DNA from: Winogradskyella thalassocola
Lineage (GTDB): Bacteria; Bacteroidota; Bacteroidia; Flavobacteriales; Flavobacteriaceae
Direction: 5' to 3'
DNA length: 64,000 nt
Assembly: GCF_900099995.1 (NCBI RefSeq)
Contig: NZ_FNCZ01000002.1
Coordinates: 372,001 to 436,000, forward strand
How positions within the stretch are numbered: the first letter of the stretch is position 1; each line of letters opens with the position of its first letter. Under the pieces are notes generated by a model. The model was not told the origin of the DNA. It ran no database searches and worked only from the letters and a program-made list of their open reading frames with translations. The translations under genes were made by a program, and so were the position numbers. Positions 1-64,000 of this stretch are shown piece after piece.

Positions 1-1015
1 TATGAGTACCACTCAATTTATGGCAGTGCCTTATTCATTGAGCTCTGCTGATAACCTTTGGCAAAGAAATGGAGATGATGCAACTGCTATTACAGAAAAA
101 GTTGGTATTGGTACTTCAGAACCAGAAAGCTTATTGCATATCGAAAATGATGGTGAGACTAACGTGACTGATCTAAGAGTGCATTCAAATTTTGGACCGA
201 GCGATATTATATTAAGTGTTGGTCGTTTTTCAGAAACAAATAACAAAATTACTTCTAGTGGAGGTAATTTGACCATCAGCCGATATTTTGAAGATATGGG
301 TGAAACTCTTGATCTCTTGCATATAACACATGATGGAAACATAATAGCACCAAATAGTAATTATGTATATGATTCCCATGCGCTCACAACAAGAGGTTAT
401 AATGATAACAGATATTTGAAAAAGGGAGGCAATATTACTTCTGATAATATAGGGATTGGTAGAGATACACCTTCAAGTCTATTAGAAGTTGCCCATCAAG
501 ATGGAAGCCCTTCTTCATCAAGCCGCACCAATGCTTTTAGTATTCGCAATTTAGGTACCGGAAGATCGTGGCAATTTTATACACATTCTTCGGGTTATTT
601 AGAATTGTTTAATGATGGTAATCATAAAGGATCTTTTAATCCAAACTCTGGTGTTTACAATACAGTTTCAGACAGACGCCTAAAAAAAGACATCACAGCT
701 TTAGAAAATGGCACACTCAATAAAGTAATGCAACTCAACCCTGTAAGCTACTTAATGAAAGACCAAACGGATACTAAGCGTAACTTAGGTTTAATCTCTC
801 AAGAAGTACAAGTGATATTTCCAAGTATTACAAATTATGTTGAAGAATCAGACTTAATAACCTTGTCTTATACTGAGCTGATTCCAATTCTCATAAAAGC
901 ATTGCAAGAGCAACAAAATATTATTGATGGTCAACATTCAGAAAACATACAACAGAACCACGCTATTCAATCTTTGCTGCAGCGCATGGATGCGCTAGAA
1001 TCCGCAAATAATTAA
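1..1015 (+). CDS. Tail-fiber-like exported protein with S74 chaperone C-terminus (5' partial)
   Basis: The reading frame is open at the left edge, so this is the 3' part of a gene that begins upstream. The first visible residues, MSTTQFMAVPYSLS, match an internal stretch of the 794-residue neighbour (from its residue 112), so the first visible ATG is not the start. The body carries the fiber-type motif GIGTSEPESLLHI and a second copy, GIGRDTPSSLLEV. From visible residue 223 an S74 (intramolecular chaperone, autoprocessing) domain begins: Ser223-Asp224 followed by Lys228, then LNPVSY, LGLISQEVQ and a helical tail ending near LLQRMDALE. In known S74 proteins this domain trimerises the fiber and cuts itself off at the Ser of the SD motif. 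The signal peptide and N-terminal domain should lie outside the window. Role as a surface fiber is inferred. Confidence 0.85.
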   Translation, partial: MSTTQFMAVPYSLSSADNLWQRNGDDATAITEKVGIGTSEPESLLHIENDGETNVTDLRVHSNFGPSDIILSVGRFSETNNKITSSGGNLTISRYFEDMGETLDLLHITHDGNIIAPNSNYVYDSHALTTRGYNDNRYLKKGGNITSDNIGIGRDTPSSLLEVAHQDGSPSSSSRTNAFSIRNLGTGRSWQFYTHSSGYLELFNDGNHKGSFNPNSGVYNTVSDRRLKKDITALENGTLNKVMQLNPVSYLMKDQTDTKRNLGLISQEVQVIFPSITNYVEESDLITLSYTELIPILIKALQEQQNIIDGQHSENIQQNHAIQSLLQRMDALESANN

Positions 1016-1045
1016 ATATGTTTAACCAATAAACAAAAGCACATT

Positions 1046-1579
1046 ATGAAAAAATCAATTTTAACATTAATAACACTAATTGCTCTATTAACTTTTAGTT
1101 GTGAAACAGAAATTCCAGAAACCGATTCAACAGCTCCAACATTTAGTTTACACATTAAAAGCGCAAGATTTGAACATACGTTTACGCAAGATGACGATTT
1201 TAATAACATCACCCTTAAATTAAAAAATGATGCAGGTTATCAATTTACTCTAACAGGAGTTGATAATGGTGGAGTAAGAATGATGCGCTGGCAAGTGCCA
1301 AGTAATGATCATATAGAATTTGATAATGAAATATTAAGCCCTTGGACTATAAGAAATATATCACCTTTTAACAGAATGATTGAGTTTTTAGGTGACAGGA
1401 ATAACCCATATACTGCTGAGTTTCTAAATGGAAAATTCAGAGCGAAAGGAAACCAAGCATTTGCCGTTTTCAACATTTTTATATCAGATTTTGGTGGGGA
1501 ATCTGCTAATTATAACAATGCTTCTGCAGCATTAGATATAGCTATAGGCAATTGGGAAGCAGAAATTATTGAGAATTAA
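1046..1579 (+). CDS. Small lipoprotein of unknown function
   Basis: A 177-residue protein with a lipoprotein signal peptide: Lys at positions 2-3, a hydrophobic core, and a lipobox ending LLTFSC, with Cys19 as the predicted lipidated residue. The mature part is acidic and polar and shows no domain I recognise; the sequence looks beta-rich (for example KLKNDAGYQFTLTGV and AFAVFNIFISDFGG). It lies 30 bp after the fiber gene at the left edge and 72 bp before the next fiber gene, all on the same strand. The spacer after it holds a 3' remnant of a fiber gene (1584-1640), so the lipoprotein gene may sit where a fiber gene used to be. It is probably a partner of the fiber proteins at the cell envelope, but this is inferred only from position. 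Confidence 0.8.
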   Translation: MKKSILTLITLIALLTFSCETEIPETDSTAPTFSLHIKSARFEHTFTQDDDFNNITLKLKNDAGYQFTLTGVDNGGVRMMRWQVPSNDHIEFDNEILSPWTIRNISPFNRMIEFLGDRNNPYTAEFLNGKFRAKGNQAFAVFNIFISDFGGESANYNNASAALDIAIGNWEAEIIEN

Positions 1580-1583
1580 AAAA

Positions 1584-1640
1584 AGCTTATTAAATAACCT
1601 CATCTCACGTGTAGAAAAAATAGAAACCAATAACCAATAA
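1584..1640 (+). pseudogene. 3' remnant of an S74 fiber gene
   Basis: The spacer translates, in the frame starting at 1584, to SLLNNLISRVEKIETNNQ followed by a TAA stop at 1638-1640. The last 17 codons of the intact 794-residue fiber gene read almost the same (LNNLILRVEKIEANNQ, stop at 4034-4036). From 1596 to 1642 the DNA differs from 3992-4038 at only three of 47 positions. No start codon or upstream fiber sequence is attached, because the lipoprotein gene ends at 1579. I read this as the tail of a deleted or replaced fiber gene. Confidence 0.7.
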
Positions 1641-1651
1641 AAATCAGCACT

Positions 1652-4036
1652 ATGAAAGCATTTACGTTATTAATTGTATTAATCATTTCAAGTATAAGCT
1701 TTGCGCAGCAAGGCATTAACTACAAGGCACTTATTAAAGATGACCTAGGAAATGTTCTGGCCGACCAAACTATTGGTGTTCAGTTTCAAATACGTGAAGC
1801 CGCAGCAAATGGTAGTGTTGTTTATTCTGAAACACATACACCAACAACTGACGCTAACGGAATCATAGTTTTAAACATTGGTACAGGTACTACTACAGAT
1901 ACATTTAGTGCTATTGATTGGAGTAGCAATGAGCATTGGCTTAATCTACAAATTGATATTACAGGTGGCACGAATTATACAGATATGAGTAACACTCAAT
2001 TTATGGCTGTGCCTTATGCTTTAAGTGCTGTTAATGCAGCCACTAAAATAGACGATTTATCAGATGGTAATTCTGATACTAATGGTTCATCTCTATTCAT
2101 TGGTATAGATGCTGGGGAGAATGATGATGGTACTAGCAATAGAAATGTAGGTTTAGGATATAGATCACTTTACTTAAATACAAATGGAAATAATAATACC
2201 GCTAATGGATATCAAGCTTTAAGAAATAATTCTACAGGTACTAATAATATTGCTCTTGGAGCTTATTCATTATATAACAATACAACAGGGCGTTATAATT
2301 CGGCTAATGGAGCATCTGCTTTATTTTCTAATACTATGGGAGATTACAATACAGCTAACGGATATAGATCTTTATATAGTAATACTGAAGGAGATAATAA
2401 TACTGCAATAGGTGATCAATCGCTTAATTCCAATACAACAGGAAGTGATAACACAGCTTCTGGAAGTTCTACCTTAGAAAATAACACTACAGGTACAAAT
2501 AATACTGCTAACGGATATTATGCAATGCGGTTTAACACCACAGGCACTAATAATACAGCTATGGGCAGAAGTGCCTTAGTGTTAAACACCATAGGAAGTA
2601 ATAATGTTGCATTGGGTGTTGAGGCTTTACTTTCAAATACTGAAGGAACTGATAATACCGCTAACGGTTATAGAGCATTATATTCAAATACTATAGGAAT
2701 TTGGAATTCTGCATTGGGTAACAGAGCTTTATATTCTAATACCACAGGAAATAATAATAGTGCTCTAGGACGTTTAGCTTTGTATAGTAATACGTTAGGT
2801 AATGATAATACTGCATTAGGGCGTTCGGCTTTATATCTAAATACTGAAGGTAGTCGTAATACCTCTACTGGTCATTCTGCTTTATATTCTAACACCACAG
2901 GAGACGATAATACTGCAATGGGTCATAGTGCATTGTATTCCAATACAACAGGAGATGATAATACCGCAATGGGACATTCTGCTTTGAATTCCAATACTAC
3001 AGGAGAAGAAAACACCGCATTAGGATATTTTGCACTTTTTTCAAACACTACAGGTGAAAAAAACACTGCCTTAGGGACGAATTCATTATCAACAAATAAC
3101 ACTGGTTTCAATAACAGCGCCATGGGTTATAAAGCTTTAGAATCAAATACTACTGGATTTCAAAATACGGCAACAGGCTCAGAAGCATTAAAGAATAACA
3201 CAATAGGTTATTTCAATACCGCAACAGGACATAATTCGTTAGGGAGTAATACCACTGGAGATAATAATACAGCAATGGGCTATCATGCATTGGAAAGAAA
3301 TATAGACGGTAATGGCAATACAGCAATGGGTACTCAAGCATTAGATCGAAATGATGATGGTAGTGGTAATGTAGCTATCGGAACATTCTCATTAGGCTTC
3401 AATAGAAAAGGAGATAATAATACCGCGGTAGGACTTAGAGCCCTAGAAAATACTAGTACAGGACATAATAATACAGCTATTGGTGGAAGAGCTCTATCAG
3501 AACTTAATAATGGTGGATTCCTTATTGGTCCGAGTAATAATATTGGTATTGGCTATGAAGCAGAGGTACCATTTCCTACAGGTTCTAATCAAGTGCGTAT
3601 TGGAAATACCGACATTACTTATGCAGGTATACAAGTAGATTGGTCCATAACCTCAGACAAACGATGGAAAGACAACATACGTAAGTTACCCTATGGATTA
3701 GATATGGTGATGCAATTAAATCCTGTGGATTATATCCGTAAAAATAATGAACATAATACTCGCGAAATCGGATTTATAGCTCAAGAATTAGAAGAACTAC
3801 TTAATAAATTAGCCTACACCGATCAAGGTTTATTGACCAAAGATGATAAAGGCTATATGAGTGTGCGTTACAATGATTTTATTCCCTTGCTAACAAAAGC
3901 AATTCAAGAGCAGCAAGCTATTATTGAGAGTCAAAACTCACAAATTAAAACCATGTCAGCAGACAATTCCTCTTTAAAAACCACCCTTAACAACCTCATC
4001 TTACGTGTAGAAAAAATAGAAGCAAATAACCAATAA
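1652..4036 (+). CDS. Repeat-rich tail-fiber-like exported protein with S74 chaperone
   Basis: A 794-residue protein with a Sec signal peptide (cleavage likely after SISFAQ, near residue 19). Residues ~20-125 form the N-terminal domain shared with the 8214 and 9907 genes (GINYKALIKDDLGNV, then THTPTTDANGII and a FMAVPYALS end). Residues 165-623 are 27 tandem 17-residue units of consensus NTAxGxxALySNTTGdN, which suggests a left-handed beta-roll or beta-helix shaft. An S74 domain follows: Ser668-Asp669, Lys673, then LNPVDY, IGFIAQELEEL and a coiled-coil-like tail. By family knowledge the C-terminal domain drives trimer assembly and autocleavage. The start ATG at 1652 directly precedes the signal peptide. 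The 4047 lipoprotein gene starts 10 bp downstream. A surface adhesin or fiber is the most likely role; the target is unknown. Confidence 0.85.
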   Translation: MKAFTLLIVLIISSISFAQQGINYKALIKDDLGNVLADQTIGVQFQIREAAANGSVVYSETHTPTTDANGIIVLNIGTGTTTDTFSAIDWSSNEHWLNLQIDITGGTNYTDMSNTQFMAVPYALSAVNAATKIDDLSDGNSDTNGSSLFIGIDAGENDDGTSNRNVGLGYRSLYLNTNGNNNTANGYQALRNNSTGTNNIALGAYSLYNNTTGRYNSANGASALFSNTMGDYNTANGYRSLYSNTEGDNNTAIGDQSLNSNTTGSDNTASGSSTLENNTTGTNNTANGYYAMRFNTTGTNNTAMGRSALVLNTIGSNNVALGVEALLSNTEGTDNTANGYRALYSNTIGIWNSALGNRALYSNTTGNNNSALGRLALYSNTLGNDNTALGRSALYLNTEGSRNTSTGHSALYSNTTGDDNTAMGHSALYSNTTGDDNTAMGHSALNSNTTGEENTALGYFALFSNTTGEKNTALGTNSLSTNNTGFNNSAMGYKALESNTTGFQNTATGSEALKNNTIGYFNTATGHNSLGSNTTGDNNTAMGYHALERNIDGNGNTAMGTQALDRNDDGSGNVAIGTFSLGFNRKGDNNTAVGLRALENTSTGHNNTAIGGRALSELNNGGFLIGPSNNIGIGYEAEVPFPTGSNQVRIGNTDITYAGIQVDWSITSDKRWKDNIRKLPYGLDMVMQLNPVDYIRKNNEHNTREIGFIAQELEELLNKLAYTDQGLLTKDDKGYMSVRYNDFIPLLTKAIQEQQAIIESQNSQIKTMSADNSSLKTTLNNLILRVEKIEANNQ
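2144..3520 (+). repeat. Tandem 51-bp coding repeats (27 units of 17 residues)
   Basis: Twenty-seven head-to-tail units, each 17 codons, lie inside the 794-residue fiber gene with no change of phase. The most conserved positions are Asn1, Ala3, Gly5, Leu9, Asn12, Thr14 and Gly15. Units 15-17 are nearly identical to each other (HSALYSNTTGDD type), pointing to recent unit duplication, while the first and last units are more diverged. This length and pattern resemble beta-roll repeats of trimeric fibers but with a longer period than the 14-residue YadA head repeat. Confidence 0.9.
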
Positions 4037-4046
4037 AATCAAAATC

Positions 4047-4670
4047 ATGAAACTATACATAGTATTACTCGTACTTATTACCACGCTAACATCTTGCAAA
4101 GAAAGCAATGAAACAAATTCATTAAAACAAATTGAAATTACAGAAACAGCAACTGCGGAAGTAGTAAACAAAGAAACACCAATTAGCATTGAATCAGCAA
4201 ATAAAGGCACTTTTCTATGTGAAATTAACGGCAAAGATTGGGCTTACACCAAAGCATCAGGTATTGTTGATACACATGCAAAAACAAAAAAACGTACGGC
4301 AATAATGACGTTTACCAAGAAACTAGATAAAGGCTCAGAAAGTGTACAGTTGTTTTACGATGCAGACAGTTATCAGTTAGAAAAAGCTACAGCTATTCTA
4401 AAGACTCCCAAAAAAGGAGGTGGTACAATGAGTGCCATGTACCAATTGCTTAATGAAGGAGGTAAGCGTACACCAGATAGCGTAATTTCAGGAGTCATAG
4501 ATTTATCTAATGCTACAGTAGCATCTGGTACTGCTGAGGTTTCAAATATGAAAATCCGTTTTAAAGAAGATGAATTAGAAGATGCATCCATGGAGGTCAT
4601 AACTTTTTCATCATTAAAATTTAGTGGTGTAGGCTACTCAGATTTAGATAAAGTGTTCGGTAATAATTAA
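4047..4670 (+). CDS. Lipoprotein of unknown function
   Basis: A 207-residue protein with a lipoprotein signal (MKLYIVLLVLITTLTSC, predicted lipidated Cys17). After a polar Glu/Thr-rich linker of about 35 residues, the mature domain starts with a CEINGKDW motif. That kind of opening is common in small Bacteroidota envelope lipoproteins in which a short beta-sandwich follows (nGkdW). I cannot name the family. It starts 10 bp after the repeat-rich fiber gene and ends 17 bp before the next gene, so it is probably co-transcribed with both. An envelope-located partner of the fiber is plausible but not shown. Confidence 0.8.
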   Translation: MKLYIVLLVLITTLTSCKESNETNSLKQIEITETATAEVVNKETPISIESANKGTFLCEINGKDWAYTKASGIVDTHAKTKKRTAIMTFTKKLDKGSESVQLFYDADSYQLEKATAILKTPKKGGGTMSAMYQLLNEGGKRTPDSVISGVIDLSNATVASGTAEVSNMKIRFKEDELEDASMEVITFSSLKFSGVGYSDLDKVFGNN

Positions 4671-4687
4671 TTAAATACTTCACCACT

Positions 4688-6268
4688 ATGAAAACTATAA
4701 TCACACTCGCCTTTGTTGCTTTTAGCTATGTTGGTTTTGCGCAACTTATAGATAATTTCGGTAAAATAATAACTCATGAAATTATATTGAATAAACAAGA
4801 TGATGGTACTTATACAGGTGCAGTCGAATGGACAACAGGAGGCATCGATTCTCTGCAACGGTTTGTGATTAATGATCTGAGTATTAAAGCGCCAGTTATG
4901 GTTAGGATAGTTTCAAAAGCACCAAATTATAATATAGATCTTACATTTCACAAAAATAATTGGGATAGCGAGGAAGCTAAAATTTCTACCAACGGAAAGA
5001 AATTTGTGGATAAAATATTCAGGACTAAAAATTTGTTGGGTCTTGGTGTGAGTTCAGAGGTCGCTGGCATTCCCTATTTAATAAGCGTGAGGGTGGGTCT
5101 GCAATTTCCTTCTACCCAATCTATCATTCGTGTTACCGATGATAAGGAAGAATATACCAAGCATCTGCGTGGTCTCGGTATTCAAGGCGACCCCTTTGGT
5201 GGCAATTCTACCCCGAATACGTCACAAAGTACGGTTGCAACAACAGGAAGTTCTGATGAAAATAATACACTTTTGTACATTATTATAGGTCTCTTGTCAA
5301 TTATAGCAATACTGTTTGGCATATTCCTTTTTAAGAAAAAGCCTAGAAGCAACGCACTATTATTAATGCTTTGTTTCGGTTTTTCACAATTGATGATGTC
5401 TCAAAGTACAACACCAAGTAATGTGCCTATGGCTGATCAATCTGACGTTTTTTTGGATTATGCCAATAACAATGTGGCTAATCAAGTGCCGGTAACTTAC
5501 GATGATCCTGGTTTGATTCCTGCCATGGATAGAGACGCCTATGTGTCATACGATGGAGGTAAAACTTACGCGCTAATTAGATTAAGACCTAATCAAGGGG
5601 CAATTGAATTGTCTCCTGAAGATGCAGCAGAGGTCAATAGACAAATGCAAGAAGCTACCGATGATTTTAATCGAGATTTTAGGGATAATATGCCAGGAGA
5701 GGATACCGAAGGCGATCAAAGAACACTCCCCGTTGACCGAACTGCCGAAGAACTTGAACAATTAAGAAGGCAAGTGAGAAGGCTTCAAGCAGCTGTAGAA
5801 AGATTGGAGGCAGAGAATGAAGATGGTGATGACGACGAAACTGAAAACAATCCAGGCAATGAAATTTTAATCTACTGTGAAGTACGAGACGAATGCTTCA
5901 ATTGCATGAATAAACATTTGCAAGATTTTACGACCCATTACGCCTATTATATCCATTTACAAAACTATTATTTTTTCAAATCGACTGTGTTGAACGATTA
6001 CATCACTTGGGGTAATAGTATGTCTAGTTTGCCTGGAGGAGGAGGAATTGGGTGGACGTCAACTTTATTGCATAAAGTAAGACCTGCCATGAAAAAAATG
6101 AAGAAAGCCTATGATAGTAGATTTGATGATTATATAGCATCAATGGAAAAAGATCTCAGCAATATAAAAAATTGCGCATCTAGTATGCAGCTTGCCAGTT
6201 CAGGTACTTATGAAGCACAAGTAGCACAGTTGATACAAGCGCTAAAAGCTGCAAGAATCTCAAAATAA
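4688..6268 (+). CDS. Exported protein with internal membrane segment, second signal-like segment and coiled coil
   Basis: A 526-residue protein I cannot assign to a family. Residues 1-18 are a Sec signal peptide (ending YVGFAQ). Residues ~20-185 are a soluble beta-rich domain followed by a Ser/Thr/Asn linker. A strong transmembrane helix follows at ~195-214, then a basic FKKKPR stretch and a second hydrophobic run at ~222-238 (ALLLMLCFGFSQLMMSQ) that looks like another signal peptide. The rest includes an acidic, Gln-rich region, a coiled coil at ~352-378 (ELEQLRRQVRRLQAAVERLE) and a Cys-containing C-terminal helical domain (YCEVRDECFNCMNK). The layout suggests two exported proteins fused into one frame, held by a membrane hairpin with both ends outside the cytoplasm. 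The OmpA lipoprotein gene begins 10 bp downstream, so the two probably work together. Confidence 0.75.
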   Translation: MKTIITLAFVAFSYVGFAQLIDNFGKIITHEIILNKQDDGTYTGAVEWTTGGIDSLQRFVINDLSIKAPVMVRIVSKAPNYNIDLTFHKNNWDSEEAKISTNGKKFVDKIFRTKNLLGLGVSSEVAGIPYLISVRVGLQFPSTQSIIRVTDDKEEYTKHLRGLGIQGDPFGGNSTPNTSQSTVATTGSSDENNTLLYIIIGLLSIIAILFGIFLFKKKPRSNALLLMLCFGFSQLMMSQSTTPSNVPMADQSDVFLDYANNNVANQVPVTYDDPGLIPAMDRDAYVSYDGGKTYALIRLRPNQGAIELSPEDAAEVNRQMQEATDDFNRDFRDNMPGEDTEGDQRTLPVDRTAEELEQLRRQVRRLQAAVERLEAENEDGDDDETENNPGNEILIYCEVRDECFNCMNKHLQDFTTHYAYYIHLQNYYFFKSTVLNDYITWGNSMSSLPGGGGIGWTSTLLHKVRPAMKKMKKAYDSRFDDYIASMEKDLSNIKNCASSMQLASSGTYEAQVAQLIQALKAARISK

Positions 6269-6277
6269 ACAAACGCT

Positions 6278-7999
6278 ATGAAAAAACTAAGTCTTCTTTT
6301 ACTAGGTGTATTTGTCATCTATTCTTGTGGTAATAAATCAAGTGATTCTAAAAATTCTAGTACTATTGATAGTACTCCTTCACATACGAGCACAGAATCC
6401 AAGACATCTGAAAATGCAATTGATAATCCTTTCAAAGTTGCTACTAATTCCGAATTAAATGACCTATTTAATATGGGCAAAGGTATGCTTGAAGCCTCAG
6501 AAAAAAATGGCGATGCAGATTTTCAATTAGATACCGAAACCATACTCGATATGTTAGAAGAAAGTGGCGTGTCTCGTGAGTCCATGGAAAAGCTCATCAA
6601 TAATCCAGATAGCCTTAAAGTACTTGCACAACAAGCTATGAAAGCACGACAGGAAGCTAAAGAAGACATGCCTGTAATAAAAGAAAAGATTACAAAAGAG
6701 CAATTAGCCTCGAAAAAGACACCAACTGGTGTGTCTTTAGAAGAAGCTATTTTAATCGTTCAAACTGAATCAGGTCCAGAAGCCACAATGGCAAAACTGA
6801 AAACTATTGATTCTTTAGCAGGCACAAATATGATGTCTCAATTAGATCTTACAGAAGCCGGCTATGTGATGGGTGATGTAGAGCGGAAAAATGAAATTTC
6901 AGCCAGTGCTGAAGAAGAGCAAAAAATGAAAGAACTTCAAGATAAATCACGTCAAATGCATAGTGAAAAAGAGTCAGGAGAACTACTTGCTGAATTGGAA
7001 GCAACCGAAAAGGCGATCGCTTCAGGGAAATTAAAAGCGAGTCCTAGATATGAACGTGCCATTACATACAGAAAAAAAGCGGTCACTCATTTTCATAAAA
7101 ACATTGTTCGTAAATCGGAAGTCGCGAAACGAAAATTTAAAGCATTAAATCCAGATTTATTTTATGGAGATGAGGTCGGTGTAAGCTATGTGGGTAATCT
7201 TAATAAAACAGTGTATTTACCATTAGGACCATTGTCTTTTGCAGATGAGGTCGTACAGGTTAATCATCCACAACTTTTAACACAAGAGGTAAATAACGTT
7301 CTCGGAGAACCCGATGTTATAGAAACATTTGATGATGCTACTGGCATATATAGTCTTGGACTTGGCGGTACATTAACTATCCGTTTTACGGATAACGCTT
7401 TAGTAGATGTTAATGGACCCGATTTATATCTTTTTGAAATTGGCCAACTAGAACCCACAGATCTCGAAATATCAAAAGACGGAAAATCTTGGATAAAAAT
7501 CGGAAAGATTGATGGAGGAGTGGCTGAGGTAGATATTAGCTCGTTTGTAAAGCCCAACGAACTCTTTTATTATGTACGGTTTAAAGACCTTAAGGAAAAA
7601 AGTGGAGTACCAGGTGCTGATGTCGATGCCATTGCAGCTATTGGCTCTGCAATGCGATTAAATTTAGATAGTCAAGTATTATTCGATTCTGGTAAAAGTG
7701 AATTAAAACCTGAAGGTATAAATGCATTAAAAGAATTAGTAAGAAATATCACTGTACTCAAAAAAGGAAAAGTAATCGTTGAAGGTCATACCGATGATGT
7801 GGGCAGTGAATCAACCAATAAAGCCTTGTCACTAGCACGTGCTCAAAGTGTATCTAAGGCATTAAGACAGTTAATACCAAGCACTCAATTTAAATGGCAA
7901 GAAAAAGGCTATGGCGAATCTAAGCCTATAGTAGAGAATGATTCGGATGAACATAGAAGTAAGAACAGGCGCGTAGAAATATTGGTGGTGCCTAATTAG
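6278..7999 (+). CDS. OmpA-domain lipoprotein
   Basis: A 573-residue lipoprotein (lipobox VIYSC, predicted lipidated Cys17). Residues ~20-310 are polar, helical and Glu/Lys-rich. Residues ~320-462 form a beta-sandwich-like surface domain (LGEPDVIETF, SLGLGGTLTIRF, DLYLFEIGQ, LEISKDGKSW) of a kind found in large bacterial cell-surface proteins. Residues ~467-573 are a complete OmpA-family peptidoglycan-binding domain: FDSGKSELKPEG, VEGHTDDVGS, NKALSLARAQSV and SKNRRVEI are all present, including the Asp and Arg that bind diaminopimelate in the family. The predicted product is anchored in the outer membrane and grips the cell wall. It sits 10 bp after the 526-residue membrane-hairpin protein and between fiber genes, so it could anchor the fiber system; that link is inferred. 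Confidence 0.88.
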   Translation: MKKLSLLLLGVFVIYSCGNKSSDSKNSSTIDSTPSHTSTESKTSENAIDNPFKVATNSELNDLFNMGKGMLEASEKNGDADFQLDTETILDMLEESGVSRESMEKLINNPDSLKVLAQQAMKARQEAKEDMPVIKEKITKEQLASKKTPTGVSLEEAILIVQTESGPEATMAKLKTIDSLAGTNMMSQLDLTEAGYVMGDVERKNEISASAEEEQKMKELQDKSRQMHSEKESGELLAELEATEKAIASGKLKASPRYERAITYRKKAVTHFHKNIVRKSEVAKRKFKALNPDLFYGDEVGVSYVGNLNKTVYLPLGPLSFADEVVQVNHPQLLTQEVNNVLGEPDVIETFDDATGIYSLGLGGTLTIRFTDNALVDVNGPDLYLFEIGQLEPTDLEISKDGKSWIKIGKIDGGVAEVDISSFVKPNELFYYVRFKDLKEKSGVPGADVDAIAAIGSAMRLNLDSQVLFDSGKSELKPEGINALKELVRNITVLKKGKVIVEGHTDDVGSESTNKALSLARAQSVSKALRQLIPSTQFKWQEKGYGESKPIVENDSDEHRSKNRRVEILVVPN

Positions 8000-8213
8000 G
8001 TAAAGTGTATTCAATTTATCGAATTGGGAATTAAAAACACTGTAGAGCCCACGATACGATTTACATTATGAAAAGGCACAATTAAGGCATTAACTTTTGT
8101 TTTAGAGTAGTTTGAGTCTATGCTTATAATAACAAGATATAGAAAAAAATAAGTTTATGTTAACATCCTATGTTTTTATCTCACTAAAGGTAAATGCATA
8201 AACAGTAACCATT

Positions 8214-9653
8214 ATGAAATCACTTATTACTCTTATTTTAACTTTATTACTCGCAACACTTGGTTTTGCGCAAAACGGCATCAACTACAAAGCCATTATC
8301 AAAGATAACTCTGGTAATGTTATCGCCAACGATTTAATATCCGTACAATTTACCATTCTTCAAGGTGTAGATCAAACCAATGTGTATCAAGAAACCCATA
8401 CACCAACTACAGATGCCAACGGCCTTATTATTGTAAATGTTGGTGAAGGCACACTTATAAGTGGCACGTTTGCAACTATCGATTGGGCAAGCGATACGAC
8501 CTTTTTAAACACCAAAATAAATACAGGATCTGGTATGGTAGATATGGGGACTACCGAGTTTAAAACGGTGCCTTATGCTATAAATGCTAAAACAGCAACG
8601 GTTGCTGCGAACGTGACAGGTCTCGAAGCGCTTAATGAAGGAAATGGCATAGGTTGGAGATTAAAAGGACGAAACCCTAGTTATTATGGTAGTATTGGAT
8701 TAAGTGCTGTAGATTTAAGTTATAGTAGTGGATCAAGTTTCTTGAATGGCGCTATAGGAGATTATTCCATTTCTATGGGTGAAAACACAACAGCCTCAGG
8801 ACAAAATTCCATATCCATGGGTGAAAATACTTATGCACCTGGACAAAATTCCATATCCATGGGATTTAACACAAGAGCCTCAAGTTATGCATCTGTAGCT
8901 ATTGGAAAATACAATGTCGGTGGAGGAAGTGCTTCAACTTGGGTTTCAACTGATCCAATATTCGAAGTTGGTTTTGGCGGCTATATTGGGTTTCCAGTCA
9001 ATAATATAATTAGATTAAACTCTTTTACAATTTTAAAAAATGGCAATGTAGGAATTGGTACTTCAACACCGTCTACAAGTTTGCAAATAGCTGTAGGTGA
9101 TGATGCTAGCTATAGTAGTGATTCGGGTTATTTGGTATTGGGCTCTACCAATGGGTCTAATCTTGTTTTTGACCAAAATGAAATAATAGCAAGAAATAAT
9201 GGAGCTGCCTCAACACTTTTTTTACAACAAGATGGTGGTGATGTTAGAGTTGGAGGTGTAGTAGTGCATAGTAGCGACAGACGTCTAAAAAAAGACATCA
9301 CATCTTTGACTTACGGTTTAGAAACCATTTTAGAATTAAACCCTGTAGAATACAATTGGAAAAATAGAGAACAAGACCATAAATCGCTTGGTTTAATTGC
9401 TCAAGAGGTACAACCTATACTCGAAAACATAGTACATATTGCAGATGACGAGGATAAAACGTTAAGCGTTAGCTATACGGAGTTAATTCCTGTGCTGATT
9501 AAAGCCATTCAAGAACAACAAGAGATTATAAAAATCCAAGCTTTAAAAATAAACGGGCTTACCGCAGAAGCAGAAGAGAAGGACAAAACTCTAAAGGCAT
9601 TTGACAGTCGTTTAAAACAGATGGCAAGCGTATTAAATCAAACACATCAATAA
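8214..9653 (+). CDS. Tail-fiber-like exported protein with YadA-head-like repeats and S74 chaperone
   Basis: A 479-residue protein with a signal peptide (cleavage likely after LGFAQ, residue ~20). Residues ~21-125 are the shared N-terminal domain (GINYKAIIKDNSGNV, THTPTTDANGLI, FKTVPYAINA). Residues 186-235 contain three 14-residue units (ISMGENTTASGQNS and two variants) ending in VAIGKYN, the pattern of YadA-type trimeric adhesin heads. A NVGIGTSTPSTSLQI motif follows. The S74 domain begins at Ser354-Asp355 with Lys359, then LNPVEYNW, LGLIAQEVQ and a helical tail. A 214-bp spacer separates it from the OmpA gene, so it may have its own promoter. Likely a trimeric surface fiber that processes its own C-terminus. 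Confidence 0.85.
   Translation: MKSLITLILTLLLATLGFAQNGINYKAIIKDNSGNVIANDLISVQFTILQGVDQTNVYQETHTPTTDANGLIIVNVGEGTLISGTFATIDWASDTTFLNTKINTGSGMVDMGTTEFKTVPYAINAKTATVAANVTGLEALNEGNGIGWRLKGRNPSYYGSIGLSAVDLSYSSGSSFLNGAIGDYSISMGENTTASGQNSISMGENTYAPGQNSISMGFNTRASSYASVAIGKYNVGGGSASTWVSTDPIFEVGFGGYIGFPVNNIIRLNSFTILKNGNVGIGTSTPSTSLQIAVGDDASYSSDSGYLVLGSTNGSNLVFDQNEIIARNNGAASTLFLQQDGGDVRVGGVVVHSSDRRLKKDITSLTYGLETILELNPVEYNWKNREQDHKSLGLIAQEVQPILENIVHIADDEDKTLSVSYTELIPVLIKAIQEQQEIIKIQALKINGLTAEAEEKDKTLKAFDSRLKQMASVLNQTHQ
8769..8894 (+). repeat. Three 42-bp coding repeats (14-residue YadA-head-like units)
   Basis: Three consecutive 14-codon units start at 8769, 8811 and 8853. The first two are nearly identical (ISMGENT-x-A-x-GQNS), and the DNA around GQNSISMG is repeated almost exactly at the unit junctions. 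A diverged fourth unit (VAIGKYN) follows. The 14-residue period and the S-x-x-x-G spacing match the head repeats of trimeric autotransporter adhesins. Confidence 0.8.
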
Positions 9654-9745
9654 TGACAACTATCATTTATATCTGTTCTGCAATTATAATATTAATTCTA
9701 TTCAACTTTATGTTATTACTATTTAGTTGTAATAAGAATAAATGA
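9653..9745 (+). CDS. Possible 30-residue hydrophobic peptide, translationally coupled
   Basis: An ATG overlaps the TAA stop of the fiber gene (TAATG at 9651-9655) and opens a 30-codon frame ending TGA at 9743-9745. The product would be almost all hydrophobic (IIYICSAIIILILFNFMLLLFSC) with a short basic Asn/Lys tail, so a single membrane helix or a lipoprotein-signal-like peptide. The overlap suggests translational coupling. It is too short to judge by composition and could be chance. Confidence 0.25.
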   Translation: MTTIIYICSAIIILILFNFMLLLFSCNKNK

Positions 9746-9761
9746 TGGTTAGCGCAATAAT

Positions 9762-9844
9762 GTTACATAAGTTACATCAATTGTTACAATAGTGATAAGG
9801 TTACAGATGGATCTATAATACTTTTACCAAAGTATTGTAATACT
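9762..9844 (+). promoter_or_regulatory. GTTACA repeat cluster and nested inverted repeat before a fiber gene
   Basis: Four direct GTTACA hexamers begin at 9762, 9771, 9783 and 9800. They are followed by a perfect 8-bp inverted repeat (AATACTTT at 9817-9824 and AAAGTATT at 9829-9836) and a third overlapping arm, AATACT, at 9839-9844. The cluster lies 63-145 bp upstream of the 9907 start, a suitable position for an operator or leader structure. No regulator can be named. Confidence 0.35.
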
Positions 9845-9906
9845 AACAATCAAAAGTCTTAATATATATAAGCAATATGTAATTAACAAATAACCAATTT
9901 CTTCTT

Positions 9907-11619
9907 ATGAAAACAAAAATTACATTACTCATCTTATTCCTAACCACTTTAGGATTGGCTCAAAATGGCATTAATTATAAAGCAGTAATTAAAGATAACA
10001 TTGGCAATATTGTAGCTAATGATCTCATTGTTGTGCAATTTTCGATATTACAAGGAGCGGCGCAAACCAATGTCTATACAGAAACCCATTCGCTTACAAC
10101 GGATGATAATGGAATAATTACATTAAACATTGGAGAAGGAATCATAATTTCTGGAACGTTTTCTTCTATTGAATGGGCAAGTGATGACCATTTTTTAAAT
10201 GTTCAAATCAACATAGGATCCGGACTCACTGATATGGGAACCACACAATTTAAAACGGTGCCTTATGCTAAAACAGCAGGTCAAGCGATTTCAGCGAATA
10301 ATATTGAGTTGCCTTACTATGATGAAACATCAGAATCTGGTGCTGCATTTCATGTTCAAAACGATTACCTAAATGGACGCTATGGAATAGCAGGTTCTGT
10401 TGGGTCTGGATCTGAGACATTGCCAGCAAATAATGCTGGTGTTATGGGTCAGGGTACTGGAGCACATGGCGTATATGGAGTATCTAAAACAAGTTTCTTA
10501 GCAGGTGTACAAGGTGTCTCTGAATCCTCAGAAGGAGTAGGTGTACAAGGCTATGGTATTGGAGGAGGTATTGGCGGTCATTTTTACACAACTTCTAATG
10601 GTGTTGCTGCATTAACTACTGGTAATGGAAATGTAGGTATCGGCATAGGTGAACCAGAAATGAAGATGCATGTGGGTGGTGATTTGTTTATTCAAACCAA
10701 TTTAGGAGAATTAGTTATGGGATTTCCAAACAATGGAAACCAATGGCAAGTGAGTACAAGAGCTCAAGGTGCAGATTTACAATTTCAATCTAAAGCAACT
10801 AGTATAAATAGTTTCACTACTCAATTTAGAATGCTACAGAATGGGGAGTTTCAAGTAGGAGATATTAGCACACCAAGTGCCTGGTTACATGTTAAAAATA
10901 ATTCAAATATTAATAAAGAGCAACTTCTCTTAGAAGAAGTAGGAAATGATTATGCCAGATTAGGATTTACTAATACCACCACTGATGCAAAATGGGATAT
11001 TGCAGGATTTCCAAGTAATACAGCATCCTCTGCACGACTCAATTTTTATTTTAGAAATGATGCTGGTGGAAGTGATAGAATGACAATAACTGGTGATGGA
11101 GAGGTCGGTATTAATGGCTCACCTACAGCGAGACTTGAATTATTTCAAAGAAGTCAGAATGTTGGCACTGGTTTACGTTTCGATGATGGTACTGCCAACA
11201 GTGATTGGGACATTACTCATGGTTTCTCTCTGCGTTTTCATTATGGAGGAAATTTAAAATCACTTATAACTGCAAATACTGGAGCTTATATTGTTAGTTC
11301 GGATATTAGCCTAAAAAACAATATTGAAAACATGAAATCTACATTAGATCGTGTTAAGCAACTAAGACCAACGACGTATTACTATAAGGACGATTCTTCA
11401 AAAACTAAAGCATTAGGATTTATTGCCCAAGAGGTAAAGCCTATTTTTCCAGAAGTAGTTCATTTTTCAGAAGCCGATGAATTATACGGAATTGACTATG
11501 CTTCTTTTGGCGTTATTGCCATTAAAGCCATTCAAGAGCAACAGAAAATTATTGAAATACAACAACAGCAAATAGATGAACTTAAAATGCAAGTAACACA
11601 TCTACTTAATAAACAATAA
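9907..11619 (+). CDS. Tail-fiber-like exported protein, glycine-rich middle, S74 chaperone
   Basis: A 570-residue protein with a signal peptide (cleavage after LGLAQ, residue ~19). Residues ~20-125 are the shared N-terminal domain (GINYKAVIKDNIGNI, FKTVPYAKTA), closest to the 8214 gene. The middle has Gly-rich turns of GVxG type (GVMGQGTGAHGVYG, GVQGVSES, GVGVQGYG), a NVGIG motif, and a beta-rich shaft. The S74 domain is more diverged: Ser465-Asp466 then Lys470 (SSDISLKNNI), LRPTTYYYKD, LGFIAQEVKPI, and a Gln-rich coiled-coil end. The catalytic-type Ser, Asp and Lys are all kept. It starts 253 bp after the previous fiber gene behind a repeat-rich leader, and the next gene follows after 4 bp. 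Confidence 0.85.
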   Translation: MKTKITLLILFLTTLGLAQNGINYKAVIKDNIGNIVANDLIVVQFSILQGAAQTNVYTETHSLTTDDNGIITLNIGEGIIISGTFSSIEWASDDHFLNVQINIGSGLTDMGTTQFKTVPYAKTAGQAISANNIELPYYDETSESGAAFHVQNDYLNGRYGIAGSVGSGSETLPANNAGVMGQGTGAHGVYGVSKTSFLAGVQGVSESSEGVGVQGYGIGGGIGGHFYTTSNGVAALTTGNGNVGIGIGEPEMKMHVGGDLFIQTNLGELVMGFPNNGNQWQVSTRAQGADLQFQSKATSINSFTTQFRMLQNGEFQVGDISTPSAWLHVKNNSNINKEQLLLEEVGNDYARLGFTNTTTDAKWDIAGFPSNTASSARLNFYFRNDAGGSDRMTITGDGEVGINGSPTARLELFQRSQNVGTGLRFDDGTANSDWDITHGFSLRFHYGGNLKSLITANTGAYIVSSDISLKNNIENMKSTLDRVKQLRPTTYYYKDDSSKTKALGFIAQEVKPIFPEVVHFSEADELYGIDYASFGVIAIKAIQEQQKIIEIQQQQIDELKMQVTHLLNKQ

Positions 11620-11623
11620 AATT

Positions 11624-12676
11624 ATGAAAACGATATCAACCCTATTAAGCCTGTCTCTCGTTATGTTCTTGAGCAATGCACAATCCATAGAAAAATTCAG
11701 CATAGATTCTGGTGGTGCATCAGTAACAGCTGGTGGCATTCAAATGCTCTATACCATTGGTGAAGTCAATGTACAAGAGTTAAGTGCTGGAGGAATTTCG
11801 GTATCTGAAGGTTTTATTAATGCAGATCTTAAAATCAGTATTAATCCTAAACTATTTTTACAAGGTCCAATTCTCAATCCTACCAATGCAGGATTAATGA
11901 ATGATGATTTAAGAGCTTCTGGTTACATACCAACCACAAGTCCGTATTCAGATGCTGCGACTTGTAATGCTTCGGTTTTTAATGTTACAGGTACTAATGC
12001 TATTGTAGATTGGGTTTGGTTAGAACTGAGAGACAAAACAGATAATACATCCGTTATTTTATCACAGTCAGCTTTGTTGCAACGCGATGGTGATGTGGTT
12101 GCTACCGATGGAGTCTCTAACATAAACCTTAATGTGGCATCAGATGATTATTTTGTAGTTGTTAATCATAAAAACCACTTAGGTATTATGACCAATACAC
12201 CTGTAGCCATAACACGCTCTTCAGGTCCATCTGTTATAGATTTTACAGATGTTAATACAACAACTTATGGTACACAAGCGCAAGCAACGTTGACATCTGG
12301 AGCTAAGGCACTTTGGGCAGGCGATGTTAATGGCGATGGTTTGGTAAATTTTGCCGGAGATGTTAATGGTGTTACGACGGATATTATTTTATTTTCTGCA
12401 AATACAGATTTCAATACAAATTATGATTTTGTTAATGGGTATTTTAAATCCGATGTGTTTCTCGATGGTAACGTATCCTTCTCTAATGAAGTTAATCAAA
12501 TCTTATTGTCCGTAATTTTATATCCATTAAATACCGGTTTTAACTCGCAATACAATCTGTTTGCCGAGCAATTACCTTCTCCTTCGGCATTAAGAAGTAC
12601 AGCACAATTAAGCCTTGATCAATTACGTCTAGAAAGAGCCTTAGAAATAATAGAATTAATAAATAATAATAACTAA
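11624..12676 (+). CDS. Exported protein with DxNxDG calcium-binding-like motifs
   Basis: A 350-residue protein with a signal peptide (cleavage after FLSNAQ). The opening (SIDSGGASVTAGGIQMLYTIGEVNV, here a motif spanning residues ~27-51, then SVSEGFIN) is typical of flavobacterial exported hemagglutinin-like proteins. The central part (LMNDDLRASGYIPTTSPY; DWVWLELRD; NHLGIMT) is a conserved domain often seen in such proteins. Near the C-terminus are a clear DVNGDGLVNF and a related DVFLDGNVSF motif, spaced like the paired calcium-binding loops of dockerin-type modules. No T9SS sorting domain is present. The start is 4 bp after the fiber gene, so the two are probably one transcript. Function is unknown; a secreted surface protein is likely. 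Confidence 0.75.
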   Translation: MKTISTLLSLSLVMFLSNAQSIEKFSIDSGGASVTAGGIQMLYTIGEVNVQELSAGGISVSEGFINADLKISINPKLFLQGPILNPTNAGLMNDDLRASGYIPTTSPYSDAATCNASVFNVTGTNAIVDWVWLELRDKTDNTSVILSQSALLQRDGDVVATDGVSNINLNVASDDYFVVVNHKNHLGIMTNTPVAITRSSGPSVIDFTDVNTTTYGTQAQATLTSGAKALWAGDVNGDGLVNFAGDVNGVTTDIILFSANTDFNTNYDFVNGYFKSDVFLDGNVSFSNEVNQILLSVILYPLNTGFNSQYNLFAEQLPSPSALRSTAQLSLDQLRLERALEIIELINNNN

Positions 12677-12696
12677 TGTCCTATTGAAGGTATGAG

Positions 12697-12714
12697 ACTG
12701 CTTAATCAAGCAGT
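12697..12714 (+). other. Short stem-loop after the DxNxDG protein gene
   Basis: A perfect 7-bp inverted repeat (ACTGCTT / AAGCAGT) with a 4-nt AATC loop lies 21-38 bp after the stop codon. There is no T-run after it, so it is a weak terminator candidate. Confidence 0.35.
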
Positions 12715-12761
12715 TCAGCACAAGTCGCTAGACATTAGAAAAAGGAATAGATTTTAACGAG

Positions 12762-12806
12762 CTGATTAAAAGGAGAAATTAATGAACTGAAAACACTTTT
12801 AATCAG
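12762..12806 (+). other. Perfect 11-bp inverted repeat before the T9SS cargo gene
   Basis: CTGATTAAAAG (12762-12772) and its exact reverse complement CTTTTAATCAG (12796-12806) flank a 23-nt loop, ending 35 bp before the start codon at 12841. It could be a leader structure or an operator for the cargo gene. Confidence 0.35.
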
Positions 12807-12840
12807 ACACTAATGAATAATTAACATCAAAACAAAAATT

Positions 12841-13611
12841 ATGAAAAAAACAATTACACTTTTAGCCATTTTAATAGGTTCAGCATCATTATTTGCACAG
12901 AACGTTACTTTCCGATTAAATTGGAATCCAGACAATTCTAACTACGAACTCTATGTAAAACGAGATATCGATGCCGCTGCACCAGTAACCGTTGCGGGTA
13001 CTGCAGCAGTAACTATTGTTTTTCCAACGGATGTCTCTGGTACTAGAACGTTAGCACACACAAGTGAAAGTGTTTCCACGTTTAATCCAGCAGGTGCCGC
13101 TATTAGAAGTCCTGAAGCCTCACCAGATAATGATTTCTATGTATTTAACTCAACAGGAGGTGCAAGTTATATTGGTGTTTTATTCGCTGATGTTGAGGTG
13201 CTATGGATGACGTTTACACCATCAGATGGTAACTCTGAAGCACGTTTGTTTGAAAATGCTACAGATCCCGATTCATCTGGTGCTGGTATGATGGGGGTTA
13301 ATGCACTATCTGATTTTTATACAATAACTCTTGCAGGTGCGATTAATGAGTTTGCAGGCAATGAAGTATTAAGTGTTCCAACGAATGAAATTACAGAATT
13401 ATCTGTGTATCCAAATCCAGCAACAGACAAAGTTAATATTGTATCTAATAACCCAATAGATAGCATTGAAGTTTATGACATCTTAGGGAAACAAGTACAA
13501 GTTTTAAAAGGTGCGGATGAGGTTAATGTTTCTAAGTTAGAATCTGGAATATATTTATTTAAAATCCGAATTGGAAACCAAGTTGAAACACGAAAAATAG
13601 TTGTAAAATAG
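12841..13611 (+). CDS. T9SS-secreted protein with type A C-terminal sorting domain
   Basis: A 256-residue protein with a signal peptide (cleavage after SLFAQ). Residues ~20-175 are a beta-rich domain of unknown function (NVTFRLNWNPDN; FVxAxVEVLWMTF-like stretch). Residues ~186-256 are a complete T9SS type A sorting domain: SVYPNPATDKVNI, IEVYDILGKQV, VSKLESGIYLFKI and the basic end KIVVK. In this family the domain directs crossing of the outer membrane and is removed with attachment to the surface. The start ATG directly precedes the signal peptide. It is the last gene of the exported-protein cluster and ends only 9 bp from the end of the convergent ribB gene. Confidence 0.88.
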   Translation: MKKTITLLAILIGSASLFAQNVTFRLNWNPDNSNYELYVKRDIDAAAPVTVAGTAAVTIVFPTDVSGTRTLAHTSESVSTFNPAGAAIRSPEASPDNDFYVFNSTGGASYIGVLFADVEVLWMTFTPSDGNSEARLFENATDPDSSGAGMMGVNALSDFYTITLAGAINEFAGNEVLSVPTNEITELSVYPNPATDKVNIVSNNPIDSIEVYDILGKQVQVLKGADEVNVSKLESGIYLFKIRIGNQVETRKIVVK

Positions 13612-13620
13612 ACAGCTAAA

Positions 13621-14772
13621 TTAATACTCTATATAGTCAACAATCTCCAAACCATAACCAATCATACCAACACGTTTGGTTTGGAGGCTGTTTGATAATA
13701 ATTTTAGTTTTCTCACTTTAAGATCGTGAAGTATTTGAGCTCCAATACCGAAATCTTTAGAATCCATACCTAAGCTAGGTGCTTTTACTAATTCTCCTTC
13801 TATTTGATTTTCTTTCAAAATAGACAGACGATTTAATAAATTCATCGATTCCGCTTGTTGGTTAATAAAAATAACAGCTCCTTTTCCTTCAGTATTGATG
13901 GAGTTGAACATATTGTCCAATTTCTGGTCTGCGTTATTGGTTAACGTTCCAAGGATATCATTATTAACTAAAGAAACATTAACACGCGCCAAAACAGGTT
14001 CGTCCTTAGACCAACTTCCTTTAGTTAAAGCAATATGAATTTGATTGTTTGTCGTTTGTTGGTAAGCTCTAAGTCTAAATTTACCAAAACGCGTTTCAAT
14101 ATTAAAATCTTCTTTCTTTTCAATTAAAGAATCGTGCTCCATACGGTAAGCTACAAGGTCTTCAATCGAAATAATTTTTAAATTAAATTTCTCTGCGACT
14201 TTCAATAATTCAGGAAGCCTTGCCATAGTGCCATCCTCATTTAAAATTTCGACTAAAATTCCCGCAGGTTGAAATCCAGCTAAACGCGCTAAATCAACTG
14301 CGGCTTCAGTATGACCTGTACGTCTTAAAACTCCTCCATTCTTGGCCTTTAGAGGAAATATATGTCCTGGACGTCCTAAATCTTGAGGTTTTGTATCCTT
14401 ATCGACTAAAGCTTTTATAGTTTTTGCTCTGTCCTGTACAGAAATACCTGTTGTACAGCCTTGTCCAATTAAATCAACAGAAACTGTAAACTGAGTATGA
14501 TGTAAAACGGTATTGTTTTGTACCATCATTGATAAATCCAGTTCGTCACAGCGGTCTTCAGTAAGAGGTGCACATATTAGCCCTCTACCATGTTTTGCCA
14601 TAAAGTTGATCATTTCTGGAGTTACAGCTTCGGCGGCCGCAATAAAATCACCTTCATTTTCACGATTTTCATCATCAACAACAATGATAACCTTACCTTG
14701 TTTAATGTCTTCTATTGCTTCTTCAATAGTATTTAGACTCGTCTGTGTATTCTTGGTTTTAGTTATCATCAT
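13621..14772 (-). CDS. ribB: 3,4-dihydroxy-2-butanone-4-phosphate synthase with degenerate GTP cyclohydrolase II half
   Basis: A 383-residue protein. Residues ~15-215 are a complete RibB domain: [12 protein letters not shown] (metal and substrate binding), [47 protein letters not shown] and the [11 protein letters not shown] motif. It makes the four-carbon unit of riboflavin from ribulose 5-phosphate. Residues ~225-383 align in layout with GTP cyclohydrolase II but have no cysteine at all, so the three zinc-binding Cys residues of RibA are missing and that activity is not expected. Such RibB plus inactive RibA hybrids (RibBX type) are known. A separate ribA should exist elsewhere. A TATCTTTG promoter element lies 21 bp upstream. 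Confidence 0.93.
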
Positions 14773-14792
14773 GGTGCTTTTTTTTGACGCTG

Positions 14793-14800
14793 CAAAGATA
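14793..14800 (-). promoter_or_regulatory. -7 promoter element (TATCTTTG) for ribB
   Basis: On the minus strand the octamer reads TATCTTTG, a perfect match to the Bacteroidota TAnnTTTG element, 21 bp before the ribB start. No good -33 TTG is visible at 19-21 bp. It lies between lptG and ribB and implies ribB can be transcribed alone. Confidence 0.5.
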
Positions 14801-14803
14801 CGT

Positions 14804-16807
14804 TTATTTTATATTTTGAAGACAGCTGAGGTAGAAGTCTTGAGAAATTCTACTTCTTACTATAATATATTTTAAAGGATAAATTGGAAGAGTGAGTGCA
14901 AGAAGTAAAGGATTGATTCGTTTTCTCTCTTGATTAATAGTTTTATAGAATTTTGAATACACAAATGCGTTCACAATAACATAAATCACAAAAAAGATAA
15001 ATGCGATGATGCTTAGGCTTAATCCCGATTCTGCTAATTCTGGAAGCTTATTGTTTTTAAATACAAAATGTAACACTAATAGTATAACCCCGATACAATA
15101 ACTGATTAAACTAGTTTTAGAATAGTCATTGTAATCTTTGAGTAAAACTCGCGCTTTAATAAGTGAGTCAGGTATTTCTAAACCTTCAGATTTTAAACTT
15201 TCGAGTGAAATATTGCGATTTAATAAATTATGAAGCGCAATCTCTTTTGGTTTTTTATCTAAATCGAATTCGTCTTGCTTTTTGATAATACCTATTAATT
15301 CTTCAATAGAATATTTTGAATAAAAGTTATAGACTTTCGTATCACTTTCGGAAAGTTGAAGCTTTTGTTTTGAATTGAATAAGCGTTTCAGCGGGACTAT
15401 AATATTATCAAATTCAAATACACCTTTGTCGTTTGTTGCCCGTGTTGTTAAGTAAATACTTAATGGTAACATTACGGCTGTAGAAAGCCATGTTCCAATA
15501 ATAGGATTAAAACTACCTTTTTCCGCACTATTTTTTGCGAAAATCCCAAAGAAATGATAGGTTAGGAATAGTACAATTGCAATTACCATTGGTAATCCAA
15601 GTCCACCTCTACGTATTAATGCTCCAAGTGGTGCTCCTACAAAGAACAGAATAACACAAGCAAATGCCAAAACAAATTTATCTTGTAATACAATAATGTG
15701 TTTGTTTAAATGGACTTGTTTTATTTCTAAGTTTTTTTTGTTAGAGTCTAAAATTTGTCGTGTACTATTTGAAGAGTTTATAGCCAAATTAAGAATCTGA
15801 ATTTTTTGAGCCGTATTATAAAACCCTAAGAGGTCTTTAGCTATAATAATTGAGTCCTTTGGTATATTTTTTCGAGTCTTTGCTGTATCAATATTAATAT
15901 TTAGTGAGGCATACGTACTTCTATTATATAATGTGGTTGCTAATGCTTTATAATCGTTTTTTTGATTTTGTTCTAAAGTGTCAATATACTTATTAAGTTG
16001 ACTAACATTTAGCATGTTGTATCTGTCGGATTGACTTTTTTCGTCTAAATCTTCATTATTTAATATTTCTAAATCGACATTGGTGATGTAGGTGTCAAAA
16101 TAACTTCGAACATGTGGTTTGTTTTCATTTTTTTGTAAATCATTACTAATGATTTCTTCGTAAAAATTTCCATCTAATAATTCGAGTTGAAGGATGTTAG
16201 AATCAGGACTACTTTTTAGTTCCCCTTTTTTAGAAACAATAACTTTAAAATTTCCTCTTCGTGTGCTGCTTTTTTCGTGAATAACAACCCCTTCAAGAAA
16301 CTGACCTCGATCTCCAGATTTCTTTGCCACTTTTATATTAATGTTTCCAATTTCATTAAACTGACCTTCTGCAATGGCCAATGCAGGTTTCATTTTGGCG
16401 ATGTTTCGTCTTAAATTGAAAAAATTATATTCTCCCCAAGGAATCACATTATTGGCAAAAAAGAAACAGCCAATTCCAAGTGCAACGATAAAGACACTTA
16501 AACTTCGCATAGCACGTTGCAGCGAAATACCTGTAGACTTCATGGCTGCAAACTCATAGTTTTCAGCAAAGTTTCCAAAAACCATAATGGAAGATAATAA
16601 AATGGTCAAAGGCACTACCAAAGGAATCAGCTTTGGCATGTAATACAGGATAAATTTAGCCGTTACGGAAACGTCCAAATCTTTACCAGCAAGTTCGGTA
16701 ATATATAGCCAAACCCCTTGTAAAATAAAGATGAACATGAATATAATAAAGACGCTAAAAAACGTCCTTAAGAAAGTGATAAGTATGTACCTATCTAATA
16801 TTTTCAC
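14804..16807 (-). CDS. LptF/LptG-family lipopolysaccharide export permease
   Basis: A 667-residue inner-membrane protein of the YjgP/YjgQ (LptF/LptG) family, which with LptB pulls lipopolysaccharide from the inner membrane. The N-terminus ([17 protein letters not shown]), the first helices, and the motif [21 protein letters not shown] region (residues ~70-95) are typical. A periplasmic jellyroll-like part spans ~125-365. The second helix set contains [18 protein letters not shown]. The protein is much longer than the ~360 residues of proteobacterial relatives: residues ~480-667 add a charged stretch and further hydrophobic helices. The start codon is GTG at 16807; no in-frame ATG fits better. 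The gene lies 69 bp after lolA, which fits envelope biogenesis. LptF versus LptG cannot be decided. Confidence 0.88.
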
Positions 16808-16876
16808 ACTGTTAAAATTTAGCCTAATAGCAATTTAAAAAAAGAATTATAAGCGATGTTATCTATTTACATTAGA

Positions 16877-17518
16877 TTAATCAATGTTATTGATAAAATA
16901 ATCGCTGTATTTACTTTTGTCAAATGTAAATAAGGTTTTTGAAATAGGTTGGTCGGTTTTAAAAGAATTAACAGTTAATGTTGTTTTTGTGCCGTTTTTG
17001 CCAACTTCAATTAAATTGTAAATGTGTTTTGTAGTCGCATCAATTCCTAATAAAACATGTTTTATTTCAGAATTTGTATCCATTGGACTTAGTTTGATAT
17101 ATTGAATTTTTCGTCCTTTTACAGTTTGAACGATATCCATTTTAAAGCTATAACCATCTTCATAAAACGATAGCATTTTACTTGGCGTAATAGTGCTTTC
17201 ATCATCCGTGTTATCAGTAGATATGGTCACTTCTTCATCTTCTGGACTGATGGTATATAACGTTTTGCCGTCGAAAATTCTTGTGATACCTAGGATGTTC
17301 AGTTTATACTTTTCTGACTCAATAACCACATCTCCACGGGTTTCTTGTTTAATATTTTCGCTCACATTATTTAGCTCATATTTAAAGTCTAAACTGATGT
17401 TTTTATAGCTTTTAATTTTTGTACTCACTTCTTTAAGTAATGTTTCGGCTTGTGTGTCGTTTTGAGCGAAAGCGTTGAAACCTAATGCGAGACATGCGAT
17501 AATAATTAAATTTTTCAT
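16877..17518 (-). CDS. lolA: LolA-like outer-membrane lipoprotein carrier protein
   Basis: A 213-residue periplasmic protein with a signal peptide (cleavage after FNAFAQ). The remainder fits the LolA fold: an N-terminal helix (AETLLKEVSTKIKSYKNISLDF), strands carrying KYKLNILGITRIFDGKTLYT (split at residues ~72-92), then EVTIS, MLSFYEDGYSF and a C-terminal VNSFKTDQPIS. LolA carries lipoproteins across the periplasm, which suits a genome with many lipoproteins. It sits 64 bp after ftsK and 69 bp before the LPS permease gene on the same strand, an order that supports a shared envelope and division transcript. Confidence 0.88.
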   Translation of the reverse strand: MKNLIIIACLALGFNAFAQNDTQAETLLKEVSTKIKSYKNISLDFKYELNNVSENIKQETRGDVVIESEKYKLNILGITRIFDGKTLYTISPEDEEVTISTDNTDDESTITPSKMLSFYEDGYSFKMDIVQTVKGRKIQYIKLSPMDTNSEIKHVLLGIDATTKHIYNLIEVGKNGTKTTLTVNSFKTDQPISKTLFTFDKSKYSDYFINNID

Positions 17519-17582
17519 TCGTATTTATTTCTTTTTTGAATATTATAAAATGATGTTTTTGTTAACTACTAAAATGATATGT

Positions 17583-20030
17583 TTATAGTTGTTCATTTTC
17601 TAACAACTGATCTAAAGATACTAAATCTGGGACTAAAACTTGGCGTGCTTTACTGCCTTCAAAATTGCCGACAATTCCAGCAGCTTCGAGTTGGTCAATG
17701 ATACGACCAGCTCTGTTGTAACCTAATTTTAATTTTCGTTGTAATAAAGAAGCCGAACCTTGTTGTGCTGTAACAATAAGTTCTGCTGCTTCTCTAAACA
17801 ATTTATCTCTATCTGATATATCAATATCAAGATTTGTGCCACCTTCTTCACCAACATACTCTGGCAGTAAATGAGCATCCGGATATGCCTTTTGTGAGCC
17901 TATAAATTCTGTTATTTTTTCAACTTCTGGCGTGTCAACAAAGGCACATTGAATTCTGATAAGTTCATTACCTTGAGTGTATAACATATCTCCACGACCA
18001 ATTAACTGATCGGCACCAGAACCATCTAAAATAGTACGCGAATCTATTTTACTCGTAACTCTAAAGGCTATACGTGCAGGGAAATTGGCTTTAATAATAC
18101 CTGTAATAACGTTAACCGAAGGACGTTGCGTTGCTACAATTAAATGGATACCAATAGCACGTGCTAATTGTGCGAGTCTAGCAATCGGTGTTTCTACTTC
18201 TTTACCAGCAGTCATAATTAAATCGGCAAACTCATCTACAACCAATACAATGTATGGTAAAAACGCATGCCCATCATTAGGGTTTAACTTTCTGGCTTTA
18301 AATTTTACGTTGTATTCTGCAATATTTCTACAAAATGCATTTTTAAGCATTTCGTAACGGTTATCCATTTCAATACATAGTGAATTTAAGGTGTTTATAA
18401 CCTTAGTATTATCTGTAATAATGGCTTCTTCACTATCTGGTAATTTTGCCAAATAATGACGTTCAATTTTATTGAAAAGTGTTAATTCTACCTTTTTAGG
18501 ATCGACAAGAACAAATTTTACCTCAGCCGGATGCTTCTTATATAATAAAGAGGTTAGCACAGCATTTAATCCTACTGATTTACCTTGACCAGTTGCTCCA
18601 GCCATAAGCAAGTGTGGCATTTTTGCCAAATCGACCACAAAGGTTTCATTGCTAATGGTTTTTCCAAAAGCAATTGGTAATTGCATATCCGATTTTTGAA
18701 ATTTTTGAGATGCAATAACGGAACGCATCGATACAATGGTCGAATTTTTATTAGGAACCTCAATACCAATTGTTCCTTTTCCAGGGATTGGCGCGATAAT
18801 TCTAATTCCTAAAGCCGCAAGCGATAGGGCAATATCATCTTCTAAATTTTTAATTTTTGAAATTCGGATTCCAGCATCTGGTACAATTTCATATAATGTA
18901 ACTGTTGGTCCAATAGTTGCTTTTATACTCGAAATTCCAATTTTGTAGTTATTAAGCGTTTCTACAATTTTGTTTTTGTTTTCTTCGAGCTCATCCTGAT
19001 CTATAGAAATACCTTCGTTATCGTATTTCTTTAATAAATCTAATGGAGGAAATTGAAATTTCCCTAGTTCGAGTGTCGGGTCAAACTGTCCAAAGTCTTC
19101 AACTAATTTATCTGCTAAATTATCGGTTTCCGATTTTTCTTCTTCAACAGCTTCAACTTCCATCTCCAATTCAGGAGTTTCAATAGTTTCTTCTTTTGGC
19201 TTTTCTGTGACTTCCATTTTTAGCATTTCTACCTTAGAATCCTTTTCAAGCTTAGGTTCTGGTTTAGAATGATTAGTAATGGTTGGTTCTGCCTTTTTTA
19301 AAGGAATATCCAAAACAGACTTAATAGCTTCTGCTTCTTCAGTTAAACTATTGTCAAAAATTGGTGTCGGTTCAGTCGTTGTTTTATCGGATTGTAAATC
19401 TTCTCTAATAGAACTCTTTGCGCTTTTAAAACTATTTACAATACTTTCTCCTGTAACTTTAAATCTGATGGCTAAGTAGGTGATAAGTCCAAATAACAAT
19501 AGAAGTATGGTTCCTATTTTACCTATGTAATCTTGAATAAATTGATTCATTTCAAAACCAATAGTGCCACCTAAGAAATCGTATTTATGCGTAAAAAAGC
19601 CAAATAAAATAGAAAGCCAAACAACGATAAGTGTTCCCCAAATCCAATGTTTTCTTAATTTCGATTTTTTTAAATTTAAAGTGACATATACACCTGAAAG
19701 AAAAAACAAACCTGCAAAAATAAAGGATGGCAAACCAAAACCTTTGGTAATAAAAAATTCACTAACCCAAGCTCCGAGTTGACTCGCCCAATTTTTGTAT
19801 TCATTGGATCGTTCTGGGAAATTATGAAGTGCACTTTGGTCTTCCTGACCTGTAAACACAAAGGATAAGAATGATATAAAGAGTAGTACTCCTATTATAA
19901 TAAGGAAACTACCAAAAATCAGTTTTTGCTGATTAGATAACTTTAACGAAGGCTTTTTTAACGTCGTCTTTGTTTTAGCCTTCGGTGTTGCTTTAGTGGT
20001 TGTTTTCTTTTTTGTTGTTTTTTTTGCCAT
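17583..20030 (-). CDS. ftsK: DNA translocase FtsK/SpoIIIE
   Basis: An 815-residue protein. The N-terminus is very basic (Lys/Thr-rich, residues 1-28), then come four membrane helices up to ~190 that anchor it at the division septum. A Glu/Lys-rich linker spans ~200-320. The motor domain contains Walker A GATGQGKS, Walker B LVVDEFADLI, and the RPSVNVITG and RGDMLY motifs. The C-terminal ~65 residues are the winged-helix gamma domain (LLQRKLKLGYNRAGRIIDQL), which in FtsK reads polar KOPS sites. The full protein clears chromosome DNA from the closing septum and activates dimer resolution. It is followed by lolA. No sign of damage. Confidence 0.96.
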   Translation of the reverse strand: MAKKTTKKKTTTKATPKAKTKTTLKKPSLKLSNQQKLIFGSFLIIIGVLLFISFLSFVFTGQEDQSALHNFPERSNEYKNWASQLGAWVSEFFITKGFGLPSFIFAGLFFLSGVYVTLNLKKSKLRKHWIWGTLIVVWLSILFGFFTHKYDFLGGTIGFEMNQFIQDYIGKIGTILLLLFGLITYLAIRFKVTGESIVNSFKSAKSSIREDLQSDKTTTEPTPIFDNSLTEEAEAIKSVLDIPLKKAEPTITNHSKPEPKLEKDSKVEMLKMEVTEKPKEETIETPELEMEVEAVEEEKSETDNLADKLVEDFGQFDPTLELGKFQFPPLDLLKKYDNEGISIDQDELEENKNKIVETLNNYKIGISSIKATIGPTVTLYEIVPDAGIRISKIKNLEDDIALSLAALGIRIIAPIPGKGTIGIEVPNKNSTIVSMRSVIASQKFQKSDMQLPIAFGKTISNETFVVDLAKMPHLLMAGATGQGKSVGLNAVLTSLLYKKHPAEVKFVLVDPKKVELTLFNKIERHYLAKLPDSEEAIITDNTKVINTLNSLCIEMDNRYEMLKNAFCRNIAEYNVKFKARKLNPNDGHAFLPYIVLVVDEFADLIMTAGKEVETPIARLAQLARAIGIHLIVATQRPSVNVITGIIKANFPARIAFRVTSKIDSRTILDGSGADQLIGRGDMLYTQGNELIRIQCAFVDTPEVEKITEFIGSQKAYPDAHLLPEYVGEEGGTNLDIDISDRDKLFREAAELIVTAQQGSASLLQRKLKLGYNRAGRIIDQLEAAGIVGNFEGSKARQVLVPDLVSLDQLLENEQL

Positions 20031-20083
20031 TTTATGCCGAATTTATTTCGGTAGCTAGTTCCTTTATTTAAGAAATCTATTAT

Positions 20084-20851
20084 TTAATTGTAATCTTTTG
20101 CTTGTTGAGATATGCCATTCACATAATCTTCTATAATATGTAATTCTTTTGCCATTTCAAAACCTTCAAAACCATTAATGTCATCCAATGTGATATTAGA
20201 ATTATAAAATTCTAAATATGGATTAGCCAATGGTAAATAGGACCAATGCCATTTTTCGAGTTTATAACCTGTTCTATTGTTTTCTTTGGTGGTATAAACT
20301 TGGTAAAATCCAAAACTATTAGCATTTGAAATTAGCCAATCATAAATGGCTTTTCCCTTTTCACTGCTAAAATACGAATTACTTAAACTATTTAGGTCTA
20401 AATCTGTTCCCCAATGATGACGTGATGAACTTGGCATAGAACTGTATTCTAAAATTTTAAGAGCACGTTGTAACGGTTGGAGAGTCGTATAGGCATTCCA
20501 TTTACGTTCCCAAATCGCTTTTTGTTCGTCAAAATTTCGCGTGCCAGATAAAATAAGTAATACGATACCATCTTTTTGAGCGGCTTCATGCATGTCTAAA
20601 AAGGCTGCATAAACGTGTTTTTTTAAGTATACTGGTTTTGCCGAATACTGCGTGTTAACTTTAACGAATGTCGAATCTGTTTTATAATCAAACTTTCCCA
20701 ATACAAATGACTTGGTAATGTTTAGTTTTTTAGTAGATTTTATGGTGTCTGAAGGGACTGTTATAATTTCAGCAGAACCGATTATTATAGCACTTGCATT
20801 GCAATAAAAAAGACTAATGAATAAAGAAAACGTGGCAACTAAGAGTTTCAT
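20084..20851 (-). CDS. M15-family D-alanyl-D-alanine carboxypeptidase
   Basis: An exported peptidoglycan peptidase of the VanY/D-Ala-D-Ala carboxypeptidase (M15) family. Zinc-site motifs are present: SSRHHWGTDLDL (His and Asp ligands) and EKWHWSYLP (the second His pair with its Glu), along with an upstream LLILSGTRNFDEQKAIW motif. I chose the ATG at 20851, which gives a normal signal peptide (MKLLVATFSLFISLFYCNASA). The frame runs open to a TTG at 20890, but a TATTTTTG promoter element overlaps that codon, so the longer start is unlikely. It sits 53 bp before ftsK and about 170 bp after dgkA. It probably trims wall peptides near the division and envelope genes. Confidence 0.88.
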   Translation of the reverse strand: MKLLVATFSLFISLFYCNASAIIIGSAEIITVPSDTIKSTKKLNITKSFVLGKFDYKTDSTFVKVNTQYSAKPVYLKKHVYAAFLDMHEAAQKDGIVLLILSGTRNFDEQKAIWERKWNAYTTLQPLQRALKILEYSSMPSSSRHHWGTDLDLNSLSNSYFSSEKGKAIYDWLISNANSFGFYQVYTTKENNRTGYKLEKWHWSYLPLANPYLEFYNSNITLDDINGFEGFEMAKELHIIEDYVNGISQQAKDYN

Positions 20852-20887
20852 TTTTAGGCTTGAAAAAATTTTTGAATTGGAACGGAA

Positions 20888-20895
20888 CAAAAATA
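20888..20895 (-). promoter_or_regulatory. -7 promoter element (TATTTTTG) for the M15 peptidase
   Basis: The minus-strand octamer TATTTTTG fits TAnnTTTG and lies 36 bp upstream of the ATG at 20851. No -33 TTG is seen at the usual spacing. Its position supports the shorter start of the downstream gene. Confidence 0.45.
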
Positions 20896-21023
20896 CAATT
20901 ATGAAACGTTTATTGTATTGATTTTGGTATGTAAACGCAATATATATTTGAGAACAGATCTCAAATTAAAAAACGCTATAACCTTAGGGTTTTATTTATT
21001 GAATTGAAAGAGTTTTTCAAACA

Positions 21024-21392
21024 CTACGTAAACTTAGGAATATAAATAATGCAAGCAATAGTAACAGCAGCAATGGATGCTATAAAAACGGCACCAGCAG
21101 CCACATCTTTAATTAATCCAATTTTTTTATGATAGTCTGGATGTATAAAGTCTGCAATAGCTTCGATAGCTGTGTTAATACCTTCTATGCTTAAGACTAA
21201 GCCAATCATAGCAATTTGAGCTATCCATTCGGTTTTAGAAATATCAAAATAGAAGCCAGCTATTATTACAGCCAATGCAATACACAGTTGGACTTTTATA
21301 CTGGCTTCTGTTCTAATAAGAATAAGCATGCCTTTAAAAGCAAAACCTACACTTTTTATCCTATTAATTATAAAAGGTTCTTTATTTTGCAT
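21024..21392 (-). CDS. dgkA: Diacylglycerol/undecaprenol kinase family protein
   Basis: A 122-residue membrane protein of the prokaryotic DgkA family, with three transmembrane helices. Family motifs are clear: RTEASIKVQL near residue 28, the catalytic EGINTAIEAIADF, and KDVAAGAVFIASI. In Gram-positive relatives the substrate is undecaprenol, in E. coli diacylglycerol; which applies here cannot be told from the sequence. Either role recycles a membrane lipid used for envelope polymers. It starts 7 bp after the tpx stop codon, so the pair is one transcript. Confidence 0.92.
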   Translation of the reverse strand: MQNKEPFIINRIKSVGFAFKGMLILIRTEASIKVQLCIALAVIIAGFYFDISKTEWIAQIAMIGLVLSIEGINTAIEAIADFIHPDYHKKIGLIKDVAAGAVFIASIAAVTIACIIYIPKFT

Positions 21393-21399
21393 GCAGAAT

Positions 21400-21900
21400 T
21401 TATGCTAAACTAGCTAAAGCGCTTTCGTAATTTGGCTCGTCTTTAATCTCAGAAACCTGCTCGGTATGTAAAATAGTACCATCGGTATCTATCACAACAA
21501 TACATCGTGATAGTAAAGACTCTAAAGGTCCTGTTTTAAAAGTTAATCCGTAATCTTTTCCGAAATCACCTGTTTTAAAATCTGAAAGGCTTTCAACGTT
21601 GTCTAAACCTTCAGCTCCACAAAAACGTGCTAAAGCAAATGGTAAATCTTTAGAAATACATAACACTTTTGTATTGTCTAATGCTGAAGCTTTTTCGTTA
21701 AATGTTCTCACAGATTGTGCGCAAGTACCTGTATCAATACTTGGGAAAATATTTAGTACTAATCGACTTCCTGCATAATCTGAGTTAGATTTTGAAGATA
21801 AATCGGTTGCTGTAAGTTTAAAATTTGGTGCTTTACTACCAGAAGCTGGTAATTCCCCAGTTGTTTCTATAGGATTTCCTCCTAATGTTATATTTGCCAT
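21400..21900 (-). CDS. tpx: Thiol peroxidase (Tpx)
   Basis: A 166-residue atypical 2-Cys peroxiredoxin that reduces peroxides with thioredoxin. The peroxidatic Cys lies in SIDTGTCAQSVR and the resolving Cys in LARFCGAEG, the Tpx arrangement. Other Tpx features are the TLGGNPIETTG start, LVLNIFPSIDT and the RCIVVIDTDGTI strand. Length matches the family. It is followed by dgkA after 7 bp. No obvious promoter element is visible upstream. Confidence 0.95.
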   Translation of the reverse strand: MANITLGGNPIETTGELPASGSKAPNFKLTATDLSSKSNSDYAGSRLVLNIFPSIDTGTCAQSVRTFNEKASALDNTKVLCISKDLPFALARFCGAEGLDNVESLSDFKTGDFGKDYGLTFKTGPLESLLSRCIVVIDTDGTILHTEQVSEIKDEPNYESALASLA

Positions 21901-22002
21901 GACTTATATTTTTTGGTTTGTTAAAAATACCAACTTTTACACTTACTTCTCTTAAATAAAGACTAAATATTTAAAATTATTATGTGCTTTTTTAGGTATA
22001 TA

Positions 22003-22035
22003 AAAGCCCTTAATCAATGGTTGTTTAAGGGCTTT
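22003..22035 (-). terminator. Terminator after pheT
   Basis: A perfect 11-bp stem (AAAGCCCTTAA at 22003-22013 and TTAAGGGCTTT at 22025-22035) with an 11-nt loop lies 22 bp past the pheT stop on the minus strand, ahead of a short U-rich run. Confidence 0.75.
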
Positions 22036-22056
22036 GTTTTTAATAGTTATATGTTG

Positions 22057-24483
22057 TTATCTCAATTCTGCCGCAAGCTTGTTTTCGAAATTAGCTTGTA
22101 GCTTAGACATAATTTTGTCAATTTGCTTATCATTAAGCGTTTTATGTTCATCTTGAAAAATAAAACTCACCGCATAACTCTTTTTGCCAGTAGGTAAATT
22201 TTTACCTTCATAAACATCAAACAAACTCACGTTTTTAAGCAATTGCTTTTCGGTTTGCTTTGCTATGGTATCTATATCTTCAAAAGTAACTTTGTTATCT
22301 AATAGCAATGCAAAATCGCGTCGAATTGATGGGTATTTAGAAATAGCGTTAAACTTAATGGTATTGTGTTTTGCCATTTCTAATACATTATCCCAATTAA
22401 AATCCGCGAATAATACATTTTGAGAAATTCCAAAGTGTTTTAAAACTGATTTTTTAACCAGTCCGAAGTCAACTAATTTTTTCTTTCCAATAGAAAAACT
22501 CATGCCTTCACTAAATACATCAGATGTATTTGGTGACGATTTTAAACGTGTTAAACCCAAACGTTGTAAAATCACTTCGATGGTTCCTTTTAAATAAAAG
22601 AAATCACTTGGGTTGGCTGTAGAATTCCAACGTTCTTCAGTTTTGTTTCCTGTTACAAACAACGATAAGTGCTTATGTTCTTCTCGTGCTTCAGTATATT
22701 GATGATAGGTTTTTCCGTATTCAAATAACTTTAAATCACTTCGTTTTCGGTTAATGTTGTGGGCTACAGCCTCCAATCCTGAAAACAATAACGACTGTCG
22801 CATCACTTCTAAATCGCTACTAAGTGGATTCAGCATTTTTACATTATGATCTGCATTTAAATCTTCACTTAACTCAACATACTTTGGTGTAGTTAAGGAA
22901 TTCGCCATAATTTCATAAAAGCCTTGAGAAGCTAACTGATTTCCTATGATATTTTGAAGTTTATAGTCTTCAAAGCGCGAAGAATTTGAAATAGAAGCAT
23001 TCAATTTTGTTGTAGTGGCTATATTGTTATAACCATAAACTCTAAGGATTTCCTCAATAATATCAGCTTCACGCTGAACGTCATTTCGGTATGCAGGTAC
23101 TGTTAATCCTAAACCAGCTTCGGTAACATTATTAACTTTAATCTCTAAAGATGATAAAATACTTTTTATAGTTTCTTCAGGAATAGTCTCTCCAATTAAT
23201 TTTTTAGCATTGTCAAAACTCAATCTAACTTCAAAATCTTTTATTTTCTTCGGATACGTATCAACGATATCACTTGTGATTTCTCCACCAGCAACTTCTA
23301 AGATTAAAAGTGCAGCACGTTTTAACGCATATTCCGTAAGGTTAGGATCAATACCACGCTCAAATCTAAACGAAGAGTCCGTATTTAAACCATGACGTTT
23401 TGCTGTTTTACGAACACTCACAGGGTTAAAATATGCACTTTCTAAGAAAATACGAGAAGTGTGTTCCGAAACTCCAGAATCAATACCTCCAAAAACACCA
23501 GCAATACACATTGGTTTTTTGGCATCGCAAATCATTAAGTCTTCCTCATGTAATTCGCGTTCAACACCATCTAAGGTGGTGAATTTTGTTCCTGCTTTAC
23601 ACGTTTTAACTTCAATTTTATTGCCTGTAATTCTATCCCCATCAAAAGCATGTAACGGTTGCCCTAATTCGTGCAAGACATAATTAGTGATATCTACAAT
23701 ATTATTAATAGGAGATAAGCCAATAGATTTTAAACGGTTTTGTAACCACGCCGGAGAGGCTTCAACCTTTACACCGGAAATAGTAACACCACAATAGCGA
23801 GGAGCTTTTTCGTAATCTTGTACATCAACATCTACTTTATAAGCTCTAGCATCTACATGGTAAGAACTTACTGAAGGTGTAATAAGTTCTAAGGAAATTT
23901 CCTTTTGCAACAAACCAGCTTTTAAATCTCGCGCTACACCATAATGGCTCATCGCATCGGCTCTGTTTGGAGTTAAACCTATTTCGAACACTTCGTCGTT
24001 TTCAACTTTAAAGAGATCAGCGGCTAGTGTACCAACTTTTACAGTCGCATCTAAAACCATAATGCCATCGTGCGATTCTCCAAGACCTAATTCGTCTTCG
24101 GCACAAATCATTCCATGACTTTCTTCACCTCTAATCTTACCTTTTTTAATGGTCCATGCTTCACCTTCTTGGGTGTATAGCGTCGTTCCAATAGTTGCGA
24201 CAGGTACTTTTTGTCCGGCAGCCACATTAGGGGCACCACAAACAATTTGAATTGGAGCATCTTCTCCAATATTTACAGTGGTAACTTTTAAGCGATCTGC
24301 ATTTGGGTGTTGTATGCAAGTTAAAACTTCGCCGACAACAATACCTTTTAAGCCGCCTTTTACAGACTCGTAAGTCTCAATACCTTCTATTTCTAAACCT
24401 AAATCAGTAAGTAATTCGCCTGTTTTCTCAGCGTCCCAATCGGTTTTTATAAACTGTTTAAGCCAGTTGTATGAAATCTTCAT
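22057..24483 (-). CDS. pheT: Phenylalanyl-tRNA synthetase beta subunit
   Basis: An 808-residue protein with the full bacterial PheT layout. It starts MKISYNWLKQFI. The EMAP/Trbp111-like tRNA-binding domain spans ~42-150 (VVGEVLTCIQHPNADRLKV region, then QIVCGAPNVAAGQKVPVA). The B3/B4 editing domain includes LGQPLHAFD and KRHGLNTDSSFRFERG. B5 follows (INNVTE... EADIIEEILRVYGYNNI), then the catalytic-like core, and a ferredoxin-fold anticodon-binding domain at the C-terminus (SKYPSIRRDFALLL, SYAVSFIFQDEHKTLND). It pairs with PheS, which is not in the window. A TATCTTTG promoter element lies 22 bp upstream and a strong terminator follows. Confidence 0.97.
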   Translation of the reverse strand: MKISYNWLKQFIKTDWDAEKTGELLTDLGLEIEGIETYESVKGGLKGIVVGEVLTCIQHPNADRLKVTTVNIGEDAPIQIVCGAPNVAAGQKVPVATIGTTLYTQEGEAWTIKKGKIRGEESHGMICAEDELGLGESHDGIMVLDATVKVGTLAADLFKVENDEVFEIGLTPNRADAMSHYGVARDLKAGLLQKEISLELITPSVSSYHVDARAYKVDVDVQDYEKAPRYCGVTISGVKVEASPAWLQNRLKSIGLSPINNIVDITNYVLHELGQPLHAFDGDRITGNKIEVKTCKAGTKFTTLDGVERELHEEDLMICDAKKPMCIAGVFGGIDSGVSEHTSRIFLESAYFNPVSVRKTAKRHGLNTDSSFRFERGIDPNLTEYALKRAALLILEVAGGEITSDIVDTYPKKIKDFEVRLSFDNAKKLIGETIPEETIKSILSSLEIKVNNVTEAGLGLTVPAYRNDVQREADIIEEILRVYGYNNIATTTKLNASISNSSRFEDYKLQNIIGNQLASQGFYEIMANSLTTPKYVELSEDLNADHNVKMLNPLSSDLEVMRQSLLFSGLEAVAHNINRKRSDLKLFEYGKTYHQYTEAREEHKHLSLFVTGNKTEERWNSTANPSDFFYLKGTIEVILQRLGLTRLKSSPNTSDVFSEGMSFSIGKKKLVDFGLVKKSVLKHFGISQNVLFADFNWDNVLEMAKHNTIKFNAISKYPSIRRDFALLLDNKVTFEDIDTIAKQTEKQLLKNVSLFDVYEGKNLPTGKKSYAVSFIFQDEHKTLNDKQIDKIMSKLQANFENKLAAELR

Positions 24484-24504
24484 TTTTTCAATTTATTCAG
24501 GGCA

Positions 24505-24512
24505 CAAAGATA
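24505..24512 (-). promoter_or_regulatory. -7 promoter element (TATCTTTG) for pheT
   Basis: The minus-strand octamer TATCTTTG is a perfect TAnnTTTG match 22 bp upstream of the pheT ATG. The -33 region shows no clear TTG at the usual spacing. Confidence 0.5.
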
Positions 24513-24601
24513 GTAATTCAAAGTAGGTTGCGAAACTTGATTTTATCTTTTTTATGTAAGGTATTTGTTGTTATTTCGAACTTCCTTAAAATCCATTATT
24601 T

Positions 24602-25819
24602 ATGCGCCCTATTATTGCTTGTTTTATAACGTTATTGATGTTCTCATGTCATAATGAAATTAAAGATAAAAATTTGGAAGTAGGTACTTATAGAGCTTGG
24701 TTAACAGTACAAGACAATGAGAAGCTTCCATTTATTTTTGAAGTAAAATCGCCTCATAGTTTAAATATTTACAATGCAGAAGAAATCATAGAGATCGATG
24801 AAATTGAATACAGAAATGATTCAGTTTATATAAAAGCACCGGTTTTTGAAGGGTATTTGATAGCTAAAATTAGTAAGGAAGAAAGTTTACATGGTTATTA
24901 TGTGAAAGAAAGTTTAGATAGAGTAGTGCCTTTTAGAGCAGAAGGACATGAAAATAATAGATTTGATGTGACATCGAAACCCACAAAAGATGTTTCTGGA
25001 ATTTGGGAAACCGTTTTTAGTAAGGACATTGCTGATGAAGAATATATTGCTAAAGGTATTTTTAACCAAAAAGGAGATAAGGTTACAGGAACGTTTAGAA
25101 CCACAACAGGAGATTATCGTTATTTAGAAGGTGTGATGGATGGAGACGAAATGAAACTTTCTACTTTTGATGGTGCACATGCCTTTTTATTTACAGCAAC
25201 CGTTACAGATTCTACAATGAAGGGCCATTTTTATTCTGGCAACCATTGGAAAGAGCCTTTTGTCGCTAAAAGAAACGAGACTTATGAATTACCTGGTGCT
25301 AACGATCTCACCTTTTTAAAAGAGGGTTATGATGGTATTGAATTTACATTTCCTAATACTTCTGATGAATTAGTGTCTTTAAGAGACGACCGATTTAGAG
25401 ATAAAGTAGTCATTGTACAAATTATGGGTACTTGGTGTCCAAATTGTTTGGACGAAAGCAAGTATTACTCCGAATACTATAAAGAGAATAAAGCTAAAGG
25501 GATTGAAATAGTAGCACTAGCGTTTGAATATGCTAAATCAAAAGAAAAAGCTATTAGCAGTATAGACCGTTTACAATCTAATATTGGTATCGATTATCCT
25601 ATTCTTTTGGCGCAATTTGGAAGTTCTGACAAAGCTAAAGCGCAAGAAAAGTTACCGATGTTAAACCATGTGTTATCGTATCCAACTTCTATTTTTATTG
25701 ATAAAACAGGTAAAGTACGTAAGATTCATACAGGGTTTAATGGACCTGCGACTGGTGAGAAGTATATAGAGTTTAAAGCTGAATTTGAGGAATTTGTTGA
25801 TGGTTTGCTAAAAGAATAA
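24602..25819 (+). CDS. TlpA-like thiol-disulfide lipoprotein
   Basis: A 405-residue predicted lipoprotein (lipobox MFSC, lipidated Cys16). Residues ~20-225 form a beta-rich domain (YRAWLTVQDNEKLPFIFEV split at ~29-47; GTFRTTTGDYRYLEG) that resembles the N-terminal parts of Bacteroidota TlpA proteins. Residues ~255-400 are a thioredoxin fold: active site W278-C279-P280-N281-C282, and a cis-Pro segment SYPTSIFIDKTG. It probably reduces or isomerises disulfides, or serves cytochrome c maturation, at the periplasmic membrane face; the substrate is not evident. It runs divergently from pheT and ends 38 bp from the convergent esterase gene. Confidence 0.88.
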   Translation: MRPIIACFITLLMFSCHNEIKDKNLEVGTYRAWLTVQDNEKLPFIFEVKSPHSLNIYNAEEIIEIDEIEYRNDSVYIKAPVFEGYLIAKISKEESLHGYYVKESLDRVVPFRAEGHENNRFDVTSKPTKDVSGIWETVFSKDIADEEYIAKGIFNQKGDKVTGTFRTTTGDYRYLEGVMDGDEMKLSTFDGAHAFLFTATVTDSTMKGHFYSGNHWKEPFVAKRNETYELPGANDLTFLKEGYDGIEFTFPNTSDELVSLRDDRFRDKVVIVQIMGTWCPNCLDESKYYSEYYKENKAKGIEIVALAFEYAKSKEKAISSIDRLQSNIGIDYPILLAQFGSSDKAKAQEKLPMLNHVLSYPTSIFIDKTGKVRKIHTGFNGPATGEKYIEFKAEFEEFVDGLLKE

Positions 25820-25826
25820 GGAAGGC

Positions 25827-25860
25827 TAGTTTGGCGTATTTTTTTTGTTTCGCGAAACTA
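25827..25860. terminator. Possible bidirectional terminator between convergent genes
   Basis: TAGTTTGGCG (25827-25836) and CGCGAAACTA (25851-25860) pair at nine of ten positions with a 14-nt loop that contains a T-run. The right arm includes the esterase stop codon. It sits between two convergent genes, as expected for a shared terminator. Confidence 0.4.
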
Positions 25861-26700
25861 ATCTGTTTTTACATTTTCTTTTGTTTTGAATATGTTTTCA
25901 AAAGCATTGTAAACTGCTATGTGTAATGCGTCTCCGTGCATTTTGTCTTCTAGAAATTCATAAAACAACTTTGTGTTATCCTTTTTGTTCTTCATCAATT
26001 TATGAAACAAGGCTTTCGCAGTGCGTTCCATTATTTCTCCTTCTTTTCCGCCAGCGATATAAATCGATTTGCTTGTATCGTATAAGGTTAATGCATCATC
26101 TAATAATTTTTCGTCATCCCACCATAAACTTGGGCTTACAATAATATAGTTGTCAAAAAGGTTCGGTTTTTTAAATAAAATTTCTGTTGCCAATAGACCA
26201 CCGAGAGATTGTCCTATAATGGTTTTTATGTTAGTCGTTCTGTAGTTTGAATCTATAAAAGGCTGTAGTTCTTTTTCTAGAAATGCTATAAAATTTTCTG
26301 ATTTTCCAGAAGTTGGAAATTCTTTTTGATCGAGTTCATTGTGAGAAGGGTATGTAAAATCCTTTTTTCTATCTACATTTCCAATGCCAACAACAATGGA
26401 TTCCGGAATCATATTTATCCAAGAAAACGAACCAAATTGAACAATGCCTGCAATATGTATAAAGTCTTCATCCTTTGAGCCGTCTAGTAAATAAATAACA
26501 GGATACGTTTTTAAGCTATCTTTTTCATAGTTTAAAGGCAAGTAAATATTTAAGTCTCTTGTTTCGTTTAATACGGTTGATTCGATTTTAATTGACTTGC
26601 CAATTGAGAAATCAGTTTCACTAATCTTTTTTGGTAATGTTTGCCCATAAGATAAACTAACCATCAATAATAAAATAAAGCTTAATATCTTCTGTTTCAT
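25858..26700 (-). CDS. Exported alpha/beta-hydrolase esterase (IroE/esterase D-like)
   Basis: A 280-residue alpha/beta hydrolase of the esterase D/IroE-like family. The start is the ATG at 26700; the frame extends to a TTG at 26712 but the ATG begins a standard signal peptide (MKQKILSFILLLMVSLSYGQ). The nucleophile elbow is GQSLGG (Ser in TIIGQSLGGLLATEIL), an oxyanion-side YPVIYLLDGSKDEDF is present, and the final His is in EDKMHGDALHIAVY. This family hydrolyses siderophore or short acyl esters, and no substrate can be assigned here. It stands alone between a convergent TlpA-like gene and a 398-bp spacer. Confidence 0.85.
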   Translation of the reverse strand: MKQKILSFILLLMVSLSYGQTLPKKISETDFSIGKSIKIESTVLNETRDLNIYLPLNYEKDSLKTYPVIYLLDGSKDEDFIHIAGIVQFGSFSWINMIPESIVVGIGNVDRKKDFTYPSHNELDQKEFPTSGKSENFIAFLEKELQPFIDSNYRTTNIKTIIGQSLGGLLATEILFKKPNLFDNYIIVSPSLWWDDEKLLDDALTLYDTSKSIYIAGGKEGEIMERTAKALFHKLMKNKKDNTKLFYEFLEDKMHGDALHIAVYNAFENIFKTKENVKTD

Positions 26701-26712
26701 ATGTTGTTTCAA

Positions 26713-27110
26713 ATTGGCTATAGCAGTTCTGTTTAATAAAGATTTAGTCTAAAATAAGGTTGACTATTTTAATTACGTTTAGATCATAAATATATGAAAA
26801 ATCCAATGAATTAGATACTTACACCTGTTTCTTTATATGGCCTGCTGTGTGCTAAGCTAACCTTAGTTTTGTATTAAGACTCTCGTCCGTTGTTTTTCGT
26901 CTTTTAATACATCTAAAATGTCAATTTGACATTTATCTAAGTGAAAAAATGACAACAATTTTGAAAAATTGACAGCAAAACTTAACATTTTACTAAAATA
27001 TTTACGGAGAGCTATGGTTTATTCATTTTGGTATTTTTTTTGGTTTATTGAAGTCGAAATCAATTGAGATTTCAAATTTGAAATAATGTTTAATTTAAAA
27101 TTTTGTAATT
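26713..27110. other. Non-coding spacer with heat-shock-type leader
   Basis: No gene is supported in this AT-rich spacer between the divergent esterase and hsp20 genes. It contains the TGTCA/TGACA palindrome and direct TGACA copies listed separately, and presumably the promoters of both genes. I found no convincing TAnnTTTG element with a paired TTG for hsp20. Confidence 0.6.
26916..26974. promoter_or_regulatory. Candidate operator: TGTCA/TGACA palindrome with direct repeats
   Basis: AAATGTCAA and TTGACATTT form a perfect 9-bp inverted repeat around a single T (26916-26934). Two more TGACA copies in the same orientation as the right arm follow at 26950-26954 and 26970-26974. The group lies 137-195 bp upstream of the small heat-shock gene, so a repressor or activator of heat-shock expression is a reasonable reading. 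Confidence 0.5.
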
Positions 27111-27587
27111 ATGAGCAATTTAGTAAGTGTTCCTAAAAACGGAAGTTTAGCGAACAGCAATTCAAATCAAAACTTCCCAACGTTGTCAAATTGGTTAGAT
27201 GATATCTTTAATAGAGATCTACCGTCGGTGTTCACATCAAATTTCAATACCGGAATCACGTTGCCAAAAGTAAATATTAAAGAAACTGCCGATGATTATG
27301 TGGTAGAAATGGCCGTTCCAGGTCTAAAAAAATCAGATTTCAATATTGATATTGATAATCATCTATTATCAATTTCTACAGAGACAAAGGAAGAAAACGA
27401 ACAGAAAGGAGAAAATTATACACGTAGAGAATTTGGCTACTCTTCTTTCAAAAGAACTTTTACGCTTCCGGAAAGTGTAAATGACGAAAAAATTAATGCT
27501 AGTTATAATGAAGGTATTTTGAGTGTTCTTTTACCGAAAAAAGAAGAGGCGAAGCAAAAGCCTGCCAGAAGCATTAAAATTTCATAA
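27111..27587 (+). CDS. Small heat-shock protein Hsp20
   Basis: A 158-residue cytoplasmic chaperone that holds unfolding proteins. Residues ~48-150 are an alpha-crystallin domain: LPKVNIKETADDYVVEMAVPG (residues ~46-66), LLSISTETKEE, FGYSSFKRTFTLPESVN and the closing NEGILSVLLPKKEE with the G-x-L motif. The N-terminal ~45 residues contain a SNWLDDIFNRDL stretch usual for Bacteroidota Hsp20. The C-terminus ends with a basic KSIKIS-type I-x-I tail (SIKIS). Upstream lies the TGTCA/TGACA operator candidate, downstream a strong hairpin. Confidence 0.95.
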   Translation: MSNLVSVPKNGSLANSNSNQNFPTLSNWLDDIFNRDLPSVFTSNFNTGITLPKVNIKETADDYVVEMAVPGLKKSDFNIDIDNHLLSISTETKEENEQKGENYTRREFGYSSFKRTFTLPESVNDEKINASYNEGILSVLLPKKEEAKQKPARSIKIS

Positions 27588-27627
27588 TCGTCGGTTCACT
27601 AAACTTTTAGATTGAGGTGTAAAGTAT

Positions 27628-27662
27628 TATAGATGGAGATCGCGTAGTCGATCTCCACTATA
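27628..27662. other. Strong hairpin without U-run downstream of hsp20
   Basis: TGGAGATCG (27634-27642) and CGATCTCCA (27649-27657) form a perfect 9-bp stem with a 6-nt loop, extended by TATAG/CTATA (27628-27632 and 27658-27662) past one bulged A. No T-run follows in either direction, so it is more likely an mRNA-stability or processing element, or an operator, than a simple terminator. Confidence 0.5.
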
Positions 27663-27700
27663 CTATATCGTTATGTTTAATTTTTTAAAACTTTAATGTT

Positions 27701-27967
27701 ATGCCAAGAAAGTTTAAATCTGGAGATTGGGTGAAGGTAAGAGGAAAACTTACCGCTCCAAAAATGCAAGTTATCAAATATGTTCCCAAAAAGGATTCTA
27801 TAGTTGGTTGGGTTGATAATGATACTTATTTGGAATGTGTTTGGTATAAAGGTGGTGAACGAAAAACAGAAGTGTTCCATCAAAATAAATTGATTAAAAC
27901 GATAGAAACTGGTGGTTTGTTCAAAACATTTTTAATGAATCCTAAATTAAATTTAAACAAAACCTAG
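27701..27967 (+). CDS. Small DUF2158-like protein
   Basis: An 88-residue basic cytoplasmic protein. Its first ~65 residues follow the layout of the small YodC/DUF2158 family: an opening FKSGDWVKVRG, then a KMQVIKYVP strand, then a C-x-WYKGG segment (ECVWYKGGERKTEVF) and a final QNKLIKT. The family forms a small beta-barrel of unknown function. It lies 113 bp after hsp20 behind a strong hairpin and its stop codon is 4 bp from the start of the next gene, so it is probably co-transcribed with the lipoprotein that follows. The family link is by pattern only. Confidence 0.75.
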   Translation: MPRKFKSGDWVKVRGKLTAPKMQVIKYVPKKDSIVGWVDNDTYLECVWYKGGERKTEVFHQNKLIKTIETGGLFKTFLMNPKLNLNKT

Positions 27968-27971
27968 AGTG

Positions 27972-28460
27972 ATGAAAAAGTATGCTTTATTATGTATGAT
28001 AGGCTTGTTAAGTGTCAGTTGTAATAGTCAACAAAATGATTCCAAACAAGCTGAAATAAAAGAAAAAGAAGGAAAAATAGTAGCACAACCCAAAGGGTCT
28101 TGGAAAGTTGATAAGGAATTTGATGAGAATGGAAATTTAATTCGATATGACAGTATCTATTCTTGGTCGTCATTTGATGACATGGATAATCTGTCTGCTG
28201 TAGATAAAGATAGTTTGTTACAATCTTTTAAATCCAGATTCTTTGCAAATTTCTCGGATTTTGAAAATAGGGGATTTGATAATATTTTTTCTAAAGATTC
28301 ACTTTTTAGTAAACATTACTTTAATGATGACTTCTTTGGAAGTGATTTTGGTAAGGATTACATGGATCTAGATAAGATCAGACAACAAATGATGGAGAGG
28401 CAGAAGAAATTTTTAGAAAAATATCAATCTCAATTTATCAAGCCTGAAGAGGAAAACTAA
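27972..28460 (+). CDS. Lipoprotein of unknown function
   Basis: A 162-residue lipoprotein. A GTG at 27969 is also in frame, but the ATG at 27972 gives the clean signal MKKYALLCMIGLLSVSC with lipidated Cys17. The mature protein is very charged: Lys/Glu-rich at first, then Asp/Phe-rich (YSWSSFDDMDN, SLFSKHYFNDDFFGSDFG) and ending in a basic, Gln-rich helix (RQQMMERQKKFLEKYQ). No family is recognised. The stop codon sits in the loop of a strong terminator. Confidence 0.75.
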   Translation: MKKYALLCMIGLLSVSCNSQQNDSKQAEIKEKEGKIVAQPKGSWKVDKEFDENGNLIRYDSIYSWSSFDDMDNLSAVDKDSLLQSFKSRFFANFSDFENRGFDNIFSKDSLFSKHYFNDDFFGSDFGKDYMDLDKIRQQMMERQKKFLEKYQSQFIKPEEEN

Positions 28461-28479
28461 GAGGTTTTCCTCTTTTTTT
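28447..28479 (+). terminator. Rho-independent terminator overlapping the lipoprotein stop codon
   Basis: AAGAGGAAAAC (28447-28457) and GTTTTCCTCTT (28464-28474) form an 11-bp stem whose 6-nt loop holds the TAA stop, followed by a run of T to 28479. Confidence 0.85.
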
Positions 28480-28722
28480 GTGCTTAGTTGTTTCTAGTAT
28501 TTTACATATTGTTTTAATAGAGCAGCTTAGAGGTCTAAGAATGAGTCTTAAACATAAAAACTGAATTTGAAATTGATGAGCCCTTTTGTGAGTGGTTTAG
28601 ATATAAGTTATTGTTTATAAAGGGTGTTAGTTTTTAGTGGTTTTATTTTCATTAACTTTCTTGTTGATATTTTATGTTTTTTTCAGCTCGATTTTCATTT
28701 CACAAACTTGCTCAAAATCCTT

Positions 28723-28950
28723 TTATGTTTTTTCAATCGTTATTTTTTGTTCTCTACCGATTAAAAAATATAAAATCGCACCAAAAAAATTAGCGAATAA
28801 CACGACTAAAATCCAAACAATTTTATTATTTCCTTTGAATTCGCTTTTTAAAATATCTACAAGAGCAATTATCATTGGTAAAATCCCAAGAAATAAGACT
28901 ACTAATATCAGAATTAGTTGCCAAGCTCCAATCATTCCTAAATATATCAT
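28723..28950 (-). CDS. Small membrane protein with PLDc_N-type domain
   Basis: A 75-residue protein with two transmembrane helices (residues ~7-30 and ~43-64) and a short basic loop between them. The second helix with its flanks, KIVWILVVLFANFFGAILYFLIGRE, spans residues 43-67 and has the layout of the phospholipase D N-terminal (PLDc_N) membrane domain, which occurs alone as a small protein in many bacteria. Function is unknown. It stands alone in a gene-poor, low-GC stretch. A larger open frame on the opposite strand is a shadow of this one. Confidence 0.8.
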   Translation of the reverse strand: MIYLGMIGAWQLILILVVLFLGILPMIIALVDILKSEFKGNNKIVWILVVLFANFFGAILYFLIGREQKITIEKT

Positions 28951-29109
28951 TTTTTTTATTTTTAATTGTTAGTTCTGACGTTTGTTTAGCATTAAAACTA
29001 ACGGTCTAATGTGTGATTATGTTGAGCGTTTAAGTGTTAAAGTCAGTAAATAAATAACAGATAGAAAGTCCGAGAAGACTTTCGAAATTATTCTCTAACT
29101 AGCTGTGAA

Positions 29110-29637
29110 TTAAACATATAGTTGTGCAACGTTTATTTCTTTTTCAATTCGGTTAGTCTCTGATTCAACTAATGGGTTTAAATCAAGTTCTCTAACTTTT
29201 TCAATATATTCATTAGCTTTATTAAAGTCTTTTCTCAAAAGTTCAATATTCGCCAAATTCAGTAAAACAATTGATTTGTCCTTTTCAGTTCTCAAACCTA
29301 TGTTTAAAGCTTCAGTTAAATCAGAATGACTTTTTTCTAATTCTTGTTTCTCCAAAGCAATAATTCCAGTTGTATAGTAATAGTAGCTTTTGTGTCCTTT
29401 AGTCAGTTTATCTGGATTGTTAATTTTAGAGATTAATTCTTCAGCTTTTTTTAAATTATCATTTTTCATTTGCTGAAAAGCAGCATAAACAGTTCCATAT
29501 TTAAAATATCCATAAATAAAAAGTCCAGCAGCAATTAGCATCATTGACATATTTGCAAAATCCTCTTTTGTGTAAAAGTATGTAGCTGATATTAAGCTAA
29601 ATATGACAAGAATTATTCTAATAATTGGTGTAAACAT
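29110..29637 (-). CDS. Membrane-anchored TPR-like protein
   Basis: A 175-residue protein. Two N-terminal hydrophobic segments (residues ~4-22 and ~30-48) anchor it in the membrane. Residues ~55-170 are helical with tetratricopeptide-like pairs: KAEELISKINN, YYYYTTGIIALEKQELEKSHSDL (residues ~86-108), SIVLLNLANIELLRKDFNKANEYIEK (~121-146). TPR domains bind other proteins; no partner is evident. It follows a 77-residue gene on the same strand after a 12-bp gap, so the two may be one transcript. This low-GC block looks accessory. Confidence 0.75.
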   Translation of the reverse strand: MFTPIIRIILVIFSLISATYFYTKEDFANMSMMLIAAGLFIYGYFKYGTVYAAFQQMKNDNLKKAEELISKINNPDKLTKGHKSYYYYTTGIIALEKQELEKSHSDLTEALNIGLRTEKDKSIVLLNLANIELLRKDFNKANEYIEKVRELDLNPLVESETNRIEKEINVAQLYV

Positions 29638-29649
29638 ATATTTGTATAA

Positions 29650-29883
29650 TTATTCAGCCACATTAATTTCTAAATCAATATGTTTTTCTTTTTTCCACTC
29701 AGGAAAACTATCTCTAAAATGCATATGACAACTATCATTATTTTTAACGTGATTTTTGACCTTCTCAAAAAAGTCACATAATTTTAAAATATCATCTTTT
29801 GATGAAAAGACAATTCCTGATTTTCCTTGGTCAGGAAAAAATTCGCCGTCATCAGAATAAGATTTTGAAAGGTATAATTTCAT
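29650..29883 (-). CDS. Small protein of unknown function (immunity-like composition)
   Basis: A 77-residue acidic cytoplasmic protein, alpha/beta in appearance, with a YSDDGEFFPDQGKSGIVF stretch (residues 9-26) and a His-rich motif (CHMHFRDSFPEW). Small proteins of this kind, ending in a hydrophobic strand such as DLEINV, occur among immunity-type and orphan cassette proteins in Bacteroidota, but I cannot name the family and no toxin gene is next to it. It begins a two-gene run with the TPR-like protein. Confidence 0.6.
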   Translation of the reverse strand: MKLYLSKSYSDDGEFFPDQGKSGIVFSSKDDILKLCDFFEKVKNHVKNNDSCHMHFRDSFPEWKKEKHIDLEINVAE

Positions 29884-29992
29884 CTTATCTATTTAGTTTT
29901 CAAATGTTTCACAATTTATTCTATCAGTATAAAGTTCTCCTATCACTAAATTCAAAGAGAAAAGAGAACTTCTTTATTCTTAAATTTTATTT

Positions 29993-32137
29993 TTAATCCT
30001 TTGGTACAGGGAACCCACGATCTTTCATTAAAGCTTCAATTTTAGCATCGCGACCTCTAAATTTTCTATAGGCTTCAGCAGGATCCATAGCGTTACGAGG
30101 AGCAAATAAATATTTTACTAATTTATCGGCAACGGCTTTGTCGTAAAAACCACCTTCCGATTCTCTAAAGGCTTCAGACGCATCACTCGTCAAGACATCT
30201 GCCCACATATAACCATAATAAGCTGTGGCATAACCTTCACCAGAAAATACATGTCCAAATTGTGGTGTTCTATGACGCATTGGTAATTCTTTTGGCATGC
30301 CTAATTCGTCTAAGGTTTCACGTTCAAATTTATCAATGTCAATATCCGTTGGATCTGCTAAATGCAATTTCATATCAATTAAAGCAGAAGCTAAATATTC
30401 TGTTGTTCCGAAGCCTTGGTTAAATGTAGATGCTTTCTTTATTTTCTCAACTAAAGTCGCAGGAATTGGTTCTCCTGTTTTATAATGTACCAAAAATTGA
30501 TTAATGACTTTATCTGTAGATAACCAGCGTTCTAATAATTGCGATTGGAATTCGGTATAATCTCTAACTCCTCCATTTAATGTTGGATATTTTACATCGG
30601 CAGAGAAGAAGTGAAGCGCATGCCCAAACTCATGAAAAAACGTTGTGGCATCATCCCAAGACACTAAAACAGCTTCTCCTGGTGCTGGTTTTACAAAGTT
30701 AGAATTGTTAGAGGCTAAGACATTTTTTTCTCCTTCAAAAGAATCAGAACTTCTATAGGTTGTTGCCCATGCGCCAGATCGCTTTCCTTGGCGAGCAAAC
30801 GGATCTAAATACCATAAGCCAATATGTTTTCCGGAATCTTTATCGGTTACTTCCCATACTTTTACATCCTCATGAAACACAGGGACTGAGCCTTCTGCAA
30901 CTGGTGTGAATTTATAATTAAACAATTCGCCAGCCGTAAAGAACATGGCTTCTGTTAGTTTGTCTAATTGTAAATATTGTTTCACTTCTTCGCTATCTAA
31001 ATCGTATTTCTTTTGGCGTACTTTTTCTGCGTAGTATCTATAATCCCAAGGTTCTATGGTGATTTTGTCGCCAAGTTCATTAGCCACAGTTTGCATATCT
31101 GCAACCTCTTCTTTAACTCTTGCTGTTGCAGCAGGCCACACTGCCATCATTAAATCCATTGCGTTTTCTGGCGTTTTTGCCATACGATCTTGTAATCTCC
31201 ATTCGGCATAGTTATCATACCCCATTAATCCGACGCGTTCTTTACGTAGTTTTAAAATTTCAGCGATAATTTTATTGTTGTCAAATTCATCTCCGTTATC
31301 TCCTCTAGAGTAATAGTTTTCCCAAACTTGCTTACGTAATTCGCGTTCTGTAGAGTAGGTGAGGAACGGATCCATTGATGAGCGTGAGTTGGTAATAGCG
31401 TATTTTCCGTCTTCACCTTTATCTGTTGCTATTTTTGCGGCCGATTTAATAAAGCCTTCAGCTAAACCACCTAATTGGTCTTCGTTTAAATAAGTGATAT
31501 AGTTTTCTTCGTCGTGCAATACATTATTTGCGAAATCGGTATAAAGTGTAGATAATTCTTTGTTGATTTCGGCGTAGCGCTTTTTCTTTTCGGCATTGAG
31601 GTTGGCACCATTCATTTCAAACTGCTTGTAGGTTAAATATACCACACGTTGCGCTTGTGCTTCCAAAGGTGTTTTTTGTGACGCGTCATAAACGGTTTTT
31701 ATACGTTGAAATAATTTTTCGTTCTGAGAAATCTGAGATCTAAAATCTGAAAGTTTTGGTGCTAATTCGGCTTGTACCTTTCTAAATTCTGCTGAGGAGA
31801 CGTTGCTTCCCATAATTCCATAATAGGCAAAGACTCTGCTCAATTCTTTACCTGCACTTTCCATGGCTACAATAGTGTTTTCAAACGTTGCAGGTTCGGT
31901 GTTGTTAGCAATAGCTTCAATCTCGGCAAGGTTAAGCTTCATGGCTTCTTCCATTGCTGGTTTTATGGCTTCGACTGAAACTTTATCAAAAGCAGGAACT
32001 CCGTCGTAGGGGCCTGTCCATTCTTGTATTAATACATTATCACTCATGGTTTTTTCGGGAATTTTGGATTCTTCTTTACAGCTTGAAAAAAGAACAATAC
32101 TACAAATTAATGTAGCTTTAAGAGATTTAGAAATCAT
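29993..32137 (-). CDS. M3-family oligopeptidase lipoprotein (Dcp/OpdA-like)
   Basis: A 714-residue zinc metallopeptidase of family M3A (dipeptidyl carboxypeptidase/oligopeptidase A type). The zinc motif is H502-E-F-G-H506 within TTFFHEFGHALHFF, and other M3 blocks are present: WNNYYSRGD-like VWENYYSRGDNG, GYDNYAEWRLQDRMAKTP (residues ~293-310), FDPFARQGK-like YLDPFARQGKRSGAW, and the substrate-loop GEGYATAYYGYMW. Unlike cytosolic E. coli Dcp it has a lipoprotein signal (lipidated Cys20), so it should act in the periplasm or on the cell surface, trimming peptides for uptake. It is followed at a distance of 107 bp by the small-protein block and preceded by the cyclophilin gene on the same strand. 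Confidence 0.94.
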   Translation of the reverse strand: MISKSLKATLICSIVLFSSCKEESKIPEKTMSDNVLIQEWTGPYDGVPAFDKVSVEAIKPAMEEAMKLNLAEIEAIANNTEPATFENTIVAMESAGKELSRVFAYYGIMGSNVSSAEFRKVQAELAPKLSDFRSQISQNEKLFQRIKTVYDASQKTPLEAQAQRVVYLTYKQFEMNGANLNAEKKKRYAEINKELSTLYTDFANNVLHDEENYITYLNEDQLGGLAEGFIKSAAKIATDKGEDGKYAITNSRSSMDPFLTYSTERELRKQVWENYYSRGDNGDEFDNNKIIAEILKLRKERVGLMGYDNYAEWRLQDRMAKTPENAMDLMMAVWPAATARVKEEVADMQTVANELGDKITIEPWDYRYYAEKVRQKKYDLDSEEVKQYLQLDKLTEAMFFTAGELFNYKFTPVAEGSVPVFHEDVKVWEVTDKDSGKHIGLWYLDPFARQGKRSGAWATTYRSSDSFEGEKNVLASNNSNFVKPAPGEAVLVSWDDATTFFHEFGHALHFFSADVKYPTLNGGVRDYTEFQSQLLERWLSTDKVINQFLVHYKTGEPIPATLVEKIKKASTFNQGFGTTEYLASALIDMKLHLADPTDIDIDKFERETLDELGMPKELPMRHRTPQFGHVFSGEGYATAYYGYMWADVLTSDASEAFRESEGGFYDKAVADKLVKYLFAPRNAMDPAEAYRKFRGRDAKIEALMKDRGFPVPKD

Positions 32138-32371
32138 GATAGTTAGTTTTTTAGTGTTTGAAAATTGTTAGGAATTTTATCAAGGAAACAAGATACTGAA
32201 AATAGATATGAAGGGTCTTAAATATTTTATAATTCTTAAGGAAGTTATAACGAGATTTGATATCAACTCAAAGTAAAAACGATTAACAAGAATTTTCCCG
32301 AATCATTTCTTAGAAAAACATACGCTTTCGTTCTCTTTTAATCTTTGGGACTTTGCCGCTTTGCAACTTTG

Positions 32372-33085
32372 TTACTCAATCAATTCAACTTTTCTAATAT
32401 AAACATTACTCAAAGGCCAATCTCCTTCGTCTGTTTTAACAGCATTAATGGCGTCTACAACGTCCATACCAGAAATTACTTCGCCAAAAACGGTATAATC
32501 ATCATCTAAATAATCCGCGCCTCCATGGCGTTGAATGATAAAAAATTGAAACGGTGAAGCCAGTTTATAAGCGTTTTCAATTTCGCTACTTGGCATAGAA
32601 ACCGCTCCGCGTTTGTGTGTGTAGCCACGTTTGGTATCTGGAGGTAATAAGTATTTACCTATGTTTTGACGTCTTTTAGCAATATTATAATCGTCACTGC
32701 TACCTCCTTGAATTACAAAGTTTTTTACCACTCTGTAAAATTGTGTGCCATCAAAATAGCCGCGTTTGGTAAGGTAAACGAAGTTTCCTCTATGGAATTT
32801 TGTTTTATCGTACAATTCGATTTCTATTATCCCGAAATCGGTTGTAATTCGGATTTTATTTTCTGGATTCTCTTTTTCATACTCTAAAAAGAAGTCCATT
32901 GCATTATTGTCCGTGAGTTTTGGATATTCTGAATTTATTTTCTTTTTCGGTTTAACTTTCGTTTCAGATACCATAGAATCTTTTACGACCGTAGTATTTG
33001 TTTTTTTTGAAGTTTGTTTATCTTCACAACTCATAAATAATAATCCAATTCCGAAAGCCATCGGAAACAGTAATAGAAATCTCAT
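32372..33085 (-). CDS. Cyclophilin-type peptidyl-prolyl isomerase lipoprotein
   Basis: A 237-residue lipoprotein (lipidated Cys20 after GIGLLFMS) with a Lys/Thr-rich linker and a cyclophilin domain from ~75 to the end. Diagnostic features are YDKTKFHRGNFVYLTKRGYFDG (residues ~113-134), the active-site FYRVVKNFVIQGG (Phe, Arg, Gln of the family), AVSMPSSEIENAYKLASPFQFFI (~178-200) and DYTVFGEVISGMDVVDAI. It speeds proline isomerisation during folding in the periplasm. Its ATG at 33085 is only two bases from the ATG of the divergent Nudix gene, so each promoter must lie within the other gene. Confidence 0.93.
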   Translation of the reverse strand: MRFLLLFPMAFGIGLLFMSCEDKQTSKKTNTTVVKDSMVSETKVKPKKKINSEYPKLTDNNAMDFFLEYEKENPENKIRITTDFGIIEIELYDKTKFHRGNFVYLTKRGYFDGTQFYRVVKNFVIQGGSSDDYNIAKRRQNIGKYLLPPDTKRGYTHKRGAVSMPSSEIENAYKLASPFQFFIIQRHGGADYLDDDYTVFGEVISGMDVVDAINAVKTDEGDWPLSNVYIRKVELIE

Positions 33086-33087
33086 AA

Positions 33088-33732
33088 ATGCTATTTAATA
33101 CGTTTTTAGAATCTGTAGTAAAAATAAAACATCTAGAGCTTTCTGGCGAAGACTCTCATGCAAAAATGTCTCCTCCGTATCGTTTAGAGTTGGCAGAAAA
33201 AATGAAAGCGAAGTCAATAAGTGCCAGAAAAGCAGGAGTAATGGCTTTGTTTTATCCTAAAACGAATGACGAAACATATTTAGTGCTTATTCTACGCAAA
33301 ACATATAAAGGAGTACATTCTGCACAAGTCGGTTTTCCTGGTGGGAAATATGAAGAAGAAGATGATAACAGTCTAATGCTAACGGCTATACGAGAAACGG
33401 AAGAAGAAGTTGGAGTGTCTAGACAGCATATAAAGGTCTTAAAAAAAATGTCTCCTATTTATATCCCTCCAAGTAATTTTTTGGTTCATCCTTATATAGG
33501 GATTTCAAAAGAGTATTTAATTTTTACAAAACAAGATGAAGAGGTCGAAGCCATTATAGAGGTAAGTCTTAATGATTTTTTAAGTGACAGTAACACGTTA
33601 ACAGCAAGAGTACCAACCTCTTTTGACGTAGAAGTTGATGTGCCTGCTTTTAAATTTAATGGGCATATTGTCTGGGGAGCAACAGCAATGATGCTTGGAG
33701 AAATAAAAGACTTGTTAAAACAAGTTTTATAA
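33088..33732 (+). CDS. CoA-pyrophosphatase-type Nudix hydrolase
   Basis: A 214-residue Nudix hydrolase. The Nudix box runs from about residue 86 to 108: GGKYEEEDDNSLMLTAIRET followed by EEEVGV, with the REx2EExG core intact. Just before it is the CoA-hydrolase signature, LILRKTYKGVHSAQVGFPGG. Enzymes with this signature (NUDT7/YeaB type) split coenzyme A or its thioesters into phosphopantetheine and ADP. The N-terminus (NTFLESVVKIKHLELSGEDSH, residues ~4-24) is usual for flavobacterial members, which supports the ATG at 33088. The acyltransferase gene begins 48 bp downstream. Confidence 0.92.
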   Translation: MLFNTFLESVVKIKHLELSGEDSHAKMSPPYRLELAEKMKAKSISARKAGVMALFYPKTNDETYLVLILRKTYKGVHSAQVGFPGGKYEEEDDNSLMLTAIRETEEEVGVSRQHIKVLKKMSPIYIPPSNFLVHPYIGISKEYLIFTKQDEEVEAIIEVSLNDFLSDSNTLTARVPTSFDVEVDVPAFKFNGHIVWGATAMMLGEIKDLLKQVL

Positions 33733-33780
33733 TTTAACTTAATGGTTACATTTGTAATTGACAAAATTTGAAAATTAACT

Positions 33781-34581
33781 ATGGGATTATTTAAAAGAAA
33801 TCCTTTTGGACATATACTTTGGGTAAAAAAATGGCTCATTAGAATCTTAGGTGCATTTACACATAGACGCTTTAGAGGTTTTAATGACTTACAGATTGAA
33901 GGTTCTGATATTATTAAGAATCTACCAGATACCAACGTGTTGTTTATTTCTAATCATCAGACGTATTTTGCTGATGTTATTGCTATGTTTCATGTATTTA
34001 ACGCCAGTTTAAGTGGACGATTAGATAGTATTAAAAACGTAGGTTATTTATGGAATCCGAAGCTGAATTTGTATTATGTTGCAGCAAAGGAAACCATGAA
34101 ATCGGGTTTGCTTCCAAAAATATTTGCCTATACAGGCTCAATTAGTATTGAACGAACTTGGCGTTCTCAGGGTAAAGATGTGAATAGACAAGTAAAAATG
34201 AGTGATATTACGATGATAAAAACTGCTTTAGAAGATGGTTGGGTCGTAACGTTTCCTCAAGGAACAACCACTCCTTTTAAGCCCATTAGGAAAGGTACTG
34301 CTCATATTATAAAAAAGTACAAACCAATTGTTGTGCCTATTGTGATTGATGGTTTTAGACGTTCTTTTGATAAAAAAGGCTTACGTATTAAAAAGAAAAA
34401 TATTTTTCAATCTTTCGAAATAAAAGAGCCGTTAGAAATTGATTATGATAATGAATCTATTGATTCTATCGTTGAAAAAATTGAATACGCTATTGAGCAA
34501 CATCCTTCATTCTTAAAAGTAATACCTCAAGATGTATTAGAAGAGAATGAACGTTTAAATAAGGAATTACGAGATATGTAG
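33781..34581 (+). CDS. PlsC-like 1-acylglycerol-3-phosphate acyltransferase
   Basis: A 266-residue acyltransferase of the PlsC/LPLAT superfamily, expected at the inner membrane in phospholipid synthesis or remodelling. Block I is present as SNHQTYFADV, but His59 and Asp65 are separated by five residues rather than the canonical four. Block III reads FPQGTTTPFKPIRKGTAHI, where the usual FPEGTR is changed to FPQGTT. Block IV-like VVPIVIDGFRR follows. These shifts may mark a lineage-specific subfamily, and activity on lysophosphatidate cannot be assumed. It is co-directional with and 48 bp behind the Nudix gene. Confidence 0.82.
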   Translation: MGLFKRNPFGHILWVKKWLIRILGAFTHRRFRGFNDLQIEGSDIIKNLPDTNVLFISNHQTYFADVIAMFHVFNASLSGRLDSIKNVGYLWNPKLNLYYVAAKETMKSGLLPKIFAYTGSISIERTWRSQGKDVNRQVKMSDITMIKTALEDGWVVTFPQGTTTPFKPIRKGTAHIIKKYKPIVVPIVIDGFRRSFDKKGLRIKKKNIFQSFEIKEPLEIDYDNESIDSIVEKIEYAIEQHPSFLKVIPQDVLEENERLNKELRDM

Positions 34582-34703
34582 GCTTTTAACAGTCCGTATT
34601 TAGTTAGTAAACGATCTTAATCGTTGCTTTCCAATTTCTGATCAATTACATTCTTAAACCTATGTTTCTCATCAACATAAAAAGCGAGGGTTGTATATGG
34701 TTT

Positions 34704-35636
34704 TTATATGCCATAAAGTCCCACTAACGTTTGTTCATTTTTTAGTTTAATCACCATATTATGAGCATCTAGATTTCCTAAAATCGACAATTTTCTGGTG
34801 TCATTATTTAGCTCAATATCTTTGGTAGATATAGTAATAGATTCGATATTATGAATATTAATTGTGGTTTCGTTCATAATTCCAAACCGAAGATATAAAA
34901 CATCACCTTCGATACTTAGGGGTCTTTTTAGAATTGATTTCGAAAACCCAAAAATCTGAATGGCAGTATAGATACTCATTCCTGTTAAAATCCAAGCAGC
35001 AAGGATACTCCATTTAGCTAAGAGAAAATGAAGCGTCATCGTTTCTACAACAATTAGTAATAATATACCAATAAGTAGACCTATTGTGCCACTGTCTTTA
35101 TGATAGGAGAATTCATTAGGTTTTAATTGTCTTTTTTTCCAATACACAAAGCCATAATAGAATACTGAGATTTCTGTAACAAATGGAATTACAACAGCTT
35201 TTGGTAAAATGTTAGAGCACGTTATTTTTAAAACCGTAAAAAAGTCAGAAGACGTCTCACTTTTATGTGATTTATAATGCCGAATGGCTTTAATAACATT
35301 AAAAATGATAACTGAAAAAACAGTCAACTCAATTAAAGGAAGTAACCACGTTTTAAAAAGACTTAAATAATATTGATGTTCTGAAGGAATAATTAAAGAA
35401 CAAACAGCCACACCCAAGATAATAAAAAGAACTACAGTCGTTTTTGGAATTTTGGTTTTCCGGATAAGCAGAAAATAAATAAATGGTACTATTATGAGTA
35501 AATCAACCGTAATACCAAATGCTAATTGACTTGGTGCTTTGCTAAAAAGTGTCGAATTAGCAAGTCCTATCATCGCAATAATAGCAATTAATGGTACACT
35601 AATTCTTATTATATTTTTTTGAACTACTGTATTCAT
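34704..35636 (-). CDS. Multi-pass membrane protein of the ECF sigma operon
   Basis: A 310-residue membrane protein with at least six hydrophobic helices between residues ~8 and ~240 and a soluble C-terminal beta-rich tail of about 65 residues (LSIEGDVLYLRFGIMNETTI; HNIESITIS). A TTG at 35648 is in frame, but the ATG at 35636 gives the more likely start (MNTVVQKNIIRI). No family name can be given. It follows the 210-residue membrane protein at 25 bp, which itself follows the sigma factor at 4 bp, so the three form one operon. It may act in the stress or envelope response that the sigma factor controls. Confidence 0.7.
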   Translation of the reverse strand: MNTVVQKNIIRISVPLIAIIAMIGLANSTLFSKAPSQLAFGITVDLLIIVPFIYFLLIRKTKIPKTTVVLFIILGVAVCSLIIPSEHQYYLSLFKTWLLPLIELTVFSVIIFNVIKAIRHYKSHKSETSSDFFTVLKITCSNILPKAVVIPFVTEISVFYYGFVYWKKRQLKPNEFSYHKDSGTIGLLIGILLLIVVETMTLHFLLAKWSILAAWILTGMSIYTAIQIFGFSKSILKRPLSIEGDVLYLRFGIMNETTINIHNIESITISTKDIELNNDTRKLSILGNLDAHNMVIKLKNEQTLVGLYGI

Positions 35637-35661
35637 AATTATGCTCAATGCATTTTTAGAA

Positions 35662-36294
35662 CTATACTTCTAGTTTTTTTAACTCGTTGTAGTTTCTGTT
35701 GAGACGTTTTAAAAGTATTCCATAAATGAGCTTATAAAACAACCAAAAGACTAATAGAAAGACACCTGTTAGTAGAACCGTAAAGCCATAAAGAAATAGC
35801 ATTTGCTTAGAGTTAAAGGCTTCAACTTGATCGTGAAACTCTATATTTTGATTAAACTCAAAATAGAATGTTAACGGTACAGAAATAAAAATCACGACTA
35901 AATTATAAATCACGTAGTATTTAATAATTTTTCGAGTTTTTAAAATACTCTCCATCAGTTTTTTTGCACTGTCTGTGGTCGAAATTGCTTTATAAGAATT
36001 GTACAATAAGTACATAAATATAAAAATGACAACAAAGCCAAATATGGTAATACCAACAAACAAAGGGTTGTGATAACTCTTGTCTAAGCTTTCTTTATAA
36101 GTTTCAGACGAAAAATAAGGTAAAACATTTATAAGAATCCAAAATACGAACTCTGCAACACTTATATAAAACAAGGTTTTTACAATGCTAGACGATTTTT
36201 TATGGCTCATTTTATAGATATCACAATCTGTAAATGATTTATATTGATTCTCGGATTTATTCCAATCCTTCTTTAATAATTCTAATTCATCCAT
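35662..36294 (-). CDS. Membrane protein encoded with ECF sigma factor (possible regulator)
   Basis: A 210-residue protein with a cytoplasmic N-terminus of ~35 residues (MDELELLKKDWNKSENQY, then IYKMSHKKSSSIVK) and four transmembrane helices (~38-58, ~78-98, ~125-145, ~168-192), ending in a charged KRLNRNYNELKKLEV tail. The KMxHKKSSSIVK motif next to the first helix is shared by flavobacterial membrane proteins found beside sigma-70 factors. The position, 4 bp after the sigma gene, is where an anti-sigma factor would be; no ZAS-type zinc motif is present, so that role is inferred. Confidence 0.7.
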   Translation of the reverse strand: MDELELLKKDWNKSENQYKSFTDCDIYKMSHKKSSSIVKTLFYISVAEFVFWILINVLPYFSSETYKESLDKSYHNPLFVGITIFGFVVIFIFMYLLYNSYKAISTTDSAKKLMESILKTRKIIKYYVIYNLVVIFISVPLTFYFEFNQNIEFHDQVEAFNSKQMLFLYGFTVLLTGVFLLVFWLFYKLIYGILLKRLNRNYNELKKLEV

Positions 36295-36298
36295 AATG

Positions 36299-36793
36299 TT
36301 ACGGATTAAGTATGGTTTTTAATTTCTTTTTAACACGATTCATTTTTACTCGTGCATTAACTTCTGTTATACCTAGAGTCGCGCTTATTTCTCTATAATC
36401 TTTGTCTTCTAAATACAAGAACACTAGAGCTTTTTCAATGTCATTTAATTGATGTACGGCTTGGTATAAAAGTTTTAACTGTTGTTCTTCCGTATCATCA
36501 TATTCCTCTGCTTTAATTTTAAACTCTACAGTGTCAAACTCTTGTGTATTTATACTTCTTTTCGATTTTCTGTATAATGTAATTGCGGTATTTAAACCGA
36601 CCCTGTACATCCAAGTGCTAAATTTAGCATCACCTCTAAATTTTGGAAAAGCTCTCCATAATTGTATAGTGATTTCTTGAAACAGGTCATTATGCGCATC
36701 AGCATTGTTGGTGTATAAACGACACACCTTATGCACAATGTTTTGATGCTTTTGCAACTGTTCTACAAAACTATGTTCAAGTTCTTTGTTCAA
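36299..36793 (-). CDS. ECF-family RNA polymerase sigma factor
   Basis: A 164-residue sigma-70-like factor with region 2 (residues ~20-90: NADAHNDLFQEITIQLWRAFP split at ~28-48, FSTWMYRVGLNTAI) and region 4 (~105-160: LNDIEKALVFLYLEDKDYREI, ISATLGITEVNARVKMNRVKKKL) only, as in ECF sigma factors. It starts with TTG at 36793; the codons above it contain no ATG in frame, and the start fits the family's usual N-terminus (ELEHSFVEQLQKHQNIVH). A perfect TTG-N21-TAAATTTG promoter lies 53 bp upstream. It would redirect RNA polymerase to a small regulon and is co-transcribed with two membrane proteins. Confidence 0.93.
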   Translation of the reverse strand: MNKELEHSFVEQLQKHQNIVHKVCRLYTNNADAHNDLFQEITIQLWRAFPKFRGDAKFSTWMYRVGLNTAITLYRKSKRSINTQEFDTVEFKIKAEEYDDTEEQQLKLLYQAVHQLNDIEKALVFLYLEDKDYREISATLGITEVNARVKMNRVKKKLKTILNP

Positions 36794-36845
36794 TTGATGA
36801 AATTGGTTGGTTATTTAATTAGTAGTAAGAGTTTCTATTTTGTTA

Positions 36846-36877
36846 CAAATTTATTCAACTATTGTTTTAAAAGACAA
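36846..36877 (-). promoter_or_regulatory. Promoter of the ECF sigma operon (TTG-N21-TAAATTTG)
   Basis: Read on the minus strand, TTG (36877-36875) is followed after exactly 21 bp by TAAATTTG (36853-36846), a full Bacteroidota promoter match 53 bp upstream of the sigma start codon. The housekeeping form suggests basal transcription rather than autoregulation at this site. Confidence 0.65.
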
Positions 36878-36896
36878 TTTTAGGCTTGATAATTCG

Positions 36897-36904
36897 TATT
36901 TTTG
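36897..36904 (+). promoter_or_regulatory. -7 promoter element (TATTTTTG) for the NDH-2-type gene
   Basis: TATTTTTG fits TAnnTTTG and lies 25 bp upstream of the ATG at 36930. The -33 region has no TTG at 19-21 bp. It is 20 bp from the oppositely directed sigma promoter. Confidence 0.4.
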
Positions 36905-36929
36905 TAGCTGAAATTACAATAGATATTTA

Positions 36930-38201
36930 ATGAATATTCCTCAGTCTAATCTACCAAGAATCGTCATTATAGGTGGTGGTTTTGCCGGTATAAATTTGGT
37001 GAAATCTTTAGCTAATAAAAATGTTCAAGTGGTCTTAATAGACAAACGCAACTATCATACGTTTCAACCTTTATTATACCAAGTCTCTAGTTCGGGTTTA
37101 GAACCGGATTCTATTGCTTATCCGCTTCGAAAGATTATAAAAAAGCATAACACTACGTTTTTTCGTCTCACTGAAGTTGAGCAAATTCTACCAGAAAAGA
37201 AAGAAATCATTACGTCTATTGGTCATTTAACTTATGATTACTTGGTTTTGGCAACTGGTACTAAAACCAATTATTTTGGAAATAAGGCCATTCAGTCGTC
37301 TAGCATGCCAATGAAAACGGTGCCACAAGCTTTAGATATAAGAAGTTTGATTTTACAGAATTTTGAAAAAGCAGCTATTGCAGATTCAAAATCTGAGCGC
37401 GAAGCGTTTCTTAATTTTGTGATTGTTGGAGCAGGACCTACAGGTGTAGAACTCGCTGGTGCCATAGCAGAGCTAAAAAATAATATTTTACCTAGAGATT
37501 ATCACGATTTAGATCCTGATGATATGCATATTCATTTATTAGAAGGTGCAGGTCGTGTATTGCCACCAATGAGTGAACATGCTTCAAAAAAGGCGACACA
37601 ATTTTTAAATAAATTAGGAGTTAAAATACATTGCAACACGTTTGTAAAGCATTATGATGGCACTACCGTCACGACCAATTCTGAATTAAAATTAGAATCT
37701 GAAACCTTAATTTGGGCAGCAGGTGTTACGGGTGCTCCGGTACAAGGATTAAACGCGGATGCTTTAATAGAAGGAGCAAATCGGTATAACGTAAATCAGT
37801 TTAATCAAGTTGAAGGTTATCCTAATATTTTTGCAGTTGGTGATATTGCTTTAATGGCTTCAGAAGCGTATCCAAAAGGACATCCTCAAGTTGCACAGCC
37901 AGCGATACAACAAGGGAATTTATTAGGGAAAAACTTATTGCGATTAATAGATAATAAACCTTTAAAACCTTTTGTTTATAAAGACAAAGGTTCCATGGCT
38001 ACTATTGGTAGAAACAAAGCCGTAGTAGATTTAAAACACTATAAGTTCGGGGGCTTTTTTGCTTGGTTTATATGGATGTTTGTTCACTTAATGTCGTTAG
38101 TAGGTTTTCGAAATCGAGTGATTGTATTATTCAATTGGACATACAATTACATCAATTTTGATAAAGCAGCACGACTTATAATCAGACCTTTTAAAAAGTA
38201 A
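36930..38201 (+). CDS. NDH-2-type NADH dehydrogenase
   Basis: A 423-residue flavoprotein of the type II NADH:quinone oxidoreductase family. The FAD-binding Rossmann motif VIIGGGFAGINLVKSL is at residue ~12, followed by the NDH-2-specific NYHTFQPLLYQVSSSGL; the NADH-binding motif is VIVGAGPTGVELAG; and YPNIFAVGDIALM is the second FAD motif. The C-terminal ~60 residues contain a hydrophobic, aromatic stretch (FFAWFIWMFVHLMSLVGF) typical of membrane attachment. It passes electrons from NADH to menaquinone without pumping protons. Related flavobacterial proteins are annotated simply as NAD(P)/FAD-dependent oxidoreductases, but the motif set favours NDH-2. Confidence 0.9.
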   Translation: MNIPQSNLPRIVIIGGGFAGINLVKSLANKNVQVVLIDKRNYHTFQPLLYQVSSSGLEPDSIAYPLRKIIKKHNTTFFRLTEVEQILPEKKEIITSIGHLTYDYLVLATGTKTNYFGNKAIQSSSMPMKTVPQALDIRSLILQNFEKAAIADSKSEREAFLNFVIVGAGPTGVELAGAIAELKNNILPRDYHDLDPDDMHIHLLEGAGRVLPPMSEHASKKATQFLNKLGVKIHCNTFVKHYDGTTVTTNSELKLESETLIWAAGVTGAPVQGLNADALIEGANRYNVNQFNQVEGYPNIFAVGDIALMASEAYPKGHPQVAQPAIQQGNLLGKNLLRLIDNKPLKPFVYKDKGSMATIGRNKAVVDLKHYKFGGFFAWFIWMFVHLMSLVGFRNRVIVLFNWTYNYINFDKAARLIIRPFKK

Positions 38202-38204
38202 GAC

Positions 38205-38879
38205 TTATTGATCCTTTAGCTTTAAAATACCAATAACAATTAAATATTGTGCTAAAGCATAGGTTACCATGATACTAATATTTGAGTAGGCTAGTGGTTC
38301 ATAAAACTTATTGAGTGCCAAAATACTATCCGAGACCAAAAAAAACAACGCGCCAAAAAACACAAGTCCGTAGCTAAGTATATTCACCTTGTCTTTTCTT
38401 AAATAGGCTGCGGTTGCCATACTCAAAATGACCAACATATAAATTATCACAGGAATTAGCATGTCCCCTAAATTACCATTTAGAAAAGAGAATAAACTCG
38501 CACCATAGATAAGGAGCAGTGCTATAAATCCAAGCGGTGATTTTTGTGGGTTTCTATGTTTTAGAAATACCACAATATACATAATGTGAGCTGTTAAAAA
38601 AGCAACTAAGCCCAAGGTAAAAAAGTGTGGTGATTGGTCTACAAACATTAGCAATCCATCTCCCAATACCGAAAAAACCAAAGCCAAAAGTGTTACATTT
38701 TTTATGGCTTTAGGGAGTGATTTAGACGTTTTTAAAAACAGAAAAATTAGACTGATTACTATTGCTGGTTTCGCGATATAATGAACTGTTTTTAGGGATT
38801 CTGTACTTCCTGTTAAAAGTTCGATAAGCACAATAATAAAGAAAAGAATGCTGAATTGTTTTTCCGTTTTAAATAACAT
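38205..38879 (-). CDS. Lysoplasmalogenase (YhhN family)
   Basis: A 224-residue, eight-helix membrane protein of the YhhN/TMEM86 family, members of which hydrolyse the vinyl-ether bond of lysoplasmalogens. Features include FSVLGDGLLMF near residue 75, HIMYIVVFLKH, and GALFFLVSDSILALNKF with the conserved Asp residues. A lipid role other than plasmalogen breakdown is possible, since plasmalogens are rare in aerobes. The gene ends 3 bp from the convergent NDH-2-type gene. A TATATTTG element lies 40 bp upstream. Confidence 0.85.
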   Translation of the reverse strand: MLFKTEKQFSILFFIIVLIELLTGSTESLKTVHYIAKPAIVISLIFLFLKTSKSLPKAIKNVTLLALVFSVLGDGLLMFVDQSPHFFTLGLVAFLTAHIMYIVVFLKHRNPQKSPLGFIALLLIYGASLFSFLNGNLGDMLIPVIIYMLVILSMATAAYLRKDKVNILSYGLVFFGALFFLVSDSILALNKFYEPLAYSNISIMVTYALAQYLIVIGILKLKDQ

Positions 38880-38918
38880 TTTTGGTGGTTTTTATGGAAT
38901 GCGTATGATGCGTTGAAC

Positions 38919-38926
38919 CAAATATA
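38919..38926 (-). promoter_or_regulatory. -7 promoter element (TATATTTG) for the YhhN-family gene
   Basis: The minus-strand octamer TATATTTG matches TAnnTTTG, 40 bp upstream of the start at 38879. No paired TTG is seen at 19-21 bp. Confidence 0.4.
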
Positions 38927-39039
38927 TTCAATTCGTCATAGAATTTATACAGTTCGGTAAAATAGAATTCATGTTCACTTAAAAAGACCTCAAATTTGTA
39001 CTATCAACAAAAACGAACTTTTTAATCACCAATCAAACC

Positions 39040-41238
39040 ATGACATCACAGATCCACGAATACAAAAAGAACCATAGAAATATAGTGAGGAAACATCTAT
39101 TCACATTTGTCATCCTATTTATAACATCATTTGGTTTTGCGCAAACTACGATTTCAGGAAAAGTAGTAGATTACAAAAACGCTCCTGTCATTGGAGCTAA
39201 TGTTTATTTAGAAGGCACTTACGATGGAGCTACTTCAGATGAAAAAGGTGAATTCTCATTTTCAACAAATGAAACGGGAGTACAAACCTTAATCATTTCC
39301 TTTTTGTCTTTTGAAACCAAAACGATTATTGAGGACGTTTCTAAACTAAAAAATCTTCAGGTTAGATTGCGTGAAGATGTGGAATCGTTAGATGCCGTAA
39401 TTATTAGCGCAGGTACGTTTGAAGCGAGCGACAATTCTAAAGTTTCAGTTTTAAAGCCTTTAGATGTGGTTACTACAGCGAGTGCTTTAGGTGATTATGT
39501 TGGTGCGCTTCAGACCTTGCCAGGAACGTCGAATGTTGCAGAAGATGGTCGTTTGTTTGTGCGAGGTGGAAATGCCGATGAAACTCAAATCTTTATTGAT
39601 GGTATTCGTGTGTTTACACCATACACACCGACCACAAATAATATTCCTACGCGTGGACGTTACTCTCCATTTTTGTTTGATGGTATTACATTTTCAACAG
39701 GTGGTTATTCTTCAGAATTCGGACAAGCATTATCTAGTGTATTGCTTTTAAACACCATTGACGAGCCAGACCAAGAGAAAACTGATATTGGTATTATGAG
39801 TGTTGGTGCTAGTTTAGGAAACACACAAAAATGGGATAAATCATCTTTAAGTTTTAGTGCTAGTTATATTAATCTGGCCCCTTACTTAGCTATTTTTGAA
39901 GATAAAAATGAGTGGAAAACCCCTTTTGCTGGTGCACAAGGTGAAACTGTTTTTAGACAAAAGTTGAATAATGGGATGTTGAAGTTTTATGCGGCATTTG
40001 ATGCTACAAAATTTGAATTGAATCAAGAAGATATTAATTATGAAGATGGTATCGATTTTAAATTGAATAACAACAACTTCTATCTCAATACATCTTATAA
40101 AGGTGTTTTAGGAAATAATTGGACATTGTCTTCTGGTGTTAGTTATACCTATGCTAAAAATAAAATAGGCATTGAAACGATTGAGATAAATGACACTGAA
40201 AATTCTGCACATATAAAGTTGAAGCTCAAAAAACGATTCAATAGTCGATTTAAGTTGAGTTTTGGGGCCGAACAGTTTATTACAGATTTTGACGAGAACT
40301 ATAAAGAAGACGCTATTAACGAAACCTATGGTTTTAACAATAATATAACGGCAGCATTTGCTGAAGCAGATGTAGTGTTTTCAAAAGATTTGGCATTAAA
40401 GGTAGGTGTAAGAGCTGATCATAGTTCTATATTCAATACAGTGGATCTAGCACCAAGAGCAGCGGTAGCCTATAAAAGCTCTAAAAATGGACAGTTTTCT
40501 TTGGCTTATGGTAACTTTTTTCAAAACCCAAATAGTACTATTTTAAAGTTTGAACAGGATTTAGAAGCGCAAAAGACATCACACTATATTTTAAATTATC
40601 AATATGTAAATGCCGGTAAAATATTTAGAGCCGAAGCCTATCGAAAAGATTACGATAACCTAATAAAATTTGATGGTGAGTTTGAAACCTTTGCGACTAA
40701 TTTTGAATCTACAGGTAATGGTTATGCGCAAGGTTTAGATTTATTTTGGAGAGACAATACGAGTATTAAGAACTTAGATTATTGGGTTAGTTATTCTTAT
40801 TTAGATACAGAGCGTAATTATAGTAATTATACCACTTCTGTACAGCCAAGTTACGCGACCAATCATAACCTTTCTGTTGTAGGTAAATATTGGGTAGACA
40901 GTTGGAAAAGCCAGTTTGGTATCGATTATGGATATTCTTCTGGGCGTCCATATAACAATCCGAATACCGAAGAGTTTATGAACGAGCGTACAAAACCATT
41001 TCATAATTTGAGTTTAAATTGGGCTTATCTACTAGATCAACAAAAGATTCTTTATTTCTCTATAAATAATGTGTTGGGTATTAAAAATATAAATGGCTAT
41101 CAGTATGCAGATGCACCAAATCAAAATGGTCAGTTTAGCAGAAGAGCATTAACACCTGCGGCAGATCAGTTCTTTTTTGTGGGCTTCTTTTGGACAATTA
41201 GTGAAGACGGAAACGACAATCAGTTAGACAACTTATAA
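39040..41238 (+). CDS. TonB-dependent outer-membrane receptor
   Basis: A 732-residue outer-membrane receptor. A long signal peptide with a basic n-region ends at SFGFAQ (residue 35). Residues ~37-120 are a carboxypeptidase-like regulatory domain (TISGKVVDYKNAPVIGANVYL is its opening, ~37-57; SDEKGEFSF; LIISFLSFET). A plug domain follows (~135-235: LPGTSNVAEDGRLFVRGGNADETQIFIDG spans 165-193), then a 22-stranded-type barrel with EFGQALSSVLLLN and an aromatic end (QFFFVGFFW) at the C-terminus. No SusD partner is next to it, so it is not a polysaccharide-utilisation pair; the ligand is unknown. A TonB gene follows after 91 bp. Confidence 0.92.
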   Translation: MTSQIHEYKKNHRNIVRKHLFTFVILFITSFGFAQTTISGKVVDYKNAPVIGANVYLEGTYDGATSDEKGEFSFSTNETGVQTLIISFLSFETKTIIEDVSKLKNLQVRLREDVESLDAVIISAGTFEASDNSKVSVLKPLDVVTTASALGDYVGALQTLPGTSNVAEDGRLFVRGGNADETQIFIDGIRVFTPYTPTTNNIPTRGRYSPFLFDGITFSTGGYSSEFGQALSSVLLLNTIDEPDQEKTDIGIMSVGASLGNTQKWDKSSLSFSASYINLAPYLAIFEDKNEWKTPFAGAQGETVFRQKLNNGMLKFYAAFDATKFELNQEDINYEDGIDFKLNNNNFYLNTSYKGVLGNNWTLSSGVSYTYAKNKIGIETIEINDTENSAHIKLKLKKRFNSRFKLSFGAEQFITDFDENYKEDAINETYGFNNNITAAFAEADVVFSKDLALKVGVRADHSSIFNTVDLAPRAAVAYKSSKNGQFSLAYGNFFQNPNSTILKFEQDLEAQKTSHYILNYQYVNAGKIFRAEAYRKDYDNLIKFDGEFETFATNFESTGNGYAQGLDLFWRDNTSIKNLDYWVSYSYLDTERNYSNYTTSVQPSYATNHNLSVVGKYWVDSWKSQFGIDYGYSSGRPYNNPNTEEFMNERTKPFHNLSLNWAYLLDQQKILYFSINNVLGIKNINGYQYADAPNQNGQFSRRALTPAADQFFFVGFFWTISEDGNDNQLDNL

Positions 41239-41329
41239 ATCTTAAGATGTTGATAATAAGTCAAACATGATATAAATCATAATTTTTAACATATATGATG
41301 CGTAATTTTATATAACAAAATTAAACGTC

Positions 41330-42061
41330 ATGGAACTCAAAAAAAACCCAAAAGCCAATGTAGGTCGAAACAGCAGTTTATTTTTTGCTGTTGGCTTAAA
41401 CGTAATGTTACTCCTAACATATATAGGATTAGAACATAAGACTTACGAAAAAGCAGATATAAAGATTGATCTGTTAATGCTAGAGGATCAATATGATGAA
41501 GATATTCCAATTACAATTATGGATGTTTTGCCTCCTCCTCCTCCCCCTCAACAGCAGATGGTAACTGAAGTTATTACAATTGTTGAAGATGTTGAAGATG
41601 TTGAAGAAAGTGTCATACAAAGTACAGAGATAGGTCAAGATGATATTATTGATGATCGTGAAGTTGGTATCGAAGATGTCGCTGTTATGGAAGTGGAAGA
41701 AGATGTTGAAGTGCCTTTTGCATTGATTGAAAAAGTACCGCAATTCCCAGGCTGTACAGGTAATAATGCAGAGTTAAGAGCTTGTTTTGAACGAAAAATT
41801 CAAGAGCATTTACAAAAACATTTTAGATATCCTGAAGCTGCAGCTGAACTTAATATCGATGGTAAAGTATATGTGTTCTTTTTAATTGATAAAACAGGAA
41901 CGGTGACTAAAGTAAAAAGTAGAGGCCCAGATAAACTTTTAGAAACTGAAGCAGAACGTATTATTAATTTGCTACCAAAAATGGAACCAGGAAGACAACG
42001 AGATATGAATGTAGGTGTTCCTTATAGTATTCCAATTAATTTTAAATTACAACTAAATTAA
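41330..42061 (+). CDS. TonB energy transducer
   Basis: A 243-residue TonB-family protein. An N-terminal transmembrane helix lies at ~16-34, followed by an acidic periplasmic region with a six-proline run (VLPPPPPPQQQ) at ~66-76 and Glu/Val/Asp-rich spacers. The TonB C-terminal domain spans ~160-243: HLQKHFRYPEAAAELNIDGKVYV (residues ~168-190) and GVPYSIPINFKLQ at the end. In the family it couples the proton gradient of the ExbB/ExbD complex to outer-membrane receptors. It lies 91 bp behind a TonB-dependent receptor on the same strand and may serve it; exbB and exbD are not in the window. Confidence 0.9.
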   Translation: MELKKNPKANVGRNSSLFFAVGLNVMLLLTYIGLEHKTYEKADIKIDLLMLEDQYDEDIPITIMDVLPPPPPPQQQMVTEVITIVEDVEDVEESVIQSTEIGQDDIIDDREVGIEDVAVMEVEEDVEVPFALIEKVPQFPGCTGNNAELRACFERKIQEHLQKHFRYPEAAAELNIDGKVYVFFLIDKTGTVTKVKSRGPDKLLETEAERIINLLPKMEPGRQRDMNVGVPYSIPINFKLQLN

Positions 42062-42104
42062 CTAAAATAATAACTAAAACTAAAAAGTTTTAAATTGATT
42101 GAAG

Positions 42105-42176
42105 TGTCATTATGAGACTGGTGAGAAATACTAATAATTAAGTTTAAAATGTATTTCAAGGCTGCTCATAATGGCA
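42105..42176. terminator. Possible long-loop hairpin between convergent tonB and GNAT genes
   Basis: TGTCATTATGAG (42105-42116) pairs with CTCATAATGGCA (42165-42176) at 11 of 12 positions plus one G-T pair, with a 48-nt loop and five T after the right arm. It could terminate both convergent genes or be part of a decayed small inverted-repeat element. Confidence 0.35.
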
Positions 42177-42194
42177 TTTTTGGTTAATTATATT

Positions 42195-42722
42195 TTAGAG
42201 ATATGGGTTTTTCATAATGTACCAATTTAATACTTCAGTGTTATAGTCGAACGTACTAGTAAGATGCATCCCGATTTTTTTTAAAATAACATTAGATGCA
42301 TTGTTATTTATATCTGCAACAGCACCAATTTCTGCAAGTTTTAGCGTTTTAAAGCCATATTCTAAGGAAGAAATAGCAGCTTCCGTTGCATACCCTTTTC
42401 CCCAATATTGTTCTTTAATTCTGGAGCCTAAATCATAATAGTTGAATTGAGTTCTGTAATCTTTTTCATATTTTAAACCAGACCAACCAAAAAAGTGGTT
42501 TGTTGATTTCTCTATAATGGCTAAACGGCCTACTCCATGAGTCTTATACTGTTGCAAGATTTTGTTAATCATGGAATGAGATTCTTCAATTTTTACAACA
42601 GGTTCATTTCCAAGAAAGAGATGGACTTCTGGGTTAGAGTCTAATTCATAAAAATCTAGTGTGTCAGCTTCTGTGATTGGTCTTAAAATGAGACGCTTAG
42701 TTTCAATCGGAATGAAATCCAT
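42195..42722 (-). CDS. GNAT-family acetyltransferase (RimJ/RimL type)
   Basis: A 175-residue N-acetyltransferase. The opening TKRLILRPITEADTLDFYEL is the hallmark of the RimJ/RimL group, which acetylates protein N-termini or small amines. The acetyl-CoA loop lies in LGSRIKEQYWGKGYATEAAISSLEYG (residues ~98-123; Q/RxxGxG/A form WGKGYA), then NNASNVILKKIGM. The substrate is not predictable. It stands alone, convergent with tonB. Confidence 0.88.
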   Translation of the reverse strand: MDFIPIETKRLILRPITEADTLDFYELDSNPEVHLFLGNEPVVKIEESHSMINKILQQYKTHGVGRLAIIEKSTNHFFGWSGLKYEKDYRTQFNYYDLGSRIKEQYWGKGYATEAAISSLEYGFKTLKLAEIGAVADINNNASNVILKKIGMHLTSTFDYNTEVLNWYIMKNPYL

Positions 42723-42877
42723 TTAAAATATTTAATTTCTGGGTGTAAAATTTTATACAATGTATAATATTAATTCATTCAAATAAGTTTTAGTCCGTAT
42801 CTTTTATCACAAAATAATTTTTAGCCATATCTTTAGTAAATTAAAAGGTTTATTTAAGAACGTCAAAAATTACTAAT

Positions 42878-43882
42878 ATGAATCAGATTATTACATTCGG
42901 TGAAGTCTTAATGCGTATCTCGCCAAGAGGCAACAAAAAGTTTATGCAATCTAATATTGTAGAATTTTATTTTGGTGGTACGGAATTAAATGTTGCTATT
43001 TCAATAGCTAATTTTGGTGGTAATGTAAAACATATTAGTTTGGTTTCAGATGATTTTATTGGTGATACAGCAGTTTCTTATATTAGAAAATTTGGTGTTA
43101 GTACATCATCTGTAGTGCGATCTAAACGGCCATTAGGTGTTTATTTTTTAGAAGTGGGAGCTGTAATGCGACCAAGTCAAATATCTTATAATAGATCGCA
43201 TTCATCTTTTTCTGAAGTTTTACCTGCTATGGTGGATTGGGAAAAAGCAATAAAGAAAGGCAATTGGATGCACTGGACAGGTATAACTCCTGCATTAACT
43301 CAAGGTGCTTATGATACTTTAAAAGAAGGTTTGATTTTAGCTAAAGAAAAAGGGCTCACTGTTTCTGCTGATCCAACGTATCGTAGTGGGCTGTGGAAAT
43401 ATGGAAAAGATCCTAAAGAAACTTTAGTAGATTTATTGCACTATTCTAACATTTTTATTGGTGGTATTAATGAGATTAATGAAGTGCTCGGAACTGATTA
43501 TAGTTATGCTAACGAGGATTTTATAAAAGCGAGCAAACAACTTATGGAAACCTTTCCTTCTATAGAAAAGGTGGTTGACAAAATCAGAACAGCGTTAAAT
43601 GCGTCTTCACATAAGATTAGAGCCAGAATGTGGAATGGTAAAGAGTTTAGAGAAACCAATGATTTAGATATAACACATATCGTAGATCGTATTGGTACAG
43701 GGGATGCTTTTGCCGCAGGTTTAATCTATGGTTTGCAACATTACGATGATTATAAGGCTATGTTATTTGCATGTGCGGCATGTGCATTAAAACATACTTA
43801 CGAGGGGGATGTTAATTACAGCACTGTCGATGATGTGGTTAAGATTATTGAAGGTAATATTTCTGGTCGTTTTGTGAGGTAA
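42878..43882 (+). CDS. PfkB-family sugar kinase, probably 2-keto-3-deoxygluconate kinase
   Basis: A 334-residue cytoplasmic ribokinase/PfkB-family enzyme. The opening (ITFGEVLMRISPRGNKKFMQS) and FYFGGTELNVAISIANFG are those of 2-keto-3-deoxygluconate kinases. PfkB signature 2 is DRIGTGDAFAAGLIYG near residue 268, with the catalytic Asp. It would phosphorylate KDG from uronate (pectin or alginate) breakdown to KDPG. No aldolase or uronate gene adjoins it, which leaves a fructokinase-like role open. The flanking genes run in other directions or lie far off, so it appears to be single. Confidence 0.85.
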   Translation: MNQIITFGEVLMRISPRGNKKFMQSNIVEFYFGGTELNVAISIANFGGNVKHISLVSDDFIGDTAVSYIRKFGVSTSSVVRSKRPLGVYFLEVGAVMRPSQISYNRSHSSFSEVLPAMVDWEKAIKKGNWMHWTGITPALTQGAYDTLKEGLILAKEKGLTVSADPTYRSGLWKYGKDPKETLVDLLHYSNIFIGGINEINEVLGTDYSYANEDFIKASKQLMETFPSIEKVVDKIRTALNASSHKIRARMWNGKEFRETNDLDITHIVDRIGTGDAFAAGLIYGLQHYDDYKAMLFACAACALKHTYEGDVNYSTVDDVVKIIEGNISGRFVR

Positions 43883-43979
43883 TTACGCTTTCTTGAATAA
43901 AGTCAACTTGGTTGTTGTTTAAGGCCTTGATTTTACCTTGAATTTATTTTATGTAAAACTTGTGCTTTATAGGGAAATG

Positions 43980-44498
43980 CTATTCGTATTTAAGAAACAT
44001 TATATGATTAGGATTTGAGCGTGTTTCCGATATTTTGAAATCATATTTCCCTGCAATCTGAAATCCTATTTTGGTATAAAAGCTTATAGCCCTCTGATTT
44101 TCTACCCAAACTGCTAGCCAAATTCCTTTCTGGTTTTGCTTTTTTGATAATTCTATATTAAAATCAAATAGTTTTGAACCTAATCCTTGTCCATAAAATT
44201 CTTTTAAAAGATATATTCGGTCTAGTTTAGTAACGTCTAACTCATCTATGTCTTTATTTGATGTACTCAATTCAATTTTTGAAAATCCAGCAACTTTATC
44301 ATTAAAATAGATTAAATGATATTGAGCTTTTGCGTTTTCAAACTCTTTAGATATAGTCTCTTTATTATAAGTTTTCGAAATAAAACTATTAATATCTTCT
44401 GCAGATGCGCTGTTTCCGTGAGATTCAAAAAATGATATTTTCCCAATTTCGGCAATTAGTTCAGAATGCTCAATACTTGCTTTTGCTATTTTAATCAT
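43980..44498 (-). CDS. GNAT-family acetyltransferase
   Basis: A 172-residue N-acetyltransferase of unknown substrate. The acetyl-CoA-binding core is RIYLLKEFYGQGLGSKLFDF (Q/RxxGxG/A form YGQGLG), followed by a KIGFQIAGKYDF segment near the C-terminus, where GNAT proteins form the last strands. Its start (MIKIAKASIEHSELIAEIGKISF, residues 1-23) is normal for the single-domain group. It faces the KdgK-like gene convergently and the YqaE-like gene divergently. Confidence 0.88.
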   Translation of the reverse strand: MIKIAKASIEHSELIAEIGKISFFESHGNSASAEDINSFISKTYNKETISKEFENAKAQYHLIYFNDKVAGFSKIELSTSNKDIDELDVTKLDRIYLLKEFYGQGLGSKLFDFNIELSKKQNQKGIWLAVWVENQRAISFYTKIGFQIAGKYDFKISETRSNPNHIMFLKYE

Positions 44499-44723
44499 TG
44501 ATTGAAGCGTTTGTGATTTTTTATTCGCAATTTATAAAATCAATATTTTCAAATCACTTAATATTTTCAAAATTTAATGATAAAGTGTTATTAATGATTT
44601 TCAAGTCTATCGCAGTTCTCTCAGTATATGTGTATAGATTAAGTTTTATTTTTTAACATTTTGTTTTGTCAATATGCGCTAAGATAACTATGAAACAAGT
44701 CAATGATTTTAAGGTGTTAGCTC

Positions 44724-44731
44724 TAATTTTG
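44724..44731 (+). promoter_or_regulatory. -7 promoter element (TAATTTTG) for the YqaE-like gene
   Basis: TAATTTTG fits TAnnTTTG and lies 22 bp upstream of the ATG at 44754. No TTG is present at 19-21 bp. It probably drives the YqaE-like gene and the NAD(P)-binding gene together. Confidence 0.4.
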
Positions 44732-44753
44732 TATACAATCAAAACACATACAA

Positions 44754-44909
44754 ATGTCTTTACTAACTATAATCTTATCTATTGTGATACCTCCTTTAGC
44801 GGTGTTTTTAAAACACGGTTTAGGTAGCGAGTTTTTAATAAGCTTATTATTAACGCTTGTGGGTTGGATACCTGGAGTAATCTATGCATTCTATGTGAAT
44901 AGTAAATAA
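44754..44909 (+). CDS. YqaE/Pmp3-family small membrane protein
   Basis: A 51-residue protein with two transmembrane helices (residues ~4-21 and ~27-46). The family signature is clear: SIVIPPLAVFLKHGLGSEF, then LTLVGWIPGVIYAFYV. Proteins of the YqaE/Pmp3 (UPF0057) family respond to salt, cold and membrane stress in bacteria, yeast and plants. The gene begins 22 bp after a TAATTTTG promoter element and is 15 bp before the NAD(P)-binding gene, so it opens a two-gene unit. It is short, but residues and spacing match the family across its whole length. Confidence 0.9.
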   Translation: MSLLTIILSIVIPPLAVFLKHGLGSEFLISLLLTLVGWIPGVIYAFYVNSK

Positions 44910-44924
44910 AAAATAAAAATATCT

Positions 44925-45566
44925 ATGGAAAATATATTAGTAGCAGGTGCCAATGGTACCACAGGAAAACAAGTTGTTAATCTTTTAAAAGCATCGCAAT
45001 ATTTTAACCCAATTGCTATGGTTAGAAAAGAAGAACAGCAAAAACAATTTAAGGACGACGGAGTAGAATCCGTACTTGCAGATTTAACAGAAGATCTAAC
45101 ACATGCTATAAAAGGTATCGATAAAGTGATTTTTGCTGCGGGTTCTGGAGGGAAAAAAGTCGTAGAAGTTGACCAAGAAGGAGCTAAACGTTTAATGGCT
45201 GTTTCTAAGATGGCGAATGTTAACAGATTTGTGATGTTGAGTTCTATGGGAGCAGATCAACCAGAAGCTTCAGAAGAATTGCAAGAGTATCTAAAAGCCA
45301 AACAAAATGCAGACGAGCATCTTAAAAACAGTGGACTTAAATATACAATTGTAAGGCCTGGATCTTTAACTAATAATGAAGGAAAAGGAACTGTAGAATT
45401 AAAAGAGAAATTAAATAAACGTGGTGAAATTAGTAGAGCAGACGTGGCGCAAACCCTCGTAAAATCTTTAAATGATGATGCTCCGTATAATACCACATTC
45501 GAAATTATAGAAGGTAACACTTCCATTGGTGAAGCCATGAGTGAATTACAATCGACTGTTAGTTAG
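44925..45566 (+). CDS. NAD(P)-binding atypical short-chain dehydrogenase
   Basis: A 213-residue Rossmann-fold protein of the atypical SDR group (NmrA/YwnB-like). The cofactor loop is VAGANGTTGKQVV, followed by VRKEEQQKQF and an acidic AGSGGKK loop. In place of the classical YxxxK there is YLKAKQNADEHLK (Tyr then Lys four residues later), and KYTIVRPGSLT is the usual atypical-SDR strand. The family includes sugar-epimerase relatives and flavin reductases; the substrate is not known. It is 15 bp after the YqaE-like gene and 71 bp before the DJ-1/PfpI-family gene, in a small stress-related group. Confidence 0.88.
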   Translation: MENILVAGANGTTGKQVVNLLKASQYFNPIAMVRKEEQQKQFKDDGVESVLADLTEDLTHAIKGIDKVIFAAGSGGKKVVEVDQEGAKRLMAVSKMANVNRFVMLSSMGADQPEASEELQEYLKAKQNADEHLKNSGLKYTIVRPGSLTNNEGKGTVELKEKLNKRGEISRADVAQTLVKSLNDDAPYNTTFEIIEGNTSIGEAMSELQSTVS

Positions 45567-45637
45567 GTTTTACCTATGTACATTGAATTTCAATAATACA
45601 GACGAAAAATTTAACACGAATTAAAATTAAGATTAAC

Positions 45638-46198
45638 ATGGAAAATTTAAATAAAAAAACAGTAGCTATTTTAGCAACAAACGGATTTGAAGAAAGTGAA
45701 TTAAGAGAACCCAAAAAGGCCTTAGAAGATGCGGGCGCAGAAGTGCATATTGTATCCTTAGAGTCTGGTGAAATTAAAGGATGGTCAGATGGAAACTGGA
45801 GTAACTCATATAAGGTAGATAAAACGTTGGGTGACGTGAATCAGAAGGATTACAATGCTTTAGTATTGCCTGGAGGACAAATAAATCCAGACGTATTACG
45901 TAAGAATAAGGCTGCGGTATCCTTTGTAAAATCATTTTTTGAAAACCATAAACCAGTTGCTGCCATATGCCATGCACCATGGTTATTAGCAGAGGCAGGT
46001 GTTTTAAAAGGACGAAAAATCACATCATACGATTCTATAAAAACGGATATGATTAATGCCGGAGCTAATTGGGTCGATGAAGAAGTAGTGGTGGATTCCG
46101 GATTAGTGACCAGTAGATCGCCTGAGGATTTACCAGCGTTCAATAAAAAGTTAGTAGAAGAAGTCTACGAAGGTAAACACGAAGAGCAAGTGGCTTAA
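45638..46198 (+). CDS. DJ-1/PfpI-family protein (class I glutamine amidotransferase-like)
   Basis: A 186-residue DJ-1/PfpI superfamily member. The opening ILATNGFEESELREPKKAL carries the conserved Glu, and the nucleophile elbow AICHAPWLLAEAGVLKGR holds the Cys near residue 111 followed by His. The residues match the PfpI/YhbO branch, which includes deglycases and chaperone-like stress proteins and was once described as a protease. A metal-independent stress role fits the neighbours. A strong terminator follows at 46231-46260. Confidence 0.92.
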   Translation: MENLNKKTVAILATNGFEESELREPKKALEDAGAEVHIVSLESGEIKGWSDGNWSNSYKVDKTLGDVNQKDYNALVLPGGQINPDVLRKNKAAVSFVKSFFENHKPVAAICHAPWLLAEAGVLKGRKITSYDSIKTDMINAGANWVDEEVVVDSGLVTSRSPEDLPAFNKKLVEEVYEGKHEEQVA

Positions 46199-46230
46199 TA
46201 CTAAACACTTTGCTTTGATTAAGAAAGAGA

Positions 46231-46260
46231 AAAGAGACGTTATGAACGTCTCTTTTTTTT
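46231..46260 (+). terminator. Rho-independent terminator
   Basis: AAAGAGACGTT (46231-46241) and AACGTCTCTTT (46245-46255) form an 11-bp stem with an ATG triloop and a T-run to 46260. It ends the PfpI gene transcript and lies just past the 3' end of the convergent recG gene. Confidence 0.9.
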
Positions 46261-46297
46261 GTTTCAAATTGAACTGTTAAAATGACTATTCAATTGT

Positions 46298-48400
46298 TTA
46301 TGAAATATAATTCCAAATGTTGCGATACTTGCTCATTTGTCTATAGGTATGGAGTATGACACTGTGTTCTGAAGACGCTAAGCTGGGATCTAATTTCAGA
46401 ATGTTTTTAGCATAATAACGCGATTGCTCTAAGATATCCTTGTCTTTTACAATATCTGCAATTCTAAGGTTTAAAACACCACTTTGTTGAGTGCCCATAA
46501 GATCGCCTGGTCCACGTAATTTTAGATCAACCTCAGCAATTTCAAAGCCATCACTGCTGCGTACCATGGTTTCTAGTCTGGTTTTACTATCTTGACTCAG
46601 TTTGTGGCTTGTCATTAAGATACAATAACTCTGCTCAGCACCACGACCAACACGTCCGCGCAATTGGTGTAATTGCGATAATCCAAAGCGTTCTGCGCTT
46701 TCAATAATCATAACAGAGGCATTGGGCACATTAACACCAACTTCAATAACGGTTGTTGCCACCATAATTTGAGTTTCGCCTTTTACAAAACGTTGCATTT
46801 CGTAATCTTTGTCGGCAGGTTTCATTTTTCCATGAACAATTGAAATCTGATAATCTGGCATTGGAAACTCTCGAGACACACTTTCATAACCATCCATTAG
46901 ATCTTTATAATCCATGGTTTCATTTTCTTGAATTAATGGATAGACGATATAAATTTGACGACCTAAAGCGATTTCATCTTTCATAAATTTGAAAACTTTC
47001 AGTCGGTTATTATCAAATCTGTGAACCGTTTTTATGGGTTTTCTTCCTGCTGGTAATTCATCAATTACAGAGATATCCAAGTCGCCATAAACAGACATGG
47101 CTAAGGTTCTCGGAATTGGAGTAGCGGTCATTACCAAGACGTTTGGAGGAAGGGTGTTTTTATGCCATAATTTCGATCGTTGCTTGACTCCAAAACGGTG
47201 TTGTTCATCAATAATAGCGAGTCCTAAATTCTTAAATTTAACCTTATCTTCAAGTAAAGCATGAGTGCCAATTAGGATCTGTAAATTGCCATTTTCTAGA
47301 TTTTCATGAATGATTCTTCGTTCTGAAGCTTTGGTTGAACCTTGAAGAAGTGATACACTGATTCCTAGAGGTTTGCATAAGTCACTTAATCCTTGGTAGT
47401 GCTGAACTGACAAAATAGCAGTAGGAGCAATTAGACAGCATTGGTAACCGTTGTCAAGCCCCATGAGCATTGACATAAACGCGACTATGGTCTTTCCTGA
47501 GCCTACATCTCCTTGTAAAAGGCGATTCATCTGGGCATTACTGCCTAAATCGCGTCTAATTTCTTTTAAAACACGCTTCTGTGCATTGGTTAATTCGAAG
47601 GGTAAATAGTCTTTGTAAAAGGTGTTAAAATAGTCTCCTACTTTATCAAAAGTAAAGCCTTTTATTTTCGATTTATGAATGAGATTTTTGATAATTAACT
47701 GCAGCTGAATGTAAAATAATTCTTCAAATTTTAATCGAAATTGTGCCCTTGCTAACAGCTCTGGAGTCTTCGGAAAATGAATATTAAAAAGCGCTTCAGA
47801 TTTGGAAATTAATTTTAATTCAGCCATAACTGAATCGGGCAACGTTTCTACAAACCGACCTTTGGTTTCCAAAAATAATTGCTGCATTATATTGGTTACA
47901 ACTTTATTTGTAACACCTTTATTGGATAACTTTTCGGTAGAAGGATAAATGGCTTGCATGGCTGAACGCAAATTACTTTCGTGTTCAGATTGCAATTCTA
48001 TTTCAGGATGTGGCATATTAAATTTACCACTAAACCAATTAGTTTTTCCAAAAATAACATAAGTTTGACCTGTCTTTAGGTTGTCGCGTATCCACTTCTG
48101 ACCTCTAAACCAAACGAGTTCCATCATGCCTGTGTCGTCTCTAAAGTCTGCGACTAAACGCTTGCCTCTTTTTTGAGCGACTTCTCTAAATCCTATAATT
48201 TTTCCAATGATTTGAACCTCGGCATTATTACGCTGTAATTCATTGATTTTATAATACCTAGTGCGATCGATATATCGATTTGGAAATAGATTAAGAAGAT
48301 CTTGATAAGTCTGAATACCCAATTCTGAGCGTAGTAAATCTGCTCGGTTGGGACCAACGCCTTTAAGATAATCGATGGGAGTTTGTAAATTCACACTCAT
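46298..48400 (-). CDS. recG: ATP-dependent DNA helicase RecG
   Basis: A helicase of about 700 residues that reverses stalled forks and processes Holliday junctions. The N-terminal wedge domain starts TPIDYLKGVGPNRADLL, then LFPNRYIDRTRYY. The motor holds Walker A GDVGSGKT, the DEQH box (LAIIDEQHRFGVKQR), TATPIPRTLAM and motif VI QLRGRVGRG. I chose the ATG at 48400 (MSVNLQTPIDYLKG), which matches the family's usual N-terminus; the ATG at 48442 adds 14 residues without family support. It stands alone on its strand and ends about 40 bp from a strong terminator serving the convergent PfpI gene. Confidence 0.96.
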   Translation of the reverse strand: MSVNLQTPIDYLKGVGPNRADLLRSELGIQTYQDLLNLFPNRYIDRTRYYKINELQRNNAEVQIIGKIIGFREVAQKRGKRLVADFRDDTGMMELVWFRGQKWIRDNLKTGQTYVIFGKTNWFSGKFNMPHPEIELQSEHESNLRSAMQAIYPSTEKLSNKGVTNKVVTNIMQQLFLETKGRFVETLPDSVMAELKLISKSEALFNIHFPKTPELLARAQFRLKFEELFYIQLQLIIKNLIHKSKIKGFTFDKVGDYFNTFYKDYLPFELTNAQKRVLKEIRRDLGSNAQMNRLLQGDVGSGKTIVAFMSMLMGLDNGYQCCLIAPTAILSVQHYQGLSDLCKPLGISVSLLQGSTKASERRIIHENLENGNLQILIGTHALLEDKVKFKNLGLAIIDEQHRFGVKQRSKLWHKNTLPPNVLVMTATPIPRTLAMSVYGDLDISVIDELPAGRKPIKTVHRFDNNRLKVFKFMKDEIALGRQIYIVYPLIQENETMDYKDLMDGYESVSREFPMPDYQISIVHGKMKPADKDYEMQRFVKGETQIMVATTVIEVGVNVPNASVMIIESAERFGLSQLHQLRGRVGRGAEQSYCILMTSHKLSQDSKTRLETMVRSSDGFEIAEVDLKLRGPGDLMGTQQSGVLNLRIADIVKDKDILEQSRYYAKNILKLDPSLASSEHSVILHTYRQMSKYRNIWNYIS

Positions 48401-48550
48401 AATTGCGAATTTACCAAATTCCTGCGAACGTAGGAATCTCATCTTATGAAGAATTTTACTTTTATTTAATCAGTGAACTTTAGGTTTGTTATTTCTGTGT
48501 AGGATGGAATCAAATGCAATCATAGCAATATAATTTTTAGAATTTAGTTT

Positions 48551-48581
48551 TTGTGATATAAGCGTTGAATTCCGTACTTTG
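48551..48581 (+). promoter_or_regulatory. Likely promoter of the M1 aminopeptidase operon
   Basis: TTG (48551-48553) is followed after 21 bp by TACTTTG (48575-48581), a near match to TAnnTTTG with one T fewer, 27 bp upstream of the start at 48608. Confidence 0.4.
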
Positions 48582-48607
48582 GTCTTATTCTTGACTAGTT
48601 AAATTTT

Positions 48608-50587
48608 ATGAAGAAATTTTTTGTTGCCTTTTGTGTTTTTATTACGACTTTGACTTTTGCTCAGCAGACTGAATACGTGGATTTTAAAAGAGCGAATGGA
48701 ATGCTTAGTATCGTTCCAGATTCTTCAATGGTTAAAGGAACAATTTGGTATAATCTCGATATTACGAAATCAACAGACTCCATATTTTTAGATGCTGTGA
48801 ATATGACATTCGAAAATGTTGAGATAAGAGTAGGTGATTCTAATGTAAAGGAATTGGACTATTCTTACGAAGACAATAAAATCTATTTTAAATATCTGTT
48901 TGAAAAAAGTCAGTCTTATACCGTCTATTTTGATTACTCTGTTAAGCCTAAAAAAGCATTGTATTTTTTGAAACGAGAAAATGAACCTCAAGTGTGGACA
49001 CAAGGCCAAGGGAAGTATACAAGCCATTGGTTTCCTAGTATAGATGATGTTAATGATAAAATCATTTTCAATTTAAGCACGGTTAAGGAATCTGAATATA
49101 GCTTTATCGCCAACGGTTTAAATACAGTAAATAGTCCATTGCAGGATAGTTTGGTAAAGGTTTCATATCAAATGCAAAAACCGATATCGAGCTATTTATT
49201 GGCTTTAGTTTATGGTAAATACAACAAAATAACAAAAACGTCCCAAAGTGGTATTCCTTTAGAATATTACTATTACCCAGAAGATTCCTTAAAAGTAGAG
49301 CCGACATATCGCTATTCTGAACAAATGTTTAATTTCCTAGAAGAGGAAATAGGTTTTCCTTATCCGTGGCAAAACTACAAGCAAGTTCCTGTTCACGATT
49401 TTCTATATGCAGGCATGGAAAATACAAGCCTTACTATTTTTTCAGATGCTTTTATGGTGGATGGTATTGGATTTAATGATAAAAATTATGTCAATGTCAA
49501 TGCGCACGAGCTAGCGCATCAATGGTTTGGTGATTTGGTTACTGCTAAATCAGGGGAACACCATTGGTTGCAAGAAGGATTTGCAACGTATTATGCGCTT
49601 TTGGCGGAACGCGATATTTTTGGAGATAATTATTTCTATTATAAGTTATTGGAGTCCGTCTTGGAGTTAAGTAGACAAGATCTTTCAGGTAATGGGACAT
49701 CGCTTTTAGATCCTAAATCTAGTAGTTTAACATTTTATCAGCGTGGAGCATGGGTTTTACATGCTTTAAGGGATGAAGTTGGTGATGTCGTCTTTAAGAA
49801 AGCTGTTAAAAATTATTTAGATAAGTATCAATTTAGTAATGTTGAAACTTCTGATTTTATTGCTCAAGTTGAAAAGCTACATGGTCAATCCTTATCGCAT
49901 TTTGTCAATTATTGGATTAAAAACAAAGCATTTCCTTATGATGAAGCTTTTACAATTTTGAAGCGACAATCTAGTTTTATAAATGAATATGCGATGGTAG
50001 ATTGCGAAGCAAAATCGTCTAAATGTGAAGAATATCTTAAGTATTATGTTTCTGATGAAGCAAAAGTGAAAGTGATTTCCCAAGTGCCAGCATTGGTAAC
50101 GACAGATGTGTTTAAGAATAGCTTAAAAGTGAGACAAGCTATTTCAGAACATGTAACTAAAATACCTAAGGCTTTAAAAGAGGATTATGAATCCTTATTG
50201 GATGATAAGTCTTATGTTACCATAGAAAACGCCTTATATAATCTTTGGGTTAATTTTCCATTAGAACGTTCGAAATACCTTTCTAAAACACGAAGAATAA
50301 TTGGCTTTAATGATAAGAATGTGCGGATGCTGTGGATTGTGTTAAATTTAAATACACCTTATTACGAAGCAGATAATAAACAAGAATTGTTTAACGAGTT
50401 GATAGGGTATACCGATGAAAAATACAATGCAGACGTAAGAATTAAAGCCTTTAATTATTTAGATTTAATTAAGTCTTGTAATGAGGAGTGTCAATCTAAT
50501 TTAGAATTAGCAAAATCACATCACAACTGGAAACTAGTTAAATTTGCGAAAGAACTGTCCGAGAAACTAGAGAAAAAAGAAGATTAA
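48608..50587 (+). CDS. M1-family aminopeptidase
   Basis: A 659-residue zinc aminopeptidase with a signal peptide (cleavage after LTFAQ). The zinc motif is H300-E-L-A-H304 with the third ligand E323 (HEXXH-X18-E, in WLQEGFATYYALL), and GMENTSL is the exopeptidase GAMEN-type motif. Length and order of domains match single-chain M1 enzymes without the long C-terminal arm of PepN. It acts outside the cytoplasm, removing N-terminal residues from peptides. The stop codon overlaps the start of the first patatin gene by one base (TAATG), so translation is coupled. Confidence 0.94.
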   Translation: MKKFFVAFCVFITTLTFAQQTEYVDFKRANGMLSIVPDSSMVKGTIWYNLDITKSTDSIFLDAVNMTFENVEIRVGDSNVKELDYSYEDNKIYFKYLFEKSQSYTVYFDYSVKPKKALYFLKRENEPQVWTQGQGKYTSHWFPSIDDVNDKIIFNLSTVKESEYSFIANGLNTVNSPLQDSLVKVSYQMQKPISSYLLALVYGKYNKITKTSQSGIPLEYYYYPEDSLKVEPTYRYSEQMFNFLEEEIGFPYPWQNYKQVPVHDFLYAGMENTSLTIFSDAFMVDGIGFNDKNYVNVNAHELAHQWFGDLVTAKSGEHHWLQEGFATYYALLAERDIFGDNYFYYKLLESVLELSRQDLSGNGTSLLDPKSSSLTFYQRGAWVLHALRDEVGDVVFKKAVKNYLDKYQFSNVETSDFIAQVEKLHGQSLSHFVNYWIKNKAFPYDEAFTILKRQSSFINEYAMVDCEAKSSKCEEYLKYYVSDEAKVKVISQVPALVTTDVFKNSLKVRQAISEHVTKIPKALKEDYESLLDDKSYVTIENALYNLWVNFPLERSKYLSKTRRIIGFNDKNVRMLWIVLNLNTPYYEADNKQELFNELIGYTDEKYNADVRIKAFNYLDLIKSCNEECQSNLELAKSHHNWKLVKFAKELSEKLEKKED

Positions 50588-51492
50588 TGAGAGCATTAGT
50601 AATATCTGGAGGTGGAAGTAAAGGCGCATTTGCAGGTGGTGTAGCTCAGTATCTTATTGAAAATAAAAAGCATAAGTACGATTTGTTTATTGGGACGTCT
50701 ACAGGAAGTCTTTTGGTATCTCATTTAGGATTAAACCGGGTTGATAAAATAAAACACGTTTATACAAATGTAAATAATGATGCAATATTTGATAGTTGCC
50801 CGTTTATTACCAAAAGGAAAAAAGGTGTCGAAACGATAGCGATTAATCATTTTGTAGTACTGCTAAATTTATTAAAAGGTAATAAGACGTTTGGGACATC
50901 TCTTAATCTAAAGCAACTTATAAAAAGAACTTTGACTAAAGCGGAGTTTGTGTTACTTCGAGAAAGTCATACAGATATTGTTGTTACTGTTTCTAATTTG
51001 TCGCTCAATCAGTTAGAGTATAAATCTATTAAAGATTTTGATTACGAAGAATTTTGCGAATGGATTTGGGTGTCGTGCAATTACACACCGTTTATGTCTT
51101 TAGTAAAGAAAAATGGTTGCGAATATGCAGATGGGGGGCTTGGTGTTATGGTACCTATAGAAGAAGCGATTAAGCGGGGAGCAACATCAGTAGATGCCAT
51201 TGTTTTACAAACAGAAGTTAGTCAACTCAATAGAATGCCATCAACCAATGCATTTTCACTATTGACTAATATGTTTGCGTTTATGTTAGATAGGATCGAA
51301 AGTCAAAATATTAAAATCGGTAAGTTTGTGGCTTCAAATCAAAACGCTATCATTAATTTTTATTATACTCCAACAGTTTTAACTACCAATTCATTAGTTT
51401 TTGATAAAGTTAAAATGACGAAATGGTGGGAGAGTGGCCTTAATTATGCCAAATTTAAAAATGAAGAAGTTAGTCCATTAGAAACAGAATAA
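50587..51492 (+). CDS. Patatin-like phospholipase (first of a tandem pair)
   Basis: A 301-residue patatin-family hydrolase, without a signal peptide. The oxyanion loop GGGSKG is at residues 8-13, the nucleophile elbow is GTSTG (FIGTSTGSLLVSH), and the catalytic Asp lies in the ADGG motif (EYADGGLGV) near residue 180. All three motif groups are intact, so it should be an active lipid acyl hydrolase. It overlaps the aminopeptidase stop by one base and lies 27 bp before a close paralog, with which it shares most of its length. Confidence 0.92.
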   Translation: MRALVISGGGSKGAFAGGVAQYLIENKKHKYDLFIGTSTGSLLVSHLGLNRVDKIKHVYTNVNNDAIFDSCPFITKRKKGVETIAINHFVVLLNLLKGNKTFGTSLNLKQLIKRTLTKAEFVLLRESHTDIVVTVSNLSLNQLEYKSIKDFDYEEFCEWIWVSCNYTPFMSLVKKNGCEYADGGLGVMVPIEEAIKRGATSVDAIVLQTEVSQLNRMPSTNAFSLLTNMFAFMLDRIESQNIKIGKFVASNQNAIINFYYTPTVLTTNSLVFDKVKMTKWWESGLNYAKFKNEEVSPLETE

Positions 51493-51519
51493 TTTAACAA
51501 TAAAAAAAACGGTAATTAA

Positions 51520-52416
51520 ATGCGAGCATTAGTGATATCTGGAGGAGGAAGTAAGGGAGCGTTTGCAGGAGGTGTTGCGCAATATTTAATGGAGCGCGAA
51601 AAACATAATTACGATTTGTTTTTAGGAACATCAACAGGAAGTCTTTTGGTTCCGCATTTAGCGGTTAACGAAATTGGTAAACTCTATGATATTTTTACTA
51701 ATGTACAGCAGCACGATATTTTTAGTATAAGTCCTTTTGTGCAACACAAAAAAGGAGATAGAGAATATGTCTCTATTGATTTTATAAATTCATTATGGCA
51801 GTTTATTAGACGTAAGCGGACATTTGGTGAAAGTAAAGCCTTAAGACGTCATATTAGAAAAAATGTGACTTATGAGGAATACGTAAAAATTAGAAAGGAA
51901 AAACACGATGTAGTCGTGACGGTTTCTAATCTATCTATGAATCGTGTGGAATATAAATCTATACAAGAGTGTTCTTATGAGGAATTTTGTAATTGGATAT
52001 GGATTTCTTGTAATTACATTCCATTTATGTCCTTGGCAAAAGTAGATGGTTATGAGTATGCTGATGGTGGATTAGGGTCTGTAATTCCTATTAGAGAAGC
52101 TATTCAGCGCGGTGCGACAGAAGTGGATGCTATTGTTTTGGAAGCGGAAACTTTAGGAAAGCAGAAAGTCCTCGGAAAAAATCCATTTTCATTAATGATT
52201 AGCTTGTTTGGACATCTATTAGATCAGGTAGAGCGAAATGATATTATCATAGGAAAATTGGCTGCTCGCAATAGAAATGTGAAACTCAATTTGTACTATA
52301 CACCGACTAGTCTCACCGAAAATTCTTTAATTTTTAGCAAGCGACTAATGGAGAAATGGTGGAGTGAAGGCTATGAGTATGCTGAGCGAAGGCATGAAAA
52401 GAAACATGAAAAATAG
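51520..52416 (+). CDS. Patatin-like phospholipase (second of a tandem pair)
   Basis: A 298-residue paralog of the upstream gene, with the same motifs in the same places: MRALVISGGGSKGAFAGGVA, FLGTSTGSLLVPH and EYADGGLGS. The two proteins start with nearly the same 20 residues and keep SCNY-x-PFMSL and WWxxGxxYA near the end, but differ in the middle and in charge. The pair arose by tandem duplication; the retained catalytic residues indicate that both are functional. It lies 66 bp before the lycopene cyclase gene. Confidence 0.92.
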   Translation: MRALVISGGGSKGAFAGGVAQYLMEREKHNYDLFLGTSTGSLLVPHLAVNEIGKLYDIFTNVQQHDIFSISPFVQHKKGDREYVSIDFINSLWQFIRRKRTFGESKALRRHIRKNVTYEEYVKIRKEKHDVVVTVSNLSMNRVEYKSIQECSYEEFCNWIWISCNYIPFMSLAKVDGYEYADGGLGSVIPIREAIQRGATEVDAIVLEAETLGKQKVLGKNPFSLMISLFGHLLDQVERNDIIIGKLAARNRNVKLNLYYTPTSLTENSLIFSKRLMEKWWSEGYEYAERRHEKKHEK

Positions 52417-52482
52417 ATGCTTTTATTTAAAAAAGCAGAGGCATCATTCTGTTGTTTAAAATTTCAATAATTGGGTTATTAA

Positions 52483-53625
52483 ATGGAATTACAATACGAT
52501 TATATTATATTGGGAGCAGGTGCTTCGGGCTTACTGTTGGCATACCGCATGTCGCAAGATCTTTTTTTTGATGATAAATCTATTTTAATAATAGACCAAA
52601 CAAAAGATAAGGGCAACGATAGAACTTGGTGCTTTTGGGAAGAAGGGATAGGAGAATGGGATGATCTCTTAGTTAAAACATGGAGTAATATTTACTTTGG
52701 AAGTGATGCATTTTCTAAAACCATTTCTATTTCTCCATTTCATTACAAAATGATTAGAAGTGAAGTCTTTTATGGCTCACTTTGGAAAAGTATAAACTCT
52801 AAATCTAATTTTAGTTTTATTGAAGAAGAAGTCGATAGTTTTTCGGAATTAAAAACAGGTGTTGAAGTCGTCACAAAAAGTGAGAATTATTTGGGGTCAA
52901 AACTCTTCAATAGTATACCAGACCCAGAGGTTTATAAATTGCAAAATAGGTATCCTTTAATGCATCAGCATTTTGTAGGTTGGTTTGTAAAAACAAAAGC
53001 CGATTCATTCGATGACTCTGAGGCCACATTCATGGATTTTTCAGTACCACAAAAGGGCAATACACGTTTTATGTATGTGCTGCCGATTGATAAAAAAACA
53101 GCCTTATTTGAATATACATTATTTTCAAAAGAGTTGTTGGAACTTTCTGATTATGAGGATTCTATTAAAAATTACTTAAAGAATAAAAACATATTAGATT
53201 ACGAAATTGTTGAAAAAGAAAAAGGGGTTATTCCTATGACATCTTTTAAGTTTAACGACTTAAATTCTGAACACATATTAAATATTGGAACAGCTGGTGG
53301 TTGGACAAAAGCGAGTACGGGTTATACCTTTATGAACACATCAAAAAAAACAAAAGACCTTGTGTCTTTTTTGAAAAAAGACGGTGACTTATCTAAGTTT
53401 GATAGAGCTACAAAATATAGATTTTACGATTTAATATTTTTAGATGTTTTAGCAAATCATAATCATGAAGGAGCAGCACTTTTTTCTTCCATGTTTAAAA
53501 AGGCAGATGTTAAAACTATATTTAAGTTTTTAGACGAAGATTCTACGTTTTTAGAAGATTTAAGAATCATTTTGTCGGTTCCGCCTAAACGATTTATTCA
53601 AGCCTTTTTAAAACGACTATTTTAA
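52483..53625 (+). CDS. crtY: Lycopene beta-cyclase
   Basis: A 380-residue FAD/NAD(P)-dependent lycopene cyclase of the CrtY type, which closes the beta rings of lycopene to give beta-carotene. The dinucleotide-binding motif is YIILGAGASGLLLAYRM, followed by the cyclase signature DRTWCFWE. Later motifs include FMDFSVPQ, FMYVLPIDKKTALFEYTLFS (residues ~196-215), GVIPMT and IGTAGGWTKASTGYTF. Most flavobacteria make yellow carotenoids this way. No other carotenoid gene is in the window, so the pathway must be split. It follows two patatin genes at 66 bp and may share their transcript. Confidence 0.92.
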   Translation: MELQYDYIILGAGASGLLLAYRMSQDLFFDDKSILIIDQTKDKGNDRTWCFWEEGIGEWDDLLVKTWSNIYFGSDAFSKTISISPFHYKMIRSEVFYGSLWKSINSKSNFSFIEEEVDSFSELKTGVEVVTKSENYLGSKLFNSIPDPEVYKLQNRYPLMHQHFVGWFVKTKADSFDDSEATFMDFSVPQKGNTRFMYVLPIDKKTALFEYTLFSKELLELSDYEDSIKNYLKNKNILDYEIVEKEKGVIPMTSFKFNDLNSEHILNIGTAGGWTKASTGYTFMNTSKKTKDLVSFLKKDGDLSKFDRATKYRFYDLIFLDVLANHNHEGAALFSSMFKKADVKTIFKFLDEDSTFLEDLRIILSVPPKRFIQAFLKRLF

Positions 53626-53692
53626 TTCAGATTTTAAAAAGGATATTACAATATAATAGGATGTGCTACTTGTTTTCTTTGCATGAGTTCCT

Positions 53693-53932
53693 TTAAGTAC
53701 CAGAATATACTTGTCCTCTATGGGGTTTCAAAGAGTCTCTTATCGGTTTCATTTTTGCTTCATCTACGACCAAAAAAGCTAAACTATGCATGTCACTTAA
53801 GGTTTCTACACCAGTAATAGTGATGTCTAAGTTGTTGATTTCAATATATTCCTTTAGGTGTATGAGGTGATGTTCTGCTGTTTTTTGTCCTGCAGGTCCT
53901 CTAAAATCCCAAATCAATTTTAATTTTCGCAT
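53693..53932 (-). CDS. Small conserved-looking protein of unknown function
   Basis: A 79-residue cytoplasmic protein with an alpha/beta ferredoxin-like pattern: strand KLIWDFRG, helix GQKTAEHHLIHLKEYI, strand ITITGVETL, then DMHSLAFLVVDEAKMKPI and a basic tail. No family name can be given. The composition and codon use are those of the neighbouring genes. It lies on the opposite strand to lycopene cyclase, 51 bp from the next minus-strand gene. Confidence 0.7.
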   Translation of the reverse strand: MRKLKLIWDFRGPAGQKTAEHHLIHLKEYIEINNLDITITGVETLSDMHSLAFLVVDEAKMKPIRDSLKPHRGQVYSGT

Positions 53933-53983
53933 GGCTTAAATTCTGTTGTTTCTGTTAAAAGTTAAATTCGTCCTGATGTTAGA

Positions 53984-54433
53984 CTAACCAATAGAAATTC
54001 CTTGTTCAACAAAATTTTTAAAATTACTCATATAAGTTTCGGTCTGTTTCTTAAATAGACTTGGCATTAAAAACAGCATTACACTCATTTTGAAACTTGT
54101 GGGCTGACATTCTGTTTTAGAAATCCATTGTGTAGCGTTGTTTTCAATAACTTTAAAGTAATTCTCCTGAATATTTCGAACACCATTTGTTGTGTAGGTA
54201 ACGTGTAATTCATTCGGGAGTTGTTGTTTTGTAACCGTTTCTATCACTTCCATTTTACGTTTCCCAAAACTAAAGATTAATTTCATTTTTGCACCAAGTT
54301 CACTAGGGTTTCCAGAAATATGTTCAGTGCTTACCAAACCTTCTTGCCAATGTTTTAAGTTGGCAGTAGAATTGTATTTTTTGATAACTTCTGAAATGGA
54401 TTTCTTAATTAGGATTTCATTGGTGTATTCCAT
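53984..54433 (-). CDS. SRPBCC/START-like family protein
   Basis: A 149-residue protein of the SRPBCC fold, which holds a hydrophobic ligand in a deep pocket. The opening EYTNEILIKKSISEVIKKY, then LKHWQEGLVSTEHISG, GAKMKLIFSFGKRKMEVIETV (residues ~47-67) and WISKTECQPTS follow the pattern of polyketide-cyclase/AHSA-like members of this superfamily. There is no catalytic motif to fix a function. It is co-directional with the 79-residue gene 51 bp downstream. Confidence 0.8.
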   Translation of the reverse strand: MEYTNEILIKKSISEVIKKYNSTANLKHWQEGLVSTEHISGNPSELGAKMKLIFSFGKRKMEVIETVTKQQLPNELHVTYTTNGVRNIQENYFKVIENNATQWISKTECQPTSFKMSVMLFLMPSLFKKQTETYMSNFKNFVEQGISIG

Positions 54434-54606
54434 GCTGTTCTGACGATTTTTATAAAAATATAAAAAGCGATGGTGAAATTTAAATCTAATCGATGTTAGA
54501 CGTTTTTAATTGTTAAAATCATCGTAAAATATTACAACTTGTTATTACGGTATGATTTTTACTACGTAACTAGCAGTAATTATTAAAATAATGCCATTTA
54601 ATCCTC

Positions 54607-54636
54607 TTGCTAAATACGCTATTTATGTTACTTTTG
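54607..54636 (+). promoter_or_regulatory. Promoter of the PPIase-MoxR operon (TTG-N19-TACTTTTG)
   Basis: TTG at 54607-54609 is followed after exactly 19 bp by TACTTTTG at 54629-54636, a full match to the Bacteroidota promoter, 50 bp upstream of the start at 54687. It likely drives all four genes to 59854. Confidence 0.7.
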
Positions 54637-54686
54637 CTGAGTTTTAAAAGTACGTTATTTATTTTAATACAAATCAAGATTAAATT

Positions 54687-56630
54687 ATGAAACTTAATAT
54701 GAAATGTTTGTTTTTAGTGTTTTTTGCACTAAATTTTTCTTTTTCACAAGATAATGACGCCGTGCTTCTCAAAGTAGATGGAGAGCCAATCATGGCTTCA
54801 GAATTTTTAAGAGTCTATAATAAAAATTTAGATTTAGTTCAAGATGAAAGTCAGAAGGATATTGATGGTTATTTAAAATTATTTACAGAATATCAATTAA
54901 AACTAAAAGAAGCTAAACGTCTGAAGTTAGATGAAGATAAAAACTACCAACGCGAATTTTCTAGATATAAGAAACAGTTAATTAGTAATTATATTTCAGA
55001 GAATAAAGTAACTGAACACTTGGTGAATGAGGCATATGACCGTAGTAATTTAGATATTAATGCGTCACATATTTTAGTGCGTCTAGATCCATCAGTAAAA
55101 GATACTTTAAATGCATACAACGAGGTGTTAGCTTTAAGAAATCGTGTGTTAGAAGAGGGGTTTGATAAAGTTAAAGCAGAAATGCATAACGGAAATACAA
55201 TCTTTCTTGAAGACTTAGGTTATTTCTCAGCGTTTAAAATGGTTTACGATTTTGAAACAGCAGCTTACAATACGAAAGCTGGTGAGATTTCAATGCCTTT
55301 CCGAACTCAGTTTGGTTATCATGTGGTCAAAGTTAATGATAGACGACCATCTAGAGGTACTATAACAGTAGCACATATAATGGTGAATTTAAATCCGAAA
55401 GATTCACTAGCTAATCCGGAAGGTCGTATTAATGACATCTATAAAAAACTAAATCAAGGCGAAAGTTTCGATGCTTTAGCGAAACAATTTTCAGAGGATA
55501 AAAGTTCAGCTAGAGAAGGAGGGAAAATAGCACCTTTTAAAAGTGGTCAATTAAGTTCTGCGGAATTTGAAGATACCGCTTTTGCTTTAAAAAATGATGG
55601 GGATGTAAGCAAGCCGTTTAAATCTGCTTATGGTTGGCATATTGTAAAGCGAATTGAGCTTCAGCCAATTGAACCATTAGAAAACGTAAAGGATGCTTTT
55701 GAGTCAAAAGTGAAAAGAGATTCAAGGTCTAAATTAATTCAAGAAGCGTTAATCACTAAGCTAACGGATAAATATAAAATAACTTATAATTCTGAGGCTA
55801 AGTCTTATTTTACGTCTATACTTTCTAATGAGTTCTATAGTCGTACCTGGAGTTTACCTGCAGATTTTAAGGTCAATGAAACTTTGTTTTCTATAAATAA
55901 GACTGCTTTTACTTATGAAGATTTTGGAAAACATTTAGTAAATGCACAACGTATTTATTCAGGTAAAACGATTCCTTTCCAAACTATTATCGATAAAGAG
56001 TTCGATAGCTATTTTGAAAAATCAATTCTTCAATACAGAGAAGATAATTTAGAAGTAGAGAATATAGAGTATGCAAATATTTTAAAAGAATATAGAGATG
56101 GGCTATTGTTGTTCGATTTAATGGAAAATGAGGTTTGGAACAAAGCTTCTAAAGATTCTACAGGTATTGAAACGTATTATAGCAAAAATCAATCTAATTA
56201 TCAATGGACAGAGCGAATTGAAGTGATTATGGCATCATCTGCAGATAAATCTCAAATGAAGAAAATCCTTAAAATGATGAAAAAAGGTGAATCTGAAGAT
56301 GCTATTAAAAATAAATTAAACACTAGCGATAAGCAGAACGTTATCTTTACAAAAGGGACTTATACATTAGATAATCCTATTCTGCCATCAAATCTCGAAG
56401 CTAAAAAAGGTATTTCAGAGATTTATAAACATAATGAAGCATTTCACGTTATTAATGTCGTAGAGGTTTTACCAGCAGGACAAAAAACATTGGAAGAAGC
56501 TAAAGGAAACGTTATTAATGACTACCAAACCGAAATAGAGACCAATTGGATTAATGAGTTATACAATCGCTTCAAAATAGAAGTAAACCAAGAAACACTT
56601 AAGGCAGTTAAAGCTGAAATTGGAAACTAA
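54687..56630 (+). CDS. Periplasmic parvulin-type peptidyl-prolyl isomerase, two PPIase domains
   Basis: A 647-residue folding factor with a signal peptide (cleavage after FSFSQ, residue 21). After an N-terminal SurA-like helical region (~22-120), two parvulin (PpiC) domains follow at ~125-230 (ASHILVRLDPS ... FRTQFGYHVVKV) and ~231-335 (VAHIMVNLNPKDS ... FKSAYGWHIVKR). Residues ~340-647 are a further, mostly helical domain. The layout fits PpiD/SurA-class chaperones that help outer-membrane proteins fold. A complete promoter lies 50 bp upstream, and two related genes follow at 10 bp and with overlap. Confidence 0.93.
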   Translation: MKLNMKCLFLVFFALNFSFSQDNDAVLLKVDGEPIMASEFLRVYNKNLDLVQDESQKDIDGYLKLFTEYQLKLKEAKRLKLDEDKNYQREFSRYKKQLISNYISENKVTEHLVNEAYDRSNLDINASHILVRLDPSVKDTLNAYNEVLALRNRVLEEGFDKVKAEMHNGNTIFLEDLGYFSAFKMVYDFETAAYNTKAGEISMPFRTQFGYHVVKVNDRRPSRGTITVAHIMVNLNPKDSLANPEGRINDIYKKLNQGESFDALAKQFSEDKSSAREGGKIAPFKSGQLSSAEFEDTAFALKNDGDVSKPFKSAYGWHIVKRIELQPIEPLENVKDAFESKVKRDSRSKLIQEALITKLTDKYKITYNSEAKSYFTSILSNEFYSRTWSLPADFKVNETLFSINKTAFTYEDFGKHLVNAQRIYSGKTIPFQTIIDKEFDSYFEKSILQYREDNLEVENIEYANILKEYRDGLLLFDLMENEVWNKASKDSTGIETYYSKNQSNYQWTERIEVIMASSADKSQMKKILKMMKKGESEDAIKNKLNTSDKQNVIFTKGTYTLDNPILPSNLEAKKGISEIYKHNEAFHVINVVEVLPAGQKTLEEAKGNVINDYQTEIETNWINELYNRFKIEVNQETLKAVKAEIGN

Positions 56631-56640
56631 TTCATAATTT

Positions 56641-57492
56641 TTGAAACATTTTTTATACATATTCAGTATTTGTTTGCTTTTTACTAGCTGCGACTTATTT
56701 AAAAAGTCTGATGGTCAAAACCCAGTGGCCAGAGTTAATGAGAGTTTTCTTTATAGGGATGACATTAAGGATGTGGTTCCAAAAGGCACTTCTAAAGAAG
56801 ATAGTACCTTAATGGTAAACGCTTATATTAATCGTTGGGCGAGACGCTTACTTTTAATGGATGGTGCATTAGTGAATCTTTCGGAAGAGAAACAAAATGA
56901 ATTCTCTAAATTAGTAGAGCAATATAAAAATGATTTATACACCAAAGCGTATCTAGAAGGCTTGGTTAAGAAAAATATTGATTCTGTAGTGCAACGCGAA
57001 ACAGCACAGTTATTCTACGATAATAATATAGAGTCTTTTAAACTAAACGACGATTTAATTCAGTTTAGATATATAAGTTTACCATTAAATCCGGTTAACT
57101 TAGATACGATTAAAAAACGATTTCAACGCTTCCAATCTAAAGACAAAATGTATTTAGATTCTATTTCTGTTCAGTTTAAGTCGTATTCTTTAAATGATTC
57201 ACTTTGGTTAAAATTAAGTCGTGTAGCAGATAAAATTCCTATTATCAATAATGCGAATAAAAATGAACTGTTAAAAAAAACTAATTTCTTACAGCTCAAA
57301 GATTCATTAAACCTATATTTGATGTTAGTAAACGACGTGCGACTTCAAAACGACTATGCACCTTTGGATTATGTAAATTCGTCGATTAAAAAAATTGTTA
57401 TAAACAAGAGAAAATTAGAGCTCATTAAGCAACTCGAAAATGATATTACAAACGATGCTATTAAACAAAATAAATTCCAAACTTATAATTAA
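56641..57492 (+). CDS. SurA/PpiC-related lipoprotein without clear PPIase motif
   Basis: A 283-residue lipoprotein (lipobox LLFTSC, lipidated Cys17). The frame opens with TTG at 56641; an in-frame TAA lies just upstream at 56635-56637 and no ATG fits the signal peptide, so the TTG is the true start. The mature part resembles the helical chaperone region of SurA-type proteins (VARVNESFLYRDDIKDVVP, residues ~29-47; INRWARRLLLMDGAL), but the parvulin catalytic domain is absent or strongly decayed. It lies between two PPIase genes, 10 bp after the first, and overlaps the next by 38 bp. It probably acts as a holding chaperone in the same complex. Confidence 0.85.
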   Translation: MKHFLYIFSICLLFTSCDLFKKSDGQNPVARVNESFLYRDDIKDVVPKGTSKEDSTLMVNAYINRWARRLLLMDGALVNLSEEKQNEFSKLVEQYKNDLYTKAYLEGLVKKNIDSVVQRETAQLFYDNNIESFKLNDDLIQFRYISLPLNPVNLDTIKKRFQRFQSKDKMYLDSISVQFKSYSLNDSLWLKLSRVADKIPIINNANKNELLKKTNFLQLKDSLNLYLMLVNDVRLQNDYAPLDYVNSSIKKIVINKRKLELIKQLENDITNDAIKQNKFQTYN

Positions 57493-58894
57493 AGCAACCC
57501 TTTTGGTTGGCTTTATTTCTTTCAACTTTACTAATGCTCAAGAAATCATAAGCGATGAAGTTGTAGAAGTAGAACAAACCAAAGATACTTTAGTAAATAA
57601 AACTAGAATTAAAGCAGATGGAGTTGCCGCTGTTGTTGGTGATTTTATTATTCTAGAATCTGATTTAGATAGAGAAATAGCGCAACTTAAAGCGCAAGGT
57701 GCGGATTTAAAAGACGTAACACGATGTGAGCTTTTTGGAAGTTTATTAGAAAGTAAGTTGTATGCGCATCAAGCCATTCAAGATAGTGTTATTGTAAACG
57801 AATTATATATTAAGTCGCGTACGGAACAGCAAATTCAAGGCATTTTGGCACAAACCAAAGGAGATATGCAAGGTTTATTAGATTTCTATAAGAAAGATTC
57901 TGAACAAGCCTTACGTGATGAGATGTATGAGATTAATAAAAATGGGTATCTCGCGCAAGAAATGAGAACCAAAGTTACTGGAGATATTGAGGTGACACCA
58001 GAAGAGGTTCGTACATTTTTTAATGATATTCCAGTAGACGAACGTCCAATATTTGGAACCGAACTTAAACTGGCTCAAATTGTAATTATTCCAGAGGTAA
58101 CGGAAGAATCTAAACAAGCCGTTATAGATAAGTTGAAAGGATTCAAAAAAGATGTTGAAGAAAACGGATCTAGCTTTACGACTAAAGTATTGTTTTATAC
58201 GGAAGACTCTGCGTCTAAATCTACAGGTGGAAAATATACGTTAAACAGAAATCAGCCTAGAATGGTAAAAGAGTTTAGAGATGTTGCTTTTTCAATGGAA
58301 GAAGGTGAAATTTCGGAACCGTTTGAAACAGATTTTGGATATCATATAATTTTATTAGAAAAAATTAGAGGTCAAGAATACGATGTAAGACACATTTTAA
58401 TTCGCCCAGACCTCACTCAAGAAGCCATTCAAAAAGCTAAAGACGAAATTGATGAAGTGAGAGCAAAGATTGCTGATGGCACATTGACTTTTGCTGAAGC
58501 TGCAAGAGAGTTTAGTGATGAAAAAGAAACTAAGTACGAAGGTGGACAAATGACCAACCCAGTGACACAAGATTTTAATTTTGAATTAACGAGAATAGAG
58601 CCAGAATTGTATGCTCAGATTCAAGATTTAAAGGATGGTGAGATTAGTGAAGTTTTACAAGATGAAGATCGTGTAAATAGAATAAAATTTAAGATTTTAA
58701 CCGTTACAGATCGTATAGATGATCATGAAGCAGATTTTGCAAAAGATTATTTAAAGATTAAAGAATTGGCTTTACAAGACAAGCAAGTTGATGCTATTGC
58801 TAAATGGCAAAAAAAGACTATTGCTGAAACTTACGTTAAGGTTAATGGTGTTTATAAAGATTGTGATTTTCAAAGTAACTGGTTAAAAAAATAA
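57455..58894 (+). CDS. SurA-like peptidyl-prolyl isomerase
   Basis: A folding factor of 479 residues from the ATG at 57455, where a signal peptide begins (LLNKINSKLIIKATLLVGFI, ending FTNAQ); an ATG at 57440 is also in frame. After the N-terminal chaperone region (VAAVVGDFIILESDLDREIAQ, as in SurA, residues ~50-70), a first degenerate and a second good parvulin domain follow (TELKLAQIVIIPEV ... ETDFGYHIILLE; YDVRHILIRPDLT ... EGGQMTNP). It is the SurA equivalent for outer-membrane protein assembly. The start overlaps the previous gene by 38 bp, and moxR follows 6 bp later. Confidence 0.92.
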   Translation: MLLNKINSKLIIKATLLVGFISFNFTNAQEIISDEVVEVEQTKDTLVNKTRIKADGVAAVVGDFIILESDLDREIAQLKAQGADLKDVTRCELFGSLLESKLYAHQAIQDSVIVNELYIKSRTEQQIQGILAQTKGDMQGLLDFYKKDSEQALRDEMYEINKNGYLAQEMRTKVTGDIEVTPEEVRTFFNDIPVDERPIFGTELKLAQIVIIPEVTEESKQAVIDKLKGFKKDVEENGSSFTTKVLFYTEDSASKSTGGKYTLNRNQPRMVKEFRDVAFSMEEGEISEPFETDFGYHIILLEKIRGQEYDVRHILIRPDLTQEAIQKAKDEIDEVRAKIADGTLTFAEAAREFSDEKETKYEGGQMTNPVTQDFNFELTRIEPELYAQIQDLKDGEISEVLQDEDRVNRIKFKILTVTDRIDDHEADFAKDYLKIKELALQDKQVDAIAKWQKKTIAETYVKVNGVYKDCDFQSNWLKK

Positions 58895-58900
58895 TAGAGT

Positions 58901-59854
58901 ATGTCTGATGTTGCAATAATTGAAAATTTTGTAAAAAAATATACGGCACTAAAACAAGAAGTTGCTAAAGTTATTATTGGTCAAGATGACGTTGTAAATC
59001 AAATTTTAATTTCTATTTTCTCAGGTGGTCATTCACTTTTAATCGGAGTTCCAGGACTGGCAAAAACCTTAATGGTAAATACTATTGCACAAGCATTAGG
59101 ATTAAATTTTAAACGTATTCAGTTTACTCCAGATTTAATGCCAAGTGATATTCTTGGTAGTGAAATTTTAGATGAAAACAGACAGTTTAAATTCATAAAA
59201 GGACCAATTTTTTCAAATATTGTCTTAGCAGATGAGATTAACAGAACACCTCCAAAAACGCAAGCCGCTTTATTAGAAGCCATGCAAGAGCGTTCTGTTA
59301 CAGTTGCTGGTCATCAGTATAAATTAAATTTACCTTATTTTGTATTGGCAACTCAAAACCCAATAGAACAAGAAGGAACTTACCCGTTACCAGAAGCGCA
59401 GTTAGACCGTTTTATGTTTGCTATTAATTTAGAATATCCTTCGTTTCAAGAAGAAGTAGATGTAGTAAAAGCTACGACTACAGATGTTCAAATGACAGTA
59501 AATTCTTTGTTTACAGCTCAGGAAATTATTGATTTTCAAAATGTCATTCGTCGTATTCCAGTAGCAGATAATGTTATAGAATATGGAGTTTCTTTAGTCG
59601 CTAAAACGAGACCTAAAGCAGATACTGCTGCTGAGATTGTAAAAGAGTTTGTAGATTGGGGAGCAGGACCAAGAGCCTCTCAGAATTTAATTTTAGCAGC
59701 GAAAACACATGCAGCTACAACTGGTAAGTTTTCTCCAGATATTGAAAACGTTCAAGCCGTAGCAACCGGAATTCTTAGACATAGAATTATTAAAAACTAC
59801 AAAGCAGAAGCAGAAGGTGTTACAGACGAAAAGATCATTCAAAGTCTGTTTTAA
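58901..59854 (+). CDS. MoxR-family AAA+ ATPase
   Basis: A 317-residue cytoplasmic AAA+ ATPase of the MoxR family. Walker A reads GVPGLAKTLM, the Walker B is NIVLADEINRTPPKTQAALLEAMQE (residues ~106-130), sensor 1 lies in VLATQNPIEQEGTYPLPEAQLDRF (~151-174), and the lid domain follows with GAGPRASQNLILAAK. MoxR proteins act as chaperones for complexes with von Willebrand-factor-domain proteins and are usually followed by DUF58 and VWA genes; here no such gene follows. It is the last gene of the PPIase operon, 6 bp after the SurA-like gene, which ties it to protein maturation at the envelope. Confidence 0.94.
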   Translation: MSDVAIIENFVKKYTALKQEVAKVIIGQDDVVNQILISIFSGGHSLLIGVPGLAKTLMVNTIAQALGLNFKRIQFTPDLMPSDILGSEILDENRQFKFIKGPIFSNIVLADEINRTPPKTQAALLEAMQERSVTVAGHQYKLNLPYFVLATQNPIEQEGTYPLPEAQLDRFMFAINLEYPSFQEEVDVVKATTTDVQMTVNSLFTAQEIIDFQNVIRRIPVADNVIEYGVSLVAKTRPKADTAAEIVKEFVDWGAGPRASQNLILAAKTHAATTGKFSPDIENVQAVATGILRHRIIKNYKAEAEGVTDEKIIQSLF

Positions 59855-60193
59855 CCAAAACGTAGCTTAAGATTATATAGCTCAGCCTTTTTTCTAATTT
59901 TATTGAAGTCTTTTGTTTGTTGATTTATATCTCTATCAAATGCGTGTTTTCACAATTTATATCTCCTTAAAAGCTGAATTTTAATTCATACTTATTCTAA
60001 ATAATAAAACGGGCTCACTTTGCACTTAAGGGGCTTGTTGTTAGGTTTTTACGTGATTATGTTGTGATAATTAAAATTAATTATACGATATATTTTAAGA
60101 ATAGTCAATAATGTTACATATATCTAAAATGTGTAGATTTGTTTCGGTTAAAAAAAAATGTAAAAACATTCAAAGAATTCTATTATATATTAT
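59855..60193. other. 339-bp non-coding spacer between moxR and acnB
   Basis: I see no gene, tRNA or hairpin terminator here. Open frames are under 15 codons. The right end holds the acnB promoter element at 60134-60141, and an ATGTTACATA-type sequence just before it (near 60111) resembles the GTTACA copies before the 9907 fiber gene. Confidence 0.6.
60134..60141 (+). promoter_or_regulatory. -7 promoter element (TAGATTTG) for acnB
   Basis: TAGATTTG matches TAnnTTTG and lies 52 bp upstream of the acnB start. The -33 region carries no TTG at 19-21 bp. Confidence 0.45.
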
Positions 60194-62971
60194 ATGAACA
60201 TTTATACAGATTACCTAAGGCAAATAGAAGAACGTAAAGTTCAAGGGCTTCATCCTCAACCGATTGATGGTGCTGAGTTACTTAGTCAGATTATAGATCA
60301 GATTAAAGATTTAAATAACGAATATAGAGAGGATTCTCTTAATTTCTTTATCTATAATGTTTTACCTGGTACAACTAGGGCAGCTGGTGTTAAAGCTAAG
60401 TTTTTAAAAGAAATTATTTTAGGTGAATCTGTTGTTAAAGAAATCACTCCTGCTTTTGCTTTAGAGCAACTATCGCATATGAAGGGCGGACCTTCAGTAG
60501 AAGTGTTATTAGATTTGGCTTTAGGTGAAGATGCAGCTATTGCAGAAAACGCTGCTAAAGTATTAAAAACACAAGTGTTTTTATATGAAGCAGATACGGA
60601 ACGTTTAGAAAATGCTTTTAAAGTAGGAAACACTATCGCAACTGATATTATTAAGAGTTACGCACAAGCTGAATTCTTTACGAAGTTACCAGAAGTTGAA
60701 GAAGAGATTGAAGTCGTAACTTATATCGCGGGTGTTGGTGATATTTCTACAGATTTATTATCTCCTGGTGCAGATGCGCACTCTAGATCAGATAGAGAAT
60801 TACATGGGCAATGTATGTTTGAGCATAATAAAGACATGCAAAATGAATTGTTGGCTTTAAAGGAGCAACATCCAGATAAGCGTGTGATGTTAATCGCTGA
60901 AAAAGGAACCATGGGAGTTGGGTCTTCAAGAATGTCAGGTGTAAATAATGTCGCATTATGGACAGGCGTTCCATTTAGCAAATATGTTCCATTTATAAAT
61001 TATGCTCCAGTAATTGCTGGTACAAATGGCATTGCACCAATTTTCTTAACAACAGTTAGTGTAACTGGTGGTATTGGTATCGATTTAAAAAATTGGGTAA
61101 AGCAAATAGATGCAGAAGGAAACACTATTGTAGACGAAGATGGAGAGCCAATTTTAAAGCAAACATATTCGGTTGATACAGGTACAGTGTTAACAATTAA
61201 TACAAAAACAAAAAAATTATACAAAGACGGTGAAGAATTAAAAGATATTTCTACTGCATTAACGCCACCAAAAATGGAGTTTATTAAAGCAGGGGGGTCT
61301 TACGCTGTCGTATTTGGTAAGAAATTACAAACTTTAGCTTGCAAAATATTAGGTATAGATATTCCTCAAGTATATGCAGCTTCAAAAGAGGTTTCTATTG
61401 AAGGTCAAGGCTTAACAGCTGTTGAAAAAATATTTAATAAAAATGCTGTCGGAACTACACCAGGCAAAACGTTACATGCAGGTTCTAATGTTAGAGTAGA
61501 AGTAAATATTGTAGGGTCACAAGATACTACAGGTTTAATGACGTCTCAAGAATTAGAGATGATGGCTGCTACAGTGATTTCACCAATTGTGGATGGAGCC
61601 TACCAATCGGGTTGTCATACAGCGTCTGTTTGGGATGATAAGTCTAAAGCGAACATACCAAGATTAATGAGTTTTATGAACGACTTTGGTTTAATTACAG
61701 GTCGTGATCCTAAAGGGAAATATTTCCCAATGACGGATGTGATTCATAAAGTATTGAACGATATTACTGTTGGTGATTGGGACATTATTATCGGTGGAGA
61801 TTCACACACACGTATGTCTAAAGGTGTTGCTTTTGGAGCCGATTCAGGAACCGTTGCTTTAGCATTGGCTACAGGCGAGGCTACTATGCCAATTCCAGAA
61901 TCAGTAAAAGTGACATTTAAAGGACAAATGAAATCCTATATGGATTTTCGTGATGTGGTTCATGCTACACAATCTCAAATGTTGAAGCAATTTGGAGGTG
62001 AAAATGTATTTCAAGGACGTATTATTGAAGTGCATATTGGAACTTTAACTGCAGATGAGGCTTTTACATTTACAGATTGGACAGCAGAGATGAAAGCAAA
62101 AGCGTCTATCTGTATTTCTGAAGATGATACGTTGATTGAATCTTTAGAGATAGCAAAAGGTCGTATCCAAATCATGATTGATAAAGGAATGGACAATGCA
62201 AAACAAGTACTTAAAGGTCTTGTGGAAAAAGCAGAAACAAGAATCACGGAACTTAAAACAGGTATTAAACCATCTTTAAGACCAGATGCTAATGCGAAGT
62301 ATCATGCAGAAGTTATTATTGATTTAGATGAAATTGCTGAACCAATGATTGCTGATCCAGATGTAAATAATGAGGATGTTTCTAAACGTTATACGCACGA
62401 TAATATTAGACCATTATCTTTTTATGGTGGTACTAAAAAAGTGGACTTAGGATTCGTAGGATCTTGCATGGTTCATAAAGGTGATATGAAAATATTAGCG
62501 CAAATGTTAAAGAACATTGAAGCGCAACACGGTAAAGTTGAATTCAAAGCGCCATTAGTTGTAGCTCCTCCTACATATAATATTGTAGATGAGTTGAAAG
62601 CTGAAGGTGATTGGGAAGTTTTAGTAAGATATTCAGGTTTCGAATTCGATGATAACGCACCAAAAGGAGTAGCGCGTACAGGATACGAAAACATGTTATA
62701 CTTAGAGCGTCCAGGATGTAACCTTTGTATGGGTAACCAAGAAAAGGCAGCGCCAGGAGATACGGTTATGGCAACATCAACACGTTTATTCCAAGGTAGA
62801 GTTGTAAAAGATTCTGGTGAGAAAAAAGGGGAGTCATTATTATCATCTACTCCAGTTGTTGTATTATCTACAATTTTAGGTAGAACACCGACATTAGCAG
62901 AATATGAAGCCGCAGTAGACGGTATTGTCTTAACGAAGTTTAAGCCTTCAACAAAGCAATTAGTGAGATAA
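60194..62971 (+). CDS. acnB: Bifunctional aconitate hydratase 2/2-methylisocitrate dehydratase (AcnB)
   Basis: A 925-residue AcnB-type aconitase, which converts citrate to isocitrate in the citric acid cycle and can also act on 2-methyl-cis-aconitate. It has the AcnB-specific N-terminal HEAT-like helical domain (QLSHMKGGPSVEVLLDLALG), then the swivel domain, then the catalytic domains. The [4Fe-4S] ligands are the Cys of GFVGSCMVHKG and the two Cys of ERPGCNLCMGNQ. DSHTRMSKGVAFGADSG is the substrate-binding loop. All catalytic parts are present. A strong terminator follows, and a second aconitase of another type begins 208 bp downstream. Confidence 0.97.
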   Translation: MNIYTDYLRQIEERKVQGLHPQPIDGAELLSQIIDQIKDLNNEYREDSLNFFIYNVLPGTTRAAGVKAKFLKEIILGESVVKEITPAFALEQLSHMKGGPSVEVLLDLALGEDAAIAENAAKVLKTQVFLYEADTERLENAFKVGNTIATDIIKSYAQAEFFTKLPEVEEEIEVVTYIAGVGDISTDLLSPGADAHSRSDRELHGQCMFEHNKDMQNELLALKEQHPDKRVMLIAEKGTMGVGSSRMSGVNNVALWTGVPFSKYVPFINYAPVIAGTNGIAPIFLTTVSVTGGIGIDLKNWVKQIDAEGNTIVDEDGEPILKQTYSVDTGTVLTINTKTKKLYKDGEELKDISTALTPPKMEFIKAGGSYAVVFGKKLQTLACKILGIDIPQVYAASKEVSIEGQGLTAVEKIFNKNAVGTTPGKTLHAGSNVRVEVNIVGSQDTTGLMTSQELEMMAATVISPIVDGAYQSGCHTASVWDDKSKANIPRLMSFMNDFGLITGRDPKGKYFPMTDVIHKVLNDITVGDWDIIIGGDSHTRMSKGVAFGADSGTVALALATGEATMPIPESVKVTFKGQMKSYMDFRDVVHATQSQMLKQFGGENVFQGRIIEVHIGTLTADEAFTFTDWTAEMKAKASICISEDDTLIESLEIAKGRIQIMIDKGMDNAKQVLKGLVEKAETRITELKTGIKPSLRPDANAKYHAEVIIDLDEIAEPMIADPDVNNEDVSKRYTHDNIRPLSFYGGTKKVDLGFVGSCMVHKGDMKILAQMLKNIEAQHGKVEFKAPLVVAPPTYNIVDELKAEGDWEVLVRYSGFEFDDNAPKGVARTGYENMLYLERPGCNLCMGNQEKAAPGDTVMATSTRLFQGRVVKDSGEKKGESLLSSTPVVVLSTILGRTPTLAEYEAAVDGIVLTKFKPSTKQLVR

Positions 62972-62995
62972 TTATAATTTTATTTTATATAAGTG

Positions 62996-63028
62996 AAAGC
63001 CTGAATCTTAGATTCAGGCTTTTTTTTT
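62996..63028 (+). terminator. Rho-independent terminator after acnB
   Basis: AAAGCCTGAATC (62996-63007) and GATTCAGGCTTT (63011-63022) form a perfect 12-bp stem with a 3-nt loop, followed by T to 63028. It separates acnB from the next aconitase gene. Confidence 0.92.
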
Positions 63029-63179
63029 ATAACCTTGTTTTAAGACATTGCTGTTTTTATTTTAGAACAATTATGATATAGAAAATACTTATTCCACTAT
63101 CACTATTATATGTAATGAACGCTTTTAAAGTCATATTGCATTTTGTATATTAGTAAAATTAATTAAAAACTGATATTCC

Positions 63180-64000
63180 ATGGCATTTGATATTGATATG
63201 ATTAAAAAGGTTTATGCTAACATGACGGAGCGCGTCGATGCTGCTAGAGGCATTGTAGGTAAGCCATTAACACTTTCAGAAAAGATTTTATACTCACATT
63301 TGTGGGATGGTAAACCGAATAAGGCGTTTACAAGAGGAAAGGATTATGTAGATTTTGCTCCAGACCGTGTAGCTTGTCAAGATGCAACAGCGCAAATGGC
63401 CTTATTACAATTTATGCAAGCAGGTAAGCCAAAAGTAGCTGTACCAACAACGGTACATTGTGATCACTTAATCCAGGCTAAAGATGGAGCTGCAACAGAT
63501 TTAAAGCACGCTAACCAAACAAGTAGTGAAGTATTTAACTTCCTAGAATCGGTATCAAATAAATATGGTATTGGATTCTGGAAACCAGGAGCTGGTATTA
63601 TTCACCAAGTCGTTTTAGAGAATTATGCATTTCCTGGTGGAATGATGATTGGTACAGATTCACATACTGTAAATGCAGGTGGATTAGGTATGGTTGCTAT
63701 TGGAGTTGGTGGAGCTGATGCTGTGGATGTTATGGCAGGAATGGCTTGGGAACTTAAATTTCCTAAGTTAATTGGTGTAAGATTAACGGGAAAACTTTCG
63801 GGGTGGACAGCACCTAAAGATGTGATTTTAAAAGTAGCTCAAATTCTTACCGTTAAAGGAGGGACAGGTGCGATTGTAGAATATTTTGGACCGGGAGCAA
63901 CGTCTATGTCGTGTACTGGTAAAGGAACTATTTGTAATATGGGGGCTGAAATTGGTGCAACCACATCAACCTTTGGTTATGATGATTCTATGGAACGTTA
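63180..64000 (+). CDS. Mitochondrial-type aconitate hydratase (3' partial, runs off the window)
   Basis: The first 273 residues of a second aconitase, open to the right edge. The start [12 protein letters not shown], then [37 protein letters not shown] (residues ~59-80), [38 protein letters not shown] (~140-164) and [13 protein letters not shown] match the mitochondrial (ACO2-like) aconitase branch, not AcnB. The iron-sulfur cysteines lie beyond the edge. It has its own start 208 bp after acnB and lies behind a terminator, so it is probably transcribed separately. Two aconitases side by side allow regulation by oxidative state or iron. Confidence 0.93.

What the first reader, a model, noticed from the sequence alone, without database searches (positions are those of the whole stretch)
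1..13611. Clustered S74 fiber proteins with OmpA-type and lipoprotein partners: a candidate surface-fiber system
Four genes encode exported fibers with a shared C-terminal S74 chaperone, and the three whose 5' ends are visible also share an N-terminal domain of about 105 residues; the middles are different. The S74 catalytic-type Ser, Asp and Lys are kept in all four. Between them are two lipoproteins, a membrane-hairpin protein and an OmpA peptidoglycan-binding lipoprotein, and the run ends with a T9SS cargo protein. S74 domains are best known from phage tail spikes, but there is no phage structural gene here, and every complete fiber has a Sec signal. The parts together look like a self-assembling adhesin or fiber with its own wall anchor.
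Basis: partly seen in the sequence, partly recalled or inferred. Interest (0 to 1): 0.75.

Follow-up and report, generated by a model that had tools for sequence, protein, structure and literature searches.

The report
Fibre cluster with secreted docking partner
This stretch of bacterial genome is part of a cluster of five fibre genes that resemble the prey-binding fibres of a predatory bacterium, and in the related genomes surveyed a gene for a small secreted protein, which likely fastens the fibres to the cell surface, usually lies beside such fibre genes.

Summary
All five share an N-terminal domain of about 105 residues and the SDxxxK motif. The N-domain matches NCBI's model of Bdellovibrio mosaic adhesive trimer (MAT) fibres at E 9e-9, below its cut-off.

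The OmpA/hairpin/lipoprotein partners form a lineage-restricted triad: in 8 of 12 large fibre clusters of the genus, in none of 20 cluster stretches of other genera, and also found without fibres.

The conserved partner is the protein at 11624-12676, which the finding does not name. It carries an unnamed ~47-residue domain ("TIGE", my name). In 149 Flavobacteriaceae genomes 55 of 63 TIGE places lie within 5 kb of an N-domain, all 55 on the same strand (0.56 expected). The pairing recurs across Bacteroidota. Of 75 TIGE proteins, 58 carry a T9SS sorting motif or precede a gene that does.

Best reading: fibres dock by their N-domain on the T9SS-displayed TIGE protein. Docking itself is inferred; no binding was tested.

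The parts
1..1015 (+). Fibre 2 (5' part lies upstream of the window, L006:9664-11016); S74 about 668-826
1046..1579 (+). LP1, lipoprotein-like (lipobox by eye), lineage accessory
1652..4036 (+). Fibre 3; N-domain about 1706-2035, S74 about 3653-3811; middle of NTxxGxxNTAxG-type repeats
4047..4670 (+). LP2, lipoprotein-like, first gene of the LP2-hairpin-OmpA triad
4688..6268 (+). Hairpin protein (TMH), second gene of the triad
6278..7999 (+). OmpA-domain lipoprotein, third gene of the triad
8214..9653 (+). Fibre 4; N-domain about 8271-8594, two YadA-head repeats, S74 about 9273-9434
9907..11619 (+). Fibre 5; N-domain about 9961-10284, S74 about 11299-11463
11624..12676 (+). TIGE protein, long form: TIGE domain 11681-11821, middle domain, C-terminal duplicated dockerin-like segment about 12308-12538
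12841..13611 (+). T9SS type A cargo encoded next to the TIGE protein; sorting domain about 13405-13605

Best explanation
Five neighbouring genes encode fibre proteins that share one N-terminal domain and a C-terminal S74 domain, and this N-terminal domain likely docks on the small TIGE domain of the next-door protein, which would be held on the cell surface through a type IX secretion (T9SS) partner. Shown: the five fibres with their common N-domain and S74, their different middles, no T9SS sorting domain detected in the four fibre frames scanned, the pairing of N-domain and TIGE genes in many Bacteroidota, and sorting motifs in or next to most TIGE proteins. Inferred from MAT fibres and S74 proteins: each fibre forms a trimer, the S74 chaperone cuts itself off after folding, and the variable part binds a target outside the cell. 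Inferred: the N-domain binds TIGE, so that one adaptor can serve several fibres. Inferred for the long form found here: the C-terminal repeats of the TIGE protein clasp the body of the T9SS cargo encoded next, in the manner of dockerin and cohesin; in the short form TIGE and the sorting domain are one protein. The LP2-hairpin-OmpA triad is a lineage accessory, perhaps envelope support.
For: Co-location in 149 Flavobacteriaceae genomes: 55 of 63 TIGE places within 5 kb of an N-domain, 55 of 55 on the same strand, 0.56 expected; all 42 TIGE genomes are among the 57 with N-domains; 40 of 47 places outside the own genome and the 13 fetched clusters named in the script (Fisher p 1e-24). Genus: 39 of 41 TIGE places within 5.5 kb, and 12 of 12 large clusters have one. 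Phylum, 296 genomes: 38 of 59 within 5 kb, 38 of 38 same strand; of 36 stretches fetched round the places outside the family, an N-domain gene is found beside TIGE in 26 with a model not trained on them and in 30 with the broadened one. T9SS: 38 of 75 TIGE proteins have the sorting motif, 20 more precede a gene with it; of the other 17, 8 were scanned and all 8 match PF18962 at E<=0.02, 4 over cut-off; the genome has a T9SS sortase gene. Matched types of adaptor end and cargo body in 20 loci, rank correlation 0.74 against 0.28 for the rest of the adaptor. N-domain like MAT N-domain and modelled as a compact beta fold, pLDDT 90.7.
Against: No binding was tested. Reverse direction is weaker: of the 117 strongest listed N-domain places in the family 70 have TIGE within 20 kb (37 of 40 genomes have one somewhere), and in the genus 39 of 67 N-domain clusters, singletons counted, have one. 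Outside the family only 17 of 37 TIGE places had a hit of the narrow N-domain model. TIGE proteins without an N-domain near them exist (L198, L200, L203), and N-domain stretches without a TIGE hit (L205, L206, L207, L209, L211, L212). TIGE/N-domain co-variation is no stronger than sorting-domain/N-domain co-variation (0.61 and 0.66). Adaptor end and cargo are neighbours on the DNA, so their matched types could be one swapped piece. Dockerin is weak (2 of 21, best E 0.0056; none in the window protein), cohesin was not found, and the model of the TIGE protein failed (pLDDT 36.9).
Confidence: 0.6

Rival explanations
1. The fibres are held to the wall by the LP2-hairpin-OmpA triad, and the TIGE protein is only a co-regulated neighbour.
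For: Triad inside 8 of 12 large clusters of the genus; same order fibre-LP2-hairpin-OmpA-N-domain protein-TIGE protein-T9SS cargo in the distant L061.
Against: None of 20 fibre-cluster stretches of other genera has hairpin or OmpA-N hits, while the TIGE model hits in 15 of them, 8 of which gave seeds. Full-length hairpin in 3 of 149 genera. Triad without fibres in 6 of 12 loci. The OmpA survey could not be run.
Confidence: 0.1
2. Fibre and TIGE protein are separate surface adhesins that share an operon because they are used under the same conditions; they do not touch.
For: Gene order alone does not show contact; TIGE is also seen on large proteins with other domains; co-variation is not specific.
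Against: The shared element on the partner side is one domain of about 47 residues while the rest of the partner varies, and it keeps to N-domain genes whatever the fibre tip. Fibres lack a detected sorting domain.
Confidence: 0.25
3. The run is a phage remnant or a phage-derived tail-fibre locus.
For: S74 and repeat regions match many PHROG tail and virion families.
Against: N-domain without match in 50,697 phage records, none of 31 viral candidates confirmed; LP1, LP2 and hairpin match no PHROG family, and the OmpA protein matches mainly families of unknown function; fibres have signal peptides (by eye).
Confidence: 0.03

Closest known systems
Mosaic adhesive trimer (MAT) fibres of Bdellovibrio bacteriovorus (Caulton et al. 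2024, PMC10769870; abstract, passages and sections 10 and 16 seen)
   Same: Signal peptide, conserved beta-rich domain right after it, variable part, S74 end with SDxxxK or another end; N-domain matches NF053851 at E 9e-9.
   Different: Below that model's cut-off (35.3 of 60 bits). Here the genes are paired with a TIGE/T9SS protein; the paper leaves the surface partner open and the words OmpA, lipoprotein and Bacteroid do not occur in its main text.
S74 tail fibres and endosialidases of phages
   Same: S74 chaperone domain at the C-terminus; PHROG tail-family matches.
   Different: Secreted cellular proteins with a constant N-domain that was not found in phage records.
T9SS type A cargo proteins
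   Same: Sorting domain on the neighbouring cargo and on most short TIGE proteins.
   Different: The fibres carry no detected sorting domain; they would be displayed through a partner.
Dockerin-cohesin pairs of cellulosomes (recalled)
   Same: Duplicated Asp/Asn-rich segment at the end of the TIGE protein; matched types of adaptor end and cargo.
   Different: Dockerin similarity weak, cohesin not found: a resemblance, not a membership.

Membership tests
MAT fibres | Signal peptide followed directly by a conserved beta-rich domain | tested here: met
   Five of five by alignment, signal peptides by eye; beta fold with pLDDT 90.7
MAT fibres | N-domain recognised by NF053851 over its curated cut-off | tested here: not met
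   Best 35.3 bits, cut-off 60; 42 of 149 genera match at E<=0.001, none over cut-off. Hence called relatives, not filed as members
MAT fibres | S74 end with SDxxxK (S74 branch) | tested here: met
   Five of five
MAT fibres | Mosaic: constant N-domain with exchanged ends | tested here: met
   Different middles; of 120 listed N-domain relatives 73 carry S74 and 19 PF07603, by eye
MAT fibres | Trimer on the cell surface | not testable with these tools
   No complex prediction or experiment available
T9SS type A cargo (12841-13611) | C-terminal sorting domain over cut-off, T9SS in the genome | tested here: met
   60.3 bits, cut-off 27; sortase model 159 bits, cut-off 40
Dockerin (end of 11624-12676) | Dockerin_1 match | tested here: inconclusive
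   2 of 21 homologues, best E 0.0056, none in the window protein; PDB dockerin at E 0.15
Cohesin (body of 12841-13611) | Cohesin sequence or fold | tested here: inconclusive
   No sequence match; no structure made
Phage tail fibre locus | N-domain present in phages | tested here: not met
   0 of 20 cluster stretches from other genera; holds in 8 of 12 large clusters of the genus and in L061 and, as far as it reaches, L064

The most novel reading that the evidence does not exclude
T9SS exports and displays phage-like trimeric fibres by proxy across the phylum Bacteroidota: the fibres have no sorting signal, and a tiny TIGE-domain adaptor that has one (or borrows one through a dockerin-like clasp) carries them out and holds them, with one adaptor serving a whole set of interchangeable tips.
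Probability: 0.35. Interest if true: 0.87.

Novelty: new variant of a known kind. Interest (0 to 1): 0.7.

Why it matters
MAT fibres were described in one predator, and what holds them on its surface was left open (PMC10769870, section 16). Here relatives of these fibres are found in many Bacteroidota, usually beside one small domain that matched no Pfam or NCBIfam family in the proteins scanned. That turns an open question (what does the N-domain bind, and how does the fibre stay on the cell) into a two-protein binding test. It would also add a new way for T9SS to display proteins that lack its signal.

Tried and rejected
Rejected: OmpA/hairpin as general partners. The triad does recur with fibres inside the genus, also with a diverged, shorter hairpin gene, so it is kept as an accessory. 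Rejected: phage remnant.

Exceptions looked at (16 stretches). TIGE without N-domain: L198 and L200 (long TIGE protein plus T9SS cargo) and L203 look like real exceptions; L197, L199, L201, L202, L204 lie near contig ends. N-domain without TIGE: L208 has a weak TIGE hit (2e-4) next door; L210 has a short T9SS protein that looks like TIGE by eye; L205 and L207 have relatives of the long TIGE protein in large proteins without a TIGE hit; L206, L209, L211, L212 show none.

Rows dropped: 9 of 23 rows (weak matches outside the clusters) before the hairpin count; one search listed 150 N-domain places and said that more were not listed, so distances use the listed ones.

Literature: listings; PMC10769870 in part, PMC12324425 passages only. 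In these searches I saw no description of the fibre-TIGE pair; subscription papers and supplements were not searched.
Full report
What is there. The window is C18:372001-436000 of a 4.57-Mb genome. The run lies on one strand, from just upstream of the window to 13611: fibre 1, fibre 2, LP1, fibre 3, LP2, hairpin protein, OmpA lipoprotein, fibre 4, fibre 5, a 350-residue secreted protein and a T9SS cargo, with gaps of 4 to 253 bases. Two hybrid sensor kinases (TPR, HisKA, HATPase, receiver, AraC-type HTH) lie upstream. S74 was found five times in the genome, always in this run. The genus contains Winogradskyella costae and W. marina: handles G154 and G170 have the same contig coordinates as the named loci L054 and L055. 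The window's own species is not known.

The fibres. All five have an N-domain of about 105 residues after a signal peptide (the latter read by eye), different middles, and S74 with SDxxxK. Pfam shows no T9SS sorting domain in the four fibre frames scanned (fibre 1 was not scanned with Pfam). NCBIfam's Bdello_MAT_N model matches the N-domains of fibres 3, 4 and 5 at E 9e-9, 9e-9 and 7e-7, under its cut-off of 60 bits, and matches in 42 of 149 Flavobacteriaceae genera, none over the cut-off, and in 0 of 14 control genomes. MAT fibres have a signal peptide, a conserved beta-rich N-domain and an S74 end with SDxxxK or another tip (PMC10769870, sections 10 and 16). The same constant-plus-exchanged design is seen here: of the 120 N-domain relatives listed (349 found), 73 carry S74 and 19 carry PF07603, counted by eye. 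The N-domain is modelled with high confidence as a seven-strand beta fold, without a telling match among solved structures.

A scan for hairpin relatives gave 11 named loci. Counting the window, 11 of 12 show LP2, hairpin and OmpA genes in this order, and the twelfth (L064) ends inside the hairpin gene. Six of the 12 have an N-domain gene in the stretch held: window, L054, L055, L057, L061, L064. In L061 the order fibre-LP2-hairpin-OmpA-N-domain protein-TIGE protein-T9SS cargo is kept. Within the genus, 8 of 12 clusters with three or more N-domains contain the hairpin gene, in five of them as a diverged form of about 430 residues. In the family survey with the single hairpin sequence, 9 of 149 genera match, 3 of them (own included) at full length, while N-domains are in 57 and S74 in 45. 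None of 20 fibre-cluster stretches from other genera has hairpin or OmpA-N hits with profiles. The triad is a real but lineage-bound companion, not the general anchor.

The conserved partner. Reading the neighbours in 52 loci brought out the protein at 11624-12676. After its signal peptide it has a segment of about 47 residues (consensus around SIDSGG...LYTIGEV.V.E...SEGF; I call it TIGE) that also occurs in proteins of about 155 residues that end in a T9SS sorting domain. No Pfam or NCBIfam family covered it in the proteins scanned. A model from 19 segments was run on the same 149 genomes as the N-domain: 63 places in 42 genomes, all 42 among the 57 with N-domains; 55 of 63 within 5 kb of an N-domain, all 55 on the same strand, 57 within 20 kb, with 0.56 expected if placed at random in 3.4-Mb genomes. 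Leaving out the own genome and the 13 fetched clusters named in the script, 40 of 47 are within 5 kb. In the genus, 39 of 41 TIGE places are within 5.5 kb of an N-domain, and all 12 clusters with three or more N-domains have a TIGE gene in or within 10 kb of them; of all 67 N-domain clusters, singletons counted, 39 have one. In 296 genomes across the phylum, 38 of 59 TIGE places are within 5 kb of an N-domain, 38 of 38 on the same strand (21 of 22 inside the family, 17 of 37 outside). I fetched 36 stretches round the places outside the family. With an N-domain model not trained on them, 26 of 36 have an N-domain gene; with a broadened model trained partly on them, 30 of 36, each beside the TIGE gene; L179, L184, L187, L190, L193 and L195 have none. 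Over all loci read this way, 62 of 75 TIGE genes lie within 300 bases of an N-domain gene, 62 of 62 on the same strand; these loci were chosen for N-domain or TIGE hits.

The reverse direction is weaker: of the 117 strongest N-domain places listed for the family, 70 have a TIGE gene within 20 kb, and 37 of 40 genomes have one somewhere. Some misses are real and some are relatives below threshold.

T9SS link. Of 75 TIGE proteins, 38 carry a sorting-domain motif, 20 lie before a gene that does, and 17 show neither by this simple motif. Five of the 17 are cut by a locus or contig end. Eight of the 17 were scanned with Pfam and all eight match PF18962 at E<=0.02, four over the cut-off. The genome has a T9SS sortase gene. 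In the window the 350-residue form has no sorting domain, but the next gene has.

A possible clasp. The end of the long TIGE protein is a duplicated Asp/Asn-rich segment that looks like dockerin; Pfam gives weak support (2 of 21 homologues, best E 0.0056, not the window protein) and the only PDB hit at E<=1 is a dockerin at 0.15. In 20 loci this segment falls into three groups, and the body of the neighbouring cargo falls into the same groups with one cargo (L120) apart; the rank correlation is 0.74, against 0.28 for the rest of the adaptor. All three types occur within the window's genus, and both genes differ together. This fits a matched pair, but one swapped DNA piece would look the same. 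Cohesin could not be shown. For TIGE and N-domain themselves co-variation was no better than a control.

Mechanism, with what is shown and what is not. Shown: gene content, domain content, pairing, T9SS signals. Inferred: fibres trimerise and the S74 domain is shed; the N-domain docks on TIGE; TIGE is displayed by T9SS directly or through the neighbouring cargo; the variable parts bind targets; the sensor kinases control the set. Unknown: how the fibres cross the outer membrane. The boldest reading, which nothing here excludes, is that they leave with the adaptor through T9SS.

Verdict. A cellular, mosaic fibre system related to Bdellovibrio MAT fibres, with an unnamed partner domain found across Bacteroidota that is a good candidate for the surface anchor of such fibres.

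Noticed in passing
Own genome G000:C20:54580-55391: A second TIGE and N-domain pair, away from the cluster: TIGE frame of 198 residues, N-domain frame of 279 residues without an S74 hit.
   Followed up: no
L056, L058, L059, L060, L062, L063: LP2-hairpin-OmpA triad without fibres in the stretch held, often with a hybrid sensor kinase and a DUF4412 protein upstream: a module of its own.
   Followed up: partly
1652-4036: Repeats of fibre 3 match phrog_23837, annotated virion structural protein, at E 3e-121.
   Followed up: no
Genus genomes, e.g. G150:C43:86729, G161:C6:102393, G209:C12:72728: Single N-domain-like matches in frames of about 740 residues, often the only N-domain of the genome and without a TIGE hit: probably another protein family with a related domain.
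   Followed up: no
L205, L207: The non-TIGE part of the long TIGE protein recurs in proteins of 733 to 2504 residues beside N-domain genes.
   Followed up: no
L201:1-1596: A collagen-like frame, cut by the contig start, lies just before a short TIGE/T9SS gene: perhaps another tip type.
   Followed up: no
L006:1824-7657 (upstream of the window): Two similar hybrid two-component regulators in tandem before the fibres; the hybrid kinase profile hits at E<1e-50 in 29 of 52 loci, counted by eye.
   Followed up: partly
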